This document shows, piece by piece, positions 1 through 64,000 of a DNA stretch of 64,000 bases. Every line of letters starts with the position of its first letter. Within the stretch, counting starts at the first letter, position 1. The position numbers and the translations under genes are program-made. Below the pieces are notes generated by a model. That model worked only from the letters and a program-made list of their open reading frames with translations, ran no database searches and had not been told where the DNA came from. The DNA is from Candidatus Acidiferrum typicum (GTDB taxonomy: Bacteria > Acidobacteriota > Terriglobia > Acidiferrales > UBA7541). The stretch covers positions 1 through 64,000 of the forward strand of contig JAOAPV010000063.1 in assembly GCA_025463055.1 (NCBI GenBank), in the 5' to 3' direction.

Positions 1-1
1 G

Positions 2-166
2 CACGACGTGGTTATTTTTGAGGATTTTGGAAACGGCCAGACGAAACTCACCTTCATTGGAAATGAAACCATGGAGAACGCAAAAAACAGCGGGCAAGTA
101 GAGGGCTGGAATCAGATACTCGATAAAGTTGCCGCAGTTGTTGCGGGGCTAGCGCAGGCGAAATAA
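2..166 (+). CDS. AHSA1/SRPBCC family protein, C-terminal fragment
   Basis: Only the last 54 codons are in the window; the reading frame is open from the first base to TAA at 164-166. The translated end has the run ETMENAKNSGQVEGWNQ followed by a short amphipathic helix. This is the characteristic C-terminal helix region of the AHSA1-like branch of SRPBCC (START-like) domains, where a Gln/Gly-Trp motif packs on the hydrophobic ligand cavity. Function of such bacterial proteins is usually unknown (ligand binding, stress). The N-terminus lies outside the window, so start and full length cannot be given. No neighbour on its strand suggests a pathway. Confidence 0.7.
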   Translation, partial: HDVVIFEDFGNGQTKLTFIGNETMENAKNSGQVEGWNQILDKVAAVVAGLAQAK

Positions 167-487
167 GAAGTTGAAGTTTTGATGATCGTCCTGCGAGATG
201 CAGCTAAGGCTGGCGGCGGAGGCTTAGTTAGAACGGGCTTCTCGTCGCCTGGCCGAATAGTCGCATTTCCGGCTAAGTGACCCTTGGCTCAACTGTTGCC
301 TTCAGGCCAATGCGCTCAGCGACCAATGTTTACCGAACTCAACATTAGTCCTGTGAAACGCGCTAGTGTTGACCGCACCGATCAAATCAAATCCCGGATG
401 GGGGGCTTCATTCAAACGGCGCTCTGGGAAGTTCGCAGTGAACCCTTCGGTTCTTGACTATCTCAGGATGCCAGTAGCAAAAGAAAG

Positions 488-529
488 GCCCCGGCTCTGT
501 AGAACGTGAGTCGGGGCTATTCTTTTTTT
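488..529 (+). terminator. Rho-independent terminator
   Basis: A 10-bp stem (488-497 with 508-517, one G-T wobble) with a 10-base loop is followed by a T-rich tail ending in seven T (523-529). It is a strong intrinsic terminator for transcription entering from the left. The nearest plus-strand gene ends at 166; bases 167-487 between them hold no convincing gene. Confidence 0.75.
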
Positions 530-550
530 GGGTCCAACATTGGGTCCAAC
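529..550. repeat. Direct repeat of TGGGTCCAAC
   Basis: The 10-mer TGGGTCCAAC occurs at 529-538 and again at 541-550, separated by two bases. It sits between the terminator and the tRNA-Asn half-gene. Closely spaced short repeats like this are common at the arm or core sites of tyrosine-recombinase attachment sites; that role is inference here. Confidence 0.5.
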
Positions 551-612
551 TAGGCCCGTTTTCGGCAGCTTTTTCGGGGTTAAATGGTGCCGAATCAACG
601 GATCGTCTTAAA

Positions 613-650
613 GTTAACAGCCGAATGCTCTACCATTGAGCTACCGGGGA
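613..650 (-). pseudogene. tRNA-Asn (GTT), 5' half only
   Basis: On the minus strand, 650 down to 614 reads as a normal tRNA 5' half: acceptor strand TCCCCGG (650-644), D-arm GCTC/GAGC around a loop with GGT, anticodon-stem strand TTCGG (625-621) and loop CTGTTAA with anticodon GTT (618-616). The sequence after the loop does not supply CCGAA, a T-arm or the 3' acceptor strand CCGGGGA, and I do not see the missing half anywhere in 1-600. So this is a truncated gene, with the break at the anticodon stem. Tyrosine-recombinase elements that use the anticodon loop as crossover site leave such halves at one end of an insertion; that is my inference. Confidence 0.6.
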
Positions 651-764
651 ACGGTGCAGAAATCCATTCTAATACAGCAACGCTGCGGAACCAACATGGT
701 CAGATTTGGCTGAGATGCGTCGACGGGCGTCTATGGCAAAACGATGATAGTCAGGTGCGCCCAG

Positions 765-1376
765 CTAAAATCGATAATTCACTCCGGCGACCGCTTGAAA
801 ATTGTTTTGTCCTGACGAATACAGTTGCGAGTGCACGTAGTCGCCCTCGAACCTCAACCAAACGCGCTGGATCAATCTCTTCTCGATGCCTCCACCAAGC
901 TCAACTGCCAATCCATTGTTGCCGTACGCCGTCTGCGGAAACATGTGCACTCCGCCCAAAAGCGCGTGAACAAATGGTTGCAGTTTGCGATTGCCCCAGC
1001 TGAGCTTTACGCCCGCGCCATAGAAAATATATTTGGCGGTGGCGCTGCCGGAACTCTGAGATCCGAATGCCGACGTAAAGCTTCCTTCCGCCGCAAGATG
1101 ATCCCGAAAATAATAACTGACGGTTGTGTTCAGTCCGCTCGCCGTCGTGTTGAATGGCGCCGACCGAAATCCCACGAGAGCGTATCCAAGCCCCAGTTCC
1201 CACGTATCCTTCACCGCGTCATCGCGAATCGCTTGCGGAAGCGGCCCAGGTTGCGGCGCCGGAAAGCCTGCGCTGGGCGAAGAGGCGCTGCTCAACACTG
1301 CCGCGCTCATTTCTTGAGCCGCAATCCCACCCATCGGAACAAAAAACGGCAACACAACCGCGAACAGCCATCTCAT
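765..1376 (-). CDS. Outer-membrane beta-barrel protein (porin-like)
   Basis: A 203-residue protein starting with a signal peptide (MRWLFAVVLPFFVPMGGIAAQ), a Pro/Ala/Ser linker, then alternating hydrophobic/polar segments rich in Tyr, Phe and Gly, and a C-terminal Phe (AGVNYRF), the usual outer-membrane insertion signal. This is the pattern of small 8-stranded barrels of the OmpA/opacity type. The start at 1376 was preferred over an in-frame start nine codons upstream because AGGAGAGAG lies just before it and the signal peptide begins there. Substrate or role is not evident. It is divergent from the dehydrogenase gene at 1532. Confidence 0.65.
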   Translation of the reverse strand: MRWLFAVVLPFFVPMGGIAAQEMSAAVLSSASSPSAGFPAPQPGPLPQAIRDDAVKDTWELGLGYALVGFRSAPFNTTASGLNTTVSYYFRDHLAAEGSFTSAFGSQSSGSATAKYIFYGAGVKLSWGNRKLQPFVHALLGGVHMFPQTAYGNNGLAVELGGGIEKRLIQRVWLRFEGDYVHSQLYSSGQNNFQAVAGVNYRF

Positions 1377-1531
1377 GATTTCTCTCTCCTGGGCCGACCA
1401 CACTGCTCATCGGATGATCAACGTCGCGTTTTGCGTTGCCTACATTGGCGAATTCCTTTATCGTTAGGGTTTCTTTTGCCGCTAAAAAGGCGCTGTGTCT
1501 CGCCTGCTGCGAGTGGAAAACGGAGAAACCT

Positions 1532-2545
1532 GTGAAGAAGAAGATTCGCGCCATCCAGTATGGTGTCGGTCCGATTGGTGCATCCATCGCGCGTCTGATG
1601 CGTGAAAAGCAGGCCATTGAAATTTGCGGCGCCATCGATACCGATCCCGCGAAAGTCGGCCGCGATTTGGGTGAAGTCGTCGGCGCAAGCGACGCGCCGT
1701 GGGGCGTAAAGATTTCCGCGGATGCGGATGATGTTTTGGAACAAGCCGCCGACGTTGTGATTCACTCCACCTCCTCATCGCTTCCCAAAGTGATGGATCA
1801 ACTGCTTGCTTGCCTCAAAGCGGAATCTTGCGTCGTTTCGACTTGCGAGGAGCTTTCCTATCCTTACCGCACACATCCGGAGCTTGCCGCGAAACTAGAT
1901 GCTGAGGCGAAAGACTGGGGCGTCGCATTGGTGGGAACCGGAGTAAATCCCGGTTTTGTAATGGACAAACTAGTTGTGACGCTTGCTGCCGTCTCGCAGC
2001 GCATCGATCATGCCAAGGCGTTGCGCATCGTCGATGCGTCCAAGCGCCGCTTGCCGCTGCAAAGGAAAATCGGCGCGGGCATGAGCGTCGACGAATTTCG
2101 AGGGCAAGTCGCCGCCGGCACCATCAAGCACGTAGGACTACCGGAGTCCGTCGCCATGGTTGCGGACAGCTTGAATCTTCCCGTCGATCAGATCACCGAA
2201 ACAATCGAGCCTGTGGTCGCTACCGAGCGCGTGCAAACCGAATTTCTTACCGTCGAAGCAGGACAGGCCGCCGGTGTTCACCAAATCGCTCGCGGCTTGA
2301 GCGCGGGGAAAGAATTGGTTTATCTCGAATTGCAGATGTATGTCGGGGCGAAAGACCCCGCCGACACCATCGAATTGCAAGGGCATCCCAACATAAGCAT
2401 GGTAATTCCGGGCGGTTCTCACGGCGACATTGCCACTGCTTCCGTGGTTGTTAACTCCATTCCCGTAATTCTCGACGCGCCGGCAGGATTGCGCACCGCA
2501 CGCGATCTTCCGATCGGCTTCTTTTCGCCCAACGCAAAGCCGTAA
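1532..2545 (+). CDS. DapB-like NAD(P)H-dependent dehydrogenase (2,4-diaminopentanoate dehydrogenase family)
   Basis: The 337-residue product opens with a Rossmann fold (KKIRAIQYGVGPIGASIAR), then AIDTDPAKVGRDLGEV, which is typical of the DapB-type N-terminal domain that binds NAD(P)H. The C-terminal half (CEELSYPY, VGTGVNPGFVMD) matches the 2,4-diaminopentanoate dehydrogenase-like proteins rather than true 4-hydroxy-tetrahydrodipicolinate reductase. The reaction would be oxidation/reduction of an amino or imino acid; the exact substrate is not readable from sequence. GTG at 1532 is chosen as start because GGAG lies about 7 bases upstream and the Rossmann strand starts right after; the frame is open further upstream to 1436. 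Confidence 0.65.
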   Translation: MKKKIRAIQYGVGPIGASIARLMREKQAIEICGAIDTDPAKVGRDLGEVVGASDAPWGVKISADADDVLEQAADVVIHSTSSSLPKVMDQLLACLKAESCVVSTCEELSYPYRTHPELAAKLDAEAKDWGVALVGTGVNPGFVMDKLVVTLAAVSQRIDHAKALRIVDASKRRLPLQRKIGAGMSVDEFRGQVAAGTIKHVGLPESVAMVADSLNLPVDQITETIEPVVATERVQTEFLTVEAGQAAGVHQIARGLSAGKELVYLELQMYVGAKDPADTIELQGHPNISMVIPGGSHGDIATASVVVNSIPVILDAPAGLRTARDLPIGFFSPNAKP

Positions 2546-2562
2546 GCTGCCGCGGGATTACT

Positions 2563-3888
2563 TTACGACATTTGCGCAAGCAATTGCCGCGCGCGCATAG
2601 CGAAGAAGCTCGCTCCGCCGTACATCAAAGCCAGCAGCGCAAATCCGGCCACGATGCTGATGCGCTGCGCGATCCAGCCCAGCGAAAAGCTCATAAGGAG
2701 CTGCAGGACTGTGGTCAATACGGCCATCGCCGACTGCGTGCGTCCCATGAAATGACGCGGCACTATGCTCATTAGTGAGGATTGCGCGATAACTCCCGCG
2801 ACAGCGCGACAGAGCCCGAAAAGCGCCTGAATGGTCACAGCGCCAATGAGGAAAGACACGAACGGAACGGCCATGTGGCCAATCGCCAGACCCACAATCG
2901 CTGCAACATAGAGCGTGAGACGCAGTTTCTGCGAAAGCTGGCTGGCAATCAATCCTCCGGTGATCGCGCCCGTGGCCCAACCTGCTTCGAGAAAGCCAAG
3001 TCCTCGCGCGCCTGCGTGTAAGACGTCGTTTGCGAGCGCCACGAGCACAACGTTGGCGCTCACAACTCCAGCCATCAAAAGCGAATGCGTAACGCCCAGC
3101 GCGCGAACCACGGGCTGCTGGCGCAGGTAAGCAAAACCTTCTTTCAAGTCCGCATACATCGCCAGCGAAAGCCCTGCCTCCGCGACTTCCGGATTTTCTC
3201 CGGTTTCCAACGCCTCCGCGGTGGCTTCTGTCGCGTCCGAGTATTCGCGCGCATGAGGCTGACCTGCGCGCGGAGAAACGTAGCCGCGCCGCACCTGATA
3301 CAAGCAAAATGCCGAGACAAAATACGTTGCGCCATCTATGGCCAGAATTCCGGCAATGCCCGCGCTATCGTAAATGAATCCGACGAACGCGCCCGCGATC
3401 AGCATGCCGCTCTGCACGCCGATCAGCACGGCGGCGTTCGCGCCGGTGAACTGACTTGGCGGAATTACTTCCTGCACCAGCGCGTTAACGGTGGCCCAAT
3501 ACATTGCGGAGCCCGTGCCGGTGAGGAGCGTCATCGCGTACAGGTGCCAAAGCTGCAGATGTCCGTGCCATGCGATGAACGCTGTGGCGAGCACTGCCAC
3601 GCCCCGCGCGAGATCGAGCAGCACGCCTAGGTAGCGTCGGTCGAGCCTGTCAATCAGCACGCCGCCGAGGAAGGGAACCAGTAACCCCGGCAGCGTGACC
3701 ACGATGACTTGCAGGCTGACCTTTACGGTGGAGTGCGTGGACGAAATGATGTACCAGCTCACGCCCGTGAAGTTCATGCCGCTGCCGAAGAGCGACACAA
3801 ACATGGCGAGGAAGAAATAGCGGAAGCCGCGTTGGGCCCAGATGAGCGTCCAGTCGACTCGTGCGGTGGTGCGTGCAGGGCTTGCCAT
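2563..3888 (-). CDS. MFS transporter, EntS/MFS_3-like exporter
   Basis: A 441-residue protein with about twelve hydrophobic segments in two six-helix bundles. The N-terminal stretch (RYFFLAMFVSLFGSGM, ISSTHSTVKVSLQ, GVLIDRLDRR) is the motif-A-like region of the MFS_3 / enterobactin-exporter-like branch, proton-coupled exporters of siderophores, macrolides and other small molecules. A long cytoplasmic loop with acidic residues (EATAEALETGENPEVAEA, near residues 220-240) separates the halves, as in the family. It converges with the dehydrogenase gene (17 bases between stops). The substrate cannot be inferred. Confidence 0.8.
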   Translation of the reverse strand: MASPARTTARVDWTLIWAQRGFRYFFLAMFVSLFGSGMNFTGVSWYIISSTHSTVKVSLQVIVVTLPGLLVPFLGGVLIDRLDRRYLGVLLDLARGVAVLATAFIAWHGHLQLWHLYAMTLLTGTGSAMYWATVNALVQEVIPPSQFTGANAAVLIGVQSGMLIAGAFVGFIYDSAGIAGILAIDGATYFVSAFCLYQVRRGYVSPRAGQPHAREYSDATEATAEALETGENPEVAEAGLSLAMYADLKEGFAYLRQQPVVRALGVTHSLLMAGVVSANVVLVALANDVLHAGARGLGFLEAGWATGAITGGLIASQLSQKLRLTLYVAAIVGLAIGHMAVPFVSFLIGAVTIQALFGLCRAVAGVIAQSSLMSIVPRHFMGRTQSAMAVLTTVLQLLMSFSLGWIAQRISIVAGFALLALMYGGASFFAMRARQLLAQMS

Positions 3889-3970
3889 CGAACCTAGTAG
3901 CTTACTATCGTAGGCAGCGCCGGAAGGGCAGAGTTGCCGCGAAGTTTACATCTTAAGAGCGGGAGGTTAC

Positions 3971-4588
3971 GTGGGCAATGAAGCGAATTGTGTAGTGACC
4001 TTTGGCAAGCAGAAAGCCCGAGGGAAAGCCTTGCTGGAAAGTTCCGAGCTGATTTTTCGTAGCGAAGATGGCGCGATGCGGCTGAAATTCAGTTTTGCCG
4101 GCATCAAGTCCGCCACCGCTGCTGACGGACAGCTTCGCTTGGAAGCTCCGGAAGGAACAGCGGTATTTGAGCTGGGAGCGAATGCGGCGAAATGGTGCGA
4201 CAAGATTCTTCATCCGAAGACGCGGATTGACAAATTGGGAATCAAGCCGAATGCGACGGTTTCTTTGATCGGCAACTTCGACGCTGATTTTCTTGCTGAG
4301 TTGCACTCCGTAACAAAAAATGTGTCCAACGGAAAAACTGCGGCGGACACGGAATGGATTTTTTTCGCCGCTGATTCATCCAAAGACTCATCGCAGATAT
4401 CTAAATTTGCGAAGGCCTTGAAAGGCGCGGCCGCACTTTGGATTGTGTACCCGAAGGGTCAAAAGCAAATCACCGAGAACGACGTAATCGCCGCCGGCCG
4501 TAAATCCGGACTGAAAGACGTAAAAGTCGCGGGCTTCTCGCCAACACACACCGGCCTGAAGTTTGTTATACCTATCGAGAACCGTTGA
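3971..4588 (+). CDS. Conserved protein of unknown function (DUF3052-like C-terminus)
   Basis: A 205-residue soluble protein without signal peptide or membrane segment. The C-terminal half has the order FDADFLAEL, WIFFAAD, LWIVYPKGQ and VKVAGFSPTHTGLKFVIP, which resembles the DUF3052 family, small bacterial proteins of unknown role. The N-terminal half (about residues 1-100) is a separate beta-rich segment. Start is GTG at 3971 with GGGAGG at 3961-3966 as ribosome binding site. It lies 82 bases downstream of the divergent MFS gene and 121 before the ABC ATPase. No function is proposed. Confidence 0.6.
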   Translation: MGNEANCVVTFGKQKARGKALLESSELIFRSEDGAMRLKFSFAGIKSATAADGQLRLEAPEGTAVFELGANAAKWCDKILHPKTRIDKLGIKPNATVSLIGNFDADFLAELHSVTKNVSNGKTAADTEWIFFAADSSKDSSQISKFAKALKGAAALWIVYPKGQKQITENDVIAAGRKSGLKDVKVAGFSPTHTGLKFVIPIENR

Positions 4589-4696
4589 TCGCGGGCCCCG
4601 CCCTCCGTAAAAATTGGAACATCGCACTACATCACCCCATAGCATCGGAAACAGCGGCCCATTTTCGCTCGCCAAGATTCCGCAGGCGCTCTAATC

Positions 4697-4702
4697 TAAA
4701 AT
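4697..4702 (+). promoter_or_regulatory. -10-like hexamer TAAAAT close to start codon
   Basis: TAAAAT at 4697-4702 ends 7 bases before ATG at 4710 and there is no Shine-Dalgarno-like purine run between them. With a usual -10 to +1 distance, the transcript would begin at or next to the ATG. No clear -35 is seen. Confidence 0.35.
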
Positions 4703-4709
4703 CATTCAC

Positions 4710-5675
4710 ATGACCTTGCTGGATGTACGGAACCTGACTGTGGAGCTGCCCACTGCGGCCGGCTGGATTCGGCCGGTGAACGACATTTCGCTTCAGCTCG
4801 CTCCGGCGGAATCGCTCGGACTTGTCGGCGAATCGGGCAGCGGCAAAACCATGCTGGCGCTGGCGCTGATGGGACTGTTGCCTCCGGGTGCGCGCGTGTC
4901 GGGTACTGCCGTCCTCGAGCGTGGTGAGAGCAACGCTCGCAACCTGGCGCAAATGAATGAGAAAGAGTGGCGCTCCGTTCGCGGCCGCGAGATCGCCATG
5001 ATCTTCCAGGAGCCGATGACCTCGCTTAATCCGGTAATGCGCATCGGCGCGCAAATTGAGGAAGCTATCAGCACGCACGAGCCGGCTCTCTCGAAGAGTC
5101 AGCTCCGCAGTCGCATCCTTGACGCGCTTCGCCAGGCGTCCGTGCCCGAGCCTGAGACGCGAGCCGAGCAGTTTCCGCATCAACTCTCTGGCGGCTTGCG
5201 ACAGCGCGCCATGATCTCCATGGCAATTGCCGCACGCCCCAACTTGCTGATCGCCGATGAGCCGACCACGGCGTTGGACGTCACCGTACAGAAGCAAATC
5301 CTCGAGCTTCTGGACCGGTTGCGGCGAGAGCTCAAACTTGGCTTACTTTTTATCACGCATGACCTCGGCGTGGTGGCGCAGGTCGCGGATCGCATTGCGG
5401 TGATGTACGCCGGCCGGATTGTCGAACAAGGGCCGGTCGCCGAAGTACTGCGCGCGCCGCGGCATCCTTATACACAGGGATTGCTGGCGGCCTCCCCGTC
5501 GCTTGAGAAGCGAAAACTGAGGCCGATTCCCGGCACCGTGCCGCAGCTTACCGCGCTGCCGCCAGGATGCGCCTTTGAGCCTCGTTGCGGACTGCGCCGC
5601 GCGGAGTGTACTGCACGCGTCCCTGAACTCCGTAAAGCCACTGAGAGCCATGCTGCGCGTTGCGTGCTGGTCTGA
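4710..5675 (+). CDS. ABC transporter ATP-binding protein, OppD/DppD type
   Basis: The 321-residue product has Walker A GESGSGKTM (about residue 39), the Q-loop FQEPMTSLNP, signature LSGGLRQRAMI, Walker B LLIADEPTTALD and H-loop ITHDLG in order. The C-terminal extension RHPYTQGLLAASP followed by a cysteine-rich tail (GCAFEPRCGLRRAEC) is the oligopeptide/dipeptide-transporter C-terminal domain. It would be one of the two ATPases of a peptide or nickel importer. The cognate second ATPase is at 10322, separated by the oppositely oriented Oar gene; no permease or substrate-binding protein is in the window. Start ATG is preceded by a -10-like box rather than a ribosome site. Confidence 0.88.
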   Translation: MTLLDVRNLTVELPTAAGWIRPVNDISLQLAPAESLGLVGESGSGKTMLALALMGLLPPGARVSGTAVLERGESNARNLAQMNEKEWRSVRGREIAMIFQEPMTSLNPVMRIGAQIEEAISTHEPALSKSQLRSRILDALRQASVPEPETRAEQFPHQLSGGLRQRAMISMAIAARPNLLIADEPTTALDVTVQKQILELLDRLRRELKLGLLFITHDLGVVAQVADRIAVMYAGRIVEQGPVAEVLRAPRHPYTQGLLAASPSLEKRKLRPIPGTVPQLTALPPGCAFEPRCGLRRAECTARVPELRKATESHAARCVLV

Positions 5676-6102
5676 ACGCGAAGCCCTAGCGCCTCGCAAG
5701 GGTCCTGCACGCCGATGTGGGTAGGCGCTCGCTGGACCACTGGCACTCACATCTAGGTTCACTGCCCTCCTCCACGTGTAGGCCCCCCCTCCCCCTGTTT
5801 TTCATAAGTGTTGATTCTAAAGGAAGTTAAAGTCATTTGTTTTGATACACTTTTGCAAGTGTTGATTGCAAAGGGGTTGGAGGGGTCCCATGTAGTCTGC
5901 GCCGACTCGCGATTCCTCGCTTTTGCCTCCAAACCTCGCTTGTATCGGATCGCCTCCAAGCGGGCGAGCAGAATACCGTAGGGTAAGGCATGGGGTACGT
6001 CGGGACAACTGGTCGGAAGGACGGTTTGGGTGCAGGTGAACCAAAGCCCTGCGGCGTCGGCGAGGCCCCGGAACATCCGAAACCTCACCTTGCCACAGGT
6101 AG
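5676..6102. other. Intergenic region with repeat module, no gene seen
   Basis: These 427 bases between convergent genes contain the pyrimidine-rich repeat described at 5781-5876. A 109-codon minus-strand open frame (5759-6088) crosses the repeat, has no family resemblance and is not called. No intrinsic terminator with a T-run was recognised for either gene. Confidence 0.5.
5781..5876. repeat. Acidobacterial-type intergenic repeat, copy 1
   Basis: The module begins with a C-tract (GGC7TC5TGT5, 5781-5802) and continues with two related 18-19-mers: AAGTGTTGATTCTAAAGG at 5806-5823 and AAGTGTTGATTGCAAAGG at 5857-5874. Related sequence flanks the IS element (around 30725-30740 and 32810-32835) and occurs at 58902-58927 on the other strand. 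It has no coding look. Confidence 0.55.
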
Positions 6103-9100
6103 TTAGAACTGGTAGCGGAGCGCGAATTCCATTACCCGCGGCTTGGTTAAAGTGCCGGAATAGAGACCGATGGTGGTTGGGTTGGTGACGGCGCTATTGT
6201 TGGTGAGCGTTGCGGGGTCAAAGCGTACGGAGTTGGTGAGGTTATAAGCGTACGCGCTGAATCTCAGGGTTTGCTGTTCCGTGAAATGGAACGTCTTATT
6301 TACCCCCAAGTCGATGCCGAAGAAACCTTGGCCGCGGAAGTTGTTACGCGCGCCGGATTCACCGGGGAAGGGTAGCCGGAAGAAGCTGCCGGGGTCCGCC
6401 GATCCAAAGTTGAAGGCAAACGGATTGCCGTTTACGAATGTTAGCTTCTGCTTTGGCGCGACGCCGACTAACTCTGCTTTGCCTTCGAGCTGAAAATTGG
6501 TGTTGAAGGTCCCGCCCGCGTCGACGCTGAAAGGGAAGCCGCTGGTCCAGCGGTAGATGCCGCTGAGCTGCCAGCCCCCGAGAAGCGAGTCTTCAAAGCG
6601 GTTCCAACCGTTGCCGAACCGGCGTCCCCGGCCGACTGGAAGATCATAAACCCAATTGGCGTTGATCTGGTGGCGGGCGTCGAAGTCCGAGGGGCTGCGA
6701 AGTTGCGTCGGAGACCAGGTATTAATGATGGCACTCAGCCCGCCGTAGGTGGGCACTCGCTCGGCGTCAGAACCGACGTCAATGGATTTTGACAACACGT
6801 AATTGAAGTCGAACTGCAAACCATGTTTGGCAGGGCTGCGCAAAGTGAATTGTCCAGAGTTGTAGGCGCTGGCGCCGATACTAGACCACGCATACAGGGC
6901 TGAAAACTCCTTGTTGTAGAACGCGTAGGGTGTGTCTACCCCACTGATATTGGCGCAGGCGGGAAAGCAGAAGGAGTCGAAGATGTTTTGGAAGTTGGTA
7001 GCGCCGAGAGTTGCGGGGCCCCAGTTGCAGAAGAAGAGTTCGTACATGGATTGTGTCGCAGTGGGATTGGCAACTGCAGATTGGCCAGGAGCGCCGCCGC
7101 ATCCAAACTGACCCTGCGGGTCGTTGGTGACTCCCGCCGCGTGAGGAAACAGATTCTCCCAGTACGGAATCTGAGGAACTTGGCCGACAGGAGTCTTTGC
7201 GTTTGCAAGTTTCGCCAGAGCGGTCGCTGCCGCGAAATAATCGGTCCCCGACTTTGGATCTTTGAGGTCAAGCGGCATAGCCAAATCGCGCTGCTGCAGC
7301 AAGCGATGCGCGAAGCGTCCGACGTAGGCAGCCTCGAAAACCAAACCACCAGGAAGTTCGCGAGTGACGGACAGATCGACTAGCTCTGAATACGGAGTCT
7401 TCAGTGCGCTGTCAAAACCCCAAGTGATCTGCTGTAACGGATTGCCCAGGCTACTCACCGGCGGAGTAAACGGGAACGGAGCAGTCGGGGCTGGATTCAG
7501 CAGCAAACCATCATGACTCGAGGTCGGAATATTATGGGGTCCTGTAAAGCGCGCGCTGCCGTCAATGGTTTGGATAGATGCCGGATTGCCAACGACGGTC
7601 GCGAGGCCAAATGCACCGTTTTGATCGAACGTGTTGACTAGCGATTCTCCGTAGTGGTCATAAACGATGCCAAACCCCGCGCGAATGGATGATTTTCCCG
7701 GACCGCCAAAGATTGAGCGGAATAATCCGCCCGATGGATTGGGCGCATAAGCGATGGCCAGACGGGGGCCCAGGTTTTTGTAGTCCCAGGGCCAAAGCGG
7801 AGGTTTGCCATTTGCCTGGCCGCTGGGGGAGTAGCTGATGATGCGATCCACGCTCTGCCCCTGGAGTTGCGCGGCTGCACGTTCGCCGACGAACTGGCTC
7901 AAATTGAAGTTGGGGGAAACCTGATTGCCGTTAGTTTCATAGACGGGCTGCAGCAAGGAGTAGCGCAGTCCGGCCGTAATCGTCAGGTTCCGCGTGATGC
8001 GCCAGGAGTCTTGAGCGTACAGATCCGTCTCCCACGAGCGGAAATTTTTGGGGACCAACGCGCCTTGTGGAATAGGCACGTTTTTTGCCGTGCGGTTGTA
8101 TTGCCCAACGACTTCCGGAATTAATCCAAGGATGTTCACGGCCGCGATGTTGTAGGTGATGGAATTGTTGGGATCGACAGCAGGAAAGCCGAACGCTGCG
8201 GGATCGAGGCTACCCCCGCTGCCGGCCGCGCCCCCTGCGAGCCAGAAGGGATTGGTAGACGCGAAGGTTAAGTTGGCGGCATCGGTCGCACGCGTGTTGG
8301 TGATAAGGCGCACGTTTCCGCCGAACTGCAAAGTGTGTTTGCCATGCGTCCAGGTGACGTCGTCGACCCAGTTGTGCACAGGGATGTGAAATTTGGTGGT
8401 GAACGAGGTAGAAGGTGAAACGGAATTTACGCTGGGATGCAAATCATCGTAGAAACGGAAGGTGATTGGTGAGCCGTTCTCAATTCCGAGGTTGTCACGG
8501 CTTTGACGGGTAAGGCCGTAATGAAAACTGTTGACCACGGTAGTCGAGAGCACCGCGGTGTAGCCGATGGCGACGGCGCGGCTGGTATCGCGAATGATGT
8601 TGTTAGCCGGGTCACCGGGGAATTGCGGGGGCTGGGCGGTTTTGTCGGTTTGATAGTTCCCGCGCGCAAAAATGCGGTGAGTACCGGAACGGGTGAGGTT
8701 GTAATCGAGCCGCACAATAGTGGTATTCAAACGCTGCGGATTTGGCGCGGAGAAGGTGAAGCAAGAAATGTTGAATCCGTCGGCGTTGCCGCAGTTCTGA
8801 GAATTCGCGGTTGGGTATTGGCTGAAAACTTGAGCGATAGCGGCCTGGTTTACTCCGTTGGTCGCGGGGGTGCATGTTCCGGTGGTCAGGCAGCCCTGGT
8901 CCATCATTTTTATTTGGGCGGGGCCGACGCCATTGGTTCCGGGTGCAAAGGAATATGTTTTTCCGCTTAGACCGACTACGGGAGGGAGACCATTGTTTCC
9001 GCCGGGGCACTGCGTGGGATCGGCGCATGCGTAAAGAATCACGCCGTCCTGCAAATTGGGGCTAGGAATATTCCTGATGACCTGCTGATTTTCGGCGAGT

Positions 9101-10059
9101 CGCTGGCCTTCATAAGTGCCGAAGAAGAACAACCGATCCTTTAGTATTGGACCGCCCAATGAACCGCCAAATGTGTTGCGGATAACCTTCCCAGGAGTAT
9201 TGGGTTCGCCATTGGTGAGCTGAGCGTGCTTATTGAACCAGTCGTTGGCGGCGGTGATTGTCGGCCTATTCTGTTCGTAGAGCGAGCCGTGAAAACTATT
9301 GGTGCCGCTCTTGGTAACCAGGCTGACCTGACCGCCGGACGAGCGCCCCTGATCGGCATTGTCGCCAGCAGTGGTGACGCGAAATTCCTCGATAGAGTCC
9401 AGCGTGGAACGAACGGCACCTTGAAAGGCCGTGCCGCGCACTTGTTGGTTGTTGTCGACGCCGTCGAGAGTGATGTTGGCTTGATCGCTGCGGCTGCCAT
9501 TTAGAGCGCCGTTGCGCGTGTCAACATTGTCGTCCACATTGTTTCCCACAAACGTGACACCGGGTTGCAGGCTGAGGACTCCGGCAGCATCGCGGCCCTC
9601 GAAGGGAAGCGCCAAGATCTGGCGAGAGTTGAAGGTATTGCCGAGCGTTGCGTCGGTTGTGTTCACGGCGGTGGCGCCAGCTTCGATTACGGTCACGGTG
9701 TCGGAGACGGCGCCGAGCTCCATTTTGATTTTTATGGTTTGCGTAGTGGACACCAGCGCTTCAATTTTCGGCGTTACGGACGATTTGAATCCAGGCGCTT
9801 CGACGTGCGCAGAGTAAGTACCGGGCTGCAAGGTGAGAAACTGAAAGCGTCCTTGGTCGTCTGTTTGGGTCTCGCGAGTCACACCACTGGAAGGATCGGA
9901 AATGGTGACTTTCGCTCCGACCACGGCGGCGCCCTGCGGGTCGGTCACGTCGCCTACGATGGCGGTAGTGCCCTGTTGTGCGAACGACGAATGTGGCGCG
10001 AGGGCCAGGAGCATGGAAAAGAGAAAGGAAAGAATAATGCTGCTTGCAATTCGAGTCAC
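6103..10059 (-). CDS. Oar-like TonB-dependent receptor with carboxypeptidase-regulatory domain (1)
   Basis: The 1318-residue outer-membrane protein has a signal peptide (to about residue 27), a carboxypeptidase-regulatory-like beta-sandwich (about 29-110: GTTAIVGDVTDPQGAAVVGAKV, then GRFQFLTLQPGTYSAHV), a plug region (NTFNSRQILALPFEGRDAAG, LDGVDNNQQ) and a long beta-barrel ending in Phe (FALRYQF). This is the Oar/SusC-like architecture greatly expanded in Acidobacteriota, used for TonB-energised uptake of large substrates, often glycans or peptides, or for adhesion. Start is GTG at 10059 with GGGGAG upstream. It separates two Opp-type ATPase genes. Energy would come from the TonB/ExbBD set at 16880-19982. 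Substrate unknown. Confidence 0.9.
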   Translation of the reverse strand: MTRIASSIILSFLFSMLLALAPHSSFAQQGTTAIVGDVTDPQGAAVVGAKVTISDPSSGVTRETQTDDQGRFQFLTLQPGTYSAHVEAPGFKSSVTPKIEALVSTTQTIKIKMELGAVSDTVTVIEAGATAVNTTDATLGNTFNSRQILALPFEGRDAAGVLSLQPGVTFVGNNVDDNVDTRNGALNGSRSDQANITLDGVDNNQQVRGTAFQGAVRSTLDSIEEFRVTTAGDNADQGRSSGGQVSLVTKSGTNSFHGSLYEQNRPTITAANDWFNKHAQLTNGEPNTPGKVIRNTFGGSLGGPILKDRLFFFGTYEGQRLAENQQVIRNIPSPNLQDGVILYACADPTQCPGGNNGLPPVVGLSGKTYSFAPGTNGVGPAQIKMMDQGCLTTGTCTPATNGVNQAAIAQVFSQYPTANSQNCGNADGFNISCFTFSAPNPQRLNTTIVRLDYNLTRSGTHRIFARGNYQTDKTAQPPQFPGDPANNIIRDTSRAVAIGYTAVLSTTVVNSFHYGLTRQSRDNLGIENGSPITFRFYDDLHPSVNSVSPSTSFTTKFHIPVHNWVDDVTWTHGKHTLQFGGNVRLITNTRATDAANLTFASTNPFWLAGGAAGSGGSLDPAAFGFPAVDPNNSITYNIAAVNILGLIPEVVGQYNRTAKNVPIPQGALVPKNFRSWETDLYAQDSWRITRNLTITAGLRYSLLQPVYETNGNQVSPNFNLSQFVGERAAAQLQGQSVDRIISYSPSGQANGKPPLWPWDYKNLGPRLAIAYAPNPSGGLFRSIFGGPGKSSIRAGFGIVYDHYGESLVNTFDQNGAFGLATVVGNPASIQTIDGSARFTGPHNIPTSSHDGLLLNPAPTAPFPFTPPVSSLGNPLQQITWGFDSALKTPYSELVDLSVTRELPGGLVFEAAYVGRFAHRLLQQRDLAMPLDLKDPKSGTDYFAAATALAKLANAKTPVGQVPQIPYWENLFPHAAGVTNDPQGQFGCGGAPGQSAVANPTATQSMYELFFCNWGPATLGATNFQNIFDSFCFPACANISGVDTPYAFYNKEFSALYAWSSIGASAYNSGQFTLRSPAKHGLQFDFNYVLSKSIDVGSDAERVPTYGGLSAIINTWSPTQLRSPSDFDARHQINANWVYDLPVGRGRRFGNGWNRFEDSLLGGWQLSGIYRWTSGFPFSVDAGGTFNTNFQLEGKAELVGVAPKQKLTFVNGNPFAFNFGSADPGSFFRLPFPGESGARNNFRGQGFFGIDLGVNKTFHFTEQQTLRFSAYAYNLTNSVRFDPATLTNNSAVTNPTTIGLYSGTLTKPRVMEFALRYQF

Positions 10060-10321
10060 GACAACTCCCCTTTTTTGCGTTTGCGTTGAAACGGTTTAAA
10101 CAGAGATCTCAGGCAACTCGAATGCCGAACCTACGCCGAAGAAACGAAAGGGCTTTAGTTAGAATCAATTTCTAAATTCATCCGGGTTTTTAGATTTAGC
10201 TACAGATTTTTTGATTTTGTCCTTCGCTGAGTTGTCTTGGCTGTTCTTTCCGCCGCTCGATGGGCAATGGCGGGAAGATTTTCTGATGATGCGAACAAAG
10301 AACACGGTAGGATTTCTGACA

Positions 10322-11125
10322 ATGCAGAGTCTTCTAGAAGCTCGCGACGTGAGGAAGAGCTACTCTCGCGCGACGAGTTTGCTTTCCGGGAAGGGGCGCG
10401 AATCGCGGTTTGTGGCTGTGGATGGCGTGAGTTTCTCGGTGGCGGCTGGGGAAACCTTCGCTGTGGTTGGAGAGAGCGGCTGCGGTAAGACTACGCTGGC
10501 GCGGATGCTGCTGCGTTTGATTGAGCCTGATTCCGGCGAAATTCAATTTGATGGGCAAGATCTGCTTGCGCTTGGCGGGGAAGAGTTGCGGCGGCAACGG
10601 CGGGAGATGCAAATGATCTTTCAGGATCCGTTTGCGTCGCTGAATCCGCGGATGCGTGTGGGAGAGATTGTGGGGGAGCCGCTGGCGATTCACGAGCCGT
10701 GGCTCTTGCGACGGGAGCGACACGCGCGTGTTGCAGCTACGCTGAAGCGCGTCGGGCTCGGCGAGGATCCGCTGTCGCGGTATCCACACGAATTTTCCGG
10801 GGGGCAGCGGCAGCGGATTGGTATCGCGCGGGCGCTGATTCTGCGGCCTAAGCTGATCGTGGCGGACGAGCCGGTGTCGGCGCTTGATGTTTCAGTTGGC
10901 GCGCAGGTGCTTCTTTTGCTGCAGGAGCTGCAGCAGGAGTTCGGATTGACTTACATTTTTATTTCGCACAGCTTGCCGGTGGTGGCGCAGGTGGCTACGC
11001 GAGTGGCGGTGATGCGGGCTGGGAAATTTGTGGAAGTGGGAGCGGTGGAGCAGATCCTGCATCGGCCGGAGCACTCGTATACGCGGGAATTGCTGGCGGC
11101 TGTCCCCGAATTGCCGAAGGCGTAG
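10322..11125 (+). CDS. ABC transporter ATP-binding protein, OppF/DppF type
   Basis: The 267-residue product shows Walker [16 protein letters not shown]-loop [16 protein letters not shown], signature [15 protein letters not shown], Walker [14 protein letters not shown]-loop ISHSLPVV and the terminal [17 protein letters not shown] of the OppF/DppF branch. It would pair with the OppD-type ATPase at 4710 on the inner face of the membrane. Start at 10322 was chosen because AGGAT lies about 9 bases upstream and the ATPase fold begins at once ([16 protein letters not shown]); the frame extends upstream to 10211. No permease partner is in the window. Confidence 0.87.
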
Positions 11126-11129
11126 GTCC

Positions 11130-11174
11130 GGCGAGAACGCTTGCGAAGCTGAGTAAGTCTAAGCGTCTCTCGCC
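11130..11174 (+). other. Strong stem-loop downstream of OppF-type gene
   Basis: GGCGAGAACGCTT (11130-11142) pairs with AAGCGTCTCTCGCC (11161-11174) with a single bulged base, giving about 13 base pairs. It starts 4 bases after the OppF-type stop. There is no T-run, so it may be a processing or 3'-end stabilising hairpin rather than an intrinsic terminator. Confidence 0.5.
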
Positions 11175-11224
11175 TATTGAACGAAAAAACAGAGTGTGGC
11201 AAGACGCAGGGGTGATCTCTAGCC

Positions 11225-11246
11225 GGGGCGCAGCGTGCTGCGCCCC
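11225..11246. repeat. REP-like perfect palindrome
   Basis: GGGGCGCAGC (11225-11234) and GCTGCGCCCC (11237-11246) form a perfect 10-bp inverted repeat with a 2-base spacer, followed by TAC. GTAGGGGC...GCCCC-TAC palindromes of this look are dispersed repeats in several acidobacterial and other genomes. It could also fold in RNA, and A2T6 follows about 10 bases later, so weak terminator activity is possible. Confidence 0.5.
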
Positions 11247-11340
11247 TACGTGATGAAATTTTTTGTGGCGTTCCGGCGTAATGAGGGGTAGAAGGCAGTA
11301 AGGACGCGCCACTCAGGCGCTCTGTGGTGGAGGAACCTCG

Positions 11341-12096
11341 ATGGCTACAACTACGTCCGTTCCCGCGCCGGACGCGCAATCACAGCCGGGGATCAGTCCA
11401 GTTGGTCGCGTCTTCGGCGTGTTTTTCTCGCCGAAGCCTACCTTTGAAGACATTGTGCGCAGGCCGAGCTGGGTGCTTCCGTTTGTTCTGCTGACCGTGT
11501 TCAGCATCGGCGTCACCTTCGCGATCAACCAACGGATCAATTGGCGGCAGTTCATGACCCAGCAGATTGAGAAGAGCCCGCGCTCCGCGAACATGTCTGC
11601 CGAACAGAAGGAGCAGCAAATTGAAGGCGGTGCGAAATTTACTCCGATCTTTACTTGGGCGGTCGGCGTGTGCGGCCCGATTGTTTTCATCCTGGTGGTA
11701 GCTCTCGTGATGTGGGGTGCCTACAATTTGCTGGCCGGCGCGAACACAAACTTTGGAACCGCGTTTGCAATTACGTCGCATGCGGCATTAACGGGGCTAG
11801 TGAGCAGCCTGCTTTTTATCCTTATCTTGTACTTAAAGCCGTATGGAACTGTGGATTTGGAGAACCCCGTGGCGACGAACCTAGCCGCGTTCTTGCCGGA
11901 TGATTCGGCGAAGTGGCTGGTGGCGCTGCTCAAGTCGATTGATATTTTCACGTTCTGGACGCTGATCCTCCTGGCCATCGGCTTCGCGGCCACGAGTCCA
12001 AAGAAGCTGAAGGGCAGCAAAGCGTTTACGATTGCATTCAGCGTGTGGGCCGTTTACGTGGTTTTGCGCGTTGGCAGCGCTTGGATTTTCTCCTGA
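11341..12096 (+). CDS. Yip1 family integral membrane protein
   Basis: The 251-residue protein starts with a short soluble segment containing GRVFGVFFSPKPTFEDIVRRPSWVLPF, the hallmark beginning of bacterial Yip1-domain proteins, followed by five hydrophobic segments (near residues 40-60, 105-130, 145-165, 200-220, 230-250). Function in bacteria is not established; roles in membrane organisation or stress have been suggested for the family. GGAGG sits 6-10 bases before ATG at 11341. The gene ends 12 bases before tgt and may be read together with it, although tgt has its own -10-like box inside the end of this gene. Confidence 0.75.
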   Translation: MATTTSVPAPDAQSQPGISPVGRVFGVFFSPKPTFEDIVRRPSWVLPFVLLTVFSIGVTFAINQRINWRQFMTQQIEKSPRSANMSAEQKEQQIEGGAKFTPIFTWAVGVCGPIVFILVVALVMWGAYNLLAGANTNFGTAFAITSHAALTGLVSSLLFILILYLKPYGTVDLENPVATNLAAFLPDDSAKWLVALLKSIDIFTFWTLILLAIGFAATSPKKLKGSKAFTIAFSVWAVYVVLRVGSAWIFS

Positions 12097-12102
12097 TACA
12101 CT
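12097..12102 (+). promoter_or_regulatory. -10-like hexamer TACACT next to tgt start
   Basis: TACACT overlaps the stop region of the Yip1 gene and ends 6 bases before the GTG start of tgt, with no ribosome binding site between. It fits a leaderless start, one of several with this layout in the window. Confidence 0.35.
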
Positions 12103-12108
12103 CGTTGG

Positions 12109-13248
12109 GTGAGTTTTTCGTTTGAGATAGAGAAGAAGGATACGTCTTCGGCTGCGCGGCGGGGCACGCTGAGTACGCCGCATGGCGTGATCGAGACTCC
12201 GGCGTTCATGCCGGTAGGCACGGCGGCGACTGTCAAAGCGCTGACGCAGGAGGCGCTGGAAGAACTCGGCGCTTCGATCATTCTCGCCAACACCTATCAT
12301 TTATATTTGAGGCCGGGGCACGAACTGATTCGCAAACTCGGCGGCTTGCACCGGTTTATGTCTTGGCCGCGAGCAATTCTTACCGATTCCGGCGGATATC
12401 AGGTCTTCAGCCTTTCTGAGCTGCGCAAAGTTACGGACGACGGTGTGCGATTTCGCTCGCACCTGGACGGCTCAGAGCATCTACTTACGCCAGAGAAAGC
12501 GGCCGAGATTCAGCTTGCGCTGGGGTCGGACGTCGCGATGGTGCTGGACGAATGCATCGAGACTCCGGCGCCGCGGGAACTGGCGGAAGCGGCGGTGAAG
12601 CGCACAACAGAGTGGGCGCGGCGGGCGCGGAATCATTTTCTGCAGTATGCCCGACAGAACGGCGAGCTGGGGCAATGGCAATTCGGGATTGTGCAAGGGG
12701 CCACGTTTGCGGATTTACGGCGGGAGAGCGCGCGCCAGCTTCTCGAGCTGGATTTTCCGGGATACGCGGTGGGCGGGCTGGCGGTCGGGGAGCCGCACTC
12801 GGTGACGTGCGAAATGGCCGGCGAAGTAACTTTTCTGATTCCTGAGGACCGGCCGCTGTATCTAATGGGTGTGGGGCGGCCCGAGCAGTTGGCGGACTAC
12901 GTGGCGCTCGGGATCGACATGATGGATTGCGTGTTGCCGACGCGCGCGGCGCGGCACGCATGCCTGTACACCAGCGAAGGCCGCGTGCTGATCAAGAACG
13001 CGCGGTATGCGCAGGACGAGCGGGCGATAGATCCGCAGTGCTCGTGTTCGGTCTGCCGGCGATACACGCGGGCGTATTTGAGGCATCTTTTTGCCGCGGG
13101 AGAAATCACAGCGGCGATTTTGGCCACCCATCATAACGTCCACTTTTACCTTGACATCATGCGGCAAATCCGCGAGGCTATCGGGTTTGGAAACCTAGCG
13201 AAATTCTCATCTGCGATGCACGCGCGCTACGCGGAGGGTCCAGCCTGA
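12109..13248 (+). CDS. tgt: Queuine/preQ1 tRNA-ribosyltransferase
   Basis: The 379-residue TIM-barrel enzyme exchanges guanine-34 of GUN-anticodon tRNAs (Asn, Asp, His, Tyr) for the queuosine precursor preQ1. Visible signatures: ILTDSGGYQVFSL (general-acid/base Asp), FGIVQGATFADLR, GLAVGEPHSV, and GIDMMDCVLPTRAARHA containing the nucleophilic Asp. A zinc site CSCSVC ... THH lies near the C-terminus. Length is normal for the bacterial enzyme. GTG at 12109 is the natural start, since SFEIEKKD is the usual N-terminus. As in many bacteria it precedes yajC-secD-secF. The other queuosine genes are not in the window. Confidence 0.96.
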   Translation: MSFSFEIEKKDTSSAARRGTLSTPHGVIETPAFMPVGTAATVKALTQEALEELGASIILANTYHLYLRPGHELIRKLGGLHRFMSWPRAILTDSGGYQVFSLSELRKVTDDGVRFRSHLDGSEHLLTPEKAAEIQLALGSDVAMVLDECIETPAPRELAEAAVKRTTEWARRARNHFLQYARQNGELGQWQFGIVQGATFADLRRESARQLLELDFPGYAVGGLAVGEPHSVTCEMAGEVTFLIPEDRPLYLMGVGRPEQLADYVALGIDMMDCVLPTRAARHACLYTSEGRVLIKNARYAQDERAIDPQCSCSVCRRYTRAYLRHLFAAGEITAAILATHHNVHFYLDIMRQIREAIGFGNLAKFSSAMHARYAEGPA

Positions 13249-13477
13249 GGGATATGGCAGGCTGAACACAGTTCGGGATAATTGGCCGAGTCCGAAGGGC
13301 GCACGGGCCGTCCGCACGGCACCACCAGAAGAGAGTGCGTAGGGTTAGTGGAAGCGCGGTGAAAACCCGCGGTAAGCTGTTGCTATCTCTCGCGACGCGC
13401 GAAACTGCAGGCGCACAGCCAAAACCCGGCTGTTCCGCTGGGCGCGGCGGGAATAAGAAAGAAGTCAGGCAGGAAAT
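13249..13477 (+). ncRNA. Candidate structured 5' leader of yajC-secDF (unassigned)
   Basis: The 229 bases between tgt and yajC are long for this operon and can form several helices: TTCGG/CCGAA around 13270-13295, CGCGG-TGAAAAC-CCGCG around 13355-13372, and ACAGCC-AAAACCC-GGCTGT around 13416-13435. Short blocks in the order GGAAG, GCGGTGAAAACCCGC, GCTGT, GGGAA and AAGTCAGG resemble pieces of the cobalamin riboswitch, with the last ending at the yajC ribosome site. The core AGGAGACC box of cobalamin riboswitches is not present, so I do not assign it to that class. It may be a regulatory leader, an independent small RNA or simply GC-rich spacer. Confidence 0.35.
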
Positions 13478-13816
13478 ATGCTCGCGACGATGATATTGAC
13501 GATGACATTGCAGCTGCCCAGCGGTCTGGGATCCGCGCTGAGCAGCCCTTTAGTGATGATGGTCATCGTAATGGGCATCTTTTACGTGATGCTCATACTT
13601 CCGCAACAGCGCCAGCGGAAGAAGCTGCAGGAAATGCTCTCGGCGCTCAAGGCCGGAGACAAAGTAATCACAAACGGCGGCATCTATGGAGTGATCAATG
13701 GTATCGATGGGGATACGGTCATTTTGAAGATCGCCGACACTGGTTCGTCACCGGTAAAAATCCGCATCGCGCGTTCGGCAATTACGCAGGTGGAGGCATC
13801 GGAAGATGCGAAATAA
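13478..13816 (+). CDS. yajC: Preprotein translocase auxiliary subunit YajC
   Basis: A 112-residue protein with one N-terminal membrane segment (VMMVIVMGIFYVMLILP, about residues 25-43), the family motif PQQRQRKKLQEML and the soluble part LKAGDKVITNGGIYGVI. YajC associates with SecD and SecF in the inner membrane, where the complex assists SecYEG-driven export and membrane-protein insertion. AGGCAGGA precedes the ATG. Gene order tgt-yajC-secD-secF is the common bacterial arrangement. Confidence 0.93.
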   Translation: MLATMILTMTLQLPSGLGSALSSPLVMMVIVMGIFYVMLILPQQRQRKKLQEMLSALKAGDKVITNGGIYGVINGIDGDTVILKIADTGSSPVKIRIARSAITQVEASEDAK

Positions 13817-13855
13817 GCCCACCCGCCTTCCGATGACGCGCCGTACTTTCTGACT

Positions 13856-15481
13856 ATGAACCCTAATTTGAAGTGGAAAGCTGTTTTCATCTTTGTCGTT
13901 ATTCTCGGCTGCATTTATGGGCTGCTGGGTCTGCCGACATTTCCGACGTCCGTAGCGGACGTGAAGTCGAATTTTGCGCACCAGATCAAGCTTGGCCTGG
14001 ACTTGCAGGGCGGCACACACCTGATTTTGCAGGTGCAGGTGCAGGAAGCTATCGCGCAGGAGACCGATCAGACGGTGGATCGGCTTACGAATCAGTTGCG
14101 CGCGAAAAATATTCGATACGACGAAGTCCGGCGCGTTGACGATACGCACATTGTTGTGCGCAACCTTCCTTCCGCGCAGTTGTCTGATTTTCGCGACCTG
14201 GTCGCTTCGCAGCTACAGAACGAGTGGGATATGTCGCCAACGGCAGGCGAACCATCGAGCTATACGTTGACACTTCGAGCGAGCCGCGTTGCGTCGATCA
14301 AGGATCAGACGATGCAGCAGTCGCTGGAAACCATCGAGCGCCGTATCAATGCGCTGGGATTGACCGAGCCGACCATTCAGATTCACGGCCGAAATGACAA
14401 TGAAATCCTTGTGCAACTCCCCGGAGAAGGCGATCCTTCACGCGCTGAGGCCGTGATTCAGGCTGGCGGGCAGCTTGAATTGCGATTGGTCGAGGATCCG
14501 AGTCCTTATCCTTCGCAGGCGGCGGCACTGGCGGCCCATGGCGGCGTGTTGCCTCCTGGAACGGAACTGGTTCCGGGGCGCGCGGACAGCCGCAATCCGC
14601 AAGACACGGGAGAGGTCTGGTACGTGCTGAGCCGTACCGTGGTGGTATCCGGTCGGGACCTGCGGAGCGCAACAGAGAACCGAAACACGAACAATCCTGG
14701 GCAATGGCAAGTGAATTTTTCCTTGTCGTCGGAAGGCGCTCACCGGTTTGGACCGTTTACCGAACAAAATGTACATCGGCAGATGGCCATCGTTCTCGAT
14801 CATAAGGTTTATTCCGCACCGGTCATCAACAGCCGCATCGATGATAACGGGTTCATTGAGGGCAATTTCAGCGAGGCATCGGCGCACGACCTGGCGCTTG
14901 TGCTGCGCGCGGGGGCGCTGCCGGCGTCGATCAAGTATCTCGAGGAGCGCACGGTCGGGCCGTCGCTCGGTGCGGACTCCATCCGGCACGGCGTGCAAGC
15001 TTCGGTTCTGAGCCTGCTGGTCGTGATGATCTTTATGCTGTTCTACTACCGCATGTCGGGCGGCAACGCGGTGCTCGCGCTCATCCTGAACCTGGTCATT
15101 CTTATGGCCGTGCTAGCGGCATTTGGCGCTGTTCTGACGCTGCCGGGTATCGCGGGCGTGATTTTGACCATCGGCATGGGCGTGGATTCGAACGTACTCG
15201 TGTTCGAGCGCATCCGCGAAGAGCTGCGCAACGGCAAATCGCCCGCGTCTGCCGTTCAGGCTGGTTTCGACAAGGCATTTCTGACCATTATCGATACTCA
15301 CGTGACCACTGTTGTGTCCGCCTTCTTTCTCTTTCTGTTCGGCACCGGACCCATCCGGGGCTTCGCGATTACCTTGACCATCGGCTTGATCGCGAACGTT
15401 TTCACGGCCATCTACGTTTCGAAGACAATTTTCGAGTATCACCTGACGAAAATGGATCGCCAGGCGGAACTGAGCATTTGA
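13856..15481 (+). CDS. secD: Protein translocase subunit SecD
   Basis: The 541-residue inner-membrane protein has an N-terminal membrane helix (VFIFVVILGCIYGLLGLP), the signature LGLDLQGGTHLILQV, a large periplasmic P1 region, and a C-terminal block of five helices containing GMGVDSNVLVFERIREE, the RND-like motif conserved in SecD/SecF. SecDF uses the proton gradient to pull translocating proteins from the periplasmic side. It lies 39 bases after yajC. TACTTT lies 6 bases before the ATG, so an internal promoter is possible. Confidence 0.95.
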   Translation: MNPNLKWKAVFIFVVILGCIYGLLGLPTFPTSVADVKSNFAHQIKLGLDLQGGTHLILQVQVQEAIAQETDQTVDRLTNQLRAKNIRYDEVRRVDDTHIVVRNLPSAQLSDFRDLVASQLQNEWDMSPTAGEPSSYTLTLRASRVASIKDQTMQQSLETIERRINALGLTEPTIQIHGRNDNEILVQLPGEGDPSRAEAVIQAGGQLELRLVEDPSPYPSQAAALAAHGGVLPPGTELVPGRADSRNPQDTGEVWYVLSRTVVVSGRDLRSATENRNTNNPGQWQVNFSLSSEGAHRFGPFTEQNVHRQMAIVLDHKVYSAPVINSRIDDNGFIEGNFSEASAHDLALVLRAGALPASIKYLEERTVGPSLGADSIRHGVQASVLSLLVVMIFMLFYYRMSGGNAVLALILNLVILMAVLAAFGAVLTLPGIAGVILTIGMGVDSNVLVFERIREELRNGKSPASAVQAGFDKAFLTIIDTHVTTVVSAFFLFLFGTGPIRGFAITLTIGLIANVFTAIYVSKTIFEYHLTKMDRQAELSI

Positions 15482-15616
15482 TTTCGTACTAGGACTGCTA
15501 GTGGCTTTTTCCAGGGCGCGGCACTTTGGGCCCTTCCGTTCATCTAAATTGGTCGGTAACGGTTGCGGGAACAAACAGATGCCCTCCGGAGTCTAAAGAA
15601 GGGAAGTACGTGTGGA

Positions 15617-16873
15617 ATGATCGAGTTCTTCAAAGAACCCAACATCGACTGGATGGGTAAAGCGAAGTATTTTTACGCCCTCAGCGCCATTTTGCTCCTC
15701 GCCGGCTGGGCTTCGGTCTTTCTCAATCACGGTCTTCGGTATGGCATCGACTTCAAAGGCGGCACCAACGTGGACGTGCGCTTTGCACAGCCTCCTAATA
15801 TCGACGAAATCCGTAAGGGCTTGACGGTCCAGGGGCTGGGCAATAGCGAAATCCAGAGCATCAGCAACGGCGGCTTGGGCACGAAATCCAATGAAGTTCT
15901 GATTTTCGTCGAACAAAAAGGCCAGGGCGATGAAGCGCTGGACACCGCGCGCTCCCAGGTTATCACTGCGCTGAACTCGATCTACGGAGTGAAAGATTCC
16001 AGTAAGCCAGATTTCAACGCTGCTACGCCTTCCTCTCTCGCCGCACTGCTGAACGCGAACGACCCGCTGCATCTCTCGACCAATGCCGGCGACCGCTACC
16101 AGCAGTTGGCGAAGAAAATTCTGGTGTATCGCGATGATACAAAGGGCGGGGTACTGACCAATTTCGATGAGCTTTCGCGCGTGGACGGTGTCACACCTAC
16201 CGTGTTGTCCACCCTGAAGAGCAACTACGCGCTGGGCAATTTCGCCGTTCGCAACGTCGAGGTGGTGGGCCCCAAAGTCGGGGGCGAACTGCGCCGCCAG
16301 GCCATTTTCGTTACCCTCTATGCTTTGGCGGGCATGCTGGTATATATTGCCTTCCGATTCGAGTGGGTTTACGGGGCCGCCGCTGTCCTTGCCGTTTTTC
16401 ACGACGTACTAATTACCCTGGGCTTTTTTTCGTTACTTCATTATGAGATTTCGCTGACCGTTATTGCGGCACTTCTCACGCTTGTCGGATATTCGATGAA
16501 CGATACCATCGTGATTTTCGATCGCATCCGCGAGAACAATCGTCTGTTGCGCCGCGAATCGTTCGCGGACGTAGTGAACAAGTCCATCAATCAAACTTTG
16601 TCGCGAACAATTTTGACAAGCGGTCTGACTTTCCTTACCGTGCTCGTCCTGTTCCTGATGGGCGGCCAGGTGCTTAGGGCATTCTCCTTTGCCCTGGTGG
16701 TGGGGATTGTGGTAGGAACGTACTCCAGTTTTGGCATTGCTGCTCCGCTTGTGGTCGCGTGGAATCGTTGGCGCGGCCAGGGAGCGGTAGCAGGTCCCGG
16801 ACCCGCAGCCGGCAACAAAACCCGCAGTAGCGAAAGCGTTTCAGCGCGTCTCGCTCCTGCCGGGAGGAGGTAA
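15617..16873 (+). CDS. secF: Protein translocase subunit SecF
   Basis: The 418-residue partner of SecD starts MIEFFKEPNIDWMGKAKYF, then a membrane helix and YGIDFKGGTNVDVRF, the SecF counterpart of the SecD signature. The C-terminal helices contain GYSMNDTIVIFDRIREN, typical for SecF. An insertion-like periplasmic stretch (about residues 95-205) makes it longer than the roughly 320-residue enterobacterial protein. I chose ATG 15617 because the frame upstream (to 15563) has no family resemblance. The C-terminal tail (after about 390) is Pro/Ala/Gly-rich. The tonB-like gene follows after 6 bases. Confidence 0.93.
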   Translation: MIEFFKEPNIDWMGKAKYFYALSAILLLAGWASVFLNHGLRYGIDFKGGTNVDVRFAQPPNIDEIRKGLTVQGLGNSEIQSISNGGLGTKSNEVLIFVEQKGQGDEALDTARSQVITALNSIYGVKDSSKPDFNAATPSSLAALLNANDPLHLSTNAGDRYQQLAKKILVYRDDTKGGVLTNFDELSRVDGVTPTVLSTLKSNYALGNFAVRNVEVVGPKVGGELRRQAIFVTLYALAGMLVYIAFRFEWVYGAAAVLAVFHDVLITLGFFSLLHYEISLTVIAALLTLVGYSMNDTIVIFDRIRENNRLLRRESFADVVNKSINQTLSRTILTSGLTFLTVLVLFLMGGQVLRAFSFALVVGIVVGTYSSFGIAAPLVVAWNRWRGQGAVAGPGPAAGNKTRSSESVSARLAPAGRR

Positions 16874-16879
16874 TCATCC

Positions 16880-17611
16880 ATGTTCGAAGATATGGTGATC
16901 TCGAGTCCAAACCCGCAGAAGACCAATAAGCCATGGACCGTCGTAGTGTCCATGATTGCTCAGACGATCTTCCTGGCAATTCTGATCCTTATTCCTTTGA
17001 TCTATACGGAAGCGCTGCCGAAGACGATGATGGCGACGATGCTCACCGCCCCGCCTCCGCCGCCTCCGCCTCCGCCACCTCCGGTGCAAACCCAGGTGGT
17101 GCACGTGAAGCCGCAAGTCCACTTGATGGACGCTGGCAAACTCGTGCAGCCGAAGGTCATTCCTAAAGATATCAAGATCATTAAAGAAGATGCGCCAGAC
17201 GTGAACGCCGGCATGGCCGGTGGTGTTCCGGGTGGCGTCGCCGGCGGCTCCATGGGCGGCGTCATTGGTGGCGTGATTGGCGGCATGGGTGGAGCACCAC
17301 CGCCGCCGAAGCCGACGGCGACTCGTATTCGCCAGGGCGGAGCCGTGCAAGCGGCAAAGCTCGTGAACAAAGTGCAACCGGTGTATCCACCGCTCGCGCG
17401 CCAGACGCGCATCTCCGGCACGGTGCGATTGCACGCCCTGATCTCCAAGAGCGGCTCAGTAGAGTCGCTGGAAGTTATGTCCGGTCATCCGTTGCTGGTT
17501 CGTGCGGCCATGGATGCAGTGCAGCAGTGGAGGTATCAGCCAACGCTGCTCAACGGCGAACCAGTGGAGGTCGATACCACGATCGACGTCATTTTCTCGC
17601 TTAACCAGTAG
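16880..17611 (+). CDS. TonB family energy-transducing protein
   Basis: A 243-residue protein with one N-terminal membrane anchor (VVSMIAQTIFLAILILIPL, about 22-40), an 11-residue proline run (about 58-68), a Gly-rich linker with repeated GG-V/M units (about 112-140), and a C-terminal TonB domain from about 165 (VYPPLARQTRISGTVRLHALI, ending WRYQPTLLNGEPVEVDTTI). TonB spans the periplasm and passes energy from the ExbB-ExbD proton channel to outer-membrane receptors such as the two Oar proteins here. It is followed by exbB and three exbD genes. GGGAGGAGG lies 8 bases upstream, inside the end of secF. Confidence 0.9.
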   Translation: MFEDMVISSPNPQKTNKPWTVVVSMIAQTIFLAILILIPLIYTEALPKTMMATMLTAPPPPPPPPPPPVQTQVVHVKPQVHLMDAGKLVQPKVIPKDIKIIKEDAPDVNAGMAGGVPGGVAGGSMGGVIGGVIGGMGGAPPPPKPTATRIRQGGAVQAAKLVNKVQPVYPPLARQTRISGTVRLHALISKSGSVESLEVMSGHPLLVRAAMDAVQQWRYQPTLLNGEPVEVDTTIDVIFSLNQ

Positions 17612-17619
17612 TAAGGCGC

Positions 17620-17647
17620 GCTGCTCCGGTCGTGGGGCCGGAGCAGC
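17620..17647 (+). other. Intra-operon hairpin between tonB and exbB
   Basis: GCTGCTCCGG (17620-17629) and CCGGAGCAGC (17638-17647) form a perfect 10-bp stem with an 8-base loop. No T-run follows, so it is more likely an RNA-processing or stability element separating expression of tonB from the more abundant exbBD. Confidence 0.55.
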
Positions 17648-17691
17648 GTTCCGGTGTCAAGAATTCTGCAAACACTTTAAGGAGCAAACGA

Positions 17692-18426
17692 ATGGTAGCT
17701 ACTCTCTATGTTCACGCAATGCTGTTCTTCTTCCAGGCGGGGAACCCAGGCGCGTCCAGTTGGGACCTTCGCTCGATGTGGTCTCAAATGAGCGCCCTGC
17801 CCCGTTCGGTAGTCGTTATCCTGTTCGTTCTATCTATTTATTCCTTTGGCGTGATGATTGACCGCGCGCTTATGTACAGTGCCGCGCGTAAGCAATCGCG
17901 TGTCTTCGTGCAGCAAGTGGCCGGCGCGCTCAAGGACGGCAAACTCGATGAAGCCATCGCGATTGCCGAGCGCAACAAGAAGAGCCATATCGCCAAAGTT
18001 GTGGCGACCGGCCTTTCCGAGTTCCAATCCGCTTCGCAGCAGGTTTCCGAGGCTGACGTAATAGAAGCAGCCAAGCGCGGCCTCGAACGCTCGGTGGCTA
18101 TCGTGCACGCCGAAATGAAGCGCGGCCTCTCAGCTCTGGCTACCATCGGCTCAACAGCGCCATTCGTCGGACTGTTCGGAACCGTGGTCGGCATCTTGAA
18201 CGCCTTCAAGGGCATCGAGCAGAGCAAGGCTACCGGTCTGTCGGCAGTCGCGGGCGGTATCGCGGAAGCGTTGGTAACCACGGCGCTCGGCCTTCTCGTG
18301 GCGGTCCCCGCGGTGTGGGCGTACAACTATTTCACCAATAAAGTCGAAGCGTTCGACGTGGAAATGGACAATTCCTCGATGGAGCTCATCAATTACTTCA
18401 TCCTGCGTCGTGGGGCAAGAAAGTAG
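17692..18426 (+). CDS. exbB: ExbB/TolQ/MotA family proton channel protein
   Basis: A 244-residue membrane protein with helices near residues 37-57, 140-165 and 185-205. The ending contains GSTAPFVGLFGTVVGILNAF and GGIAEALVTTALGLLVAVPAVWAYNYF, the diagnostic MotA/TolQ/ExbB block lining the proton path. It would form the pentameric channel around an ExbD dimer and energise the TonB-like protein encoded upstream. Start ATG 17692 was selected because AAGGAG lies 8 bases upstream; the open frame extends back to 17632. exbD follows after 7 bases. Confidence 0.93.
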   Translation: MVATLYVHAMLFFFQAGNPGASSWDLRSMWSQMSALPRSVVVILFVLSIYSFGVMIDRALMYSAARKQSRVFVQQVAGALKDGKLDEAIAIAERNKKSHIAKVVATGLSEFQSASQQVSEADVIEAAKRGLERSVAIVHAEMKRGLSALATIGSTAPFVGLFGTVVGILNAFKGIEQSKATGLSAVAGGIAEALVTTALGLLVAVPAVWAYNYFTNKVEAFDVEMDNSSMELINYFILRRGARK

Positions 18427-18433
18427 GTAGCCA

Positions 18434-18904
18434 ATGGCTGCACCAGTAACGCACGCACGATACAAGCCGCAAGCTGGGAGTCAGATGTCGACTCCCAACG
18501 TCATCCCCATGGCAGACATCATGCTTGTGCTGTTGATCATCTTCATGGTGGTTACGCCCATGTTGCAGAAGGACCATCCGGTGGACTTGGCGAGGACGAA
18601 CACGGCCAAGGATATGCAGGACGCGGACAAGGATGACTCCATCGTCATCGCCGTGACCCGCGACGGGAACATCTTTCTTCGGACAACGCAGATCCGCAAG
18701 GAAGAGATCACCGCGCAGGTCAAGGACCGCATTGCCAACCGGCTGGACAAAACCGTGTACGTGAAGAGCGACGCGCGTGCCAAGTATGGCGACGTGGTCG
18801 CAGTCGTGGATGAAATCCGCTCGGCAGGTGTCGATCAAGTCGGCCTCTTAACCGAACGGAACGAGAAGAATGCGCCTCCACCTCCTCCGCCGTCGGCGGA
18901 CTAG
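18434..18904 (+). CDS. exbD: ExbD/TolR family protein (1)
   Basis: The 156-residue protein has a short cytoplasmic N-terminus, a single membrane helix with the essential Asp (NVIPMADIMLVLLIIFMV, about residues 22-39) and a periplasmic ExbD fold (VIAVTRDGNIFLR, VYVKSDARAKYGDVVAVVDEIRSAGV). The C-terminus ends in a proline run, unusual for the family. With ExbB it forms the proton-driven motor for TonB. It is the first of three ExbD paralogues in a row; the other two resemble each other more than this one. Confidence 0.92.
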   Translation: MAAPVTHARYKPQAGSQMSTPNVIPMADIMLVLLIIFMVVTPMLQKDHPVDLARTNTAKDMQDADKDDSIVIAVTRDGNIFLRTTQIRKEEITAQVKDRIANRLDKTVYVKSDARAKYGDVVAVVDEIRSAGVDQVGLLTERNEKNAPPPPPPSAD

Positions 18905-18954
18905 GGACGGCACGCAGTAACCATTCGTTTGCAGTCGTTTTTTGCCAGTTCGAC

Positions 18955-18984
18955 GCCGCGCCGCTTCCCACAAAACGGCGCGGC
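18955..18984 (+). other. Hairpin between exbD1 and exbD2
   Basis: GCCGCGCCG (18955-18963) and CGGCGCGGC (18976-18984) form a perfect 9-bp GC stem with a 12-base loop. No T-run follows. Together with the hairpin at 17620 it may set segment-specific mRNA stability inside the operon. Confidence 0.5.
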
Positions 18985-19029
18985 ACGACGGCCCCAATAC
19001 TCGCTAGGGACGGCCGAAGGAGAAGCTCA

Positions 19030-19458
19030 ATGGGAATGCAGGTAGGTGAGAGTAAAGGCGGTGCGATGGCGGAAATGAACGTCGTTCCGCTGATCGACAT
19101 TTTGCTGGTGCTTCTGATCATTTTCATGGTGATCACCCCGCTCACGCCAAAGGGCTTGGATACGCTGGTGCCGCAGCCGAATCCCAATCAGAAGCAGGAC
19201 GTGGAGCTCGAAAACAAGACCGTGGTGGTGCAGGTGTTGACCAACGGCAAGGTGAAGATCAATAACGAAGATTCCACCTGGGATAATCTCGGGCCGCGCA
19301 TTGAACAAATTTTCAAAGACCGCGCCGAGAAAATCGCTTTTGTTAAGGGCGATAGCGATGTGCTGTTTGGCGAAGTCGCGCGCGCAATTGATATCATGCG
19401 CGGCTCCGGCATCGACAAAGTCGGGCTGATTACTGCCAAGCTCGAGGCCGGCCAATAG
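19030..19458 (+). CDS. exbD: ExbD/TolR family protein (2)
   Basis: The 142-residue product starts MGMQVGESKGGAMAEMNVVP, then the membrane helix with essential Asp (LIDILLVLLIIFMVITP) and a periplasmic domain with VVVQVLTNGKVKINNE and VKGDSDVLFGEVARAIDIMRGSGIDKVGLIT. GGAGAAGC precedes ATG 19030. It lies 125 bases after exbD1, with a hairpin in the gap. It is a close paralogue of the next gene and presumably forms mixed or alternative motor complexes with the ExbB upstream. Confidence 0.92.
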   Translation: MGMQVGESKGGAMAEMNVVPLIDILLVLLIIFMVITPLTPKGLDTLVPQPNPNQKQDVELENKTVVVQVLTNGKVKINNEDSTWDNLGPRIEQIFKDRAEKIAFVKGDSDVLFGEVARAIDIMRGSGIDKVGLITAKLEAGQ

Positions 19459-19554
19459 AATTCTTCGGCATCTTTATTGCTGAAGAGACGTTTGTAGCTT
19501 GCTCTCTGGGATGTGAGAGTCCTCCTCGCGGGAATTTTCCGAACGAGGTGGCTC

Positions 19555-19602
19555 ATGGGAATGTCCGTTGGTGGTGCGAATCGCGGAATCTTCGTTGAAT
19601 GA
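19555..19602 (+). CDS. 15-codon leader frame overlapping exbD3 start
   Basis: ATG at 19555 has a good ribosome site (GAGGTG) and encodes MGMSVGGANRGIFVE before TGA at 19600-19602. Its stop overlaps the ATG of exbD3 (19599) as ATGA. The peptide begins like exbD2 (MGMQVG...) and stops exactly where exbD2 continues with EMNVVP. Either it is a coupling leader, or it is the true N-terminus of exbD3 cut off by loss of one base (GAAATG to GAATG). Confidence 0.4.
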   Translation: MGMSVGGANRGIFVE

Positions 19603-19982
19603 ACGTGGTTCCGCTGATTGACGTTCTGCTCGTGCTGCTGGTGATCTTTGTGATCATTCCGCACAAGCAGAAAGGGTTGATGGCCGATTTGCCGCAGCCC
19701 GCGACTCAGGACGTAAGCGATCCGCAGCCCTCGGCAATCGTCATTCAAGTGCTTGCCGATGGATCGCTGCGAATCAATCAGGAGAGGGTTGACTGGGACG
19801 GGCTACGCAGCAGGTTGGAACAGATTTTTGGGTCCAGGGCTAATCGTACGGCTTTCGTTCGAGGGGATGGCGCTCTGGAATTTCAGGTCGTCGCCAGGGT
19901 CATAGACGTTATGCGTGCCGCAGGTGTATCGTCTGTTGGCCTGATGACCCCTGGGCTGGAAAAACTGACGGAAACAGATTAG
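19599..19982 (+). CDS. exbD: ExbD/TolR family protein (3), short N-terminus
   Basis: This 127-residue frame starts directly at MNVVPLIDVLLVLLVIF, keeping the membrane helix and its essential Asp, and continues with a normal periplasmic fold (IVIQVLADGSLRINQ, VRGDGALEFQVVARVIDVMRAAGVSSVGLMT). Compared with exbD2 it lacks the cytoplasmic N-terminal 15 residues, which are encoded in the overlapping leader frame at 19555. No ribosome site precedes ATG 19599, so translation would need coupling to that leader, or the separation is a one-base deletion in the genome or assembly. The retained motor residues suggest a functional protein. Confidence 0.8.
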   Translation: MNVVPLIDVLLVLLVIFVIIPHKQKGLMADLPQPATQDVSDPQPSAIVIQVLADGSLRINQERVDWDGLRSRLEQIFGSRANRTAFVRGDGALEFQVVARVIDVMRAAGVSSVGLMTPGLEKLTETD

Positions 19983-20061
19983 ATTGCCTCTCGCAAGGCG
20001 CACTTGAATTTTAGCGCGGGCACCGGTTAACGGGCCGCGCATCGTGGGGATGGACGCTTCA

Positions 20062-20901
20062 ATGACTCATGCATCGCTTCAAAAACTTGCCCGCCGGGTT
20101 GCCACGCTCGTCGCGCTCCTGGTGGTCGCTGTTGCCGCTTCGGGCTGCAACAAACTGAAGGCGCGAGACCTCCTGAACAAGGGCGTCACCGCGTTCAAGA
20201 ATGGCCAGTCTGACGCGGCCATTGAAGATTTCAAGGAGGCGAAGGAAGCCGATCCCGAGCTGCTGAACGCTCGGCTGTATCTCGCCACCGCCTACGCCAG
20301 CTTGTATATTCCGGGCGCGCCTTCCCAGGAAAACATGGCTCGCGGCAACCAGGCCGTGGCGGAGTTCAAAGAAGTTTTGGATAAGGACCCGATCAATATT
20401 TCGGCAATCGACGGCATCGGCTCCATCTTGTTTCAGATGGGCGGGCAGCCTTTTGATCCCAAGAAATTCGAGGAATCCAAAACGTACCACCAGAAGCATA
20501 TTCAGTTGAAGCCGGATGATCCTGAGCCTTATTACTGGATTGGTGTGATCGACTGGACTTTGGCATTTCGTGGCAACGGCGAAATGCGTATGGACTACAA
20601 CAAGAACAACATCCGGAAGCAAGTTAAGGACACAGAGCCGCTGCCCTCGGCCATCCGCTCTGAATACGCTTCCAAGTATGGCCCGTTAATCGACGAAGGA
20701 ATTACCGACCTGCAAAAAGCGATTTCCATCCGGCCCGATTATGACGATGCTATGGCGTACCTGAACCTACTCTATCGCCGCAAGGCCGACATGGTGGACA
20801 GCAAGGAAGAACGCGAAGCATTGCTCAAGCAAGCCGACGATCTGGTAGATAAGGTTAAGGAAATCAAGCAGAAACGCTCCGAGCAGCCGCAGTCGTCCTA
20901 A
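20062..20901 (+). CDS. TPR-repeat lipoprotein
   Basis: A 279-residue protein with a lipoprotein signal (KLARR, hydrophobic core, lipobox AASGC with Cys at residue 29) followed by tetratricopeptide-like helices: DLLNKGVTAFKNGQSDAAIEDFKEAKEADPELLNARLYLATAY and a further pair near the C-terminus (ITDLQKAISIRPDYDDAMAYLNLLY). Such lipoproteins scaffold envelope complexes. It closes the sec/ton gene run and is followed by a terminator. The start is uncertain: GTG 20044 and ATG 20050 are in frame upstream; 20062 is chosen because the signal peptide begins there. Confidence 0.75.
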   Translation: MTHASLQKLARRVATLVALLVVAVAASGCNKLKARDLLNKGVTAFKNGQSDAAIEDFKEAKEADPELLNARLYLATAYASLYIPGAPSQENMARGNQAVAEFKEVLDKDPINISAIDGIGSILFQMGGQPFDPKKFEESKTYHQKHIQLKPDDPEPYYWIGVIDWTLAFRGNGEMRMDYNKNNIRKQVKDTEPLPSAIRSEYASKYGPLIDEGITDLQKAISIRPDYDDAMAYLNLLYRRKADMVDSKEEREALLKQADDLVDKVKEIKQKRSEQPQSS

Positions 20902-20938
20902 GCCGTTGGCGGCGAGTCTAGTTTTGGATTATTCGACG

Positions 20939-20969
20939 GGGCGTCCGCCAGGGCGCCCTTTTTCTTTTT
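20939..20969 (+). terminator. Rho-independent terminator after the sec/ton cluster
   Basis: GGGCGTCC (20939-20946) pairs with GGGCGCCC (20951-20958), including one G-T pair, around a GCCA loop, followed by T5-C-T5. It closes the transcript ending with the TPR lipoprotein gene. Confidence 0.85.
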
Positions 20970-21009
20970 AGGAACGCTCCAGGATTCGCACCTAATCGTT
21001 CTTCTAGCG

Positions 21010-21015
21010 TAAAAT
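21010..21015 (+). promoter_or_regulatory. -10-like hexamer TAAAAT close to rel start
   Basis: TAAAAT ends 5 bases before ATG 21021; no purine-rich ribosome site lies between. It fits a leaderless or nearly leaderless rel mRNA. Confidence 0.35.
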
Positions 21016-21020
21016 AGAGT

Positions 21021-23234
21021 ATGCCGTCGCCCAGCAACTTGCCTCTCCATTTTCACCGCGACCGCACCGAGCGCGAGCTGGACGCTCGTCTCGAAGAACT
21101 GCTCGAGAAGCTGCGCAAGAACCGCCCCTCCGAGGATCCCTGGATGGTGCGGCGCGCTTACGAGATTGCCGCGGAACGGCACCGCGACCAGCTTCGCAGT
21201 TCTGGCGACCCCTACCTCACACATCTCCTGGAAGTTGCCCATATCCTGGCGGACATGCGTCTGGATGCCATCACACTCACGGCTGCTCTCCTGCATGATG
21301 CCATCGAGGACACAGAGTATCCCGTGTCGCGCATCGAAGAACGCTTTGGCATCGAAGTCGCGCGACTGGTGGAAGGCGTCACCAAAATCGGGCGGCTCAA
21401 TATGATGGCCCCCGAGGCGCGCCAGGCGGAAAGCGTTCGCAAGATGCTTTTGGCGATGGTCAACGATGTTCGCGTCGTGCTGGTCAAGCTCGCCGATCGT
21501 CTTCACAACATGCGCACGCTGGAATATCTGGAACCCGCCAAGCAGCAACGCATCTCTCGCGAAACGCTGGACATTTATGCGCCCATCGCGCACCGGCTGG
21601 GAATGGGCATCGTTCGCGGCGAGCTGGAAGACCTTTCGTTCCGTTTCCTGGAGCCGGAATCTTTCCTCGCGCTGCAAAAGGAAGTGAGCGACAAGGCGCC
21701 CGCGCACAGAAAATTTCTTGAGGAAGTTCAAACCACGATCCGTTCCAAGCTCATTGAAAATGGCATTCCCGCGGAGCTCGAAGCCCGCGTGAAAAGCTTG
21801 TATTCGTTGCACCGCAAAATTGTGCGTCAAGAGCGCGGCCTCGACCAGGTCTACGATCTCCTCGCTGTTCGCGTCATAAGCGATACCGAGCGGAATTGCT
21901 ACGCGGCTCTCGGCGTCGTGCATCACATCTGGCGTCCCGTTCCAGGCCGCTTCAAAGACTACATCGCCATGGCCAGGCCAAATCTGTATCAATCGCTGCA
22001 CACCAGTGTGCTTCACGGCGGACAGGCGTTCGAAGTGCAGATCCGCACGCAGGAAATGCACCGCATCGCGGAAGAGGGCGTCGCCGCGCACTGGAAATAT
22101 AAAGATGGCAAGCCGGACCAGGAAGACGACCAGCGCATCACCTGGATGCGGCAACTGATCGAGTGGTCGCAGGAGTTGGAAGAGCCAGGCGAATTTTTGT
22201 CGACACTGAAAATCGATCTCGCCCCTGTCGAAGTGTACGCTTTCACGCCGAAGGGGCGCGTGCTGGAGCTGCCGCGCGGCGCGACTCCCGTTGATTTTGC
22301 GTACCTGGTGCACACCGAAGTCGGCCATCAATGCGTGGGCGCAAAGGTGAATGGGCAGATGGTGGCGCTGCGGCATGAAATCGTCAGCGGCGATGTAGTC
22401 GAGATTCTCACGCAGAAGGGCCACGGACCCAGCCGCGATTGGCTCAGCTTCGCAAAGTCGACGCACGCTCGCAGCAAAATCCGGCATTGGATCAATCTGC
22501 AAGAGCGTGAGGAGGCAATGGAAGTGGGGCAGCGGCTGCTGGAGAAAGAGTCGCGCCAGTTTGGCCGCAGCCTTAAGAAAATTCCCGAGGAGGATTTGCT
22601 GCGCGTCGCATCCGATTCCGGGCTATCAAAGATTGAAGATCTCTATGCCGCGGTAGGCTTCGGAAAATATTCGGCGCGCCAGGTGCTTACGCGGGTTCTG
22701 GGTGATGCCGCGAAGGGCGCCGAGCCTGCCGCCGAAGACGCCAAGCCCACGCTGGTCAAAACCGTAAAGCGTATGCTCGGATTCGGCGAAGCTCCTCTGA
22801 TCGTCAAAGGGTACGATGATCTGCTCGTGTATCGCGCCAAGTGCTGCAATCCCATTCCCGGCGACGACATTATCGGCTACATCACGCGCGGACGCGGGGT
22901 CGCGGTTCATACTCGTCCGTGCCCTAACGTGCAAAACCTGCTGTATCAAACGGAACGCCGCATTGCCGTCGAGTGGGGTGGTGAGGGGGCCGCGACATTT
23001 CAAGTGCAGCTTCAGATTCGCGCGCGCGATCGCGCCGGCCTCCTGGCCGAAATCACCGCCGTAATCAGCGGGGCCGGCTCCAATATTCACAGCCTGGAAA
23101 GCCGTCCCGACAAGTCGAATGCGCGTATTGATGCCAGCCTGGAAATCGCCGATCGCCGGCAGCTCGAAACCATCCTGGCCAACATTCGCAAAGTCTCTGG
23201 TGTCTACGGAGTGGAACGCGTCTATCAGGTCTGA
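21021..23234 (+). CDS. rel: Bifunctional (p)ppGpp synthetase/hydrolase, Rel/SpoT family
   Basis: The 737-residue long Rel/SpoT homologue makes and degrades the stringent-response alarmone. Order: HD hydrolase domain with HD at about 92-93 (LLHDAIEDTEYP) and LVKLADRLHNMRTL; synthetase domain (VYDLLAVRVISD, then RFKDYIAMARPNLYQSLHT, where the R-X-K-D motif is that of bifunctional enzymes); TGS domain (VYAFTPKGRVLELPRGATPVDFAY); a zinc-finger/CC region (AKCCNPIPGDDIIGYITRGRG) and a C-terminal ACT/RRM domain. All catalytic motifs are present, so both activities are likely. It stands as a single gene between a terminator and the next lipoprotein gene. Confidence 0.95.
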   Translation: MPSPSNLPLHFHRDRTERELDARLEELLEKLRKNRPSEDPWMVRRAYEIAAERHRDQLRSSGDPYLTHLLEVAHILADMRLDAITLTAALLHDAIEDTEYPVSRIEERFGIEVARLVEGVTKIGRLNMMAPEARQAESVRKMLLAMVNDVRVVLVKLADRLHNMRTLEYLEPAKQQRISRETLDIYAPIAHRLGMGIVRGELEDLSFRFLEPESFLALQKEVSDKAPAHRKFLEEVQTTIRSKLIENGIPAELEARVKSLYSLHRKIVRQERGLDQVYDLLAVRVISDTERNCYAALGVVHHIWRPVPGRFKDYIAMARPNLYQSLHTSVLHGGQAFEVQIRTQEMHRIAEEGVAAHWKYKDGKPDQEDDQRITWMRQLIEWSQELEEPGEFLSTLKIDLAPVEVYAFTPKGRVLELPRGATPVDFAYLVHTEVGHQCVGAKVNGQMVALRHEIVSGDVVEILTQKGHGPSRDWLSFAKSTHARSKIRHWINLQEREEAMEVGQRLLEKESRQFGRSLKKIPEEDLLRVASDSGLSKIEDLYAAVGFGKYSARQVLTRVLGDAAKGAEPAAEDAKPTLVKTVKRMLGFGEAPLIVKGYDDLLVYRAKCCNPIPGDDIIGYITRGRGVAVHTRPCPNVQNLLYQTERRIAVEWGGEGAATFQVQLQIRARDRAGLLAEITAVISGAGSNIHSLESRPDKSNARIDASLEIADRRQLETILANIRKVSGVYGVERVYQV

Positions 23235-23374
23235 GCTTCGTTTTTCGATATTCCTACATGCATGCGTGCGCGTTGGTGGCGCGTTTTTCGAATTCCGTTT
23301 ACCTGTCCTTTAGCACAAGTATCCCGGACGGCACACGCGCGCCCGTTCCGCTTGCCGCCCGCTAGAATGGAAAC

Positions 23375-23983
23375 ATGAAGTCCTCTGCCTTGCTTCTCGG
23401 TGTCTGTGTCTTCTTCATAGGCGGCTGCAAACAACATGTTCTGACGGATTACCGCCCGCTTGATCGAGCCGGCATGTGGTCCAGCGGCCTCGAGCAGCTC
23501 AAATCGCTGAATACCGCGGATTCCGAAGTCGCGCAACTAGTTAAGGTAAAGCAAGCCCGGCTTAGCGACGATGCTTGCGTGGCCCTTGTCTCCGCAGCTC
23601 ACGAGCGAAAGCATCCGTTCGCGAGCGGCGATTCGGCCGCCAATCTTGCCGGCGCCGGCTATTCCGAAGCGCAAATTCTTGACATCGCACGAGCCGATCA
23701 GCTCGATGCCATCAGCGGCGATGCTGTCGCTCTCCACCTCATCGGTCTTTCTGACAACTTCGTACAGTTTGTTTTGCAGCGCCGTCTGCAAGGGCAGGCG
23801 ACGCTTGGAACTCCGCAAATCGCGCGCCTCAAAAATACCGGGCTTAGCGAAAAACAGATTTTGGACAAGGTCAAATCGGGCATGACCGACGCGCAGGCCG
23901 ACCGCGAAGTCGCCAACCGCGAAGCCGTACGCAATCATGCCGGCACCGGGTTCGTTCGCGTCCACGGTCGTAAGCCACACTGA
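23375..23983 (+). CDS. Putative lipoprotein of unknown function
   Basis: The 202-residue product has a lipoprotein signal (MKSSALLLGVCVFFIGGC, Cys at 18) and a soluble helical remainder in which two similar units can be seen: VALVSAAHERKHPFASGDSAANLAGAGYSEAQILDIA and LGTPQIARLKNTGLSEKQILDKVKSGMTDAQADREV, both ending in a GxSExQIL helix. I do not recognise a named family. TAGAAT ends 6 bases before ATG 23375 and there is no Shine-Dalgarno site, matching the leaderless layout of the neighbours. Confidence 0.65.
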   Translation: MKSSALLLGVCVFFIGGCKQHVLTDYRPLDRAGMWSSGLEQLKSLNTADSEVAQLVKVKQARLSDDACVALVSAAHERKHPFASGDSAANLAGAGYSEAQILDIARADQLDAISGDAVALHLIGLSDNFVQFVLQRRLQGQATLGTPQIARLKNTGLSEKQILDKVKSGMTDAQADREVANREAVRNHAGTGFVRVHGRKPH

Positions 23984-24056
23984 CCAGCAGCTTGCTTCGC
24001 GAACCTACATCACAACTTTTGCGTGAATCTGTGTCCCTCGCTACAATCGTAGCGCT

Positions 24057-25541
24057 TTGAAAGCGAGCCGCCCACTTCGATTGCCGCTTTGCCTGCTCGC
24101 CGGTGCGGCCTATAGCGTTGCCGGCTGTGCAGTCGCACTAGGCCCTGGCTACACGATCGTTAGTCAGCAAATTACCGTCAACTTCGTCCCGACTCCGCAG
24201 CCCGTGATTCGACTGGAAGGCGTCTATCAGCTCAAGAACGACGGCAATCAGCCTCTTACGTCCCTAGAGCTTCGTCTTCCCGGCCGACGGCGCTTCCATT
24301 TTTCCGATCCCAGCGCCCTGTGGGACAAGACGGCGGTAAACTTCGCTATTTCACCCGACAATCCCCGCAATGTGGTTCTCGCTTTTCCCCAGCCTTGGAC
24401 CGTTTCCTCTCGGCACACTCTCCGATTGTCAGTGGAATACCAGCGCGCCGCATCCAACGAGGTCGCTCTCAGTTTTACGCCAGACGCTTTCTTCCTCCCG
24501 GCCCAAGGTTGGGCCCCCGAACTTCTTCCCGCCCGCGGAATTTTTGCAACGGGAGGCGTGCCGCCGAAGTCGTGGAATTTGGTTGTGCGAGTCCCCGGCG
24601 ATTTTTTGGTGCATAGCAGCGGACAATCGAGCAAACAGCCGACGAAGAATTCTCGCGATGCGCGCGAACGTACTATTCGCATCAGGCAGACACTTAAAGA
24701 CGGCTATCCTTTTGTGATCGCCGGCCGCTACGTCGCTGCTACGCTCACGGCAGGGCAGGAAAACGTGAATCTCTGGACGCGCTCGCCGCAAAATCCCGAA
24801 GGATTGCGCCATCCGAGCGAAGCGTTGGCACGCGCCATTCAATCTTACAACTCCACGTTTGGGGCACGTCCCAAGGATTCTCACCAGCTCTGGCTCGTCG
24901 AATGCCCGGATTTGGCCGGTTGCTTTACCAGCACGACGTCCAATTTCGCCCGGCTCACTTCAGAAGCAGACGAGAAAACTAGCGCCGAAATGGCTTCGCA
25001 GGACACCGCAATGGTGGATCTTACCGGCGGTACTCCGGAAATTGCCGCCGCCGCTCCGTCGCTTGCATCTAGCTGGCTTGGCTACGCCCAAAACCCCGGC
25101 TTTTTCGAACAAACTCCGCCGCTCTCCGCACTGCCGGCATTCGCGGCCTCGCGCGGCCGCGAAGCTGTCGAAGGCCCGCAAGTACGCGCGCAAATCATCC
25201 GCCGATTGCTCCGCGTCATTCCAGTAAACTCCCCGGCGCGGCAGCCGGAAACTGACGATGTTCTCCGGGCGAAGAGTCTTTTATTTTTTTACGGCCTTCA
25301 GGATCGTTACGGCCCGCAAGTCTTCAGCGCCGCGCTCAGCCACATGCTTGATGCACGCCGGGGCGGCGGTTTCGACCTGGACGACCTTATCGCCGCATTC
25401 GAAGAGGAAACGCACAACAACGTTGCCGAATTCGTGCGCCTTTGGATGAAGCGTCCCGGCGTGCCCCAAGAGTTTCGCGCTCGTTACGAAAATTCCGCGG
25501 CATCTGCATCGCCTCATACCTTAAAGGAGAGCACTCAATGA
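24057..25541 (+). CDS. Secreted M1-aminopeptidase-like protein without zinc motif
   Basis: The 494-residue product starts with a probable lipoprotein signal ending VAGC and contains a beta-rich N-terminal half ([35 protein letters not shown]) and a helical C-terminal half ([55 protein letters not shown]). This order, and the final 'W-hydrophobic-RPG-P' segment, recall M1 aminopeptidases, but the HEXXH zinc motif is absent; [15 protein letters not shown] sits where the gluzincin strand is expected. It is probably non-catalytic. TTG 24057 is the likely start, 9 bases after TACAAT. Its stop overlaps ridA (ATGA). Confidence 0.55.
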
Positions 25542-25915
25542 AGAATGTCGTAATCACGGATCGCGGTCCAAAGCCCATCGGCCCGTATTCGCAAGCGATC
25601 AAGGCCAACGGTTTTGTCTACCTGTCGGGACAAGTTGCGCTCGATCCTCAAAGCGGGGAACTGGTGGGCTCCGACATCCGTCAGCAAACCGAGCGCGTCC
25701 TGGAAAATATCAAAGGGATTCTCGAAGCGGCGGGAGCCAATCTCCACCATGTCATCAAAACCACTGTGTTCCTAAAGGACATGAACGATTTTTCGGCCAT
25801 GAACGAAATCTACGCCCGCTATTTCACCGCTGCTCCCCCAGCTCGTTCCACAGTTCAAGTCTCTCGTCTCCCTAAAGACGCACTGGTGGAAATTGAAGTG
25901 ATAGCTGGCTCTTGA
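25538..25915 (+). CDS. ridA: RidA family enamine/imine deaminase
   Basis: A 125-residue protein with the family landmarks [44 protein letters not shown] and [22 protein letters not shown], including the catalytic Arg in the PARST segment. RidA hydrolyses reactive 2-aminoacrylate and related enamines released by PLP enzymes and forms trimers in the cytoplasm. AAGGAGA precedes ATG 25538, and this start overlaps the stop of the upstream peptidase-like gene by four bases, so the two are translationally coupled; the functional link is unclear. The longer open frame from 25442 is not used. Confidence 0.95.
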
Positions 25916-26043
25916 TTTTGAATAGGGCTCCAGAGATTGTCGGCGGAGCGAGAAAAACCGGGATGGAAAAACTAATTTAATTCAGAAGAGCGAATCCGTG
26001 ACAAATCCGTTATAACGAACCGGCAACACGATCGGCGAAAAGC

Positions 26044-26742
26044 CTAAGGATGGTCCGGACTTTCCAAGGCCCGCCACAGCGCAATCCCCGTCACAAGCGC
26101 TGTGAATGCTATCGCATACCAGATGAACTTGCTCTTGCCTGTCTTGATTGGCTGGTGCTGGCCCCAAGACGCTGGTGTGGCCGCAGCCGGAACTGCCCCA
26201 GGAGGGACAGCTGCTTCCGGATCGAGCACCACGTGATAAGCCATGCCCTCCGGAACCACGCGAACGTCGTCTTCCACGCCGATCAGCACCGCTCCGCGCG
26301 AGCAGCGCACCACCAACTCTTTCGGGTTGAGCACAGTTACATTGGCCACTGTCGGTTCGTCGCCGCGAGGCTTAAAAGCGGCGGTGCCGGCGTGCAGCAC
26401 AAATGCGTCCGCGCGTGATGTGGAGAATGCCGCGGTGCCACCAAGCAATGTTGCGCTCGCGGAACCATTCTCACCGCCCCAAACCAAGCGGCTCGAAGCG
26501 GTCAATACCAGGCGGGCCGCACCCGCGCGAATCTGCATACTGCCGTTTGACGAAGTGTCAAGCCTATCCCCAGCAAATACAGTGGCTCCAACCGTGACAT
26601 CCGCAGTCCCTAGGTGCGCGCTGTCTGCGGACACCACGGTCCCTGAGCCTAAGCCCGAATTGCCCAACAGTGGCGTTGCGAGTAAACTCATTGATAATAA
26701 AATAGATAGGGCAACTGATGGGGTCCCCCGCTTGCGCGGCAT
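26044..26742 (-). CDS. FecR-like domain membrane-anchored protein
   Basis: The 232-residue protein has a signal sequence (MPRKRGTPSVALSILLSMSLLATPLLG), a beta-rich region with GATVFAGDRLDTSSNGSMQIRAGAARLVLTASSRLVW, which is a FecR-type beta-helix/sandwich motif, and a C-terminal membrane segment (FIWYAIAFTALVTGIALW, about 205-222). FecR domains often sense envelope signals for ECF sigma factors, but no sigma gene is adjacent and the topology differs from classical FecR. ATG 26742 is used because GGAG lies 6 bases upstream; a TTG four codons earlier is in frame. Confidence 0.6.
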   Translation of the reverse strand: MPRKRGTPSVALSILLSMSLLATPLLGNSGLGSGTVVSADSAHLGTADVTVGATVFAGDRLDTSSNGSMQIRAGAARLVLTASSRLVWGGENGSASATLLGGTAAFSTSRADAFVLHAGTAAFKPRGDEPTVANVTVLNPKELVVRCSRGAVLIGVEDDVRVVPEGMAYHVVLDPEAAVPPGAVPAAATPASWGQHQPIKTGKSKFIWYAIAFTALVTGIALWRALESPDHP

Positions 26743-26901
26743 TTTCGTCTCCAAGAGAGCAATATCAGAATAGCGAGCACCACAATGGGCGTCAATCTGT
26801 AAACACTACCTAAGTACACAAAGTCGCATACGTACAGCATTCACTGTACGCACAGCTGGGCTGGTGGCATCGTGCCGTCGCTGTTACAATGCCATTACTG
26901 T

Positions 26902-27948
26902 ATGGCCGACTGGAAACAGATTACCGCTCGAATACGCCGCGCTCGCACTGGAAAAGACCCCGCCGCGCAACTTTCTAATCTCTATCAGAAGACGCGTGAC
27001 GCAATGGTCGCTTTTGAACTGGCTAAATTTTTCGAGACCGATGGCCAAAATGGCGAAGCGGCGAAATGGTATTCCACCGCCGCCGAGCGTTTTCGCCGCG
27101 CGGATTGGAAGACCAAGGCGCAAGAAGCCGCCGTGCGTCTCGGAGGCTCGGGTTCCTCTGCAGAGACAGCAGCGCAAGCTGACGAACTGCAAGTTTCCAC
27201 GCCTATGCTTTCTGTTCCCGAGCCCGCCTTGCCCTTTGAACAGACTGCAGAAACATTTGAAGCCATTGTCGCTCCCGCGGCCGAACCTTCTGAAGGTACG
27301 ATCGCCGAAGCGCCGCGACGCGGTACGCGCCGCCGTGGCCGTCGCGGTGGCCGCAATCGCCGGAAAGCCAGCACCACCGCTGAACAGCCTGCGCGTTCCC
27401 CTGTCGTGCCGGCGGAAACCCCGGTCGAGCAGGCCCCGCCTCCAGTTGACGAAGCTCCCGAGCCTCGATTTAGCAGGGTTAGCGAATCCGTCTCACCGCG
27501 CCGTCCATCGTCTGAACCGGTCTCCGACAGCGCGGCTTCTTTGCGCGGCCGCTACGGTGACCCCGGCCTGTCGTCACGCCTTTCGCTGCTGGAAATGCAA
27601 TTTCGTCGCCTGCTGACCTGCGCTCCGCTGACCATTAGCGAAGCCGATCGTGCTCCCGTCGGGCCTGGCGTGCTCCTCCTCAGCGATTCCGACCTTTCCA
27701 CCTACTATTACGTAGAGCCATGCCAGACCCTGCGCATCGCCATCGGCAGTTTTCTGCGCGGTACCGCTAGTCGCCGCGGCTCCGATTCCATCAAGCCGCG
27801 TTTGGCGGAACATCTTGGAATTGCCGAAACGCGCGTAGCAAAATATCTTGCCGATCACTGTGTCGTGCGCTATCTGCAACTCGACGACGGTGCTTCCCAC
27901 TTCGCGCATTTTGTTACCGCCGTCCTGCGTCCTGCGCTAAACGACTGA
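26902..27948 (+). CDS. Unknown protein: TPR-like N-terminus, Arg-rich linker, GIY-YIG-like C-terminal domain
   Basis: Three segments are visible in this 348-residue protein. Residues 1-85 (MADWKQITARIRRARTGKD, VAFELAKFFETDGQNGEAAKWYSTAAERFRR) look like a helical-repeat unit. Residues about 90-220 are low complexity, with an Arg/Gly-rich basic patch (RRGTRRRGRRGGRNRR) and Pro/Glu-rich flanks. The last about 115 residues (PVGPGVLLLSDSDLSTYYYVEPC, IGSFLRG, IKPRLAEHLGI) recall a GIY-YIG-like nuclease fold in order of elements, without clear catalytic residues. Nucleic-acid binding through the basic patch is plausible but unproven. ATG 26902 has TACAAT 11 bases upstream and no ribosome site. Confidence 0.5.
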   Translation: MADWKQITARIRRARTGKDPAAQLSNLYQKTRDAMVAFELAKFFETDGQNGEAAKWYSTAAERFRRADWKTKAQEAAVRLGGSGSSAETAAQADELQVSTPMLSVPEPALPFEQTAETFEAIVAPAAEPSEGTIAEAPRRGTRRRGRRGGRNRRKASTTAEQPARSPVVPAETPVEQAPPPVDEAPEPRFSRVSESVSPRRPSSEPVSDSAASLRGRYGDPGLSSRLSLLEMQFRRLLTCAPLTISEADRAPVGPGVLLLSDSDLSTYYYVEPCQTLRIAIGSFLRGTASRRGSDSIKPRLAEHLGIAETRVAKYLADHCVVRYLQLDDGASHFAHFVTAVLRPALND

Positions 27949-28287
27949 AGTAGGTTCCGCGCTCGCGCAAAATGGGCTTTCCTCAGCCGACAAAAAGGGG
28001 CGTTTTTCCCGTCGTTCGCCCTACAAGTAACCCCACCCGAATTCCCGTTCGACCCCCGTTTTTCCCCGTTCAACCCCTCTTTTTCGCCATTCAATGCAAC
28101 TGACTGGCTTCCACGCACATAACCGTTAAACTATACAGGTCCAAAGACTTATTGGGCGTTTCTACCCGGCGTGATACGGTATTTAGAAGCCCGGGGGCAA
28201 TCGCTGCAATCTTTGTAGCGTTTGGCGGGCTTCTTAAAACGCATCAAGAAATTTTAATTACCTGGCGAAAGTGGAGGGTAGAGGTTT
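27949..28287. other. Intergenic region upstream of the radical SAM gene
   Basis: 339 bases without a gene. It contains the tandem repeat at 28044-28084 and an A/T-richer stretch (28095-28290) that should carry the promoter of the radical SAM gene; GAGGGTAGAGG before ATG 28288 is its ribosome site. No confident -35/-10 pair was picked. Confidence 0.4.
28044..28084. repeat. Two-copy pyrimidine-rich tandem repeat
   Basis: CCCGTTCGACCCCCGTTTTT at 28044-28063 is followed after one base by CCCGTTCAACCCCTCTTTTT at 28065-28084, matching at 17 of 20 positions with a period of 21. On the other strand it encodes NGEK-like peptide repeats, but no gene is credible there. Confidence 0.55.
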
Positions 28288-30507
28288 ATGCCGAATCGAG
28301 TAGGCACTCAAGTGATGCGAGCGGTTGACGCTACGGTCTGCAAAGCAGCCAGCGTCACCTTCAATGCGATTCAACATTTCAACAAGCGCAATCCGAATCC
28401 ATCGTTCACCCCAAAATGGTCGGATAAGCCGCTTCTAAAGTCGTGGGAAAAGACCAAGCCGACCCTCGGCTGGCCACGGCAGACCGATTCGCTCTGTCCC
28501 GATTGCGTCAAAGAGGCCCGCGAAGCCATTATTCACGGAAAAAAAGATTGGCGCGACCTGATGAACGAAAAGGTCGGCGAAATTAAGGCACAAATCGTCG
28601 AGCGCGACGGCGAAGTTTGGATGATCAAAGACTGCCCCATCCATGGTCACTACGAAGACATGATGGCCATCGACGCAAAGTTCCTCGACCACATCGAAAA
28701 GCAGTTCCCGGGCCGCGATATTCCCGCGCACAACGACGAAGATCTCCACAAGCATGGCTCCAGCACGGTTCGTTATGGCCGCGGCTCCGTTCTCACCGTT
28801 GACCTCACCAACCGCTGCAACATGATGTGCGACCCTTGCTTCATGGATGCCAACCAGGTTGGCTACGTCCACGAGCTGGGCTGGGATGAAATTCAGGAAA
28901 TTTTGGACAACGCTCTGCGCATCAAGCCCCGTCGTCAGATGTCCGTCCAGTTCTCCGGCGGCGAGCCGACGATGAGTCCTTATTTCCTCCAGGCTGTCGC
29001 CCACGCCCGCAAAATTGGCTACAACAGTGTGCAGGCCGCCACGAACGGCATCGAATTCGCCAAGAGCAAGGAATTTTGCAAGAAGGCCTTTGAGGCCGGC
29101 ATGCGTTACGCGTACCTGCAGTTCGACGGCATCGGCAACGACGCCAACGGACATCGCCAGGTCGGCAACCTTTTCGACGTGAAGCTCCGCGCCATCGAAA
29201 ACATGCACGAAGCCGGCATCGAAATCGTGCTGGTCGTAACGATCGTAAACAACGTCAACAACGATCAGGTCGGCGCCATCGTCAAATTCGCGATGGAAAA
29301 CCCGAAGAAGATCGCCTTCGTCAGCTTCCAGCCCGTTTCTTTCACTGGACGCGACGAAGACATTACTCCGGAACGCCGCCTGCGGCAGCGCTACACGCTT
29401 TCGCACCTCGCGCAAGACGTTAGCCAGCAGGTCGGTAAAGTCGAGCCTACCCGCGACTGGTTCCCCATCTCGTTCATCGCCACCTTTGCCGGATTCTCTG
29501 ATCTCGTGCACGGTCCTGATTCGCAGTGGGGCGCGCTTTCCTGCGGCTGCCATCCCAATTGCGGCGTCGGCACCGCGATCATGATCAACAAAGAGACCAA
29601 GGAGTGGGCGCCGGTTCCGCGCTTCCTTGACGCGCAACAGCTCGTCAAGGACGTCACCGCCATTACCGATGCGGCGCGCGGCAAAGCCTTCTCGAACTTC
29701 ATGATGGCTCTCGCGCTCCTCAAGAATTACAAAGCGTTCCAGGGGCCAAAGGGTCTGACGCTCTACGATCTTTTCAAGAAGTTCGACAAGACTTGGGCGC
29801 TCACGAAGGACTCTGAGAAGAAATACGGCAAGACCTCTCCGGACCGCACCTACGAAGACGCCATGAAGCGCCGCCAGACCGATCCATGGAACTTCCTGTT
29901 TATCGCCGGCATGTGGTTCCAGGATCTCTTCAACTACGATTTTCGCCGCACAGAAATGTGCATCATTCCGTACGCCACGCAGCAAGGCGAAATTTCCTTC
30001 TGCGCGTACAACACCGGCGTAGGCTGGCGCAAAATCATTGAGAACATGCACAAGAACGCGACCGTCGCCGAGTGGTACAAGACGCACGGCAAGCATGAAA
30101 TCTACGCCAAGGGCAAGAAGGTCGATCTCAACACGTACGAGCACTCTTTGAAGATCGACGCCGATGACGCCGCGCGTGTCCGCCACCTGGAACACGACAT
30201 TCCGCAGACCGCCGCGGAAGAAGATCGCGCCCGCCGCAAGAAGGCCTACGAAGAACAAGCCAAAGTTCGCGCCATCTACGAAGAATTGGTGCTGAAGAAG
30301 GCTCAGCCCACGGTTGTGCAGATCGGCTCCGTAAGCGATATCGCCAAGTCCGTCCCAGCCAATTTCGCCAACGCTGGCAAGCCGGTAAGCATCGCGCCAG
30401 CCAACGGCAATGGCAACGGCCACAGCAATGGAAACGGCAACGGCTATTCCAATGACAGAAACGCCACAAAGAAAGAAGAAGCCGCCGAAGCCGTAGCCGG
30501 CGACTGA
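28288..30507 (+). CDS. Radical SAM enzyme, Tes/Mss-like candidate membrane-spanning-lipid synthase
   Basis: The 739-residue protein has a metal-binding N-terminus (C70-PD-C73, then DGEVWMIKDCPIHGHYEDM with C116/H119), a radical SAM core with CX3CX2C at C177, C181, C184 (LTNRCNMMCDPCF) and GGEP at 224-227, the block FVSFQPVSFTGR (345-355), a second Cys cluster CGCHPNC (419-425), and C558/C572 near the end of the core. This order matches archaeal tetraether synthase (Tes) and bacterial Mss proteins, which join lipid hydrocarbon tails by C-C bonds; Acidobacteriota are rich in iso-diabolic acid. Product assignment is inference. The last 50 residues are an odd Asn/Gly repeat tail. Single gene with its own terminator. 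Confidence 0.8.
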   Translation: MPNRVGTQVMRAVDATVCKAASVTFNAIQHFNKRNPNPSFTPKWSDKPLLKSWEKTKPTLGWPRQTDSLCPDCVKEAREAIIHGKKDWRDLMNEKVGEIKAQIVERDGEVWMIKDCPIHGHYEDMMAIDAKFLDHIEKQFPGRDIPAHNDEDLHKHGSSTVRYGRGSVLTVDLTNRCNMMCDPCFMDANQVGYVHELGWDEIQEILDNALRIKPRRQMSVQFSGGEPTMSPYFLQAVAHARKIGYNSVQAATNGIEFAKSKEFCKKAFEAGMRYAYLQFDGIGNDANGHRQVGNLFDVKLRAIENMHEAGIEIVLVVTIVNNVNNDQVGAIVKFAMENPKKIAFVSFQPVSFTGRDEDITPERRLRQRYTLSHLAQDVSQQVGKVEPTRDWFPISFIATFAGFSDLVHGPDSQWGALSCGCHPNCGVGTAIMINKETKEWAPVPRFLDAQQLVKDVTAITDAARGKAFSNFMMALALLKNYKAFQGPKGLTLYDLFKKFDKTWALTKDSEKKYGKTSPDRTYEDAMKRRQTDPWNFLFIAGMWFQDLFNYDFRRTEMCIIPYATQQGEISFCAYNTGVGWRKIIENMHKNATVAEWYKTHGKHEIYAKGKKVDLNTYEHSLKIDADDAARVRHLEHDIPQTAAEEDRARRKKAYEEQAKVRAIYEELVLKKAQPTVVQIGSVSDIAKSVPANFANAGKPVSIAPANGNGNGHSNGNGNGYSNDRNATKKEEAAEAVAGD

Positions 30508-30536
30508 ACTCCTAATGTTGTAGGGACAGGCTCAGA

Positions 30537-30566
30537 ACGCCTCCGGTTACCGGAGGCGTTTTCTTT
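30537..30566 (+). terminator. Rho-independent terminator after the radical SAM gene
   Basis: ACGCCTCCGG (30537-30546) and CCGGAGGCGT (30550-30559) form a perfect 10-bp stem with a TTA loop, followed by TTTCTTTT-type tail. It lies 30 bases after the radical SAM stop. Confidence 0.9.
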
Positions 30567-30742
30567 TGCTATAGCGCCGCTTTCTCAAGCGGGCTCTTGG
30601 TTGTTCTTGGAAGACCCGTGGGGCCGAACCCCTTGACTCCCGTGTTATCCTAACTCGGGTAGACTTCTACGCTCGATTTTTCCGAGCCGGTTCAATTCCC
30701 CTCCCAAAACGGTGTAAGTACATTTAGTTTCAACACTTGTGA

Positions 30743-30766
30743 GGGTAACAACATACTTGACACACA
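30743..30766 (+). repeat. Left inverted repeat of the IS
   Basis: Starts GGGTAACAAC and ends GACACACA. It matches the right end (32786-32809) on the other strand at all 24 positions, with looser similarity beyond. The TTGACA inside it doubles as the -35 of the transposase promoter. Confidence 0.9.
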
Positions 30767-30785
30767 GGATGTGCTATGCGATACT
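30757..30785 (+). promoter_or_regulatory. Transposase promoter, TTGACA-17-GATACT
   Basis: TTGACA (30757-30762) lies inside the left inverted repeat and is followed after 17 bases by GATACT (30780-30785). The expected transcription start falls on or next to ATG 30792, so the transposase mRNA is probably leaderless. Confidence 0.6.
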
Positions 30786-30791
30786 TTGTCC

Positions 30792-31769
30792 ATGAGCACA
30801 CCAGTCAAGCTTCCCAAGACGTTGCAGGAAGCGGTTAGTTTTTTCTCTGACCCGCAAAAGACTTTCGATTATGCGGTGTCTCTGCGCTGGCCTACAGGCA
30901 AAGTCACTTGCCCGCGCTGCGAATCTACAGAGCACTCCTTCATCTCGACGCGCCGACTTTGGTACTGCAAGGGATGCAAGAAACAGTTCACCGTCAAAGT
31001 CGGAACCATCTTTGAGGATTCCGCGCTCGGCATGGATAAGTGGATGATTGCTGTGTGGATGATTGTGAACTGCAAGAACGGAATTAGTTCCTATGAAATC
31101 GCCCGCGCTCTGGGCATCACGCAAAAATCCGCTTGGTTTATGATGCATCGCGTTCGCCTTGCAATGCACAATAAGGATTTTGTGAAACTCGGCGGCCCTG
31201 GTAGCGAAGTCGAAGTAGACGAAACTTTCATCGGCGGCGCTGCCAGATTCATGCACTCGGAACGGCGCAAGCGTGTGATTACAGAACGCGGAGTGAAAGA
31301 CAAAATGGCCGTCATCGGTATTCTGGAGCGCGGCGGCAAGGTCCACGCTAACGTCATCCCGACTCGCCGCAAGCATCATCTGCAAGGTGAGATTCGCGCT
31401 CACGTCGCAGCCAAGAGCGCGATCTACACCGATGCGCTCATGTCGTATCAGGGACTCAATCCAGACTTCGCCCACAAAACGATTGACCATGCCGAGCGAT
31501 ATGTTGAAGGACAAATCCATACCAACGGACTCGAAAACTTTTGGTGCTTGCTCAAGCGCGGATTGAAAGGCACGTACATTGCAGTAGAGCCGTTCCACCT
31601 GTTTCGATACGTAGACGAGCAAGTTTTCCGCTACAACAATCGCGCCACCAAAGACCACTTCATTGGAGACGGCGACCGCTTTCAGATAGCTATGTCTCAT
31701 ATTGCAAACCGTCGAATCACCTACGAGCAACTGACTGGCAAAGGCACCGACGCCGTACATCAAGCCTAG
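30792..31769 (+). CDS. IS1595 family transposase (ISXO2-like DDE)
   Basis: The 325-residue transposase has an N-terminal zinc ribbon (CPRCES ... WYCKGCKKQF), a helix-turn-helix-like region (GISSYEIARALGITQKSAWFMMHRVR) and the ISXO2-like catalytic core with EVDETFIGG (first Asp), YTDALMSY (second Asp) and HTNGLENFWCLLKRGLKGTY (Asn/Glu region). No stops or frameshifts are present, so it is likely active. ATG 30792 is preferred over GTG 30771 because the promoter in the terminal repeat would start transcription at about 30792. Confidence 0.93.
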   Translation: MSTPVKLPKTLQEAVSFFSDPQKTFDYAVSLRWPTGKVTCPRCESTEHSFISTRRLWYCKGCKKQFTVKVGTIFEDSALGMDKWMIAVWMIVNCKNGISSYEIARALGITQKSAWFMMHRVRLAMHNKDFVKLGGPGSEVEVDETFIGGAARFMHSERRKRVITERGVKDKMAVIGILERGGKVHANVIPTRRKHHLQGEIRAHVAAKSAIYTDALMSYQGLNPDFAHKTIDHAERYVEGQIHTNGLENFWCLLKRGLKGTYIAVEPFHLFRYVDEQVFRYNNRATKDHFIGDGDRFQIAMSHIANRRITYEQLTGKGTDAVHQA

Positions 31770-31834
31770 GCAGGGACGCGGCCACCGAAAGGTGGCTTAA
31801 TCCTTGCCTTTGGGATGCTTTTTGGAGACAGACT

Positions 31835-32722
31835 TTGGCACGCGGAAAAGAGCCTTCATCGTCTTCTCAAAATTCTCCTGAGCGTCCGAACCTTCTTTAC
31901 ACTCTGTTTTCAGCTTTGGGCGTTTTGTGGTTATTTTCAAAACTTTTCGCTCCACTGGAGAAATCCATACACAGAATAGACCCAAACACACAGCCCGGAG
32001 AGAAAAACGAACGTAGCGGCATTCTCACGCCTCTCGGCACACAGCGTTCGCCATCCCCACCAGCTACAGCAGAGACCTGTAAATGCTGCCACCATCAGAT
32101 GCCACGGTGGAAAGTAGTTCTTGATTGGATGATGTTGGGAGCTACGGCTGGCGCGTTCGGGGCTGCCGCTTACTATGCTCACGTTGCGAGCCAGCAGCAT
32201 AGACAGATGGTTATACAAAATCAGATTGCCGGAAAGACTCAATGGCTCGATGACCGAGCGTGGGTAACCGTAACTATCGACCCAATTATTACGTTTCACG
32301 GCCCTATTTCCGTCCCAATAGTGCTCGACAACTTCGGGAAGACGGAAGCTAAACATTTGGATGGTTTCGCAGCAATCAAGGTGGTGCCGAAAGGTACTAC
32401 GCCAGATTTCACTGCGAAAAGCTGGAAAACAACTCTCCACGCTTCTGTCCTTGTTCCAAGGTTCCACAGGACACTTACTGTCTATGGCTACAAGGAGCAA
32501 TTCGGACCAACGCCTCAAGACTTGATGACCAACGATGTTACCCAAGGCTTGACGACTGGCAGCCTCTATTTGGTGGTTTACGGCACGCTGAACTATGTTG
32601 ACGTGTGGAAAATTCCTCACTGGATTAAATTCTGCCAGCCTATTCCCGGACCCGACCCAAAAGTAAAGGGCCCATGCTCCGACAATTCCGACGACACAGA
32701 CGAGAACGAGCCGAAACAGTGA
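31835..32722 (+). CDS. IS passenger: predicted membrane protein of unknown function
   Basis: The 295-residue protein lies between the transposase and the right inverted repeat. TTG 31835 is chosen as start because GGAGA lies 6 bases before it and upstream frame overlaps the transposase gene. Two membrane helices are seen (LLYTLFSALGVLWLFSKLFAPL, about 20-41, and WMMLGATAGAFGAAAYYAHVA, about 92-112), then an extracytoplasmic or cytoplasmic beta-rich domain (DRAWVTVTIDPIITFHGPISVPIVLDNFGKTEA) and an acidic tail (NSDDTDENEPKQ). The domain resembles widespread hypothetical proteins with a RAWV motif. IS1595 members are known to carry passengers; this one's benefit is unknown. Confidence 0.65.
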   Translation: MARGKEPSSSSQNSPERPNLLYTLFSALGVLWLFSKLFAPLEKSIHRIDPNTQPGEKNERSGILTPLGTQRSPSPPATAETCKCCHHQMPRWKVVLDWMMLGATAGAFGAAAYYAHVASQQHRQMVIQNQIAGKTQWLDDRAWVTVTIDPIITFHGPISVPIVLDNFGKTEAKHLDGFAAIKVVPKGTTPDFTAKSWKTTLHASVLVPRFHRTLTVYGYKEQFGPTPQDLMTNDVTQGLTTGSLYLVVYGTLNYVDVWKIPHWIKFCQPIPGPDPKVKGPCSDNSDDTDENEPKQ

Positions 32723-32785
32723 AATTCTGCCACTCATAAATTAGGTGATGCTGCCCGGTCGAATTTAGATTCCCGGAAACGGCCT

Positions 32786-32809
32786 TGTGTGTCAAGTATG
32801 TTGTTACCC
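32786..32809 (-). repeat. Right inverted repeat of the IS
   Basis: Exact reverse complement of 30743-30766. Immediately outside lies TTGTA6 and a G-rich tract belonging to the interrupted intergenic repeat. Confidence 0.9.
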
Positions 32810-32835
32810 TTGTAAAAAAGGGGGAGGGGGGGGCC
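32810..32835. repeat. G-tract part of the interrupted intergenic repeat, copy 2
   Basis: Read on the minus strand, 32835-32810 is GGC8TC5T6ACAA, closely matching the C-tract module at 5781-5805. The rest of the copy (CAAGTGTTGAAACTAAATG on the minus strand) is on the other side of the IS at about 30725-30742. The IS therefore split an existing repeat. Confidence 0.55.
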
Positions 32836-32872
32836 TGGCTCCCACAGCAGCACACTACGTCGAAACGCCTGC

Positions 32873-32878
32873 TATAAT
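32873..32878 (+). promoter_or_regulatory. -10 element TATAAT upstream of fmdB
   Basis: A consensus TATAAT 44 bases before the FmdB start, leaving room for a normal 5' leader with the ribosome site AAAGGAA at about 32909-32915. The -35 region is not clear. Confidence 0.45.
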
Positions 32879-32922
32879 CGCACCGACGCCCCAATAGAGC
32901 ACAACAGCAAAGGAACGCCACG

Positions 32923-33150
32923 ATGCCCATCTACGAATACCTCTGCGACCAGTGCGAGACCCGCTTTGAGAAGATCGTGATCAACAAGCAGCAAGAAATC
33001 GCCTGCCCCAAGTGCGCCAGCAAGAAGGCAAGCATCCAGCTTTCCGTCTTCGCCACAGCCAACGGTGGCGGCAACGGAGCTTCCGCAAAGTCCTCGGCGC
33101 CCTCTGGCGGAGGTGGTTCCTGTTGCGGTGGCGGCTGCGGCTGCCACTAA
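32923..33150 (+). CDS. FmdB family zinc-ribbon protein
   Basis: A 75-residue protein with the family start MPIYEYLCDQC and two CXXC knuckles (C8/C11 and C28/C31) forming a zinc ribbon, followed by a Gly/Ser-rich tail ending CCGGGCGCH, which could bind another metal ion. FmdB-like proteins are putative regulators or metal-binding factors; their function is largely unproven. AAAGGAA precedes the ATG. It lies 59 bases before map and probably forms an operon with it. Confidence 0.85.
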   Translation: MPIYEYLCDQCETRFEKIVINKQQEIACPKCASKKASIQLSVFATANGGGNGASAKSSAPSGGGGSCCGGGCGCH

Positions 33151-33209
33151 GTGGGACAGCTAGTTCTGGCTGTCCGCAATTTCCGTCCAAGCCCGTTGGA
33201 ATTCCGCCC

Positions 33210-33953
33210 ATGTCGATAACCACATCCGAGCAACTCGAAAAGCTGCGCGCTTGCGGGCAAATCGTCGCAAAAGCCCTTCGTGCGATGGCTTCCGCCGTAC
33301 GTCCCGGCATCACTACCGCGGAGCTCTCCGAGATCGGATCGCGCATTCTTGAGGCCAACGCCGCGCGTTCCTCTCCGCCGATGGTCTACGGCTTTCCCGG
33401 TGATGTTTGTATCAGCGTCAACGATGAAGTCGTTCACGGAATTCCCGGCGCTCGCGTGCTACAGCCGGGCGACCTGGTCAAGCTGGATCTGACCGCGGAG
33501 AAGGACGGCTATCACACCGATTCCGCCGTCAGCATTGAAGTTCAGCCAAGAAATAAAACAGCGCACGAACTCGCGCATTGCGCTGAAAAGTCATTCCGCC
33601 AGGCGCTTCCAGCTGCGCGCGCCGGCAACCGAACCAAAGATATTGGCCGAGCAATCGAGCGCGAAGTCCGCCGCCGCGGCTTTCACGTCATTCCGGAGCT
33701 GGGCGGTCACGGCGTCGGCCGCACCATTCATGAGTCTCCGTCAGTTCCCAATTACGCCGATCCGCTTGCCCGACACCTTCTGACCGACGGGCTAGTCATC
33801 ACCATTGAGCCGATTATTGCTGCGACCACCGGCGCCGTGTCGCTCGATCGCGATGGCTGGACGGTACGCACCGCCGACGGCGGCCTATCCGCCCATTACG
33901 AACACACCATCGTGATCACGCGCGGTGACCCGATCCTGCTCACCGCCTCCTGA
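33210..33953 (+). CDS. map: Methionine aminopeptidase, type I
   Basis: The 247-residue cytoplasmic enzyme removes the initiator Met from nascent proteins. Metal ligands are visible in the expected order: Asp in VKLDLTAEKDGYHTDSAV, His in LGGHGVGRTIHESPSVPN, Glu in LVITIEPII and Glu in AHYEHTIVIT. Length is usual for type I enzymes. The start is set at ATG 33210 (MSITTSEQLEKLRACGQIVAKAL); the open frame continues upstream into fmdB but is not coding there. The initial DV-CISVNDEVVHGIPG is also diagnostic. Confidence 0.95.
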   Translation: MSITTSEQLEKLRACGQIVAKALRAMASAVRPGITTAELSEIGSRILEANAARSSPPMVYGFPGDVCISVNDEVVHGIPGARVLQPGDLVKLDLTAEKDGYHTDSAVSIEVQPRNKTAHELAHCAEKSFRQALPAARAGNRTKDIGRAIEREVRRRGFHVIPELGGHGVGRTIHESPSVPNYADPLARHLLTDGLVITIEPIIAATTGAVSLDRDGWTVRTADGGLSAHYEHTIVITRGDPILLTAS

Positions 33954-33984
33954 TTTTGTTTGCACTTAAATAAAGGAAGTTCCG

Positions 33985-34377
33985 CTACGCAGGGCGAATC
34001 ACAAACACAACCCGTTTGCTTCGTGAGAAAAGCGAAAAGAAACCGAGTATCTGTCTCCACGGAAAGTATTTCTTGTTGAGCAGCTGCATGCCGTGCTGCG
34101 CTTCCTCGCCGGTGACGATCTCGGCTAGCGCATCGATCCATTCGCCGAGCAACTTTCCGCGTACATCGCATGGCGCAACTCGCACTCGCGGATTGTTGCG
34201 GATGCGCTTGGCTTTGCCGGAGTCCGCGGTACTGTAAGCGTACAACTTTTCCGGCACGCCCTGCTCCGGCTCTCCGGCAAACCACACCGGAGTGCGCACG
34301 CCTTGCCCATTTTTCCGAAACGTTTCGAGGTTGATGTACTTCTGTCCCTGCAGTGAGGCAAATCGCGCGTCAGCCAT
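33985..34377 (-). CDS. PPOX class F420-dependent/FMN-binding oxidoreductase-like protein
   Basis: A 130-residue split-barrel protein with ARFASLQGQKYINLETFRKNGQGVRTPVWFA and LYAYSTADSGKAKRIRNNPRVRVAPCDVRGK, which match the pyridoxamine-5'-phosphate-oxidase-like family, subgroup often called F420-dependent PPOX. Cofactor could be F420 or FMN and cannot be told from the sequence. It converges with map (31 bases between stops) and runs in the same direction as the membrane protein and kinase genes to the right. Confidence 0.8.
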   Translation of the reverse strand: MADARFASLQGQKYINLETFRKNGQGVRTPVWFAGEPEQGVPEKLYAYSTADSGKAKRIRNNPRVRVAPCDVRGKLLGEWIDALAEIVTGEEAQHGMQLLNKKYFPWRQILGFFSLFSRSKRVVFVIRPA

Positions 34378-34451
34378 AGTCTTTCTCGTGATGCCATTCT
34401 AGCGCGGGCACAAGAAAAGGGACGAGCGATTTCGTCGTGCCCCAAGCTGTT

Positions 34452-34811
34452 CTAGCGTGTGGTTGCTGGTACGCCGGCGGGTGACGCGCCGTAACGCTGC
34501 GTGGCGTAGCCAACTATGATTCCGACTAGGCTGCCGGGCAGGATGATCTCGAAATAGTAGCCATGCTGTAAGCGCGCGACAATGAAGGCGAGAACGAAAC
34601 CAACGGCCAGCCCAAACAAAATTCCGAGCGCCAACGAGTGCACTTTGCGCGCAAAGAATCCGATCGCAATTCCCGCGATGATGCCCTTGACGGTCGATCC
34701 AATGACGATGCCCGCCAATTGGGCGCGAACCGCCGGCGTAAACCACGAAGTCAGTCCATCCACCGCTCCGAGAACGGCTCCGAGCAACAAACCCAACAGA
34801 ACTTTGTTCAT
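34452..34811 (-). CDS. Small integral membrane protein, unknown function
   Basis: 119 residues with four Gly/Ala/Ile-rich hydrophobic segments (KVLLGLLLGAVLGAVDGL, GSTVKGIIAGIAIGF, LALGILFGLAVGFVLAFI, IILPGSLVGIIVGYATQR), arranged like a glycine-zipper or small channel-like protein. No named family is recognised. AGGAACC precedes ATG 34811 on the minus strand. The C-terminal tail (YGASPAGVPATTR) is likely soluble. Confidence 0.6.
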   Translation of the reverse strand: MNKVLLGLLLGAVLGAVDGLTSWFTPAVRAQLAGIVIGSTVKGIIAGIAIGFFARKVHSLALGILFGLAVGFVLAFIVARLQHGYYFEIILPGSLVGIIVGYATQRYGASPAGVPATTR

Positions 34812-34885
34812 GAAGGTTCCTCCAATAGCCGGGATTCTGTACCGGTTCAGTGTTCTTTACAACGATGGATAAAATTTCTTTAGGG

Positions 34886-35920
34886 TCAGCGATGAGAAAA
34901 AATCAGTAGCAGGATGCGCATAGCTAAGTAGGCTACAATCAGTAAGATAGCGATTGTATGGCGTCGGTAGAAACGGGCGGATTTGTCGAAGATTGTTTCT
35001 TTCCGTGCGGAAACAGGCAGTCCGTCCAGATAGCGAGAAACGTCCGCGGACAAATCTGAAACCGTAGCGTAGCGATTGATTGGATGGATTTCCGTGGCCT
35101 TCGCGCAGATTGCTTCCAACGTTTTGTCCTGCCGCCAAGCTTTGCTCTGCCCAGAGTGCGTGAGCGGATTAACGCAAAGAAAGCGCAGCACCGCGCCAAG
35201 CGAAAAGATGTCGCTGCGCTTATCCACTTGCGCAATATCGCCGCGCGCTTGCTCCGGAGACATGTAGCCGGGCGTCCCCAGCACCGTTCCTTGCCCGGTC
35301 ACCTGCGTCGCTTGCGTGCTGTCTGCGGGACCGTTGCTCGCCTGCTGCGCGTGAAGGATGGCTGCTTCCGGGTCGTCGTCGGATGCTCCGGAAGACTGCT
35401 CCCGCAAAATCTTCGCCAAGCCCCAATCCATCACCAGGACTTCGCCGAACGCGCCGACCATCACGTTGGCGGGCTTCAGATCGCGATGCAGAACACCGCG
35501 TGCATGGGCGAAGGCAACGGCATCGCAAATGCGGAGAAACAAACGCAGCCGGTCGGGCAGGGAAGTGACAGTCTCGATGTATTTGTCCAGCCGCTGGCCT
35601 TCGACGAACTTCATGGTATAAAAAACGCGGCCGTCGCTCAGCGTGCCGACGTCATGAACGGGAACGATGCCGGGATGCTCCAGGAGCGCAAGGGCGCGAG
35701 CTTCGCGATTCAGCCGGCGAGCAAGATCGCCATCCGCAATTAGAACGTCGAGGACTTTAAGCGCCACGCGGCGGTCCAACGTTTGGTCGCGGGCGGCGTA
35801 AACCGTGCCCATGCCGCCGCACGCCACGCGTTCTAGCAATTGATAGCGGGTTCCGGAGAGATCCGGCAGATTGGCATTCTGCCGCAAGCGATCGACCGTT
35901 TTGTCGGACAGAAACTTCAT
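34886..35920 (-). CDS. Membrane-anchored Ser/Thr protein kinase
   Basis: The 344-residue Hanks-type kinase has the glycine loop ACGGMGTVYAARD, catalytic Lys (ALKV, K55), HRDLKPAN (145-152) and DWG in place of DFG (165-167), activation segment GTVLGTPGYMSPEQARGD, and a single C-terminal membrane helix (about 320-340) with almost no periplasmic part. The upstream sigma factor gene overlaps its start by four bases (ATGA), so the two are made together. This suggests a paired signalling unit in which a kinase may control or be controlled by the sigma factor; the signal is not visible. Confidence 0.9.
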   Translation of the reverse strand: MKFLSDKTVDRLRQNANLPDLSGTRYQLLERVACGGMGTVYAARDQTLDRRVALKVLDVLIADGDLARRLNREARALALLEHPGIVPVHDVGTLSDGRVFYTMKFVEGQRLDKYIETVTSLPDRLRLFLRICDAVAFAHARGVLHRDLKPANVMVGAFGEVLVMDWGLAKILREQSSGASDDDPEAAILHAQQASNGPADSTQATQVTGQGTVLGTPGYMSPEQARGDIAQVDKRSDIFSLGAVLRFLCVNPLTHSGQSKAWRQDKTLEAICAKATEIHPINRYATVSDLSADVSRYLDGLPVSARKETIFDKSARFYRRHTIAILLIVAYLAMRILLLIFSHR

Positions 35921-36654
35921 GCCGCATCGGATCCAAAAACGGCATGTGCTTCGCGATGAAATTCCTCGTCACTGCCGCAGAGCTCCCGCAGCCGTTCCAG
36001 GGCAATCCTGCGAAACTCGCGGCGCGCCCAGGAAAGCGCATTAGTCACATCCGTGACCGGCATCGCATATTCCGCGGCCAATCTCTCGTAGGAAATCTCC
36101 TCGTCGTCCGACAAATCGTAGTCGTCAAAGAGGCGGAATGTGCGTTCACGTTCACGCTCGGAACAGAGCTTGCGTAAGTCTTCCACTGCGAGCGCAAATA
36201 AGCTCCGCACCCATTCCCTTTCAAAGAATTCTTCCAGCGATTCGGGCGAAGGAATAGATGCGGGGTCGATCGTGGCTCCCGCCAACTCTCCTTCCGCGGC
36301 TGGAAAGTCGAGCGCCACATGCGTTGCGTTACCACCGCGTTTTTGTCGACGCGCCGCTTTTTCCTGATTCATGACAAAGCTGTCCACGCACAAACGAAGA
36401 TACGTACGCAGCCTGCTTTTCGCCGGGTCGTATTTCGCAAGCAAATCGCGCTCCAGCATTTCCGCGAAAAATCCTTGCGTCAAATCCTGCGCATCTTCCG
36501 TCGGACGATTCCACCGCAAGCGCACATATTTGTATACAGGCTTCCAGTATGCGGCGAACAAAGTGTCCAGTGCCCGCGTTTGCTCAGCGGGATCTTCACT
36601 CTTGACCGCATCGATCACTGACCAACGCGTTATCGGGAATTGATCGCCAGGCAT
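35917..36654 (-). CDS. ECF-type RNA polymerase sigma factor, kinase-linked
   Basis: The 245-residue protein begins MPGDQFPITRWSVIDAVKSED and contains a sigma region 2 (LFAAYWKPVYKYVRLRWNRPTEDAQDLTQGFFAEML), then AKYDPAKSRLRTYLRLCVDSF, and a region-4-like helix-turn-helix at the C-terminus (SYERLAAEYAMPVTDVTNALSWARREFRRIALERL). Such large ECF factors next to Ser/Thr kinases are typical of Acidobacteriota and Planctomycetota. ATG 36654 is chosen; the upstream open frame to 36795 is not similar to the family. Its stop overlaps the kinase start. Confidence 0.85.
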   Translation of the reverse strand: MPGDQFPITRWSVIDAVKSEDPAEQTRALDTLFAAYWKPVYKYVRLRWNRPTEDAQDLTQGFFAEMLERDLLAKYDPAKSRLRTYLRLCVDSFVMNQEKAARRQKRGGNATHVALDFPAAEGELAGATIDPASIPSPESLEEFFEREWVRSLFALAVEDLRKLCSERERERTFRLFDDYDLSDDEEISYERLAAEYAMPVTDVTNALSWARREFRRIALERLRELCGSDEEFHREAHAVFGSDAA

Positions 36655-36707
36655 GGATTTCTTCTTTGAGGAGTGTACGCAGCGGCCGGCAGAGTGACAA
36701 TGCGGAT

Positions 36708-38036
36708 CTATTCGTAGCGAAGGGCTTCGACGGGATCGAGGCGCGCGGCTTTCCAGGCGGGGTACACGCCAAAACCGATTCCGATGAACGCGCACAGGAC
36801 CAGTGCGGTAACGATCCAGAAGACAGAGAGTGTGGCGGGTACGCTGAGACCGTAGCGCAACAGCAGGGTGAGTCCGGAGCCGAATAGGACGCCGATTATG
36901 CCGCCGATGGCGCTGAGCGTAACCGCTTCGATCAGAAATTGCGCGAGGATGCTGTTGCGCCGCGCGCCGATGGCTTTACGTACGCCGATTTCGCGGGTGC
37001 GTTCCGTTACGCTCACCAGCATGATGTTCATCACACCGATGCCGCCAACAATGAGTCCTACGGATGCAACCGCGAACATGAGCAGGAAGACGAGGCCGCT
37101 GATTTTGTTCCACAGATCGAGAAAATAGTCAGAAGTAAACAGCGCGAAATCATCGGGCTTGTCGCTGCTCAACCGGCGTTTGCGTCGCAGGAGTTCACGC
37201 ATTTCCTCGACAGCCTCGCTCACCATTGTGGGGTCGGAGGCTTTGGCGAAAATCACGTAGTCCTTTTTGTTCGGGTACAGTTTGCGAAGCGTAGTCACCG
37301 GCATAACCGCGATGTTGTCTTCCGGATTTGCGCCGCCGGAGATGCCCTGCTTGCGCTTTTCCATGGTTCCGATGACGGTGAACAATTGCCCGTTCAGGGT
37401 CACTTCCTGGCCGATACTTTGGGAAGCGTTCTCCGGAAAAAGAATGCGCGCGGTGTCGTACCCGAGCATGACCACGGGCGTGCGGTGATCGGTATCGTTC
37501 TGATCAAACGGGCGCCCGAACTGAATTTTCATGTCGAAGATGCGATTGATGGACGGCGAATTTCCCTGAAGAATTACGTTCTTAGCACGGTACGCGCCGC
37601 GACGCACGTCCGCGGTGCCCGACCCGAACTGCGGCATGAAAATCCGCATCGAAGGAGATGCCGCGAGAACATGCGGCAGCTTTTCCATGTCTTCGGCCCA
37701 TTCGGGCTGGAGCTCCTTGCGTGTGAACCAGGCGCTCGGAGGATGCGAGAGACCAGCCCAGGGAAATCGGTACGCGATGATGGTGTCTGATCCGAGCTCG
37801 CGAATGCCTGCAAGCACGTTATCATTCAGGCCGTTGATCATGGCGCTGACGGTGATTACGGTGGTGATTCCAATCACGATGCCAAGAATGGTGAGTGCCG
37901 AGCGCAGAGGATTTTTTCGCAGCGTATCCAGCGCCAGTACAAATTCCTCACCCAATGCGGAAGCTCTCGGTTTCCGCACCAGCGAGCGAACGGGCAGCGT
38001 GACCGTCTGAGGGAATGTTTTGCCAAGAGTTGCCAT
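36708..38036 (-). CDS. MacB/FtsX-type ABC transporter permease (1)
   Basis: A 442-residue protein with one N-terminal membrane helix (RSALTILGIVIGITTVITVSAMING), a large periplasmic MacB core domain, and three C-terminal helices of the FtsX domain (LVFLLMFAVASVGLIVGGIGVMNIMLVSVTERTREIGVRKAIGARR). It ends VEALRYE, as usual. MacB-type transporters act mechanically on periplasmic substrates such as peptides, lipoproteins or toxins. Gene 12 bases downstream of the paralogous permease; no ATPase or membrane-fusion protein is in the window. Confidence 0.9.
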   Translation of the reverse strand: MATLGKTFPQTVTLPVRSLVRKPRASALGEEFVLALDTLRKNPLRSALTILGIVIGITTVITVSAMINGLNDNVLAGIRELGSDTIIAYRFPWAGLSHPPSAWFTRKELQPEWAEDMEKLPHVLAASPSMRIFMPQFGSGTADVRRGAYRAKNVILQGNSPSINRIFDMKIQFGRPFDQNDTDHRTPVVMLGYDTARILFPENASQSIGQEVTLNGQLFTVIGTMEKRKQGISGGANPEDNIAVMPVTTLRKLYPNKKDYVIFAKASDPTMVSEAVEEMRELLRRKRRLSSDKPDDFALFTSDYFLDLWNKISGLVFLLMFAVASVGLIVGGIGVMNIMLVSVTERTREIGVRKAIGARRNSILAQFLIEAVTLSAIGGIIGVLFGSGLTLLLRYGLSVPATLSVFWIVTALVLCAFIGIGFGVYPAWKAARLDPVEALRYE

Positions 38037-38048
38037 GGTTGCGCTTCG

Positions 38049-39290
38049 TTACTCCGACCTTAGAGCATCCACCGGATCGAGCTTCGCAGCTTTCGATGCG
38101 GGATACGTACCGAAGAACAGCCCAACGGTAAGCGCCACAAGCAATCCGCCAAGCACCGACCAGAGCTGCACCGCGCTGGGCAGCGGCGAAACCCACGATA
38201 CCACCTTGGCCAGCAGCACTCCTAGAAATACGCCGAGCGCGCCGCCGATCACCGCGATGGTGGAAGACTCAATCAGGAATTGCCGCAGAATGTCCCCGCT
38301 GCGCGCGCCGATGGCTTTCCGCAATCCTATCTCGCGGGTGCGCTCGGTGACGGATACCAACATGATGTTCATGATCACGATGCCGCCGACGACTAGAGAA
38401 ATGGAAGCGATGCCGATGGTCACCACAAAAAATGTGCCGCTGATGTTCTTCCACAATTCCAGAAAGGAATCGCTGGTTTCCACCGCGAAGTCGTCTTTCG
38501 TGGCGTAGGCGAGATGGTGGCGTCCGCGCATGATTTGGCGCACCTCATCGACGCTCGTTTGAATATGCGCAGCAGCGCCGGCGCGCACGGTCACGCGCAA
38601 GGAATCCTGCTGATTGCCGTTTTCCTTGTTGTAGGTGCTCAATGGCAAAATGATCCAATTGTCGAGAGAGGTGCCCAGCGCTGAACCTTCTTTTTTGCCG
38701 ACGCCGATCACCTGGCACGGCGTGCTGTTCCAGCGGATTTCTTTGCCGATGGGATCGACTCCAGGCATGAGATTTTCCACCAGGTCTTGGCCGATCACGC
38801 AAACGGGCGCGGCGGCGCGCAGATCGGTTTCTGTCAGGTGGCGCCCGGCGACGAGATCGACGTCGTAGAGCTCGGCCATTTGTGGCGTCCATGCGCGCAG
38901 GTTCGTGTCCTTCAAGGAATTCAGGCCGCTCTTCGTCTCCACTCGCCCGCCCAGTGCGGCGCCTACGTCCTTGCAGGAGTTGCAAAGGTCGCGCACGGCT
39001 TCAAAATCTTCATAGGTGATGCGCTTGCGCTTCTGAAATTCCAGGAAATCGTCGACATTGGTGATGATAGAAGGCTGTTTGGATAGGCCGAAAACGTTCG
39101 CGCCAAGGCGGAAAACCCGCGTGGCAACGTACTGGTTGGCACCATTGATCAGGCTGACCACGGCGATGACCGAGGTGACGCCAATGACCACGCCGATGAG
39201 CGTGAGCACACTACGCAGCTTATGCGCCCAGAGGCTGGACGTAGCAATAGACACGGCCTCGGTGAGATGCATGCTGGATGCGCGTGGCAT
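38049..39290 (-). CDS. MacB/FtsX-type ABC transporter permease (2)
   Basis: A 413-residue paralogue of the previous permease, transcribed first. It has the N-terminal helix RSVLTLIGVVIGVTSVIAVVSLING, a periplasmic MacB core containing a CNSCKD pair that could form a disulfide, and the FtsX block (IASISLVVGGIVIMNIMLVSVTERTREIGLRKAIGAR) ending VDALRSE. Both permeases retain full domain structure, so they may form a heterodimer. The start is ATG 39290, or ATG 39272 (MHLTEA) as an alternative. Confidence 0.88.
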   Translation of the reverse strand: MPRASSMHLTEAVSIATSSLWAHKLRSVLTLIGVVIGVTSVIAVVSLINGANQYVATRVFRLGANVFGLSKQPSIITNVDDFLEFQKRKRITYEDFEAVRDLCNSCKDVGAALGGRVETKSGLNSLKDTNLRAWTPQMAELYDVDLVAGRHLTETDLRAAAPVCVIGQDLVENLMPGVDPIGKEIRWNSTPCQVIGVGKKEGSALGTSLDNWIILPLSTYNKENGNQQDSLRVTVRAGAAAHIQTSVDEVRQIMRGRHHLAYATKDDFAVETSDSFLELWKNISGTFFVVTIGIASISLVVGGIVIMNIMLVSVTERTREIGLRKAIGARSGDILRQFLIESSTIAVIGGALGVFLGVLLAKVVSWVSPLPSAVQLWSVLGGLLVALTVGLFFGTYPASKAAKLDPVDALRSE

Positions 39291-39392
39291 AGCGGTAGCG
39301 TCTTGGCCCTCATCTTACTATACGCACCGCGAGGCCGTGGAATTACAGTGGAAGAGTGGGCCGTACGAAGGGCCCAGGATGCAGTACGCAAT

Positions 39393-39429
39393 AAAAATGG
39401 CAGGAAGCAATGCGGCTCCCTGCCATTTT
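39393..39429 (-). terminator. Rho-independent terminator after the second Oar gene
   Basis: AAAATGGCAGG (39394-39404) and CCTGCCATTTT (39419-39429) form an 11-bp stem. On the minus strand the stem is followed by TTTTTATT, so it terminates the Oar transcript coming from 43072. It lies 20 bases after that gene's stop. Confidence 0.85.
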
Positions 39430-39448
39430 CACAGCCGATCAGTTGAGG

Positions 39449-42400
39449 TTAGAACGTGACTTTGACGCCGAACTCCATAGAGCGTGGCGCGCCGATGGCG
39501 AAGACACCGGAACCGAGACCAATGAGACTAGTCCTGCCCGTGCATTTCGTCGGATCGGCAGGGCAACCTGCCTGGTCGAACTTCGTCGTTCCATTGACGG
39601 AGTTTGTTGCGCCATCCAACGTTCCCGCCAGCAGCGCGTCAGGACCGTTGTGGTTTTGGCGGTTAAAGAGATTGTAGAACGCCGCCTGCGGTTCGATGCG
39701 GAAGCGCTCCCAGCTATGGATTGGCTTGATGGACCAGCCGAGGCGCACATCAAAGGTAAAGAAGGCGTCGTTGCCCACATTTCCCGGCGGTGCCAAGGTG
39801 AACTTCGGTCCGCAGCCCGACGCGGTGTCGAGCGAAGGCGTGACAGCGCAAAGGGAGACAAGCTGGTCCTGCGTAAAAAGTCCCGCAGACACGAGAGCTT
39901 GGCCCGCAGGGGTCAGCTTGTTTCCGGAATTGTCGCTTAGCGTCTGCAGGAATTTATTGAGATCTCCGGCTTTGATATCACGGCCAAAGGAACCAATGTT
40001 TGAACCCGGCACGGGAGCGAGCGTTGTCTGGCCGTCACCTAGGGTGTCGAACTGGAAGATGTCCTGGCCGTTCCCCGGAGCCGCATATGTAAGGGTCTGG
40101 GGCAAAGCTGAGTACCAGTGGCTGATAAAATTCGCGTGAACTCCGCCCGGCAGGTCCATCATCACGCCTGCGGAGAGCTGATGGGTGCGATCGAGCCCGG
40201 TCGGGCCAAGGAAGCCAGCTGGATTGTTGTAGTCAACCGCGTTGTTGATGAAATCCCCGTCGCTTGCCGTACCCTTGTAGCGGGATAGTGAGTAGGAAAC
40301 GGTCGCGTTCATATGCCGAACGAAATGAAACGGGCTCTTCAGGTCAGAGGTGAGCTTCACCTGCATTGCGTTGTACACCGAACGACCAACCGGTTCCAGA
40401 AATTGAACCTGGCCAAAGTTGGGGTTCTTGCCCGGGAACGCAATCTGCCCTGCTCCGACCGGAGACCCGCCTGTCCAGAAGTTCCCATCGGTCAGACCAT
40501 TGTTTGCGTAATCCGAGATCGTTGCTCCAGCGGAGATGGCGCAATTGATGCCCGCAGTGCCAGCCGGGCATACTTGGCCGCCTGACTTAAATTGGGCGTT
40601 CGTTGCGTTGATTGCCGCTAAGGCGCCGGTTTTGTCCAGGAACCGTGCATCTCCTACGTGATTTTCGTCGATCGCCAAAAGCGTGTGAGTGCTGATGTTC
40701 CGCAGGTAGTCCACCGAAACGACTGTGCCAGGCTTCAGCTCATGTTGAACACCTATGTTCATTTGATACGAGCGAGGAGACTGGTAATTGGGCGAATAGA
40801 GGGTTACGCCGTTTACCGCCGCTCCCGCTGCCAGGGCGTTGCCAATGTAGCCTCCGTTCGCCTGCGCTCCGGCCTGCGCCGTGGATTGCTGGTATTGCTG
40901 TTGTAGAGCGATTACTTGGCTAACGACATTTCCGATCGGCTGATTGCAGAGCGCGGATGTGTTTACGACGGTCCCGTCGGGCAGGTTGAGTTTACCACCG
41001 GGGCAAATATCCTGCGTCAGATTGAATAAACCGGTAGTCAAGCGACCGGGTCTGTCGAACAGAACGTTATTGAAAACTGCGTTCTCGAAGTAAATGCCTG
41101 CTCCGGCGCGGATCGAGGTTTTGCCTTTCTTCGTCGGATCCCAAGCAAAGCCCAGCGTCCCGCCAACGTTTCCGTTTGCCTGGTTAACGGCACCTCCAAA
41201 TCCGGGGCGGACTTGATCGAGCAAGTTACCGGTGCAACCAATCGATGGAGCTGCACTGCAGGGAATCGGTCCCAAGTCCGAGTCGGAGCGTCCAGTGTCG
41301 CGGTTGTAGCGAACGCCGTAGACAAGGGTGAAGTTCGGTTTCACCTTCCAGTTGTCACCAACGTAAACCTGGAATCGGGAGTCAAACTGCCCTCCGCAAG
41401 TCTGGCCGAATTCTGCGATTTCTGTAAAACAACCCTGGCCGTTGCCCAGGCGAATGCGCGTCACCGGATAATTCAAGGGATTCGAGGCTCCGCCAGGGAA
41501 TGGCCCGCTGGCGGCAGCCTCTTCGGAACCACCGACACCGGTTGTGAATGCGGCGCGGATGGGTGGATCGATGCCGTAAAAGCTGGCGAAGCCGCCCCCA
41601 AGGATTCGATTGAAGCCGACCCCATAGCGGAAAATATGGCTACGATAGATCTTGCTTCCGTCGTACTTAAATTGTTTGTTGGACTGGTAAGTCTTCTGCG
41701 GCGCAAGAATGTTTGCGCCGGTGCAGATCAGCGCGGCGCCATCCGTGCAAGCCGTGCCGCCGTTGCCGATGTTGACCATCACGCCCGGCGCTATGTTGGT
41801 GATATTGGTTCCAGTCACCGAATCGGTGATGCCGTTGCGGAACTTCATATAACCGACCCGGATACTGTGCGTGAACGTACCAGAGGAGAAGTCCACGCCG
41901 CCTCCGAAGGAGGGGGTAAAGTCCACGTTTGCAAATGGACTATAGGTTCCCGGCACAAAGGCACCGACAGCACTGTTCTGCTCGTAGGTGTATTTGAAAA
42001 AGATGCGAATGTTTGACGTGGCGTTGTAGTCTAGACGCCCCAGCCACTGCTGGTCCCGGAAGGGGCTGTTGAACGTACCGCTCAAGTCCTGAAAAGGGGC
42101 AGACGGTCTGACAGACGCCAGCAGATCCTGTGTTGTCCTCTCACCGGTTCCAAACACGAAAAGCTTGTCCTTGATAATCGGCCCGCCCAGCGATACGCCA
42201 TATTGCTTGCGGTCAAAAACGGCCGCGGGATTCCCGAACTTGGCCGAGGTTGCATCGCCTCGATAGTTGAAGAAGCCATCGCCGTGAATCTCGTTGGTTC
42301 CCGAGCGCGTCGTGATGTTCACTGTGCCGGAGGAGGTGAGCTCGGTGGAGAGATCCAGGCTGGACTGGCTCACCTGAAACTCTTTAATGGAACCTACGGA

Positions 42401-43072
42401 AATGTTCTGCGTGGTGGTGCCGACGGTCTCGTCGGAGATGTCGAGACCGTCCACTTCGATGCGTGCGGTGCGGCCGAAGCGGCCGCCAAAGGAGATTGAA
42501 GAAAAGCCCTTCTTGGTAGGATCGAAGTTGCCTCCATCTTGGATTTGGACGCCGGGCTCAAGTTGAGCTAGATCGAGAAAGTTACGGCCGTTGATCGGCA
42601 GATTTTCGATCTGCTGGCTGGTGACGACACCTTGAATCGTGGCCTGCTCGGTGTTTACCGAGACGGCTGTGCCCTCTACGGTGATCACAGTGCTTGCTGA
42701 GCCTACTTCTAAGGTTATCGGTGCAGCCGTGATATTGCCGACCTGCACGGTTACAGTCTTTTCGACGGCCTTAAATCCCGCCGCTTCCAGGCGCACGACG
42801 TAATCGCCAGGGCTCAATGGGCCGGAATTGTACTCGCCGGATGGTGTTACGACAGGTGCGATTTTCGCACCTGTCGCCTTATTCGTGATGGTGACTTTCG
42901 CGCTCGCAACCGTAGCTCCATGTGGGTCCAAGATTGCCCCTTGGATGCTTCCAGTGGAAAGCCCCGCCTGTGCTTGAACCGCTGGTGCTAGAGCGAGACA
43001 TAGACAGATCGCGATGCATGCACTCGCTATGATCGCGACGAACGGTCGTGACGATTTCGACTTACTGCTCAT
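39449..43072 (-). CDS. Oar-like TonB-dependent receptor with carboxypeptidase-regulatory domain (2)
   Basis: The 1207-residue receptor has a signal peptide (SRPFVAIIASACIAICLCLALAPAVQAQ), a carboxypeptidase-regulatory domain (about 37-115: GSIQGAILDPHGATVASAKVTI, SGEYNSGPLSPGDYVVRLEAAGF), a plug domain (INGRNFLDLAQLEPGV, VDGLDISDETVG) and a barrel ending FGVKVTF. Like the first receptor it would use the TonB/ExbBD system to import a bulky ligand, unidentified here. GGAGGGGC precedes ATG 43072 and an intrinsic terminator follows. No SusD-like or glycoside-hydrolase partner is adjacent. Confidence 0.9.
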   Translation of the reverse strand: MSSKSKSSRPFVAIIASACIAICLCLALAPAVQAQAGLSTGSIQGAILDPHGATVASAKVTITNKATGAKIAPVVTPSGEYNSGPLSPGDYVVRLEAAGFKAVEKTVTVQVGNITAAPITLEVGSASTVITVEGTAVSVNTEQATIQGVVTSQQIENLPINGRNFLDLAQLEPGVQIQDGGNFDPTKKGFSSISFGGRFGRTARIEVDGLDISDETVGTTTQNISVGSIKEFQVSQSSLDLSTELTSSGTVNITTRSGTNEIHGDGFFNYRGDATSAKFGNPAAVFDRKQYGVSLGGPIIKDKLFVFGTGERTTQDLLASVRPSAPFQDLSGTFNSPFRDQQWLGRLDYNATSNIRIFFKYTYEQNSAVGAFVPGTYSPFANVDFTPSFGGGVDFSSGTFTHSIRVGYMKFRNGITDSVTGTNITNIAPGVMVNIGNGGTACTDGAALICTGANILAPQKTYQSNKQFKYDGSKIYRSHIFRYGVGFNRILGGGFASFYGIDPPIRAAFTTGVGGSEEAAASGPFPGGASNPLNYPVTRIRLGNGQGCFTEIAEFGQTCGGQFDSRFQVYVGDNWKVKPNFTLVYGVRYNRDTGRSDSDLGPIPCSAAPSIGCTGNLLDQVRPGFGGAVNQANGNVGGTLGFAWDPTKKGKTSIRAGAGIYFENAVFNNVLFDRPGRLTTGLFNLTQDICPGGKLNLPDGTVVNTSALCNQPIGNVVSQVIALQQQYQQSTAQAGAQANGGYIGNALAAGAAVNGVTLYSPNYQSPRSYQMNIGVQHELKPGTVVSVDYLRNISTHTLLAIDENHVGDARFLDKTGALAAINATNAQFKSGGQVCPAGTAGINCAISAGATISDYANNGLTDGNFWTGGSPVGAGQIAFPGKNPNFGQVQFLEPVGRSVYNAMQVKLTSDLKSPFHFVRHMNATVSYSLSRYKGTASDGDFINNAVDYNNPAGFLGPTGLDRTHQLSAGVMMDLPGGVHANFISHWYSALPQTLTYAAPGNGQDIFQFDTLGDGQTTLAPVPGSNIGSFGRDIKAGDLNKFLQTLSDNSGNKLTPAGQALVSAGLFTQDQLVSLCAVTPSLDTASGCGPKFTLAPPGNVGNDAFFTFDVRLGWSIKPIHSWERFRIEPQAAFYNLFNRQNHNGPDALLAGTLDGATNSVNGTTKFDQAGCPADPTKCTGRTSLIGLGSGVFAIGAPRSMEFGVKVTF

Positions 43073-43492
43073 TGCCCCTCCACTTTCAGTCTTAATTCTT
43101 CAGCGAAATGTGTAACGGATGGCTTGGATAGCGCTCACCATCCAACCCCGTGGGCAGGCGCTCCCCAAAACGCGGAACCCGTGGTCGTCCATTTTTCCAG
43201 TTAAAACCGAATTAATGACAGGTGAATCGTCAGGAAGTTTTGCACGAAAGAGACCAAGTATTGAGATAAATAAGTCGAACTGCATATTGTGTTTAGGATG
43301 CGTTTCCTTATTTTGTTGTGAATCAAGATTCCAGCTTCCGGATGTTTATCCATAATTATGTAGATTTATCGATCCCTCTGCGCGAATTATGCTTTGCCGC
43401 CGTGGTGACTGAGGAGTGGATTTAGTGATAGCTGAGGAGAGAGCGGTTCGAGGGAGCTTTTCTAAAGACGTTATCAAGGCGAGGTAGTTTGG
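43073..43492. other. AT-richer intergenic region upstream of the second Oar gene
   Basis: 420 bases without a gene. The stretch 43190-43400 is clearly A/T-richer than its surroundings and must hold the Oar promoter (minus strand). No convincing -35/-10 pair, operator or terminator was identified. Confidence 0.4.
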
Positions 43493-44203
43493 CTAGCTTT
43501 GGTGGCGGATGCGTTCGGCTAGGTTACGGGCGCGCTGGCGGCCGATTTCTACGAAGCGGGCATCGCCGGCGATTTGGTCCAGGGTGGGGAGGGCGCGCTC
43601 GGGCTCGGGTAGCAGCTTGCGGTTCAGGTCGGATTCAAATTGCAGCAAGGCATCATTGATGCCAAGGCGATCATATTTCATGCGGCGCTCGAGGAGCATC
43701 AACAATTCCTGCTGCCGGGCCAAGCCTTCGAAGATTTGCAGTAATTGGCTCGCGCTCGAATTCAAGGTGTAATTGAACTTCACCTCGTGCGTTTCCGAGC
43801 CCTGCTCCCAGCGGAACGTCTTTTCGCCAAGGTTCGCGATTTTTCGGTGCACGTCCAGGTCTTGTCCCTTGAAGTTATTCAACTGTTGGGCGAGGGCAAA
43901 CATTTTTGCGCGCAGTGCGGGGCTTACCTGGAATTTGGCCGCGCCGGGATCATCGTCGAGCTGGCGAATTTCGTAGCTGGCGTCATCGGAATCTTCGCGC
44001 ACGGAAATTTCAATGAACTCCGGAGTGCTGGACTTAAAGACGCGGCGAAATGTCACTTTGGCGCCGGTTGATGCGGGAGCGGACCGCGTTGCCTCGTTAG
44101 CGCGGGGCAAAGCGAAGGCTTCGGCGCTGACGAAAGCCGCGGCAACAGCAGCCAGCAAGATCGCACAGGCCAGCAGGATAGAGCGGGTCCAAGAAGTTCT
44201 CAT
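43493..44203 (-). CDS. Secreted protein of unknown function, coupled to ruvC
   Basis: A 236-residue protein with a signal peptide (MRTSWTRSILLACAILLAAVAAAFVSAEAFA) and a soluble region that begins beta-rich (GAKVTFRRVFKSSTPEFIEISVREDSDDASYEIRQLDDDPG) and continues as long charged helices (LLQIFEGLARQQELLMLLERRMKYDRLGINDALLQFESDLNRKLL). I do not recognise a family. Its ATG overlaps the ruvC stop as ATGA, so it is translated in coupling with ruvC although a link between a periplasmic protein and junction resolution is not obvious. Upstream frame in the same phase is not coding. Confidence 0.6.
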   Translation of the reverse strand: MRTSWTRSILLACAILLAAVAAAFVSAEAFALPRANEATRSAPASTGAKVTFRRVFKSSTPEFIEISVREDSDDASYEIRQLDDDPGAAKFQVSPALRAKMFALAQQLNNFKGQDLDVHRKIANLGEKTFRWEQGSETHEVKFNYTLNSSASQLLQIFEGLARQQELLMLLERRMKYDRLGINDALLQFESDLNRKLLPEPERALPTLDQIAGDARFVEIGRQRARNLAERIRHQS

Positions 44204-44805
44204 CGTGTCGATTCGATGCGCGAGGAGGTTAGTCGCGTTGCGCTTCGCACGGGAGGTACAGCCGGCGGTAACGCGCGGGGCTTCGCGAGCGATTTCGCGT
44301 CCGGGAGGTTGTAGCGCAAGCGTGCCTGCTCCGCCTGCAAATGGCAGAGCGCCACAGCCAACGCATCCGCGGCATCGGCAGGCTCGGGTGTCTCGGTCAT
44401 GGACAGCAAAGCGCGAACCATCAACTGCATCTGCCGCTTGTCGGCATGGCCGTATCCTGCGACGCAGGCCTTCACTTCGCGCGGCGAGTAGCTGTACATC
44501 GGGATGCCATGCTGTGCGGCGGCCAGTAGCACCACACCGCGCACCTCCGCGAGTCGCAACGCCGTGCGCATATTCAGAGCGGTAAACACGGATTCGACCG
44601 CGAGCGCGGTCGGCGCAAATTCCCGAATTAGCCGGCACATGAGCTCGTGAATGTCTTGCAACGCCGCGCCGGAGGATTCTTTCTGTCGCGCGAGGGGAAC
44701 GCGTAGCGCACCATAATGCAACATCTGGCAATTTCTTCCATCGCTGTCCACGATTCCGTAGCCAGTCGGGCCCGCGGCCGCTGGATCGACACCGAGCACG
44801 CGCAT
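44200..44805 (-). CDS. ruvC: Crossover junction endodeoxyribonuclease RuvC
   Basis: A 201-residue Holliday-junction resolvase. Active-site carboxylates are present: Asp in MRVLGVDPAAAG, Glu in LAVESVFTALNMRTAL, and the two Asp in DAADALAVALCH; KxxVAGYGHADKRQMQ is the DNA-contacting segment. The first motif reads DPAAAGPTGYG instead of the more usual DPGxxxTGYG. The C-terminus is extended by about 25 residues rich in Pro/Arg/Ser. ATG 44805 is placed at the motif; ATG 44844 (MNALSDGKN) is an in-frame alternative. yebC upstream is the usual neighbour. Confidence 0.9.
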   Translation of the reverse strand: MRVLGVDPAAAGPTGYGIVDSDGRNCQMLHYGALRVPLARQKESSGAALQDIHELMCRLIREFAPTALAVESVFTALNMRTALRLAEVRGVVLLAAAQHGIPMYSYSPREVKACVAGYGHADKRQMQLMVRALLSMTETPEPADAADALAVALCHLQAEQARLRYNLPDAKSLAKPRALPPAVPPVRSATRLTSSRIESTR

Positions 44806-44975
44806 TCGAGAGCCTGCGTTCTTGCCGTCGCTAAGTGCATTCATCGCAACATAGTCTAAGGCGAAGAGCCTAGCCGTGCCACTCATTTCGGCCGTATTCG
44901 CGCGAATGCATTGCAAAAGGAAAACGGCCACCGAGGTTCAGTGGCCGTCCGAGAAGTTTGGCGCAGGCAAGCAGG

Positions 44976-45731
44976 TCAGTTTGCGCCCACCGCCGCCTGA
45001 ATTTCCGACTCATCAATATCGAAATTCGCGTACACGTGTTGCACGTCATCGTGCTCTTCCAGAGCTTCGACCAGGCGCACCATTTGCGTCGCCTGCGCCC
45101 CGGTAAGCTTGATGTAATTCTGAGGAACCATGCCAATTTCCGCGGACGCCGGCGTGACCCCTGCTTTGGTCAACGCTTCTTTCACTTTTTCCAGAGCGTC
45201 GGGCGGAGTGACGACGTACCAGCCCGAGCCGTCGTCCTTCAAATCGTCAGCGCCTGCCTCCAGCACAATGTCCAGCATCTTTTCTTCGCTCGCCTGCTCC
45301 TTGGGCACGACAATTTCGCCTTTGCGTTGGAACATCCAGCCAACGGCGCCAGCTTCCGCCAAGTTGCCGCCGTTTTTGCTAATCAAATGGCGAAATTCGC
45401 CCACAATACGGTTGCGATTTGTGGTGACGGCCTGGATCAACATTCCTACGCCGCCGGGGCCGTAACCCTCGAAGGTCACTTCTTCGTATTGTTCGCCTTC
45501 GAGCTGGCCGGTGCCGCGCAGAACCGCGCGCTCGATGTTTTCATTCGGCATATTTTCGTTTTTGCCAGCCAGAATGGCGGCGCGGAGGCGCGGATTGGAG
45601 TTCGGATCACCGCCGCCGATGCGTGCGGCGATCGTGATTTCGCGAATGACGCGAGTGAATATGCGGCCGCGCTTGGCGTCCGTGGCCGCTTTCTTGTGCT
45701 TGATCGTGGCCCACTTTGAATGCCCAGACAT
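44976..45731 (-). CDS. yebC: YebC/PmpR/TACO1 family regulatory protein
   Basis: A 251-residue protein with MSGHSKWATIKHKKAATDAKRGRIFTRVIREI at the start and GYGPGGVGMLIQAVTTNRNR in the middle, both diagnostic. Members were described as DNA-binding regulators and, more recently, as ribosome-associated factors assisting translation of difficult motifs. The three-domain length is complete. It precedes ruvC in the same orientation, the widespread yebC-ruvC arrangement. GAGGAATTG lies just before the ATG. Confidence 0.95.
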   Translation of the reverse strand: MSGHSKWATIKHKKAATDAKRGRIFTRVIREITIAARIGGGDPNSNPRLRAAILAGKNENMPNENIERAVLRGTGQLEGEQYEEVTFEGYGPGGVGMLIQAVTTNRNRIVGEFRHLISKNGGNLAEAGAVGWMFQRKGEIVVPKEQASEEKMLDIVLEAGADDLKDDGSGWYVVTPPDALEKVKEALTKAGVTPASAEIGMVPQNYIKLTGAQATQMVRLVEALEEHDDVQHVYANFDIDESEIQAAVGAN

Positions 45732-45986
45732 AACAATTCCTCGTTTTGATTTTCGCGCTCAATGCCGCGCGTTAGCTCGTTCGCGATCTGCTGCGGCTTA
45801 CGCTGCTACCCTTTAGCTGGTAAATGCTCGCCCGTCGCCGCCCTACCCGAGCGCGCGGCCGGTACGCAGATCACGATGCGGAAACGTACGTGAACTGCAA
45901 AACCCTGCGGAACCCCAGCAGTTTAGCACAGCGGCTTACGGGGCGAAACGGGTATACTTTTGCTTTGGGTCAATCTATCCATTGCA

Positions 45987-47261
45987 ATGAGCACTCCTAT
46001 GTCTGAGCGCCGCTTGCGCGTGCTGACAATCGCCTCCCACCCGGTCCAATACTCTTCGCCAATTTTTAGGCTAATGGCGCAACATCCCAGGCTCGATTCC
46101 CATGTGGCCTATTGCAGCCTGCGGGGTGCCGAAGCAGGCCACGACCCGGAATTCGGCCGCACCGTAAAGTGGGATGTGCCGCTCCTCGACGGCTACTCTT
46201 GGACCCAGGTTCCCAATCAGGGAGCGGGCTCCGAATCCTTCTTCGGCCTTAACAATCCTGGCTTGTGGAAGTTGATACGCACGGGTCATTTCGATGCCGT
46301 CATTTGCCACACGGGGTACATCAGGGCCAGCTTTTGGATTTCGTATTTTGCCGCGAAATCGACCGGTGCCTCCGCCTTTTTGTTCGGTACAGACGCCACT
46401 ACGCTCCTTTCCCGCAGTCATCGCCAATGGAAGCGGCTCGTAAAGCGCATAGTATGGCCGCTACTGTTTCGGTTGGCTGACCAGGTGCTTGTGCCGTCAT
46501 CAGGCACGCGAGATCTGATCCTGTCCCTCGGCATTGCGCACGAGCGAATTACTCTCACACCTTACGCGGTTGACAATGACTGGTGGGCGGCGCAGTCCGC
46601 GATGGTTGATCGCCACGCCGTGCGTTCGTCCTGGGGAGCGACGTCTGCTACTACCGTCATTCTTTTTTGCGCCAAGCTGCAACCCTGGAAACGTCCCGCC
46701 GATCTTTTGCGCGCTTTCGCCAAAGCCAATTTACCAGATGCTCTTTTGGTTTTCGCCGGCGAGGGTTCGCTCCGTCAGGATCTTGAGGCACAAGCAGCAA
46801 GCCTGGGAATTAGCTCCTATGTTCGCTTCCTCGGTTTTGTCAATCAGTCGCAACTTCCGGCCGTCTATACTTCCGCGGACGTGATGGTTCTCCCGTCCGA
46901 ATACGAGCCGTTCGCCGTTGTCGTCAATGAAGCAATGTGTTGTGGCTGTCCGGTGATCGTGAGTGATCGTGTTGGCGCGGCACGCGACCTGGTTGCGCCG
47001 ATCTGTCCTCAATTCATTTTTCCATGTGGCGACACAAACGCTCTGAGCGAAATCCTTATTCGCCTCCGGAATGGCCGCGCGGATCTGAAGGAAGTCGGGC
47101 ATCAGGCTGCGATGCACCTCCGCACGTGGTCGCCTGAAAGGAACACGGCGATGACCGTCGAAGCCATCGAGCGTGCCACTGCGCGGATGCGCGGACGTTC
47201 ACTGCACACTTCATCCTCGATATCGTCAAAACCCGCAGCTTCGCCGACGAGACAACAATGA
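45987..47261 (+). CDS. Glycosyltransferase family 4 (polysaccharide cluster, 1)
   Basis: A 424-residue GT-B-fold glycosyltransferase. N-terminal acceptor domain starts RRLRVLTIASHPVQYSSPIFR; the donor domain has VILFCAKLQPWKRPADLLRAFAKA, SSYVRFLGFVNQSQLPAVYTSADVMVLPSEYEPFAVVVNEAMCCGCPVIVSD, containing the E-X7-E motif. It would add a sugar to a lipid-linked intermediate on the inner membrane. TATACT at 45953 is a possible -10 for the cluster. ATG 45987 and 45999 are both usable starts. Its stop overlaps the methyltransferase start (ATGA). Confidence 0.88.
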   Translation: MSTPMSERRLRVLTIASHPVQYSSPIFRLMAQHPRLDSHVAYCSLRGAEAGHDPEFGRTVKWDVPLLDGYSWTQVPNQGAGSESFFGLNNPGLWKLIRTGHFDAVICHTGYIRASFWISYFAAKSTGASAFLFGTDATTLLSRSHRQWKRLVKRIVWPLLFRLADQVLVPSSGTRDLILSLGIAHERITLTPYAVDNDWWAAQSAMVDRHAVRSSWGATSATTVILFCAKLQPWKRPADLLRAFAKANLPDALLVFAGEGSLRQDLEAQAASLGISSYVRFLGFVNQSQLPAVYTSADVMVLPSEYEPFAVVVNEAMCCGCPVIVSDRVGAARDLVAPICPQFIFPCGDTNALSEILIRLRNGRADLKEVGHQAAMHLRTWSPERNTAMTVEAIERATARMRGRSLHTSSSISSKPAASPTRQQ

Positions 47262-48001
47262 AGTGGCTATTTCAAAACGTTGGCAAGCGGGCGGCATTTG
47301 CCTTTAAGAATCCACGCTACGCCGCGGGCAGTATTGTTCGAGAGCTAACGCGGTCGGACGAAAGTTTTATTGGCCGAATCACGAGCGCCAAGGCACAAGA
47401 AATTCGCGGTTATCTGAATGAGCCGGTTTCAACCCCTGAATTTGCAGCATTACTAAAGGACGCAGCAGAGGAATTCCGTCATCTGTCCATCGAAAGCGCA
47501 GACCTCTTTGCGAAGAAAGTCTTGCTGCAGTATGCCGCGGTGCGGGCTCTCGCCCCGGAGCGCATTGTTGAGACGGGCATCGCGAACGGCGTGTCCTCGG
47601 CGTACCTGCTCCTGGCCATTCAGAAGAATGGCAAAGGCCGCCTTCACTCGATCGGTCTTCGCGATCCCGCGTTTTTGCCGGTCGGGAAAGAACCGGGTTG
47701 GCTAGTGCCTTCATGGCTGCGTGGCTCTTGGCAGGTGGAAATCGGTGATTCGCGCCAGGTTCTTCCCTCTTCGTTATCGCGATTCGGGACCATCGATATG
47801 TTTATCCACGATAGTCTTCACACCTACGAGCACATGCTTTGGGAATTTGAAATCGCTTATCCAGCGCTCCGTCCTGGAGGACTTTTGCTGTCTGATGACG
47901 CGCTATGGAATAGCGCCTTCCATGACTTTGCGCGGAAAATGCAAGAGCAAGATGCCAGAATTCTTCGCGGGGTGGGCTTTCTTCGCAAGAGCAAAGCATG
48001 A
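47258..48001 (+). CDS. Class I SAM-dependent methyltransferase
   Basis: A 247-residue protein with a Rossmann-like methyltransferase core: PERIVETGIANGVSSAYLLLAIQKNGKGRLHSIG (motif I, with GIANG), GDSRQVLP, IDMFIHDSLHTYEHMLWEFEIAYPALRPGGLLLSDD (acidic metal/SAM region and post-motif). This is the Methyltransf_24-like group that often modifies sugars in capsule and O-antigen loci. The N-terminal 90 residues are a helical cap. It overlaps by ATGA both the glycosyltransferase before it and the one after it, so all three are co-translated. Confidence 0.82.
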   Translation: MKWLFQNVGKRAAFAFKNPRYAAGSIVRELTRSDESFIGRITSAKAQEIRGYLNEPVSTPEFAALLKDAAEEFRHLSIESADLFAKKVLLQYAAVRALAPERIVETGIANGVSSAYLLLAIQKNGKGRLHSIGLRDPAFLPVGKEPGWLVPSWLRGSWQVEIGDSRQVLPSSLSRFGTIDMFIHDSLHTYEHMLWEFEIAYPALRPGGLLLSDDALWNSAFHDFARKMQEQDARILRGVGFLRKSKA

Positions 48002-49188
48002 AGATATTGTTCTACTCGCATTTTTTCGCGCCAAGTGTCGGAGGAGTCGAAAATATTACGCGATCTTTGGCCGACGGTCTCAGCAAGCGTCGCAAGCCAG
48101 ACGGCGAAACGGAATTTGCGTTAACGCTTGTCACGCAAACGGCAGCGGGCGATTTTGATGATGACACACTGCCATTTCGAGTTGTCCGCTCGCCTAATCT
48201 AATTGAGCTTTGGCGACTGATCCGTCAGTCAGAGGTCGTTCACCTTGCAGGGCCCGCTCTAGCACCACTTCTTCTCGCCCTGCTTTTGCGCAAGCCGGTA
48301 GTCGTGGAGCACCATAACTACCAGGCTATTTGCCCGAACGGCCGCCTAGTTCATCAGCCCGATCACTCCGTGTGCCCTGGGCACTTTCAAGCTCGACACT
48401 TTGCGGAATGCGTGCGCTGTCAGGCAAATGAAATATCCTGGATCGCAAGTTTGATGAATCTACTATGGATGTTCCCGCGGTACGTTTTAACTCGCGCTGC
48501 CGCTCAAAATATCGCGGTTACACAACACGTTCTTGAGCGGCATGCGCTGCCGCGCTCTTCTGTGATTTATCACGGTATAGAAGGTTCCGGGGATGATTGC
48601 AGGGCCGATCGATCCGGGTCGGCCCGCTCTGCGCATGAGACGATTTCGTTCGCCTATGTCGGCCGCTTCATATCGGAAAAAGGAATTCCCATTCTTCTGG
48701 CCGCATCGAAAACATTGGCGGACGAGGGGCGCTTCTTTACTGTCAAACTCATCGGCGACGGACCGGAACGGCCGAAAATTGAAGAAATCATCAGGCGTGA
48801 ACGTCTGGGGCATTATGTTCAAATCACGGGCTATCTCACCGGGGCCGCCTTAGCTGGTGTTTTGTGCAGAGTCGACGCGGTCGTCCTGCCATCCGTCTGC
48901 GAGGAGACGGCTGGCCTCTCGTTAATCGAGCAGATGATGCGCGGCCGGGCGGTAATCGCTTCCGATATTGGCGGGCTTGCCGAAGTCGTCGGTGACGCCG
49001 GGCTGAAATGTGCGCCTGGAGACGCCCACGCTCTGGCTGCCTGCATGAGAAAAGTGCTGGAGGAGCCATCGTTACTCGACGCGCTCGGTGAGAAGGGACG
49101 CCACCGCGCTCGCCTCTATTTCGCAAGGGAGCGCATGATCGAGGAGTACGCCCGCGTTTATCGGCACGTGCTTTCCCGAACAGCATGA
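47998..49188 (+). CDS. Glycosyltransferase family 4 (polysaccharide cluster, 2)
   Basis: A 396-residue GT4 enzyme. N-terminus KILFYSHFFAPSVGGVENITRSLADGL is the classic acceptor-domain start with GG loop; the donor domain has FAYVGRFISEKGIPILLAASKTL, GHYVQITGYLTGAALAGVLCRVDAVVLPSVCEETAGLSLIEQMMRGRAVIASDIGG. A Cys-rich stretch (CPGHFQARHFAECVRCQ, about 125-141) resembles the zinc-like loop seen in some GT4 members. Start overlaps the methyltransferase stop as ATGA. Confidence 0.88.
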   Translation: MKILFYSHFFAPSVGGVENITRSLADGLSKRRKPDGETEFALTLVTQTAAGDFDDDTLPFRVVRSPNLIELWRLIRQSEVVHLAGPALAPLLLALLLRKPVVVEHHNYQAICPNGRLVHQPDHSVCPGHFQARHFAECVRCQANEISWIASLMNLLWMFPRYVLTRAAAQNIAVTQHVLERHALPRSSVIYHGIEGSGDDCRADRSGSARSAHETISFAYVGRFISEKGIPILLAASKTLADEGRFFTVKLIGDGPERPKIEEIIRRERLGHYVQITGYLTGAALAGVLCRVDAVVLPSVCEETAGLSLIEQMMRGRAVIASDIGGLAEVVGDAGLKCAPGDAHALAACMRKVLEEPSLLDALGEKGRHRARLYFARERMIEEYARVYRHVLSRTA

Positions 49189-49274
49189 GGGGCACTGTAG
49201 CTGGAGAATACCTCAGACGTACGTTCCGAATGGCGCTAGCGATTTCGTTGCCGTCCAGCGTAGGATGAAATGCG

Positions 49275-50859
49275 ATGATTTCTTGGCCGCAAACAATTCC
49301 TAATCAGTTTCGTCGGAGCCGCTGGCTCACTCTCGCGTTCTTTTTTATAGCCATTATCGTGGCGTACAAGGCGGCCGGTTACATCATCGCAAACGATCTC
49401 GCCAGCCTGCTTTACATCGCGCTACTCTTCACCATTTTTGTTTTCGTTCTAGCGTTGCTCCGGGATTGGCGGAACGGCGTCTACCTGTTTTTCGCTTGGG
49501 TCCTGTTTGAAGACTTAGCACGAAAATTTCTGGGCAACAATATGGCAATTTATTTTGCCAAGGACTTCCTCGTTCTGCTTGTTTACCTCTCCTTTTTTGC
49601 TGCATATCGGCGCAAAGATCCCGATGTGCATACATTCCGGCCGCCGTTCCTTCCGATCCTGCTCATTTTCATCTGGTACGCGGCAATTCAGGTGTTCAAT
49701 CCTGGTTCGACATCGATTTTTTTTGGTCTGCTCGGGATGAAGATCTACTTCTATTACGTTCCGCTGATGTTCGTCGGTTATTCCATGGTCAATTCCGAAG
49801 GCGAGCTTCGCAAATGCTTTTATATCAACCTGGGAATGATGCTTATCATCGCTGTACTCGGCATTGTTCAATCCGTAGCAGGTCCTCGGTTCCTGAATCC
49901 AGAGGTCATGGCCGACGATATTCGCTTGTTGAGCGAGACATACCGTGTGTCCGCATCGGGTGGTCGAGCCTATCGGCCCACATCTGTATTTGTCAGCACT
50001 GGTCGATTCGGTTGCTGGTCGTCGCTTGGTTTCTAGTTTTTGGCTTTAGTGGCTATCTCCTCTTACGCGTGCGACGTGGACGGCTCTTAGCGTTTTCGGC
50101 GCTGGCGGTAACGGCTGCCGCATGCTTGATGAGCACATCTCGCGGCGTTTTCATGTGGTCCCTAGGTAGCAGCATCGTTGGAGGCATCGCTTTCATTTGG
50201 GGCGCACCTTGGCGGCAAGGCGAAGCGTTGCGCGTCTTTCGCACACTCCAGCGAGCCACGCTGGGAATAGCCCTCGCTGTTGTGGTGATGCTTTTTGTCT
50301 ATCCGGAAGCATTTTCGAATAGGCTGGCGATTTATTCCGAGACGCTCGATCCAAGAAGTCCAACAAGCGAGCTAGTCCATCGGACTCGCGATTATCCTTT
50401 GAAGAACTTCCTGGATGCATTTGATTACGATCGGTGGCCATACGGCTACGGCATTGGCACGATTTCTCTTGGCGGTCAGTATGTTTCGCGATTTTTCCAT
50501 GTTCGCCCACCGGTTGCGGTGTGGAAAGCGGTTTTGGAGCACTAATCGTGGAAATGGGAATTCTCGGCCTTATTTTGTGGATCGTCGTGAGCGTTGCGAT
50601 CCTTCTTTCCGCCTGGAAAGTTGTGCGTGGGCTTAAAGGCTCTGCGTGGTTCCCGCTGGCCTTCATGATTCTCTTGTTCGCATTTGTGCTACTCCTTCCC
50701 ATGACGTTCGTTTCCATGGGCGGTTATCAGGATTTCATTTTGAATGCTTATCTGTGGCTCTTGCTGGGTATATTGTTTCGCCTGCCAAAGCTTGCCATCT
50801 CCGCGCAAGCATCCACCGATATAAGCTCCGTGCCTACGGCGCAACGCTGGGTTCGCTAG
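49275..50859 (+). pseudogene. O-antigen ligase/polymerase-like membrane protein, broken by two frameshifts
   Basis: Three successive frames together give one polytopic membrane protein of about 525 residues. Segment 1 (49275 to about 50010) carries helices 1-7 (TLAFFFIAIIVAYKAAGYII; LLIFIWYAAIQVFNPGSTSIFFGLLGMKIYFYYVPLMF). Segment 2 (about 50010-50520) continues LLVVAWFLVFGFSGYLLLRVRRG, SRGVFMWSLGSSIVGG and a loop with YGYGIGTISLGG. Segment 3 (about 50520-50859) gives GFGALIVEMGILGLILWIVV to the end. Both shifts are in the same direction (-1) and fit single-base losses in short G runs, so the gene is either a recent pseudogene or carries sequencing errors. Intact homologues polymerise or ligate surface glycans. 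Confidence 0.7.
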
Positions 50860-50861
50860 TC

Positions 50862-52094
50862 TTGCGTATCGCCGTGATATCTCCATTCCTGGATCGAAGA
50901 CATGGCACCGAGCGTGTCATCCTTGAGCAAGTCGAAAGATTTGCCGAGCGGCCGGATACCGAGATTCACATCTATGCGCAGCAGCTTGCGGATCTGGCCG
51001 GCGTTTCACGCTTTCCATCGGCGAATGACAAACAGTCTGGGCGCATCTTCTGGCATAAGGTGCCCTCGCTGCCCGGCCCCCACTTGTTTGCCTATGTTTG
51101 GTGGTTTTTCGCAAACCATTTTTGTCGATGGCGCGACGCTCGCTTTCGCAAACTAAAGTATGACCTGCTCTACTCTCCCGGCATCAATGCTTTGGATGCG
51201 GACGTCATCGCCGTTCACATCGTTTTTCACGAATTTTATCGGCGCATCCGATCGGATTTAAGACTCAACCCTTCCTCAATCGCCAGTTGGCCACGCCTCA
51301 TGCATCGGCGCCTTTACTACTGGCTGATCATGATGCTCGAACGGCGGGTTTATCCCCGCCGCAAAACGCGTCTTGTTGCCGTCTCGCAATTAGTCTCCCG
51401 CCATTTGCAGGACTTCTTCGAGCGCTCCGATGCGTGTGTTGTGCCGAACGCGGTGGACACACACCGCTTTACTTCACAAATTCGCGCGCAGCGCCGCGAA
51501 CCGGCGCGTGCCGCACTGCATTTGTCATCGGACATCTTCGTATTACTGATCATCGGCAATGATTGGGCGAAGAAGGGCCTCGGAACTCTTCTTAATTCGC
51601 TCGCTGCGTGCCACGATCTGCCCATGACGCTTCTCGTAGTTGGAAGCGACGACCGCAATATCTTTCTGTCGTTAATCGATCGACTCGGCCTGCGGGATCG
51701 CGTCCAGTTTCATTCTTCGACCGACGATGTGGAGCACTTCTACGCAGCTGCCGATCTTTACGCTGGGCCGTCGCTCGAGGATTCCTTCGCGCTGCCCCCT
51801 TTGGAGGCCATGGCGTGCGGTCTTCCCGTCATCACCAGCGTCAACAACGGCGGCTCACAAATAATCACCGAAGGTGTGGACGGTTTCGTGCTCTCCGATC
51901 CTCGCGATGCTGTCGCGCTGAGTACCCTGCTACGGCGTCTTTACCAAAATCCTGAATTTTGCGCGCGCGTTGGCGCAAACGCAGCGCAGACTGCGCAAGG
52001 CCACACGTGGGATCGCAATGCGCGTGACACTTGGGACGTTCTGACGTCGACCCTGCGCAAGAAGGGCCGGAGTGCGGACACAGATAATGTGTAA
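50862..52094 (+). CDS. Glycosyltransferase family 4 (polysaccharide cluster, 3)
   Basis: A 410-residue GT4 enzyme: MRIAVISPFLDRRHGTERVILEQVERFAER is the acceptor-domain start; the donor domain shows FVLLIIGNDWAKKGLGTLLNSLAA, RVQFHSSTDDVEHFYAAADLYAGPSLEDSFALPPLEAMACGLPVITSVNNGG with the E-X7-E pattern. TTG at 50862, two bases after the polymerase stop, is chosen as start because the family N-terminus begins exactly there; the longer frame from 50646 runs through the polymerase gene. It would act in assembly of the same surface polysaccharide. Confidence 0.85.
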   Translation: MRIAVISPFLDRRHGTERVILEQVERFAERPDTEIHIYAQQLADLAGVSRFPSANDKQSGRIFWHKVPSLPGPHLFAYVWWFFANHFCRWRDARFRKLKYDLLYSPGINALDADVIAVHIVFHEFYRRIRSDLRLNPSSIASWPRLMHRRLYYWLIMMLERRVYPRRKTRLVAVSQLVSRHLQDFFERSDACVVPNAVDTHRFTSQIRAQRREPARAALHLSSDIFVLLIIGNDWAKKGLGTLLNSLAACHDLPMTLLVVGSDDRNIFLSLIDRLGLRDRVQFHSSTDDVEHFYAAADLYAGPSLEDSFALPPLEAMACGLPVITSVNNGGSQIITEGVDGFVLSDPRDAVALSTLLRRLYQNPEFCARVGANAAQTAQGHTWDRNARDTWDVLTSTLRKKGRSADTDNV

Positions 52095-52152
52095 TTCCAA
52101 GGAGTGCTTGCGTCAGGTTATTCTGGTCGAACTTCCTAAGCTTGTATTGCTG

Positions 52153-52611
52153 CTAGGTGTTCGCAGCTTTGGACTCTGCGGGCTTTTCGTGGTCGGCGAT
52201 CTCGTTTTTATCGGCAGGCTTGCTAGCGTTTTGGTTTTCACTTGCGGATTTTTGGTGGACGGGCTGTTGCTCCAGCGCTTTCGCGAGCTCGGCCTTGTCG
52301 GTATCTCCGACTTTATCCTTTTGTTTGCCTTTTTCTTGGCTTGTTTCCTGCGCCTTTTCTTTATCCTTATTCCCGTCCGTCGTTTCTTTGTGGAGGGGTG
52401 TCAGCAAGTACTCCATCCTCTTGCGAGCAGCGAGCCATTTTATGTTGCTGGCCCTGCCGGCTTGTTCTAGGTACGGAGCCAGCTTTTCGCCTGTAGCGAT
52501 TCCCTGATCCTTCAGAAATTGCAAAACAGCCATGCTATGAGTCTCTTGCGCCTCTAGGAGCGCAAAGAGTTCTCCGAGTATTTCTTTTAATGGTTCCGTT
52601 TGCACTTCCAT
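52153..52611 (-). CDS. Conserved hypothetical with charged disordered tail
   Basis: A 152-residue protein. Residues 1-75 (MEVQTEPLKEILGELFALLEAQETHSMAVLQFLKDQGIATGEKLAPYLEQAG, SNIKWLAARKRMEYLLTP) form amphipathic helices that could make a coiled-coil hairpin; residues 76-152 are low complexity, rich in Lys, Glu, Gln, Asp and Ala. No family is recognised. ATG 52611 is preferred over the upstream in-frame start at 52689 since the segment between overlaps a palindromic intergenic motif. It follows the deoxynucleoside kinase on the same strand. Confidence 0.5.
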   Translation of the reverse strand: MEVQTEPLKEILGELFALLEAQETHSMAVLQFLKDQGIATGEKLAPYLEQAGRASNIKWLAARKRMEYLLTPLHKETTDGNKDKEKAQETSQEKGKQKDKVGDTDKAELAKALEQQPVHQKSASENQNASKPADKNEIADHEKPAESKAANT

Positions 52612-52646
52612 TTTCAGCCCGTGGTTTAGATGCGCAGGAGGGTAGA

Positions 52647-52667
52647 ACGGGCTGACGTCAAGCCCGT
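52647..52667. repeat. Short palindrome, ACGGGCT-GACGTCA-AGCCCGT
   Basis: Seven-base inverted repeat (52647-52653 with 52661-52667) around a GACGTC-containing loop. This form (ACGGGCTT...AAGCCCGT) is a frequent dispersed palindrome in some soil bacteria. It lies between the deoxynucleoside kinase and the hypothetical gene. Confidence 0.4.
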
Positions 52668-52740
52668 CTCTTAACGGACGAAAGCTCAATGAGGTTCGCT
52701 TTTATGGTGCTGAGGCGCCCGATCCAAGGGACTTGGGTCT

Positions 52741-53433
52741 CTATTCAGAAGGGCCAAGCGGGAGGAAGTATTGAGTTCCTTTCACAGGGTCTTGCAAGCG
52801 CCGTAGTAGTTGCTGTAAATCGGCGCTGCGCTCTACGAAGTCGATTTCCGAGGTGTTGATAACGAGCAGGTCGGAGGCGGCGTAGCGGAAGAAGAAATGT
52901 TCGTAGGCGCGGGCGACTTCTTCGATGTATTCGAGGGCGATTTGCGTCTCTTCGCGCGAGGCTTTTTTTGCGATGCGCGCGCGCAGCACTTCCGGCTTAG
53001 CTTGCAGATAAATGACTAGATCGGGCGCGGGGAGCTCCGCGGCCAACGCTTCATAGTAGCGCTCGTACAACTTGAGCTCTTCGTCGTCGAGATTGAGATT
53101 AGCGAAGATGCGGTCCTTTTCCATCAGGAAGTCGGAGATGACCGGACCGGGGGCTTCGATGGCCAAAGCCTCACGAAGCCGCCTTTGGCGATCCATCAAA
53201 AAATACATCTGTGCCCGCAAGGCGGAGCCAGGTTTTTCCTTGTAAAAGTCGGCGAGGAAGGGATTGTCTTCGCAGTCGTAGACCCTCCGGGCGTGCAGGC
53301 GCTCGGCCAGGATCTTGGCTAGCGTGCTCTTTCCAACGCGCAGTGGGCCTTCAATCACTATGAATTGGGGGGCTTGCGGTCCCCTCGTGGGGACGGGTGC
53401 GCGCTTTGCCGAGGACGATTCGTTGGGCGACAT
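52741..53433 (-). CDS. Deoxynucleoside kinase
   Basis: A 230-residue kinase of the deoxyadenosine/deoxyguanosine kinase family: P-loop GPLRVGKST (about 29-37), YDCEDNPFLADFYKEK, AQMYFLMDRQRRLREA, and PDLVIYLQAKPEVLRARIAKKAS with the LID-type arginines. It phosphorylates deoxynucleosides for salvage in the cytoplasm. The first 20 residues are a Pro/Ser/Ala-rich extension of unknown role; the P-loop has Leu-Arg-Val in place of the usual small residues. No nucleotide-metabolism gene is adjacent. Confidence 0.88.
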   Translation of the reverse strand: MSPNESSSAKRAPVPTRGPQAPQFIVIEGPLRVGKSTLAKILAERLHARRVYDCEDNPFLADFYKEKPGSALRAQMYFLMDRQRRLREALAIEAPGPVISDFLMEKDRIFANLNLDDEELKLYERYYEALAAELPAPDLVIYLQAKPEVLRARIAKKASREETQIALEYIEEVARAYEHFFFRYAASDLLVINTSEIDFVERSADLQQLLRRLQDPVKGTQYFLPLGPSE

Positions 53434-53746
53434 TCGTTCGTTAGGTGCGACCGATGCGGGGGATTATAGCAAAAGGGCGGCGTCAGGGCGGCGTGGCGTT
53501 TCGTGAGCCCAAACGCCGCAGGACCTTGAAGACAAGCGCAGGGATAAGGATAAGAAGGTGCCCGGAAGCGGAAAACCTTTCTCCCGAGCTACTAGTACGG
53601 GAGTTTGAAAAATGGCAAACGGAGGGGCCAGAGCGACGTACTAAACCGAATGTGACCAATGGGCCAGTGCCAACTGTACCTTGGGGCAGTATATTCACTC
53701 AGTTGCGAATGGGGACCGAGTTGCTCTCGCAACACTGAGGTGAACC
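53434..53746. other. Intergenic region between divergent genes
   Basis: 313 bases, no gene recognised. It should hold promoters for the kinase (left) and the secreted protein (right; GAGGTG precedes ATG 53747). Short frames there have no family resemblance. Confidence 0.4.
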
Positions 53747-54346
53747 ATGCTGTTGGCAACCATCGTTTTGCTAGGCGCAATTCCGCAGAGCGGCGACCTG
53801 GCAAGGTCGATAGCAAACGTCGCTACCGAGGTCAGCGCTGAGAACCGTAATGACGCGGCCAGCTCGCGAAGTTTGCCGTCCATGCCTATGCCGAAGGTGA
53901 AAACCGACGCGGAGCCCGACGGAGTAAATTCAAGCCTTGCCGCCAACCTGGCGGGCGCTGCGGCGGTGCAGACCCCTCGTGTGACGCTATCCATGCAGCC
54001 GGTGAAGCAGGCGTATACGCGTCCGCGCGAGATCCGCGGTCAGCGCATCGCGTGGTACACGCTGGCGGTGACGGGCCATGGCGCCGCGGCATTCGATGCG
54101 TATTCGACGCGGCGAGCGCTCTCTGGAGGATACGGCACCGAGGGCAATCCGTTCCTTCGGCCGTTCGCGAATTCCAATGCGCTGTATGCGGTTACGCAGA
54201 TCAGCCCGGCAGTAATGGATTTCTTGGGCAAGCGCATGATGGTCAGCGAGAATCGCTGGGTGCGTCGCATGTGGTGGCTGCCGCAGGCGGCGGGGTCGGG
54301 ATTTTCGATCGGCGCCGGCGTGCACAATATGGGAGTAGTGAAGTAG
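53747..54346 (+). CDS. Hypothetical protein with central disordered region and hydrophobic C-terminal half
   Basis: 199 residues. It starts with a short hydrophobic stretch (MLLATIVLLGAIPQSG) that may be a weak signal, followed by an Asn/Ser/Asp-rich low-complexity region to about residue 100. The C-terminal half (IAWYTLAVTGHGAAAFDAYSTRRALSGGYGTEGNPFLRPFANSNALYAVTQISPAVMDFLG) resembles a recurring acidobacterial hypothetical with the motif GxxEGNPFLRPFA, moderately hydrophobic, possibly two membrane helices. Function is unknown. ATG 53747 has GAGGTGAACC as ribosome site. Confidence 0.55.
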   Translation: MLLATIVLLGAIPQSGDLARSIANVATEVSAENRNDAASSRSLPSMPMPKVKTDAEPDGVNSSLAANLAGAAAVQTPRVTLSMQPVKQAYTRPREIRGQRIAWYTLAVTGHGAAAFDAYSTRRALSGGYGTEGNPFLRPFANSNALYAVTQISPAVMDFLGKRMMVSENRWVRRMWWLPQAAGSGFSIGAGVHNMGVVK

Positions 54347-54570
54347 CCACCAGGCGCGCAGGGCCCGAAGCGGATTTCTGTCTATTTCTTCGGTATCCAA
54401 AAACTTCCCCTGTTTTCCCAGGCCCCAAGGGCGGGTACCCAGACTCGCCCCCAGCCCTCCAGAATCGACAACTTCTAGCCTCTTTTCCTTACTACTTGCG
54501 ACCGAACACAGGTTCGGAGACGCCGAGTCGGTTCGGTCCATCCGCGTCAGCAAGCGCCGGGGTTAGCAGT

Positions 54571-56625
54571 CTAGTTCTTCGCGCTGGCCGGTACCGTAGC
54601 CTTCAGCACAGCGGTATTTCGCTCGTCGTTAGCAATGATGCGGTATAGCTTCTTCAAATCGTCCATCTTCGCCAGCGGCACGCTGGGTTCTTTCACCTCA
54701 AATGTCCGCGCGTAGCGCAATACATTGCCGTTAACCTCCGCTTTGCTGTGATAGCTGGCAAAGCCGAACTCTGCGCTCACCGGCTGTGGCAGATCATCCA
54801 CCTCGTATCCCGGCGGCATAGTTATCTCGAACACGTCCATGTCACGCGAAGGCCCGTCGAAAACCACGGGAAATTGCCGCGGCTCTTTGGTCTCCAGGAG
54901 ATCGCTTGACTTCAGGCCCACTACTCGCGGGCGCACCAGAAGCAGGTTTCCCGCCGGCTTGGCGTAGTTGTCCGCCACCAGGGAATAGTCAAAAAGAAAC
55001 GGCAGTTCCGTCTGGTCGAGGTTCCCGATTGAGGCTTTGGTTACGCGGTAACTCGCCAGGGATTGTGCCAGCAACGACTCGATTGGCTTGATTTTGTCCG
55101 TGTCTTTTGTGACCGATTTGAGGGCATAGCGTTGCGAGGACGCGCGGTCCCCCATTCGCACTTCCTTGATTTCCCCTGCCAACGTGCCGCTTGGAGTCAA
55201 CGTCAATTTCGCTGTCCTTAAGATCCCATTCAGCGATGGTGCGAGTTTCGGCAGTTCCACCAGTTCGCCTCCGTCCGGCGTCACCAGCAATCCGTAATTC
55301 GCTTGCAGTGGCCCAGACAGCCGGCCGAACGGCGTCCATTCATCGGTTGGATCAAAAAATAGCAGAGTCCCCAATTTCGAGTGCTCCATCAACGCCACCA
55401 GCGATGTGTCCTTGAGCCCCACAGGAAGCTGGATCGCCAATATTGCGTGATCGAATCCGCCCATGTGCGCGGGCATCTCCGGGGTCACCGCCCCCCGCTC
55501 TGAATTAATCACTACGTAGAAAGACTCAATTCCAATTTCTTTGAGCATCGAAGCCATCAGCGTCACTTTGTCTTTGCAATCGCCGTATCGATGCGTGAAT
55601 ACATCCACTGCCGGATGCGGTTGGTATCCTCCAATTCCCAGCTCTATTGCCACGTAGCGGACATCCCGCTGCACAAAGCGCGCTAGTGCCTGCATTTTGG
55701 CCAATGGCGTTGCAGCCGGCGTCGTTAGCGCCGTCACCTTCAGTCGAATCTCTGGCGAGGCCTCCCGCCGACCGCGCGTCAGGGCCGTATACCAACGCCC
55801 CATCTCGCGCCAGCTTACAAACGTGGTGCCCAGGGATCCGCCTGCCGGCATAAACGACACGATCATCTGCCCGGCGACTCCACGGTGCGGCGGCATCTCC
55901 AGTTCGTTCTTGATCGCCGGCGCTCCGTTGACCACCCACTGCCATTGATTGTTTCCCGCGCGCGCCGGTGCCACTTCGCTGTGGTTTAGCCAGGACGCTT
56001 TGTATTCCCAGCCCGCGGGCAGTTGCAACGTGTAACGCGATTCCCGGGCAGGATGCGAGCCCTGGAAGTACCAGATGTCTTGCAGGACAAACGGGTGATC
56101 CTCCTGCTCGTATTCGTACCCGATGAGATTTCCCGGATCGGCTGCGGGAATGTGCAAAACCTTTACTCGCACGTCCGTAATCAATTCGCTGCCCTGCACT
56201 GCAGGCATAGCCACTTCCGCGCCGTCCTTTTCTTTCACCTCATAATCTTTTCCCTGTGCTGGGATGCACCAGGCATGCAGGTTCGTAATTCGTGTGGCCA
56301 TATCAAAAGGGATGGCCACGGTTCCCAAATCACGCCCGCCCGGCCGAATAATCTTGTACGCCTCGCGAACCAGGGTCTTGATTTTGTCCGCCGATTGGAC
56401 TGTGACAATTCTTTCCGAGTACATTTCCACCGCGTCGGTCTTTTCATCGTGGGACGGAACGGATGCGTTCACCAGCGCGTGCATCCACGCCGGCGCGTCC
56501 GCTGCCGCCGAGCGCCCCGGCCACGCTAACGCCAATACGCACAGCACCGTAATCCACGCTGATGCCGTAGTCACCTCAGTTAGCCGCGCGTGCCGCCATC
56601 GGTTGCACAATGATCTGTTCTTCAT
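54571..56625 (-). CDS. DUF3857 and transglutaminase domain protein, catalytic residues present
   Basis: The 684-residue secreted protein has a signal peptide (ending RSAAA, about residue 41), a DUF3857 beta domain (about 60-270), a transglutaminase-like core with Cys in HRYGDCKDKVTLMASML, His in GGFDHAILAIQ and Asp in LLFFDPTDEWTPFG, and a C-terminal beta domain (DUF2569/3858-like). The triad is intact, so it may cleave or cross-link peptides in the periplasm. ATG 56625 has GAGG 7 bases upstream but overlaps the paralogous gene by 50 bases; GTG 56574 is an alternative start. Substrate unknown. Confidence 0.85.
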   Translation of the reverse strand: MKNRSLCNRWRHARLTEVTTASAWITVLCVLALAWPGRSAAADAPAWMHALVNASVPSHDEKTDAVEMYSERIVTVQSADKIKTLVREAYKIIRPGGRDLGTVAIPFDMATRITNLHAWCIPAQGKDYEVKEKDGAEVAMPAVQGSELITDVRVKVLHIPAADPGNLIGYEYEQEDHPFVLQDIWYFQGSHPARESRYTLQLPAGWEYKASWLNHSEVAPARAGNNQWQWVVNGAPAIKNELEMPPHRGVAGQMIVSFMPAGGSLGTTFVSWREMGRWYTALTRGRREASPEIRLKVTALTTPAATPLAKMQALARFVQRDVRYVAIELGIGGYQPHPAVDVFTHRYGDCKDKVTLMASMLKEIGIESFYVVINSERGAVTPEMPAHMGGFDHAILAIQLPVGLKDTSLVALMEHSKLGTLLFFDPTDEWTPFGRLSGPLQANYGLLVTPDGGELVELPKLAPSLNGILRTAKLTLTPSGTLAGEIKEVRMGDRASSQRYALKSVTKDTDKIKPIESLLAQSLASYRVTKASIGNLDQTELPFLFDYSLVADNYAKPAGNLLLVRPRVVGLKSSDLLETKEPRQFPVVFDGPSRDMDVFEITMPPGYEVDDLPQPVSAEFGFASYHSKAEVNGNVLRYARTFEVKEPSVPLAKMDDLKKLYRIIANDERNTAVLKATVPASAKN

Positions 56626-58618
56626 CGCCGGTCCTCACGTTTTGGAAAAAAGCTCGAAGGGCTGGATAAAACTTGGTATCCACCATCAGCAATTGGCTCC
56701 GCAATATGCGCGTCAAATGCAGTGTTCCCTTATCGTCTTGCACTTTGCGAACGTACAAAGCGGCCTTCGCGTCTTGGTTCAAGTCTTTCGGCACACTGCT
56801 CACCTGCCAACCCAGGGGAAGTTGTATCGTCACTTCGTCGTCTTTCTCAAACGGGAACTCAAAATAGAGCGGGTGCACGCGATTGGTGTGCTCAAAGAGT
56901 TGCTTTTCCGTCGCGCTGAACAGTCCGACCGGCAACAGCGCTCGGTGTCCGGCAGCCGAAGCCCAACCGGGCACCTTCAAGTCATACACCGCCACCAAAG
57001 TCGGTGACGCCACGTTCCATTCCGGTTTGTTGGTCAACTCCACATCGATTCCCACCGGGATGTATTCCCTTACTTGGTCCTCCAGGAATTTCTTTCGCGC
57101 GGTCTCATCCTCGTCTCGCCAATCATTGCGCCGCGACAGAGCCTCCAACCCCGAAAAAGTAATCGTCAGCTTTCCGCTCAGCGAACCGTCTTCCTCATTC
57201 AGCTTCAGATCCGCTTTCCGTTCGATCTTCGAGTCCGAACTCTGCGGCAAGGAAGTGTCCACCCAGGCTCCCCCGTCCTTGTCGAGTCGCAATCCTTTGA
57301 CAAACGTCTCCTCCCATGGCATCAGCCCAAGCGGCGCGAACTTTGATCCAGGGTCGCAATAAAAGTCCTTGCCATTGAGTTTCACCACCACCACGTCGCC
57401 GGTCAGTTGCGAAGCATTCATCATCGCCGGCTTGAAGAAGTATTGTCGCCGCGACGATATGTAAACGGAATTCGCCTCGAATCCCGTTGCGCGCGCCAAG
57501 CCTACAAAGAACCAGTTGATCTGCCGCGCGTTGCCGCGACCCTGTTTCAGCAAGTCCTCGACATTGTTGATTTCTTTTTCTTTTTCGCGCTTTTGCTCCT
57601 GCTCGGTCTTTTCCATCTCAAACGACGTGTTGCGCACTTGCTGCGCGCGTGCGTAAAGCTTCCGCAGCTTCTCTTCCGGCGCGTCGTTCGGGGAAACGGC
57701 TTGCGCCACAACCTGTTCCAACGCTTTGCGCTTGCTGATAAAACTCTCCACTCTGCCGTTTAGCTTCTTTCCTTCGTTTTTCCAGAATTTGTCCGGCTCC
57801 CGCTCAACATCGTGCTCGCTGTACGTAAAATCCACCCGCATCTTCAGTTCGTTTTCCGGCGGCATGTAATCTTCAATCTGGAATGCTGGAACGTTCTGCG
57901 TTTCCATGCGGATAACGCCGTGTTCGTCTTTTGGCGGCGGAGTGCCGGCCGGAAGCCCCGCGGGCCAGCTCCAACGCAGCATGAACTCGGGATAAGCCTT
58001 CAGCGAAAACTTGGCGTGCTTGGTGAACAGCTCATCGCTCAGAATCCAATGAGAATCAAATATGAGACCTTCTTGCAGGTCGTATGTGTAGTGGTATTCG
58101 ATGATGCTGCCAACCTGCACATCCGGCAGCGTGAATGTCTTCGCCAGATATTTCAGCCCTTTGGCTTTCACGATCGTCTTGTCAAAGGCTTTGCCCTCGA
58201 AGTTGGCAATCGTTCCGTCCGGCCGAATCGTCCGCGCCTTTAGCCCGTGGATCGTCCCTTGCTCCCGGAAAAATGGAATTTCCACGTCGCCATATTTCCG
58301 CCCGTCTTCGGTCAGAATCTTGATTCGCACGTAGTTATATTGATTTCCTGTGCGGGCGCTGTCGTCGCGGTCCACCTGCCGGTACAGGATCACCGCCGGC
58401 GCGCCTGGTGCCTCCGGCACGCTTGTCATCTTTAATTCATCCGGCGAGATCGGCTGCCATTCGTCGGCACTGGCCGTTCGCATCTGATAGACGCATGCAA
58501 GGAGAACAACGCTGATTGCGAACACAAGAAGAACGCGTCGACGCACAAAAGGCCTCCGGCACCAAACGTGCCCATTTGAAGTCCGGTTTTTGTGGGTGAG
58601 GTAACCAGCCCGGACCAT
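56576..58618 (-). CDS. DUF3857/transglutaminase-like protein, catalytic residues lost
   Basis: A 680-residue paralogue of the gene that follows it on the same strand. Signal anchor near residues 28-48, DUF3857 domain (YNYVRIKILTEDGRKYGDVEIPFFREQGTIHGLKARTIRPDGTI), then the transglutaminase-like fold. The nucleophile segment reads GRGNARQINWFFVGLARATGF with no Cys, and the His segment reads GDVVVVKLNGKDFYCDPG with no His; only the Asp is kept. It is therefore predicted to be non-enzymatic. A charged coiled stretch (EMEKTEQEQKREKEKEINN) precedes the domain. It probably binds the same kind of substrate as its active neighbour, which it overlaps by 50 bases. Confidence 0.8.
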   Translation of the reverse strand: MVRAGYLTHKNRTSNGHVWCRRPFVRRRVLLVFAISVVLLACVYQMRTASADEWQPISPDELKMTSVPEAPGAPAVILYRQVDRDDSARTGNQYNYVRIKILTEDGRKYGDVEIPFFREQGTIHGLKARTIRPDGTIANFEGKAFDKTIVKAKGLKYLAKTFTLPDVQVGSIIEYHYTYDLQEGLIFDSHWILSDELFTKHAKFSLKAYPEFMLRWSWPAGLPAGTPPPKDEHGVIRMETQNVPAFQIEDYMPPENELKMRVDFTYSEHDVEREPDKFWKNEGKKLNGRVESFISKRKALEQVVAQAVSPNDAPEEKLRKLYARAQQVRNTSFEMEKTEQEQKREKEKEINNVEDLLKQGRGNARQINWFFVGLARATGFEANSVYISSRRQYFFKPAMMNASQLTGDVVVVKLNGKDFYCDPGSKFAPLGLMPWEETFVKGLRLDKDGGAWVDTSLPQSSDSKIERKADLKLNEEDGSLSGKLTITFSGLEALSRRNDWRDEDETARKKFLEDQVREYIPVGIDVELTNKPEWNVASPTLVAVYDLKVPGWASAAGHRALLPVGLFSATEKQLFEHTNRVHPLYFEFPFEKDDEVTIQLPLGWQVSSVPKDLNQDAKAALYVRKVQDDKGTLHLTRILRSQLLMVDTKFYPALRAFFQNVRTGDEEQIIVQPMAARAAN

Positions 58619-59370
58619 AGTAATCTCTGGTTTTTTGGCAACCCTGTTGACAACACAGGAACGTATCGCCGCAAGGTACAGGTCGGCGCCCTCTATGTCA
58701 AGAGACCCCTCGTCCCGTCGTTCCCGGCCTGGCCCACTACGGATGCTGCCCGTCGCCTTTTGAACGGTATACCCATGAATAATCTAGTGAGTCTATTTAC
58801 TTCCGTGCTATCACAAACTGTAAAATCGCTTCCCAGCGGCTCCCCGTCTCTCACCGTTCACACCTCTGTGCGCCTCGTGGCCTTTGCAGTGAATCTCCCC
58901 GCCCCTTTAGAATCAAAAGCTTACAAATCCCTTTTCCTGTAACTCCATTGTTTTCACATCCGTACAAAACCCCGCGGGTGTTCCCCTCGGCGCGCTCTGT
59001 GCTGCGCCGTTTCGTTGAACTCCTTTGTTCCTAAGAGCTTGCCGCCTCTTGGTTTCTCTTTGCTCTCTTTTTCATTCTCCTGTCCTTTGTTTTCAATTGT
59101 TTGCAGCCTCTTTCCCCAAAACATGGGGGTGGGGTACCCCACGCCAAAACAGGCGGCAGCCATTTCTCGCTGTCTCCGACGGTCTCTCATCGATGGAGGA
59201 ATCCCAGTCCCGGGCGGATCGATGATTTCTGAGCCGCCTCCTCTATATCAGGTATATCAGGCGCCGGTAGCCGTCCCGCTCCTCCAACTCCGAACCTCTA
59301 TCTCCCCCAGTCCAAAATGGTCCATAATCCCCGCGCCGGATTCGCCCACTCGGCCGCGAGGGAGGTTTGT
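58619..59370. other. Long intergenic region (752 bases)
   Basis: No credible gene on either strand. It includes a third copy of the intergenic repeat (58902-58927), a C/T-rich stretch (59000-59110) and a GGGGTGGGGTACCCC palindrome-like segment near 59125-59142. It should contain promoters for the divergent DUF3857 pair and the OPT transporter (ribosome site GGGAGG just before 59371). Confidence 0.45.
58902..58927 (-). repeat. Intergenic repeat, copy 3 (partial)
   Basis: On the minus strand 58927-58902 reads TGTAAGCTTTTGATTCTAAAGGGGC, matching the GTGTTGATTCTAAAGG core of the copy at 5806-5823. The C-tract arm is less regular here. Confidence 0.4.
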
Positions 59371-61587
59371 GTGAGCAAGGCATCTGCTGCTTCTGATCGT
59401 CCGTGGAGTTCTACGGCGCCGCCGGGAGAATTTCGCCCCTACATTCCGCCCGAACAAACGCTCGCTGAATTTACGATTCGCGCCGTGATACTTGGCGCGC
59501 TCTTTGGATTGCTCTTTGGCGCAGTCACGGTATACGTCGGGCTGCGCGCTGGTCTCACGGTCTCCGCTTCTATTCCGATCTCCGTTCTGTCCATCAGCAT
59601 TCTGCGTGCGTTCGGCCGCTCGACCATTCTTGAAAATAATATCGTGCAGACCACTGGCTCCGCCGGAGAATCGCTTGCCGCCGGTGTGATGTTTACAATT
59701 CCCGCGCTGATCTTTCTCGGCTTTGGTTCTGAATTTACGTTTTGGAGAATTTTCCCGCTTGCGCTGCTTGGCGGATGGCTTGGCGTTCTTTTCATGGTGC
59801 CTCTGCGGCGCCAGCTCATCGTTAAAGAACACGGCAACCTGGTGTTTCCCGAAGGTACGGCTTGCGCGGATGTGCTCGTTGCTGGGGAACGTGGTGGGTC
59901 GTTCGCGGGACGCGTTTTTTGGGGTCTTGGCCTGGGCGGCGCTTACACCTTCCTAATGAACACGGTACAGGCGTGGACTGCGCAGCCGGAAAGTCGCCCG
60001 AGCTGGTTTCCTGGCGCTTCGTTTCGTGTCGCGATCACTTCGGAATATCTTGGGGTTGGTTACATCATCGGTTCCCGCGTAGCCGGCATCCTGTTCGCCG
60101 GCGGCATCATCTCCTGGCTCGTTATAATGCCCGCCATAAAGTTTTACGGTCAGCTTGCCGGCAACACCCCGATTTACCCCTCCACAATTCCGATTCCGCA
60201 GATGACACCGGACCAGCTCTGGAGCAATTACATTCGGCCAATGGCTGCTGGTGCCGTGGCCGCAGCCGGTTTGATAACGCTGCTGCGCACATTGCCCACG
60301 ATTATTTCCGCGTTGCGCACTGGGCTAAAAAATGTTCGTGCCGAAGGCACCGGGCAAACTGTTGCCGCCAGCCGCATCGATCGCGAAGTACCTATGCGCT
60401 GGGTCATCGTCGGCTCGATCGTGATCATCTTCATGATGTGGGTGCTGCTTACGTTCCACCCCATGCAAGGCGCGCAAACCCAATGGTGGCAAAACATGTT
60501 TGCCGGCGTGTTCGTCGCTGTATTTGGCTTTCTCTTTGTGACCGTGGCTGCACGTATCAGCGGCTTGCTCGGCAATTCCTCTAACCCCATCAGTGGGATG
60601 AGCATCGCCACGCTGATGGCTACGTGTGCAATCTTTTTCGTTGCCGGCTGGACTGCGCCGAATTATCAAGTGCTCGCTTTGATGATTGGCGGGGTAGTCT
60701 GCATCGCTGCCGCCATTGCCGGCGCTACCTCGCAGGATCTGAAGACAGGCTATCTGGTCGGAGCTACGCCTTTTTGGCAGCAAATGGGGCTCTTGATCGG
60801 TGTGACGGTTTCGACTTTCGCAATCGGTACCACCCTCAATCTGATGAATAAGGGACTGGAGAAATATCTGCCAACGCAAATTCCGGTCAATATTCAGGCT
60901 TTGCCTTCCGGCGTAAAAGTCGAGCGAGACACGTTCACCTATCAAGGCAAGACCTACGTGCTCATCAATTCGCTGGGCTCACACGAAATTCCTGATGGTG
61001 AGTATCTTTACGAAGGCGCGACGCACCGAATCGAATATCAGTGGGCGCAGGGCATTGGTAGCGACAAAGCGCCGGCTCCGCAAGCTCGTCTGATGGCTAC
61101 AGTGATCAGCGGCATTCTGAATCAGCGCCTGCCCTGGCGTTTGGTGTTGATGGGAGTGGCGTTAGTGGTCGCCGTGGAAATCCTTGGCGTGCGCTCTCTG
61201 GCGTTCGCCACGGGATCGTATCTTCCGCTTGGCACTACGGCCGCCATGTTCGCCGGAGGCCTCGTACGCATGCTCGTTGACGCGACTACTAAGAAAAAGG
61301 ACGAAAGCGAAGCCAGTCCCGGCGCGCTCTATTCCAGCGGACTCATTGCTGCCGGGGGCGTCTTCGGCCTGCTCGGCATCATCATCAATCTTCTGCAAGA
61401 TCCGGAAATATCAAACCGCGTGCCCCAGTGGCTCACTTCGGTGCTGCGCCTGCCCTGGCGCCCTGATCTGTTTTCCTTCGGTCCCAAACTATTCGGCTCG
61501 TTAGCTACCAGCAATTTGTTCGGCATAATCATGTTTGCTCTGTTAGCCACATCGCTGTTTTATTTCGCCCGTAAGAAGTTGGATTAG
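59371..61587 (+). CDS. Oligopeptide transporter, OPT family
   Basis: A 738-residue inner-membrane protein with about 16 helices. The start PYIPPEQTLAEFTIRAVILGALFGLLFGAVTVYVGLRAGLTVSASIPISVLSI and the motif NIVQTTGSAGESLAAGVMFTIPAL are diagnostic of prokaryotic OPT transporters, which are proton-coupled importers of oligopeptides or metal chelates. A soluble loop of about 75 residues (VEKYLPTQI to about residue 585) lies before the last helices. GTG 59371 is chosen with GGGAGG upstream; the frame upstream to 59317 is dropped. A rhomboid gene follows after 54 bases. Confidence 0.92.
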   Translation: MSKASAASDRPWSSTAPPGEFRPYIPPEQTLAEFTIRAVILGALFGLLFGAVTVYVGLRAGLTVSASIPISVLSISILRAFGRSTILENNIVQTTGSAGESLAAGVMFTIPALIFLGFGSEFTFWRIFPLALLGGWLGVLFMVPLRRQLIVKEHGNLVFPEGTACADVLVAGERGGSFAGRVFWGLGLGGAYTFLMNTVQAWTAQPESRPSWFPGASFRVAITSEYLGVGYIIGSRVAGILFAGGIISWLVIMPAIKFYGQLAGNTPIYPSTIPIPQMTPDQLWSNYIRPMAAGAVAAAGLITLLRTLPTIISALRTGLKNVRAEGTGQTVAASRIDREVPMRWVIVGSIVIIFMMWVLLTFHPMQGAQTQWWQNMFAGVFVAVFGFLFVTVAARISGLLGNSSNPISGMSIATLMATCAIFFVAGWTAPNYQVLALMIGGVVCIAAAIAGATSQDLKTGYLVGATPFWQQMGLLIGVTVSTFAIGTTLNLMNKGLEKYLPTQIPVNIQALPSGVKVERDTFTYQGKTYVLINSLGSHEIPDGEYLYEGATHRIEYQWAQGIGSDKAPAPQARLMATVISGILNQRLPWRLVLMGVALVVAVEILGVRSLAFATGSYLPLGTTAAMFAGGLVRMLVDATTKKKDESEASPGALYSSGLIAAGGVFGLLGIIINLLQDPEISNRVPQWLTSVLRLPWRPDLFSFGPKLFGSLATSNLFGIIMFALLATSLFYFARKKLD

Positions 61588-61626
61588 GAGCAAAAAACCG
61601 GCTTTGACTGCTTGGTAGCTGAGCCG

Positions 61627-61632
61627 TAGACT
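61627..61632 (+). promoter_or_regulatory. -10-like hexamer TAGACT close to the rhomboid start
   Basis: TAGACT ends 9 bases before ATG 61642; no ribosome site is seen. One more instance of the leaderless-like layout. Confidence 0.3.
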
Positions 61633-61641
61633 TGAACAGCC

Positions 61642-62415
61642 ATGGCGTCTCGCTCCGGAATCAGAAATTACCGTTTCAGTTTTAACCTCTTCATCACGCC
61701 CGGGGTCCAGTGGCTGCTGATTGCCAACGTAGCCGTATATATTTTCGAGGTTTTGCTGCAAACGTTTTCCGGGCCTTCTGCTTACACCTGGTTTATCGGG
61801 CATTTTGGCCTTGTACCTTCCGCCGTTGTTCCCGGCTTGCGCATCTGGCAGCCCTTCACCTATTTATTCCTCCACGAAAACTTCTGGCACATCCTCAGCA
61901 ATATGTTCGTGCTGTACATGTTTGGGCGTGAACTGGAGCTGGCCTGGGGCCGGAATCGGTTCTTGCAGTATTACTTTCTCACCGGAGTCGGCGCCGGCCT
62001 TATCAACGTCATCGTGAAAGTGGTTCTTTTCTGGGACCAGCCAGCCTCGTACATTGCGACGATCGGTGCGTCCGGCGCTATTTTCGGCGTGTTGCTCGCG
62101 TGCGCGATCCTTTTTCCGGATCGCCAGGTCGTCATGTTCCCCATCCCGATCAAGATGAGCATGCGCACGTTCGTGATCGTCATAACCGCGCTGGAATTTT
62201 TGGGGACGTTCGGACTGGGCGGAGACAATATCAGCCACATCTGCCACCTCGGCGGCATGCTGGTTGGCTACGTTTATTTGCGCCGTGGCTCTTTTTTATA
62301 CAGCGTGCGCAACAGCGTTTCTGACTGGAAGATACAGCGCAATAAAAAGCGCTTTCAGGTTTACATGAACAAGCACAAAGAGCCGCCCTCGAGGCCGGAC
62401 CGCTGGGTGAATTGA
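61642..62415 (+). CDS. Rhomboid family intramembrane serine protease
   Basis: A 257-residue protein with six to seven membrane helices. Catalytic Ser is in IGASGAIFG (S144) and His in SHICHLGGMLVGY (H202); HENFWHILSNM supplies the oxyanion-hole His/Asn. Rhomboids cut transmembrane substrates within the bilayer. The C-terminal 50 residues (KIQRNKKRFQVYMNKHKEPP) are basic and cytoplasmic. It follows the OPT transporter in the same direction, with a separate -10-like box. Confidence 0.93.
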   Translation: MASRSGIRNYRFSFNLFITPGVQWLLIANVAVYIFEVLLQTFSGPSAYTWFIGHFGLVPSAVVPGLRIWQPFTYLFLHENFWHILSNMFVLYMFGRELELAWGRNRFLQYYFLTGVGAGLINVIVKVVLFWDQPASYIATIGASGAIFGVLLACAILFPDRQVVMFPIPIKMSMRTFVIVITALEFLGTFGLGGDNISHICHLGGMLVGYVYLRRGSFLYSVRNSVSDWKIQRNKKRFQVYMNKHKEPPSRPDRWVN

Positions 62416-62448
62416 AAGCGGAAGTTAGCAGGCGAAATTAGAAGGAAC

Positions 62449-63873
62449 CTATTCGACGCCGCCAATCACGTGGAACTTCATAAAATTGGTAGTGCCGCGA
62501 ATACCCATCGGCGTTCCGGCGACGATGCCGATGACGTCGCCTTTGCGGACCAGTCGCTCTTCCAATAAACGTTTTTCGGCTACAACTGCGAGTCCGTCGA
62601 CTTTGCGCACGTCTGAAATTTTCTGCGGCTGCACTCCCCAGATCAGCGCCATGCGCCGCCGCGTCTCCTCTTCCGGTGAAAACGCGACGATGGGAACCAG
62701 GGGGCGATAGCGCGAGATCAGCCGTGCGGTAAACCCGCTGTGCGTGAACACTGCGATTAATTTCATGTGCAGCTCGCGGGAAGCGTGACACACCAATTCG
62801 GCGACAGTCTCGGCTACTTTTAGGCGCTCTTGCGGGGCGGGGCGCGGAAATTCTTCGATGCTGCTTTCCGCTTCTTCGATGATGCGCGCCATTATGCTTA
62901 CCGCTTCGACTGGGTATTTCCCGGAAGCCGTTTCCGCGGAAAGCATCACGGCGTCGGAGCCGTCAAAAATTGCGTTGGCCACGTCGGAGGCTTCGGCGCG
63001 GGTGGGACGCGGATTTTCCGTCATGGATTCGAGCATCTGCGTGGCGGTGATTACCGGACGGCGAAATTCGCGCGCGCGCTTGATAATTGTTTTTTGCACT
63101 ACGGGGACGCGTTCCGGACTCATCTCCACGCCTAGATCGCCGCGCGCGACCATCACACCGTCGGCGACGCGCAAAATCGCGTCAAGATTTTCTATGGCCT
63201 CGGGTTTTTCTAATTTTGCAATTACAGGCGTATCTTTTCCGGCGCGGCGTATCAGTGTTTTTGCCAGCACGACATCTTCGGGGCGGCGGACAAAACTGAC
63301 GGCGATGTAATTGGCGCCGTGCTTCAGCGCGAAAAGCAAATCTTCGCGGTCTTTTGGCGTGAGCGCGGGAACACGCAGCTTTATTCCCGGCAGATTGATT
63401 CCTTTGTGTTCGCCGAGCGCGCCGCCGTTTACGACTTCGCAGATCACTTCGCGGCCGCGCACTTGCAGCACGCGCAATTCGATCAATCCGTCGGAAAGAA
63501 GAATGCGATCGCCGCGATGAACTTCGCGAGGGAGCGGCTTGAAAACAGTGCTGACGCGCGTGGAATCGCCGAGCACGCGCGCGGTGGTGATGACAAATTT
63601 CTGGCCGGTGCGCAAAAATACGGGCGAGCCACCGGCGAGCGGGCCGGTTCGAATCTTGGGACCTTGCAGGTCGGCGAGAATGGCAATTGGCTTGTGAAGA
63701 TGAAGCGCGGCGGCGCGCAGCGCAGCGATGTTTTCGGCGTGGTTTGCGTGTGAGCCGTGGGAGAAATTGAGGCGCGCGACGTCCATGCCCGCGCGCAGAA
63801 GGCGGTCGATAATTCGCGGCGAGCGGCTGGCTGGCCCGATGGTGCAGACAATTTTGGAGTGGCGGAAGGCCAT
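62449..63873 (-). CDS. pyk: Pyruvate kinase
   Basis: A 474-residue glycolytic enzyme converting phosphoenolpyruvate and ADP to pyruvate and ATP. Signatures: SKIVCTIGPAS, MDVARLNFSHGSH, ILADLQGPKIRTG, VIAKLEKPEAIENLDAIL (catalytic Lys), MVARGDLGVEMSPERVP and ITATQMLESM; C-terminal domain present (AVFTHSGFTARLISRYRPLVPI). Length and domains are those of a type I or II bacterial enzyme. The ATG at 63873 directly abuts the stop of the peptidase gene upstream (TAAATG), so both are in one operon. Confidence 0.96.
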   Translation of the reverse strand: MAFRHSKIVCTIGPASRSPRIIDRLLRAGMDVARLNFSHGSHANHAENIAALRAAALHLHKPIAILADLQGPKIRTGPLAGGSPVFLRTGQKFVITTARVLGDSTRVSTVFKPLPREVHRGDRILLSDGLIELRVLQVRGREVICEVVNGGALGEHKGINLPGIKLRVPALTPKDREDLLFALKHGANYIAVSFVRRPEDVVLAKTLIRRAGKDTPVIAKLEKPEAIENLDAILRVADGVMVARGDLGVEMSPERVPVVQKTIIKRAREFRRPVITATQMLESMTENPRPTRAEASDVANAIFDGSDAVMLSAETASGKYPVEAVSIMARIIEEAESSIEEFPRPAPQERLKVAETVAELVCHASRELHMKLIAVFTHSGFTARLISRYRPLVPIVAFSPEEETRRRMALIWGVQPQKISDVRKVDGLAVVAEKRLLEERLVRKGDVIGIVAGTPMGIRGTTNFMKFHVIGGVE

Positions 63874-64000
63874 TTATTTGGTGACCGTGAAATCGCTGAC
63901 GATATGCAGTAACACTTCTATTCCTTTGTTGAAAGATGCTACGGGGAGGCGTTCATCGTCACCGTGCATACGCTTCAAATCGTCATCGGTAACCGGAAAC
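63874..64000 (-). CDS. M20-type metallopeptidase/dipeptidase, C-terminal fragment
   Basis: Only the last 41 full codons are in the window, ending with TAA at 63876-63874. The translation contains RMHGDDERLPVASFNKGIEVLLHIVSDF, the usual end of M20/M25/M40 peptidases, where HGxDER includes a conserved His and metal-associated residues. The body of the gene is beyond the right edge. It is immediately upstream of pyk on the same strand with no gap. Confidence 0.75.
   Translation of the reverse strand, partial: FPVTDDDLKRMHGDDERLPVASFNKGIEVLLHIVSDFTVTK

Follow-up and report, generated by a model that had tools for sequence, protein, structure and literature searches.

The 64,000-nucleotide stretch of Candidatus Acidiferrum typicum DNA analysed here (the window) encodes, at 28,288-30,507 of the forward strand, a 739-amino-acid radical SAM protein that is tetraether synthase (Tes)-like and, by the tests made, not a full Tes. 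This type-B protein, as we call it and its relatives, belongs to a distinct Acidobacteriota branch of the tetraether-synthase superfamily and probably couples iso-C15 acyl tails to ester-bound iso-diabolic acid; its gene is the best candidate in the genome for making this lipid. What it acts on, what it makes and how the chemistry proceeds are all inferred by analogy with Tes.

The open reading frame (ORF call, with Pfam, NCBIfam and PDB matches) starts at an ATG with a Shine-Dalgarno-like GGAGGG, read directly, 9 bases 5' of it (28,273-28,278, forward strand). A terminator-like hairpin of 13 pairs followed by a T-rich stretch lies just 3' of the gene on the same strand (30,534-30,562); seven terminator-like sites were found across the region against 3.7 expected, and the hairpin taken alone is weak evidence of a terminator. 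A long opposite-strand ORF overlaps the gene (28,435-30,423) and is unlikely to be the true gene because the forward-strand frame is conserved and has a low dN/dS. The relatives of the gene comprise 76 proteins, 61-91% identical, from 76 of 80 loci (the best 80 of 585). When the gene is compared with seven of its close relatives, dN/dS comes to about 0.05-0.12 (our own Nei-Gojobori script). The gene is under strong purifying selection.

Among NCBIfam profiles, Tes (NF045702) ranks first with 318.9 bits, short of its cut-off of 450 bits. TrsS (NF045646), 109 bits behind, reaches 209.9 bits against a cut-off of 490 bits, with its best stretch confined to residues 98-383, and MoaA is also a secondary match. 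A PDB search returns the GDGT-MAS structure 7TOL first (E 1.3e-58, or 1.1e-74 with the family profile as query), followed by MoaA at 2.2e-6. An AlphaFold2 model built from 77 sequences (mean pLDDT 76, pTM 0.80) matches 7TOM with Z 33.3 and rmsd 3.3 over 473 aligned residues (model 61-603), the next match being MoaA with Z 18.3, and Foldseek concurs (7TOM, E 1.9e-24). No methylase or maturase comes near the Z of Tes among the fold-search matches listed, an absence that by itself excludes nothing. The secondary TrsS and MoaA matches, together with the Pfam name HMPTM, which keeps the old pterin label of MJ0619, would suit a radical SAM enzyme acting on something other than lipids, either a pterin methylase or a maturase of the TrsS/MoaA kind. 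We regard this as quite unlikely, given the lead of the Tes profile over TrsS and the short TrsS stretch, trees that put type B on the Tes side with TrsS-like sequences outside (below), and a pterin role of MJ0619 that could not be corroborated (PMC9433317, available excerpt). The profile search and the structure comparison, both suggested in the initial annotation, bear out the Tes half of its family assignment: Tes is the closest family and 7TOM the closest fold.

The other family proposed at that stage was bacterial Mss. The Mss of Thermotoga maritima, reportedly described by Sahonero-Canavesi in 2022, is proposed to couple acyl chains tail to tail, as is type B. Membership in Mss is not supported: T. 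maritima, the source of the mss gene that was expressed (PMC11604127, available excerpt), gave no match to NF045702, either at 1e-40 or at 1e-25, which is an indirect result at the profile level. When mss and ger were expressed together, no membrane-spanning lipid was formed, and a 2022 paper is cited for the activity of mss alone (PMC11604127, same excerpt); in models, Mss and Tes have a common catalytic architecture (PMC13274423, available excerpt).

A phylum sample of 297 Acidobacteriota genomes was searched with the NF045702 profile. At 1e-40, 172 of the 297 genomes match, and 34 pass the cut-off. The proteins fall into type A, which scores 472-619 bits among the matches listed and is mostly 530-560 amino acids long, and type B, the type of the window, which scores about 314-350 bits among the matches listed and measures 626-849 amino acids in the 45 sequences aligned. 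A third set, type C, is TrsS-like and was found with NF045646. Genome type was assigned by score, and a type-A genome may also hold type B (at least three do, among the matches listed); the 129 B-only genomes are the 172 that match less the 34 over the cut-off and nine whose best E is weaker than 1e-75. The window protein is 35% identical to one type-A protein. Type-A proteins share domain order and the [Fe4S4]C site with type B but, unlike type B, keep the [Fe4S4]N cluster ligands (33/33 rows of the alignment), are rarer (34/297 genomes) and often occur with PlsA/Ger-type genes (24/34).

Metal ligands of MJ0619 (PMC9433317, available excerpt) were mapped onto an alignment of type-A, -B and -C rows with MJ0619, which omits matches below 400 amino acids and in which the fifth 'B3' row (L113) is a partial piece; the type-B ligand count omits eight rows (two copies of the window gene, five cases in which overlapping loci gave a gene again, and one partial piece). 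Every motif named in the initial annotation is present in the window protein: C70-x2-C73, C116-P-I-H119-G, C177-x3-C181-x2-C184, QPVSFTGR 348-355, C419/C421/C425, C558 and C572. The protein, whose features all lie on the forward strand, begins with a long helix (residues 3-32; 28,294-28,383) of modest hydrophobic moment (up to 0.55), confident in the model and outside the Tes-aligned part. A rubredoxin-like domain follows (residues 61-127; 28,468-28,668), recognised by Pfam as Zn_ribbon_HMPTM (PF23545, 51.1 bits), and its CX2C...CX2H site, C70, C73, C116 and H119 (Tes C9, C12, C33 and H36), is kept in 45/45 type-B rows. The radical SAM motif C177-x3-C181-x2-C184 (28,816-28,839), in a Radical_SAM domain (PF04055, 66.9 bits), is likewise kept in 45/45 type-B rows, and CX3CX2C is invariant in the alignment of 76 of 80 loci (the best 80 of 585). 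By alignment to Tes, QPVSFTGR (29,329-29,352) is the SAM/5'-dAdo loop, with Q348, S351 and R355 corresponding to Tes Q268, S271 and R275. Also by alignment, C425, the last of the C419, C421 and C425 group (29,542-29,562), is the first [Fe4S4]C ligand, and M542, C558, Y562 and C572 (29,911-30,003), aligned to Tes M439, C455, Y459 and C470, complete the site; its three cysteines and M542, which stands for the labile Met of Tes, occur in every one of the 45 type-B rows. The Pfam scan of the protein found no SPASM and no B12 domain. A low-complexity C-terminal tail (residues 687-739; 30,346-30,504; pLDDT < 50) looks disordered.

The window protein thus has in common with archaeal Tes/GDGT-MAS (MJ0619, 7TOL, 7TOM; NF045702) the 473-residue fold, the rubredoxin site, the radical SAM motif, the SAM loop, an [Fe4S4]C site of three Cys and a Met, and the Y459 position. 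However, it is only about 27% identical to MJ0619, lies below the NCBI cut-off, has lost the [Fe4S4]N ligands and comes from a bacterial host; it is also longer than Tes by about 60 residues N-terminally and about 135 C-terminally, and MJ0619 has Leu in place of C419. A Cys stands at this position in all 45 B and all 4 B2 rows, and in 3/33 A rows. By alignment, the [Fe4S4]N stretch (residues 150-163; 28,735-28,776) lacks ligands, with H156, S159 and R162 at the positions of Tes C77, C80 and H83. All four [Fe4S4]N ligands (three Cys, one His) are complete in 33/33 A and 14/14 C rows, while none of the four remains in the 45 B, 4 B2 and 4 B3 rows with letters there; eight rows of the type-B group (one B, three B2, four B3, the window protein not among them) carry a single Cys close to these positions without occupying any of them. 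The low pLDDT (< 50) of the model at 154-167, the former [Fe4S4]N stretch, is not independent evidence of cluster loss because the radical SAM loop is also below 50. The earlier reading of the motif set as that of Tes therefore stands for the radical SAM motif, SAM loop, rubredoxin site, [Fe4S4]C ligands and fold, and does not stand for [Fe4S4]N, whose ligands are gone, nor for the profile score.

Two trees were built, the first with every second B row (23/45) and without L113, the second with 51 rows, without the [Fe4S4]N stretch in its alignment and without four TrsS-like rows, three of which have long branches or share a locus with one. B, B2 and B3 form one clade (support 100/100), which joins the L044 and L046/L047 lineages (100/100) and is nested among bacterial Tes-like proteins; MJ0619 and the A rows L019 and L020 lie outside this grouping and TrsS-like rows are the outgroup, in a tree that carries a long-branch warning. 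Judged by this topology, 'type A' represents a grade rather than a clade. On the tree the [Fe4S4]N cluster was lost once, in the B stem, because A, C and Tes all have it and the tree needs one change. The three A rows with C419 (L044, L046 and L047) are exactly those adjoining B, and C419 would therefore have been gained before the loss of [Fe4S4]N.

TrsS-like radical SAM (seleno)proteins (NF045646) share the core and the N-terminal rubredoxin-like site with type B but differ in keeping the [Fe4S4]N ligands (14/14 rows), in their variable [Fe4S4]C ligands and in their outgroup position. One acidobacterial genome (L099) contains a TrsS-type gene with an in-frame TGA, likely a selenocysteine codon. 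Within the B clade, B3 is a paralogue 41-44% identical, found in some genomes of the window's genus, and its four full-length rows (L209, L210, L211 and L214), which lack the [Fe4S4]N ligands, have also lost C425 and C558. With only one [Fe4S4]C cysteine left out of three, B3 indicates that function has drifted within the clade, and these paralogues possibly catalyse a new reaction.

Ether-forming genes, which according to the initial annotation must lie elsewhere, were sought as PlsA/Ger-type PF09989 genes, and none was found in the organism's own genome (98.9% complete), while the T. maritima control matched. PF01869 matches three ORFs in this genome (347-502 amino acids; 105, 22 and 22 bits), shorter than most PF09989 ORFs. 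Across the phylum sample PF09989 is present in 69/297 genomes: 24/34 type-A, 17/129 B-only, 26/125 without a match and 2/9 of those set aside. The difference between type-A and B-only genomes has a Fisher p of 1.6e-10, which is too small since the genomes are related, and that between B-only and no-match genomes a p of 0.13, its significance overstated for the same reason. PF09989 occurs in 17/61 relatives and in 5/36 genomes of the window's genus, own genome included. Thus, type B does not travel with the PlsA/Ger ether route. The own genome has 26 Radical_SAM matches in all, and no second Tes homologue was found in it: its other NF045702 matches score at most 63 bits, the level of the general radical SAM core and therefore expected background. 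Since neither a second Tes homologue nor a PlsA/Ger-type gene was found in the genome, the product is more likely to be ester-bound than to be a tetraether.

These data also bear on whether the protein is a true tetraether synthase that acts on ether lipids and makes branched GDGTs (brGDGTs) in the organism. Its relation to Tes is in keeping with such a role, some Acidobacteriota make brGDGT (PMC13274423), and Edaphobacter aggregans, which makes brGDGT, has a B-like homologue (PMC8941075, PMC10087280, available excerpts). Nevertheless, we consider this role very improbable, given the lack of a PF09989 gene, the score below the Tes cut-off and the association of PF09989 with type A far more than with B alone, albeit among related genomes. 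E. aggregans makes some brGDGT, and therefore ester-only output is no rule for genomes with B-like genes.

Type B is widespread among relatives of the organism. At E <= 1e-60, 58 of the 61 relatives' genomes match (own genome included), one only via a 42% identical paralogue. Within the genus, 33 of the 35 other genomes match, G318 only via the 42% paralogue, and G299 and G317 have no match. Among named contigs, those closest to the window (L124-L128, within the best 80 of 585) belong to 'gp2' Acidobacteria MAGs, the aligned ones being 89-91% identical, so that the window probably comes from the uncultured Acidobacteriota group 2. One contig titled Gemmatimonadetes (L173, also among the best 80 of 585) carries a type-B gene 71% identical, through misbinning or transfer. 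Among the best 80 of 585, and as a record of presence only, named type-B contigs come from Korobacteraceae, Acidobacteriaceae, Solibacteraceae, Bryobacteraceae, Pyrinomonadaceae and Chloracidobacterium. We take Korobacteraceae and Acidobacteriaceae to be subdivision 1, Solibacteraceae and Bryobacteraceae subdivision 3, and Pyrinomonadaceae and Chloracidobacterium subdivision 4. Subdivisions 1, 3, 4 and 6 are reported to contain iso-diabolic acid (PMC13274423), at 20-40% of fatty acids in Acidobacteria of subdivisions 1 and 3 (PMC13274423), and so is Chloracidobacterium (PMC12816986, available excerpt). The overlap in subdivisions 1, 3 and 4, drawn from published group-level statements, fits a role of type B as the coupling enzyme. 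Subdivisions 8, 10 and 23 are not known to contain iso-diabolic acid. Of 26 genomes with type B that were searched, 25 gave no match over the Tes cut-off, among them a Chloracidobacterium MAG (completeness not given); the exception is a Bryobacteraceae MAG.

The gene stands alone in the window, as was said of it at the outset, between a 358-amino-acid protein for which no Pfam family scores above its cut-off (26,872-27,948, forward strand) and an IS1595-family (ISXO2-like) transposase recognised by Pfam, directly downstream (30,771-31,769, forward strand). The upstream protein, on the same strand, recurs in 15 further loci, each of which had been collected for its relationship to the window gene. 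ORF clustering of 126 loci (123 distinct B proteins, some contigs having been fetched twice and some loci being short) was used to look for a lipid partner; once the cluster of the gene itself, to which tandem and other radical SAM genes belong, is set aside, no neighbour family occurs in more than 16 loci. For eight example neighbours, Pfam matched SurE, a VTT-domain protein, PGM/PMM, DUF2203, a beta-lactamase-family protein, a sensor kinase and an AMP-binding enzyme, and left the eighth without a match; as none recurs in more than 16/126 loci, neighbour genes were rejected as lipid partners and attributed to chance. Ten genes near a tandem A+B pair (L048-L050) include nothing lipid-specific, and L049 has one further radical SAM/SPASM gene there. 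Elsewhere in the window, two tandem MacB-like permease genes (36,708-39,290, reverse strand) adjoin a large outer-membrane-barrel protein (39,449-43,072).

In the mechanism proposed by analogy with Tes, the substrates would be ester phospholipids. The radical SAM cluster and SAM would generate a 5'-deoxyadenosyl radical, which would take a hydrogen atom from an unactivated iso-terminal methyl; the resulting carbon radical would be parked on a sulfide of [Fe4S4]C, held by C425, C558, C572 and the labile M542, and a second radical, made likewise, would attack the parked carbon to form a Csp3-Csp3 bond. Iso-branched acyl tails and phytanyl chains end in an identical isopropyl unit (PMC8941075, available excerpt), and MJ0619 was crystallised with a bacterial phospholipid in its pockets (PMC9433317, available excerpt). 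The coupling of acyl tails to iso-diabolic acid is favoured by Tes being the best solved match, by the fold match, by the retained ligands including the Met, by the nesting of B in a Tes-like clade, by the presence of the gene in most relatives' genomes and by strong purifying selection. Against it stand the score below the Tes cut-off, the loss of ligands for one of the three [Fe4S4] clusters of Tes, the lack of a recurrent lipid gene nearby and the drift in function of B3.

Alternatively, the protein could act on hydrophobic chains with another outcome, namely intra-lipid cross-links, coupling to another chain, or desaturation or methylation of tails. The missing [Fe4S4]N ligands, an invariant C419 absent from archaeal Tes and the long N- and C-terminal extensions are compatible with this, and the radical SAM enzymes Gms and Grs modify lipids in other ways (PMC11186832, available excerpt). 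However, the protein keeps the whole [Fe4S4]C site, labile Met included, which in Tes is linked to C-C coupling (PMC9433317, available excerpt), and Pfam finds no SPASM or B12 domain, so that we hold another product to be unlikely. Returning to iso-diabolic acid, we propose tentatively that type B might be its synthase in soil Acidobacteria. It would derive from Tes, would have acquired C419 first and then lost the surface [Fe4S4]N in a single event at the stem, and would act on ester phospholipids with no need of ether genes, type A being the form that serves makers of ether lipids (brGDGT). The shedding of [Fe4S4]N would perhaps suit aerobic cells.

The general idea that bacterial Tes homologues make such lipids is already published: Zeng 2022 described 456 of them, named Koribacter, Solibacter and E. 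aggregans and proposed a role in brGDGT formation (PMC8941075, available excerpt). By identity, the Koribacter and Solibacter homologues are probably type A, whereas the single E. aggregans homologue, at 32% (PMC8941075, same excerpt), fits type B rather than type A. In a proposal by Halamka, diethers are coupled by one of the Solibacter Tes homologues or by both (PMC10087280, available excerpt), and the activity of bacterial Tes homologues is called unconfirmed in the available part of PMC11868695. A literature search, mostly outside subscription journals, found no paper on the A/B split or the loss of [Fe4S4]N and no tested acidobacterial coupling enzyme by name. The split into types, the cluster loss and the contrast in ether genes appear to be new.

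Iso-diabolic acid resembles the alkyl chains of brGDGTs, which are used as climate proxies. A conserved candidate, single-copy in the genome, and the contrast between type A with ether genes and type B mostly without them make the question testable. If type B couples lipids, its natural loss of [Fe4S4]N would mean that the chemistry does not require this cluster, and the B3 paralogues without two [Fe4S4]C cysteines would represent a further step to a new reaction. Membrane-spanning lipids would then extend to the uncultured Acidobacteriota of group 2.
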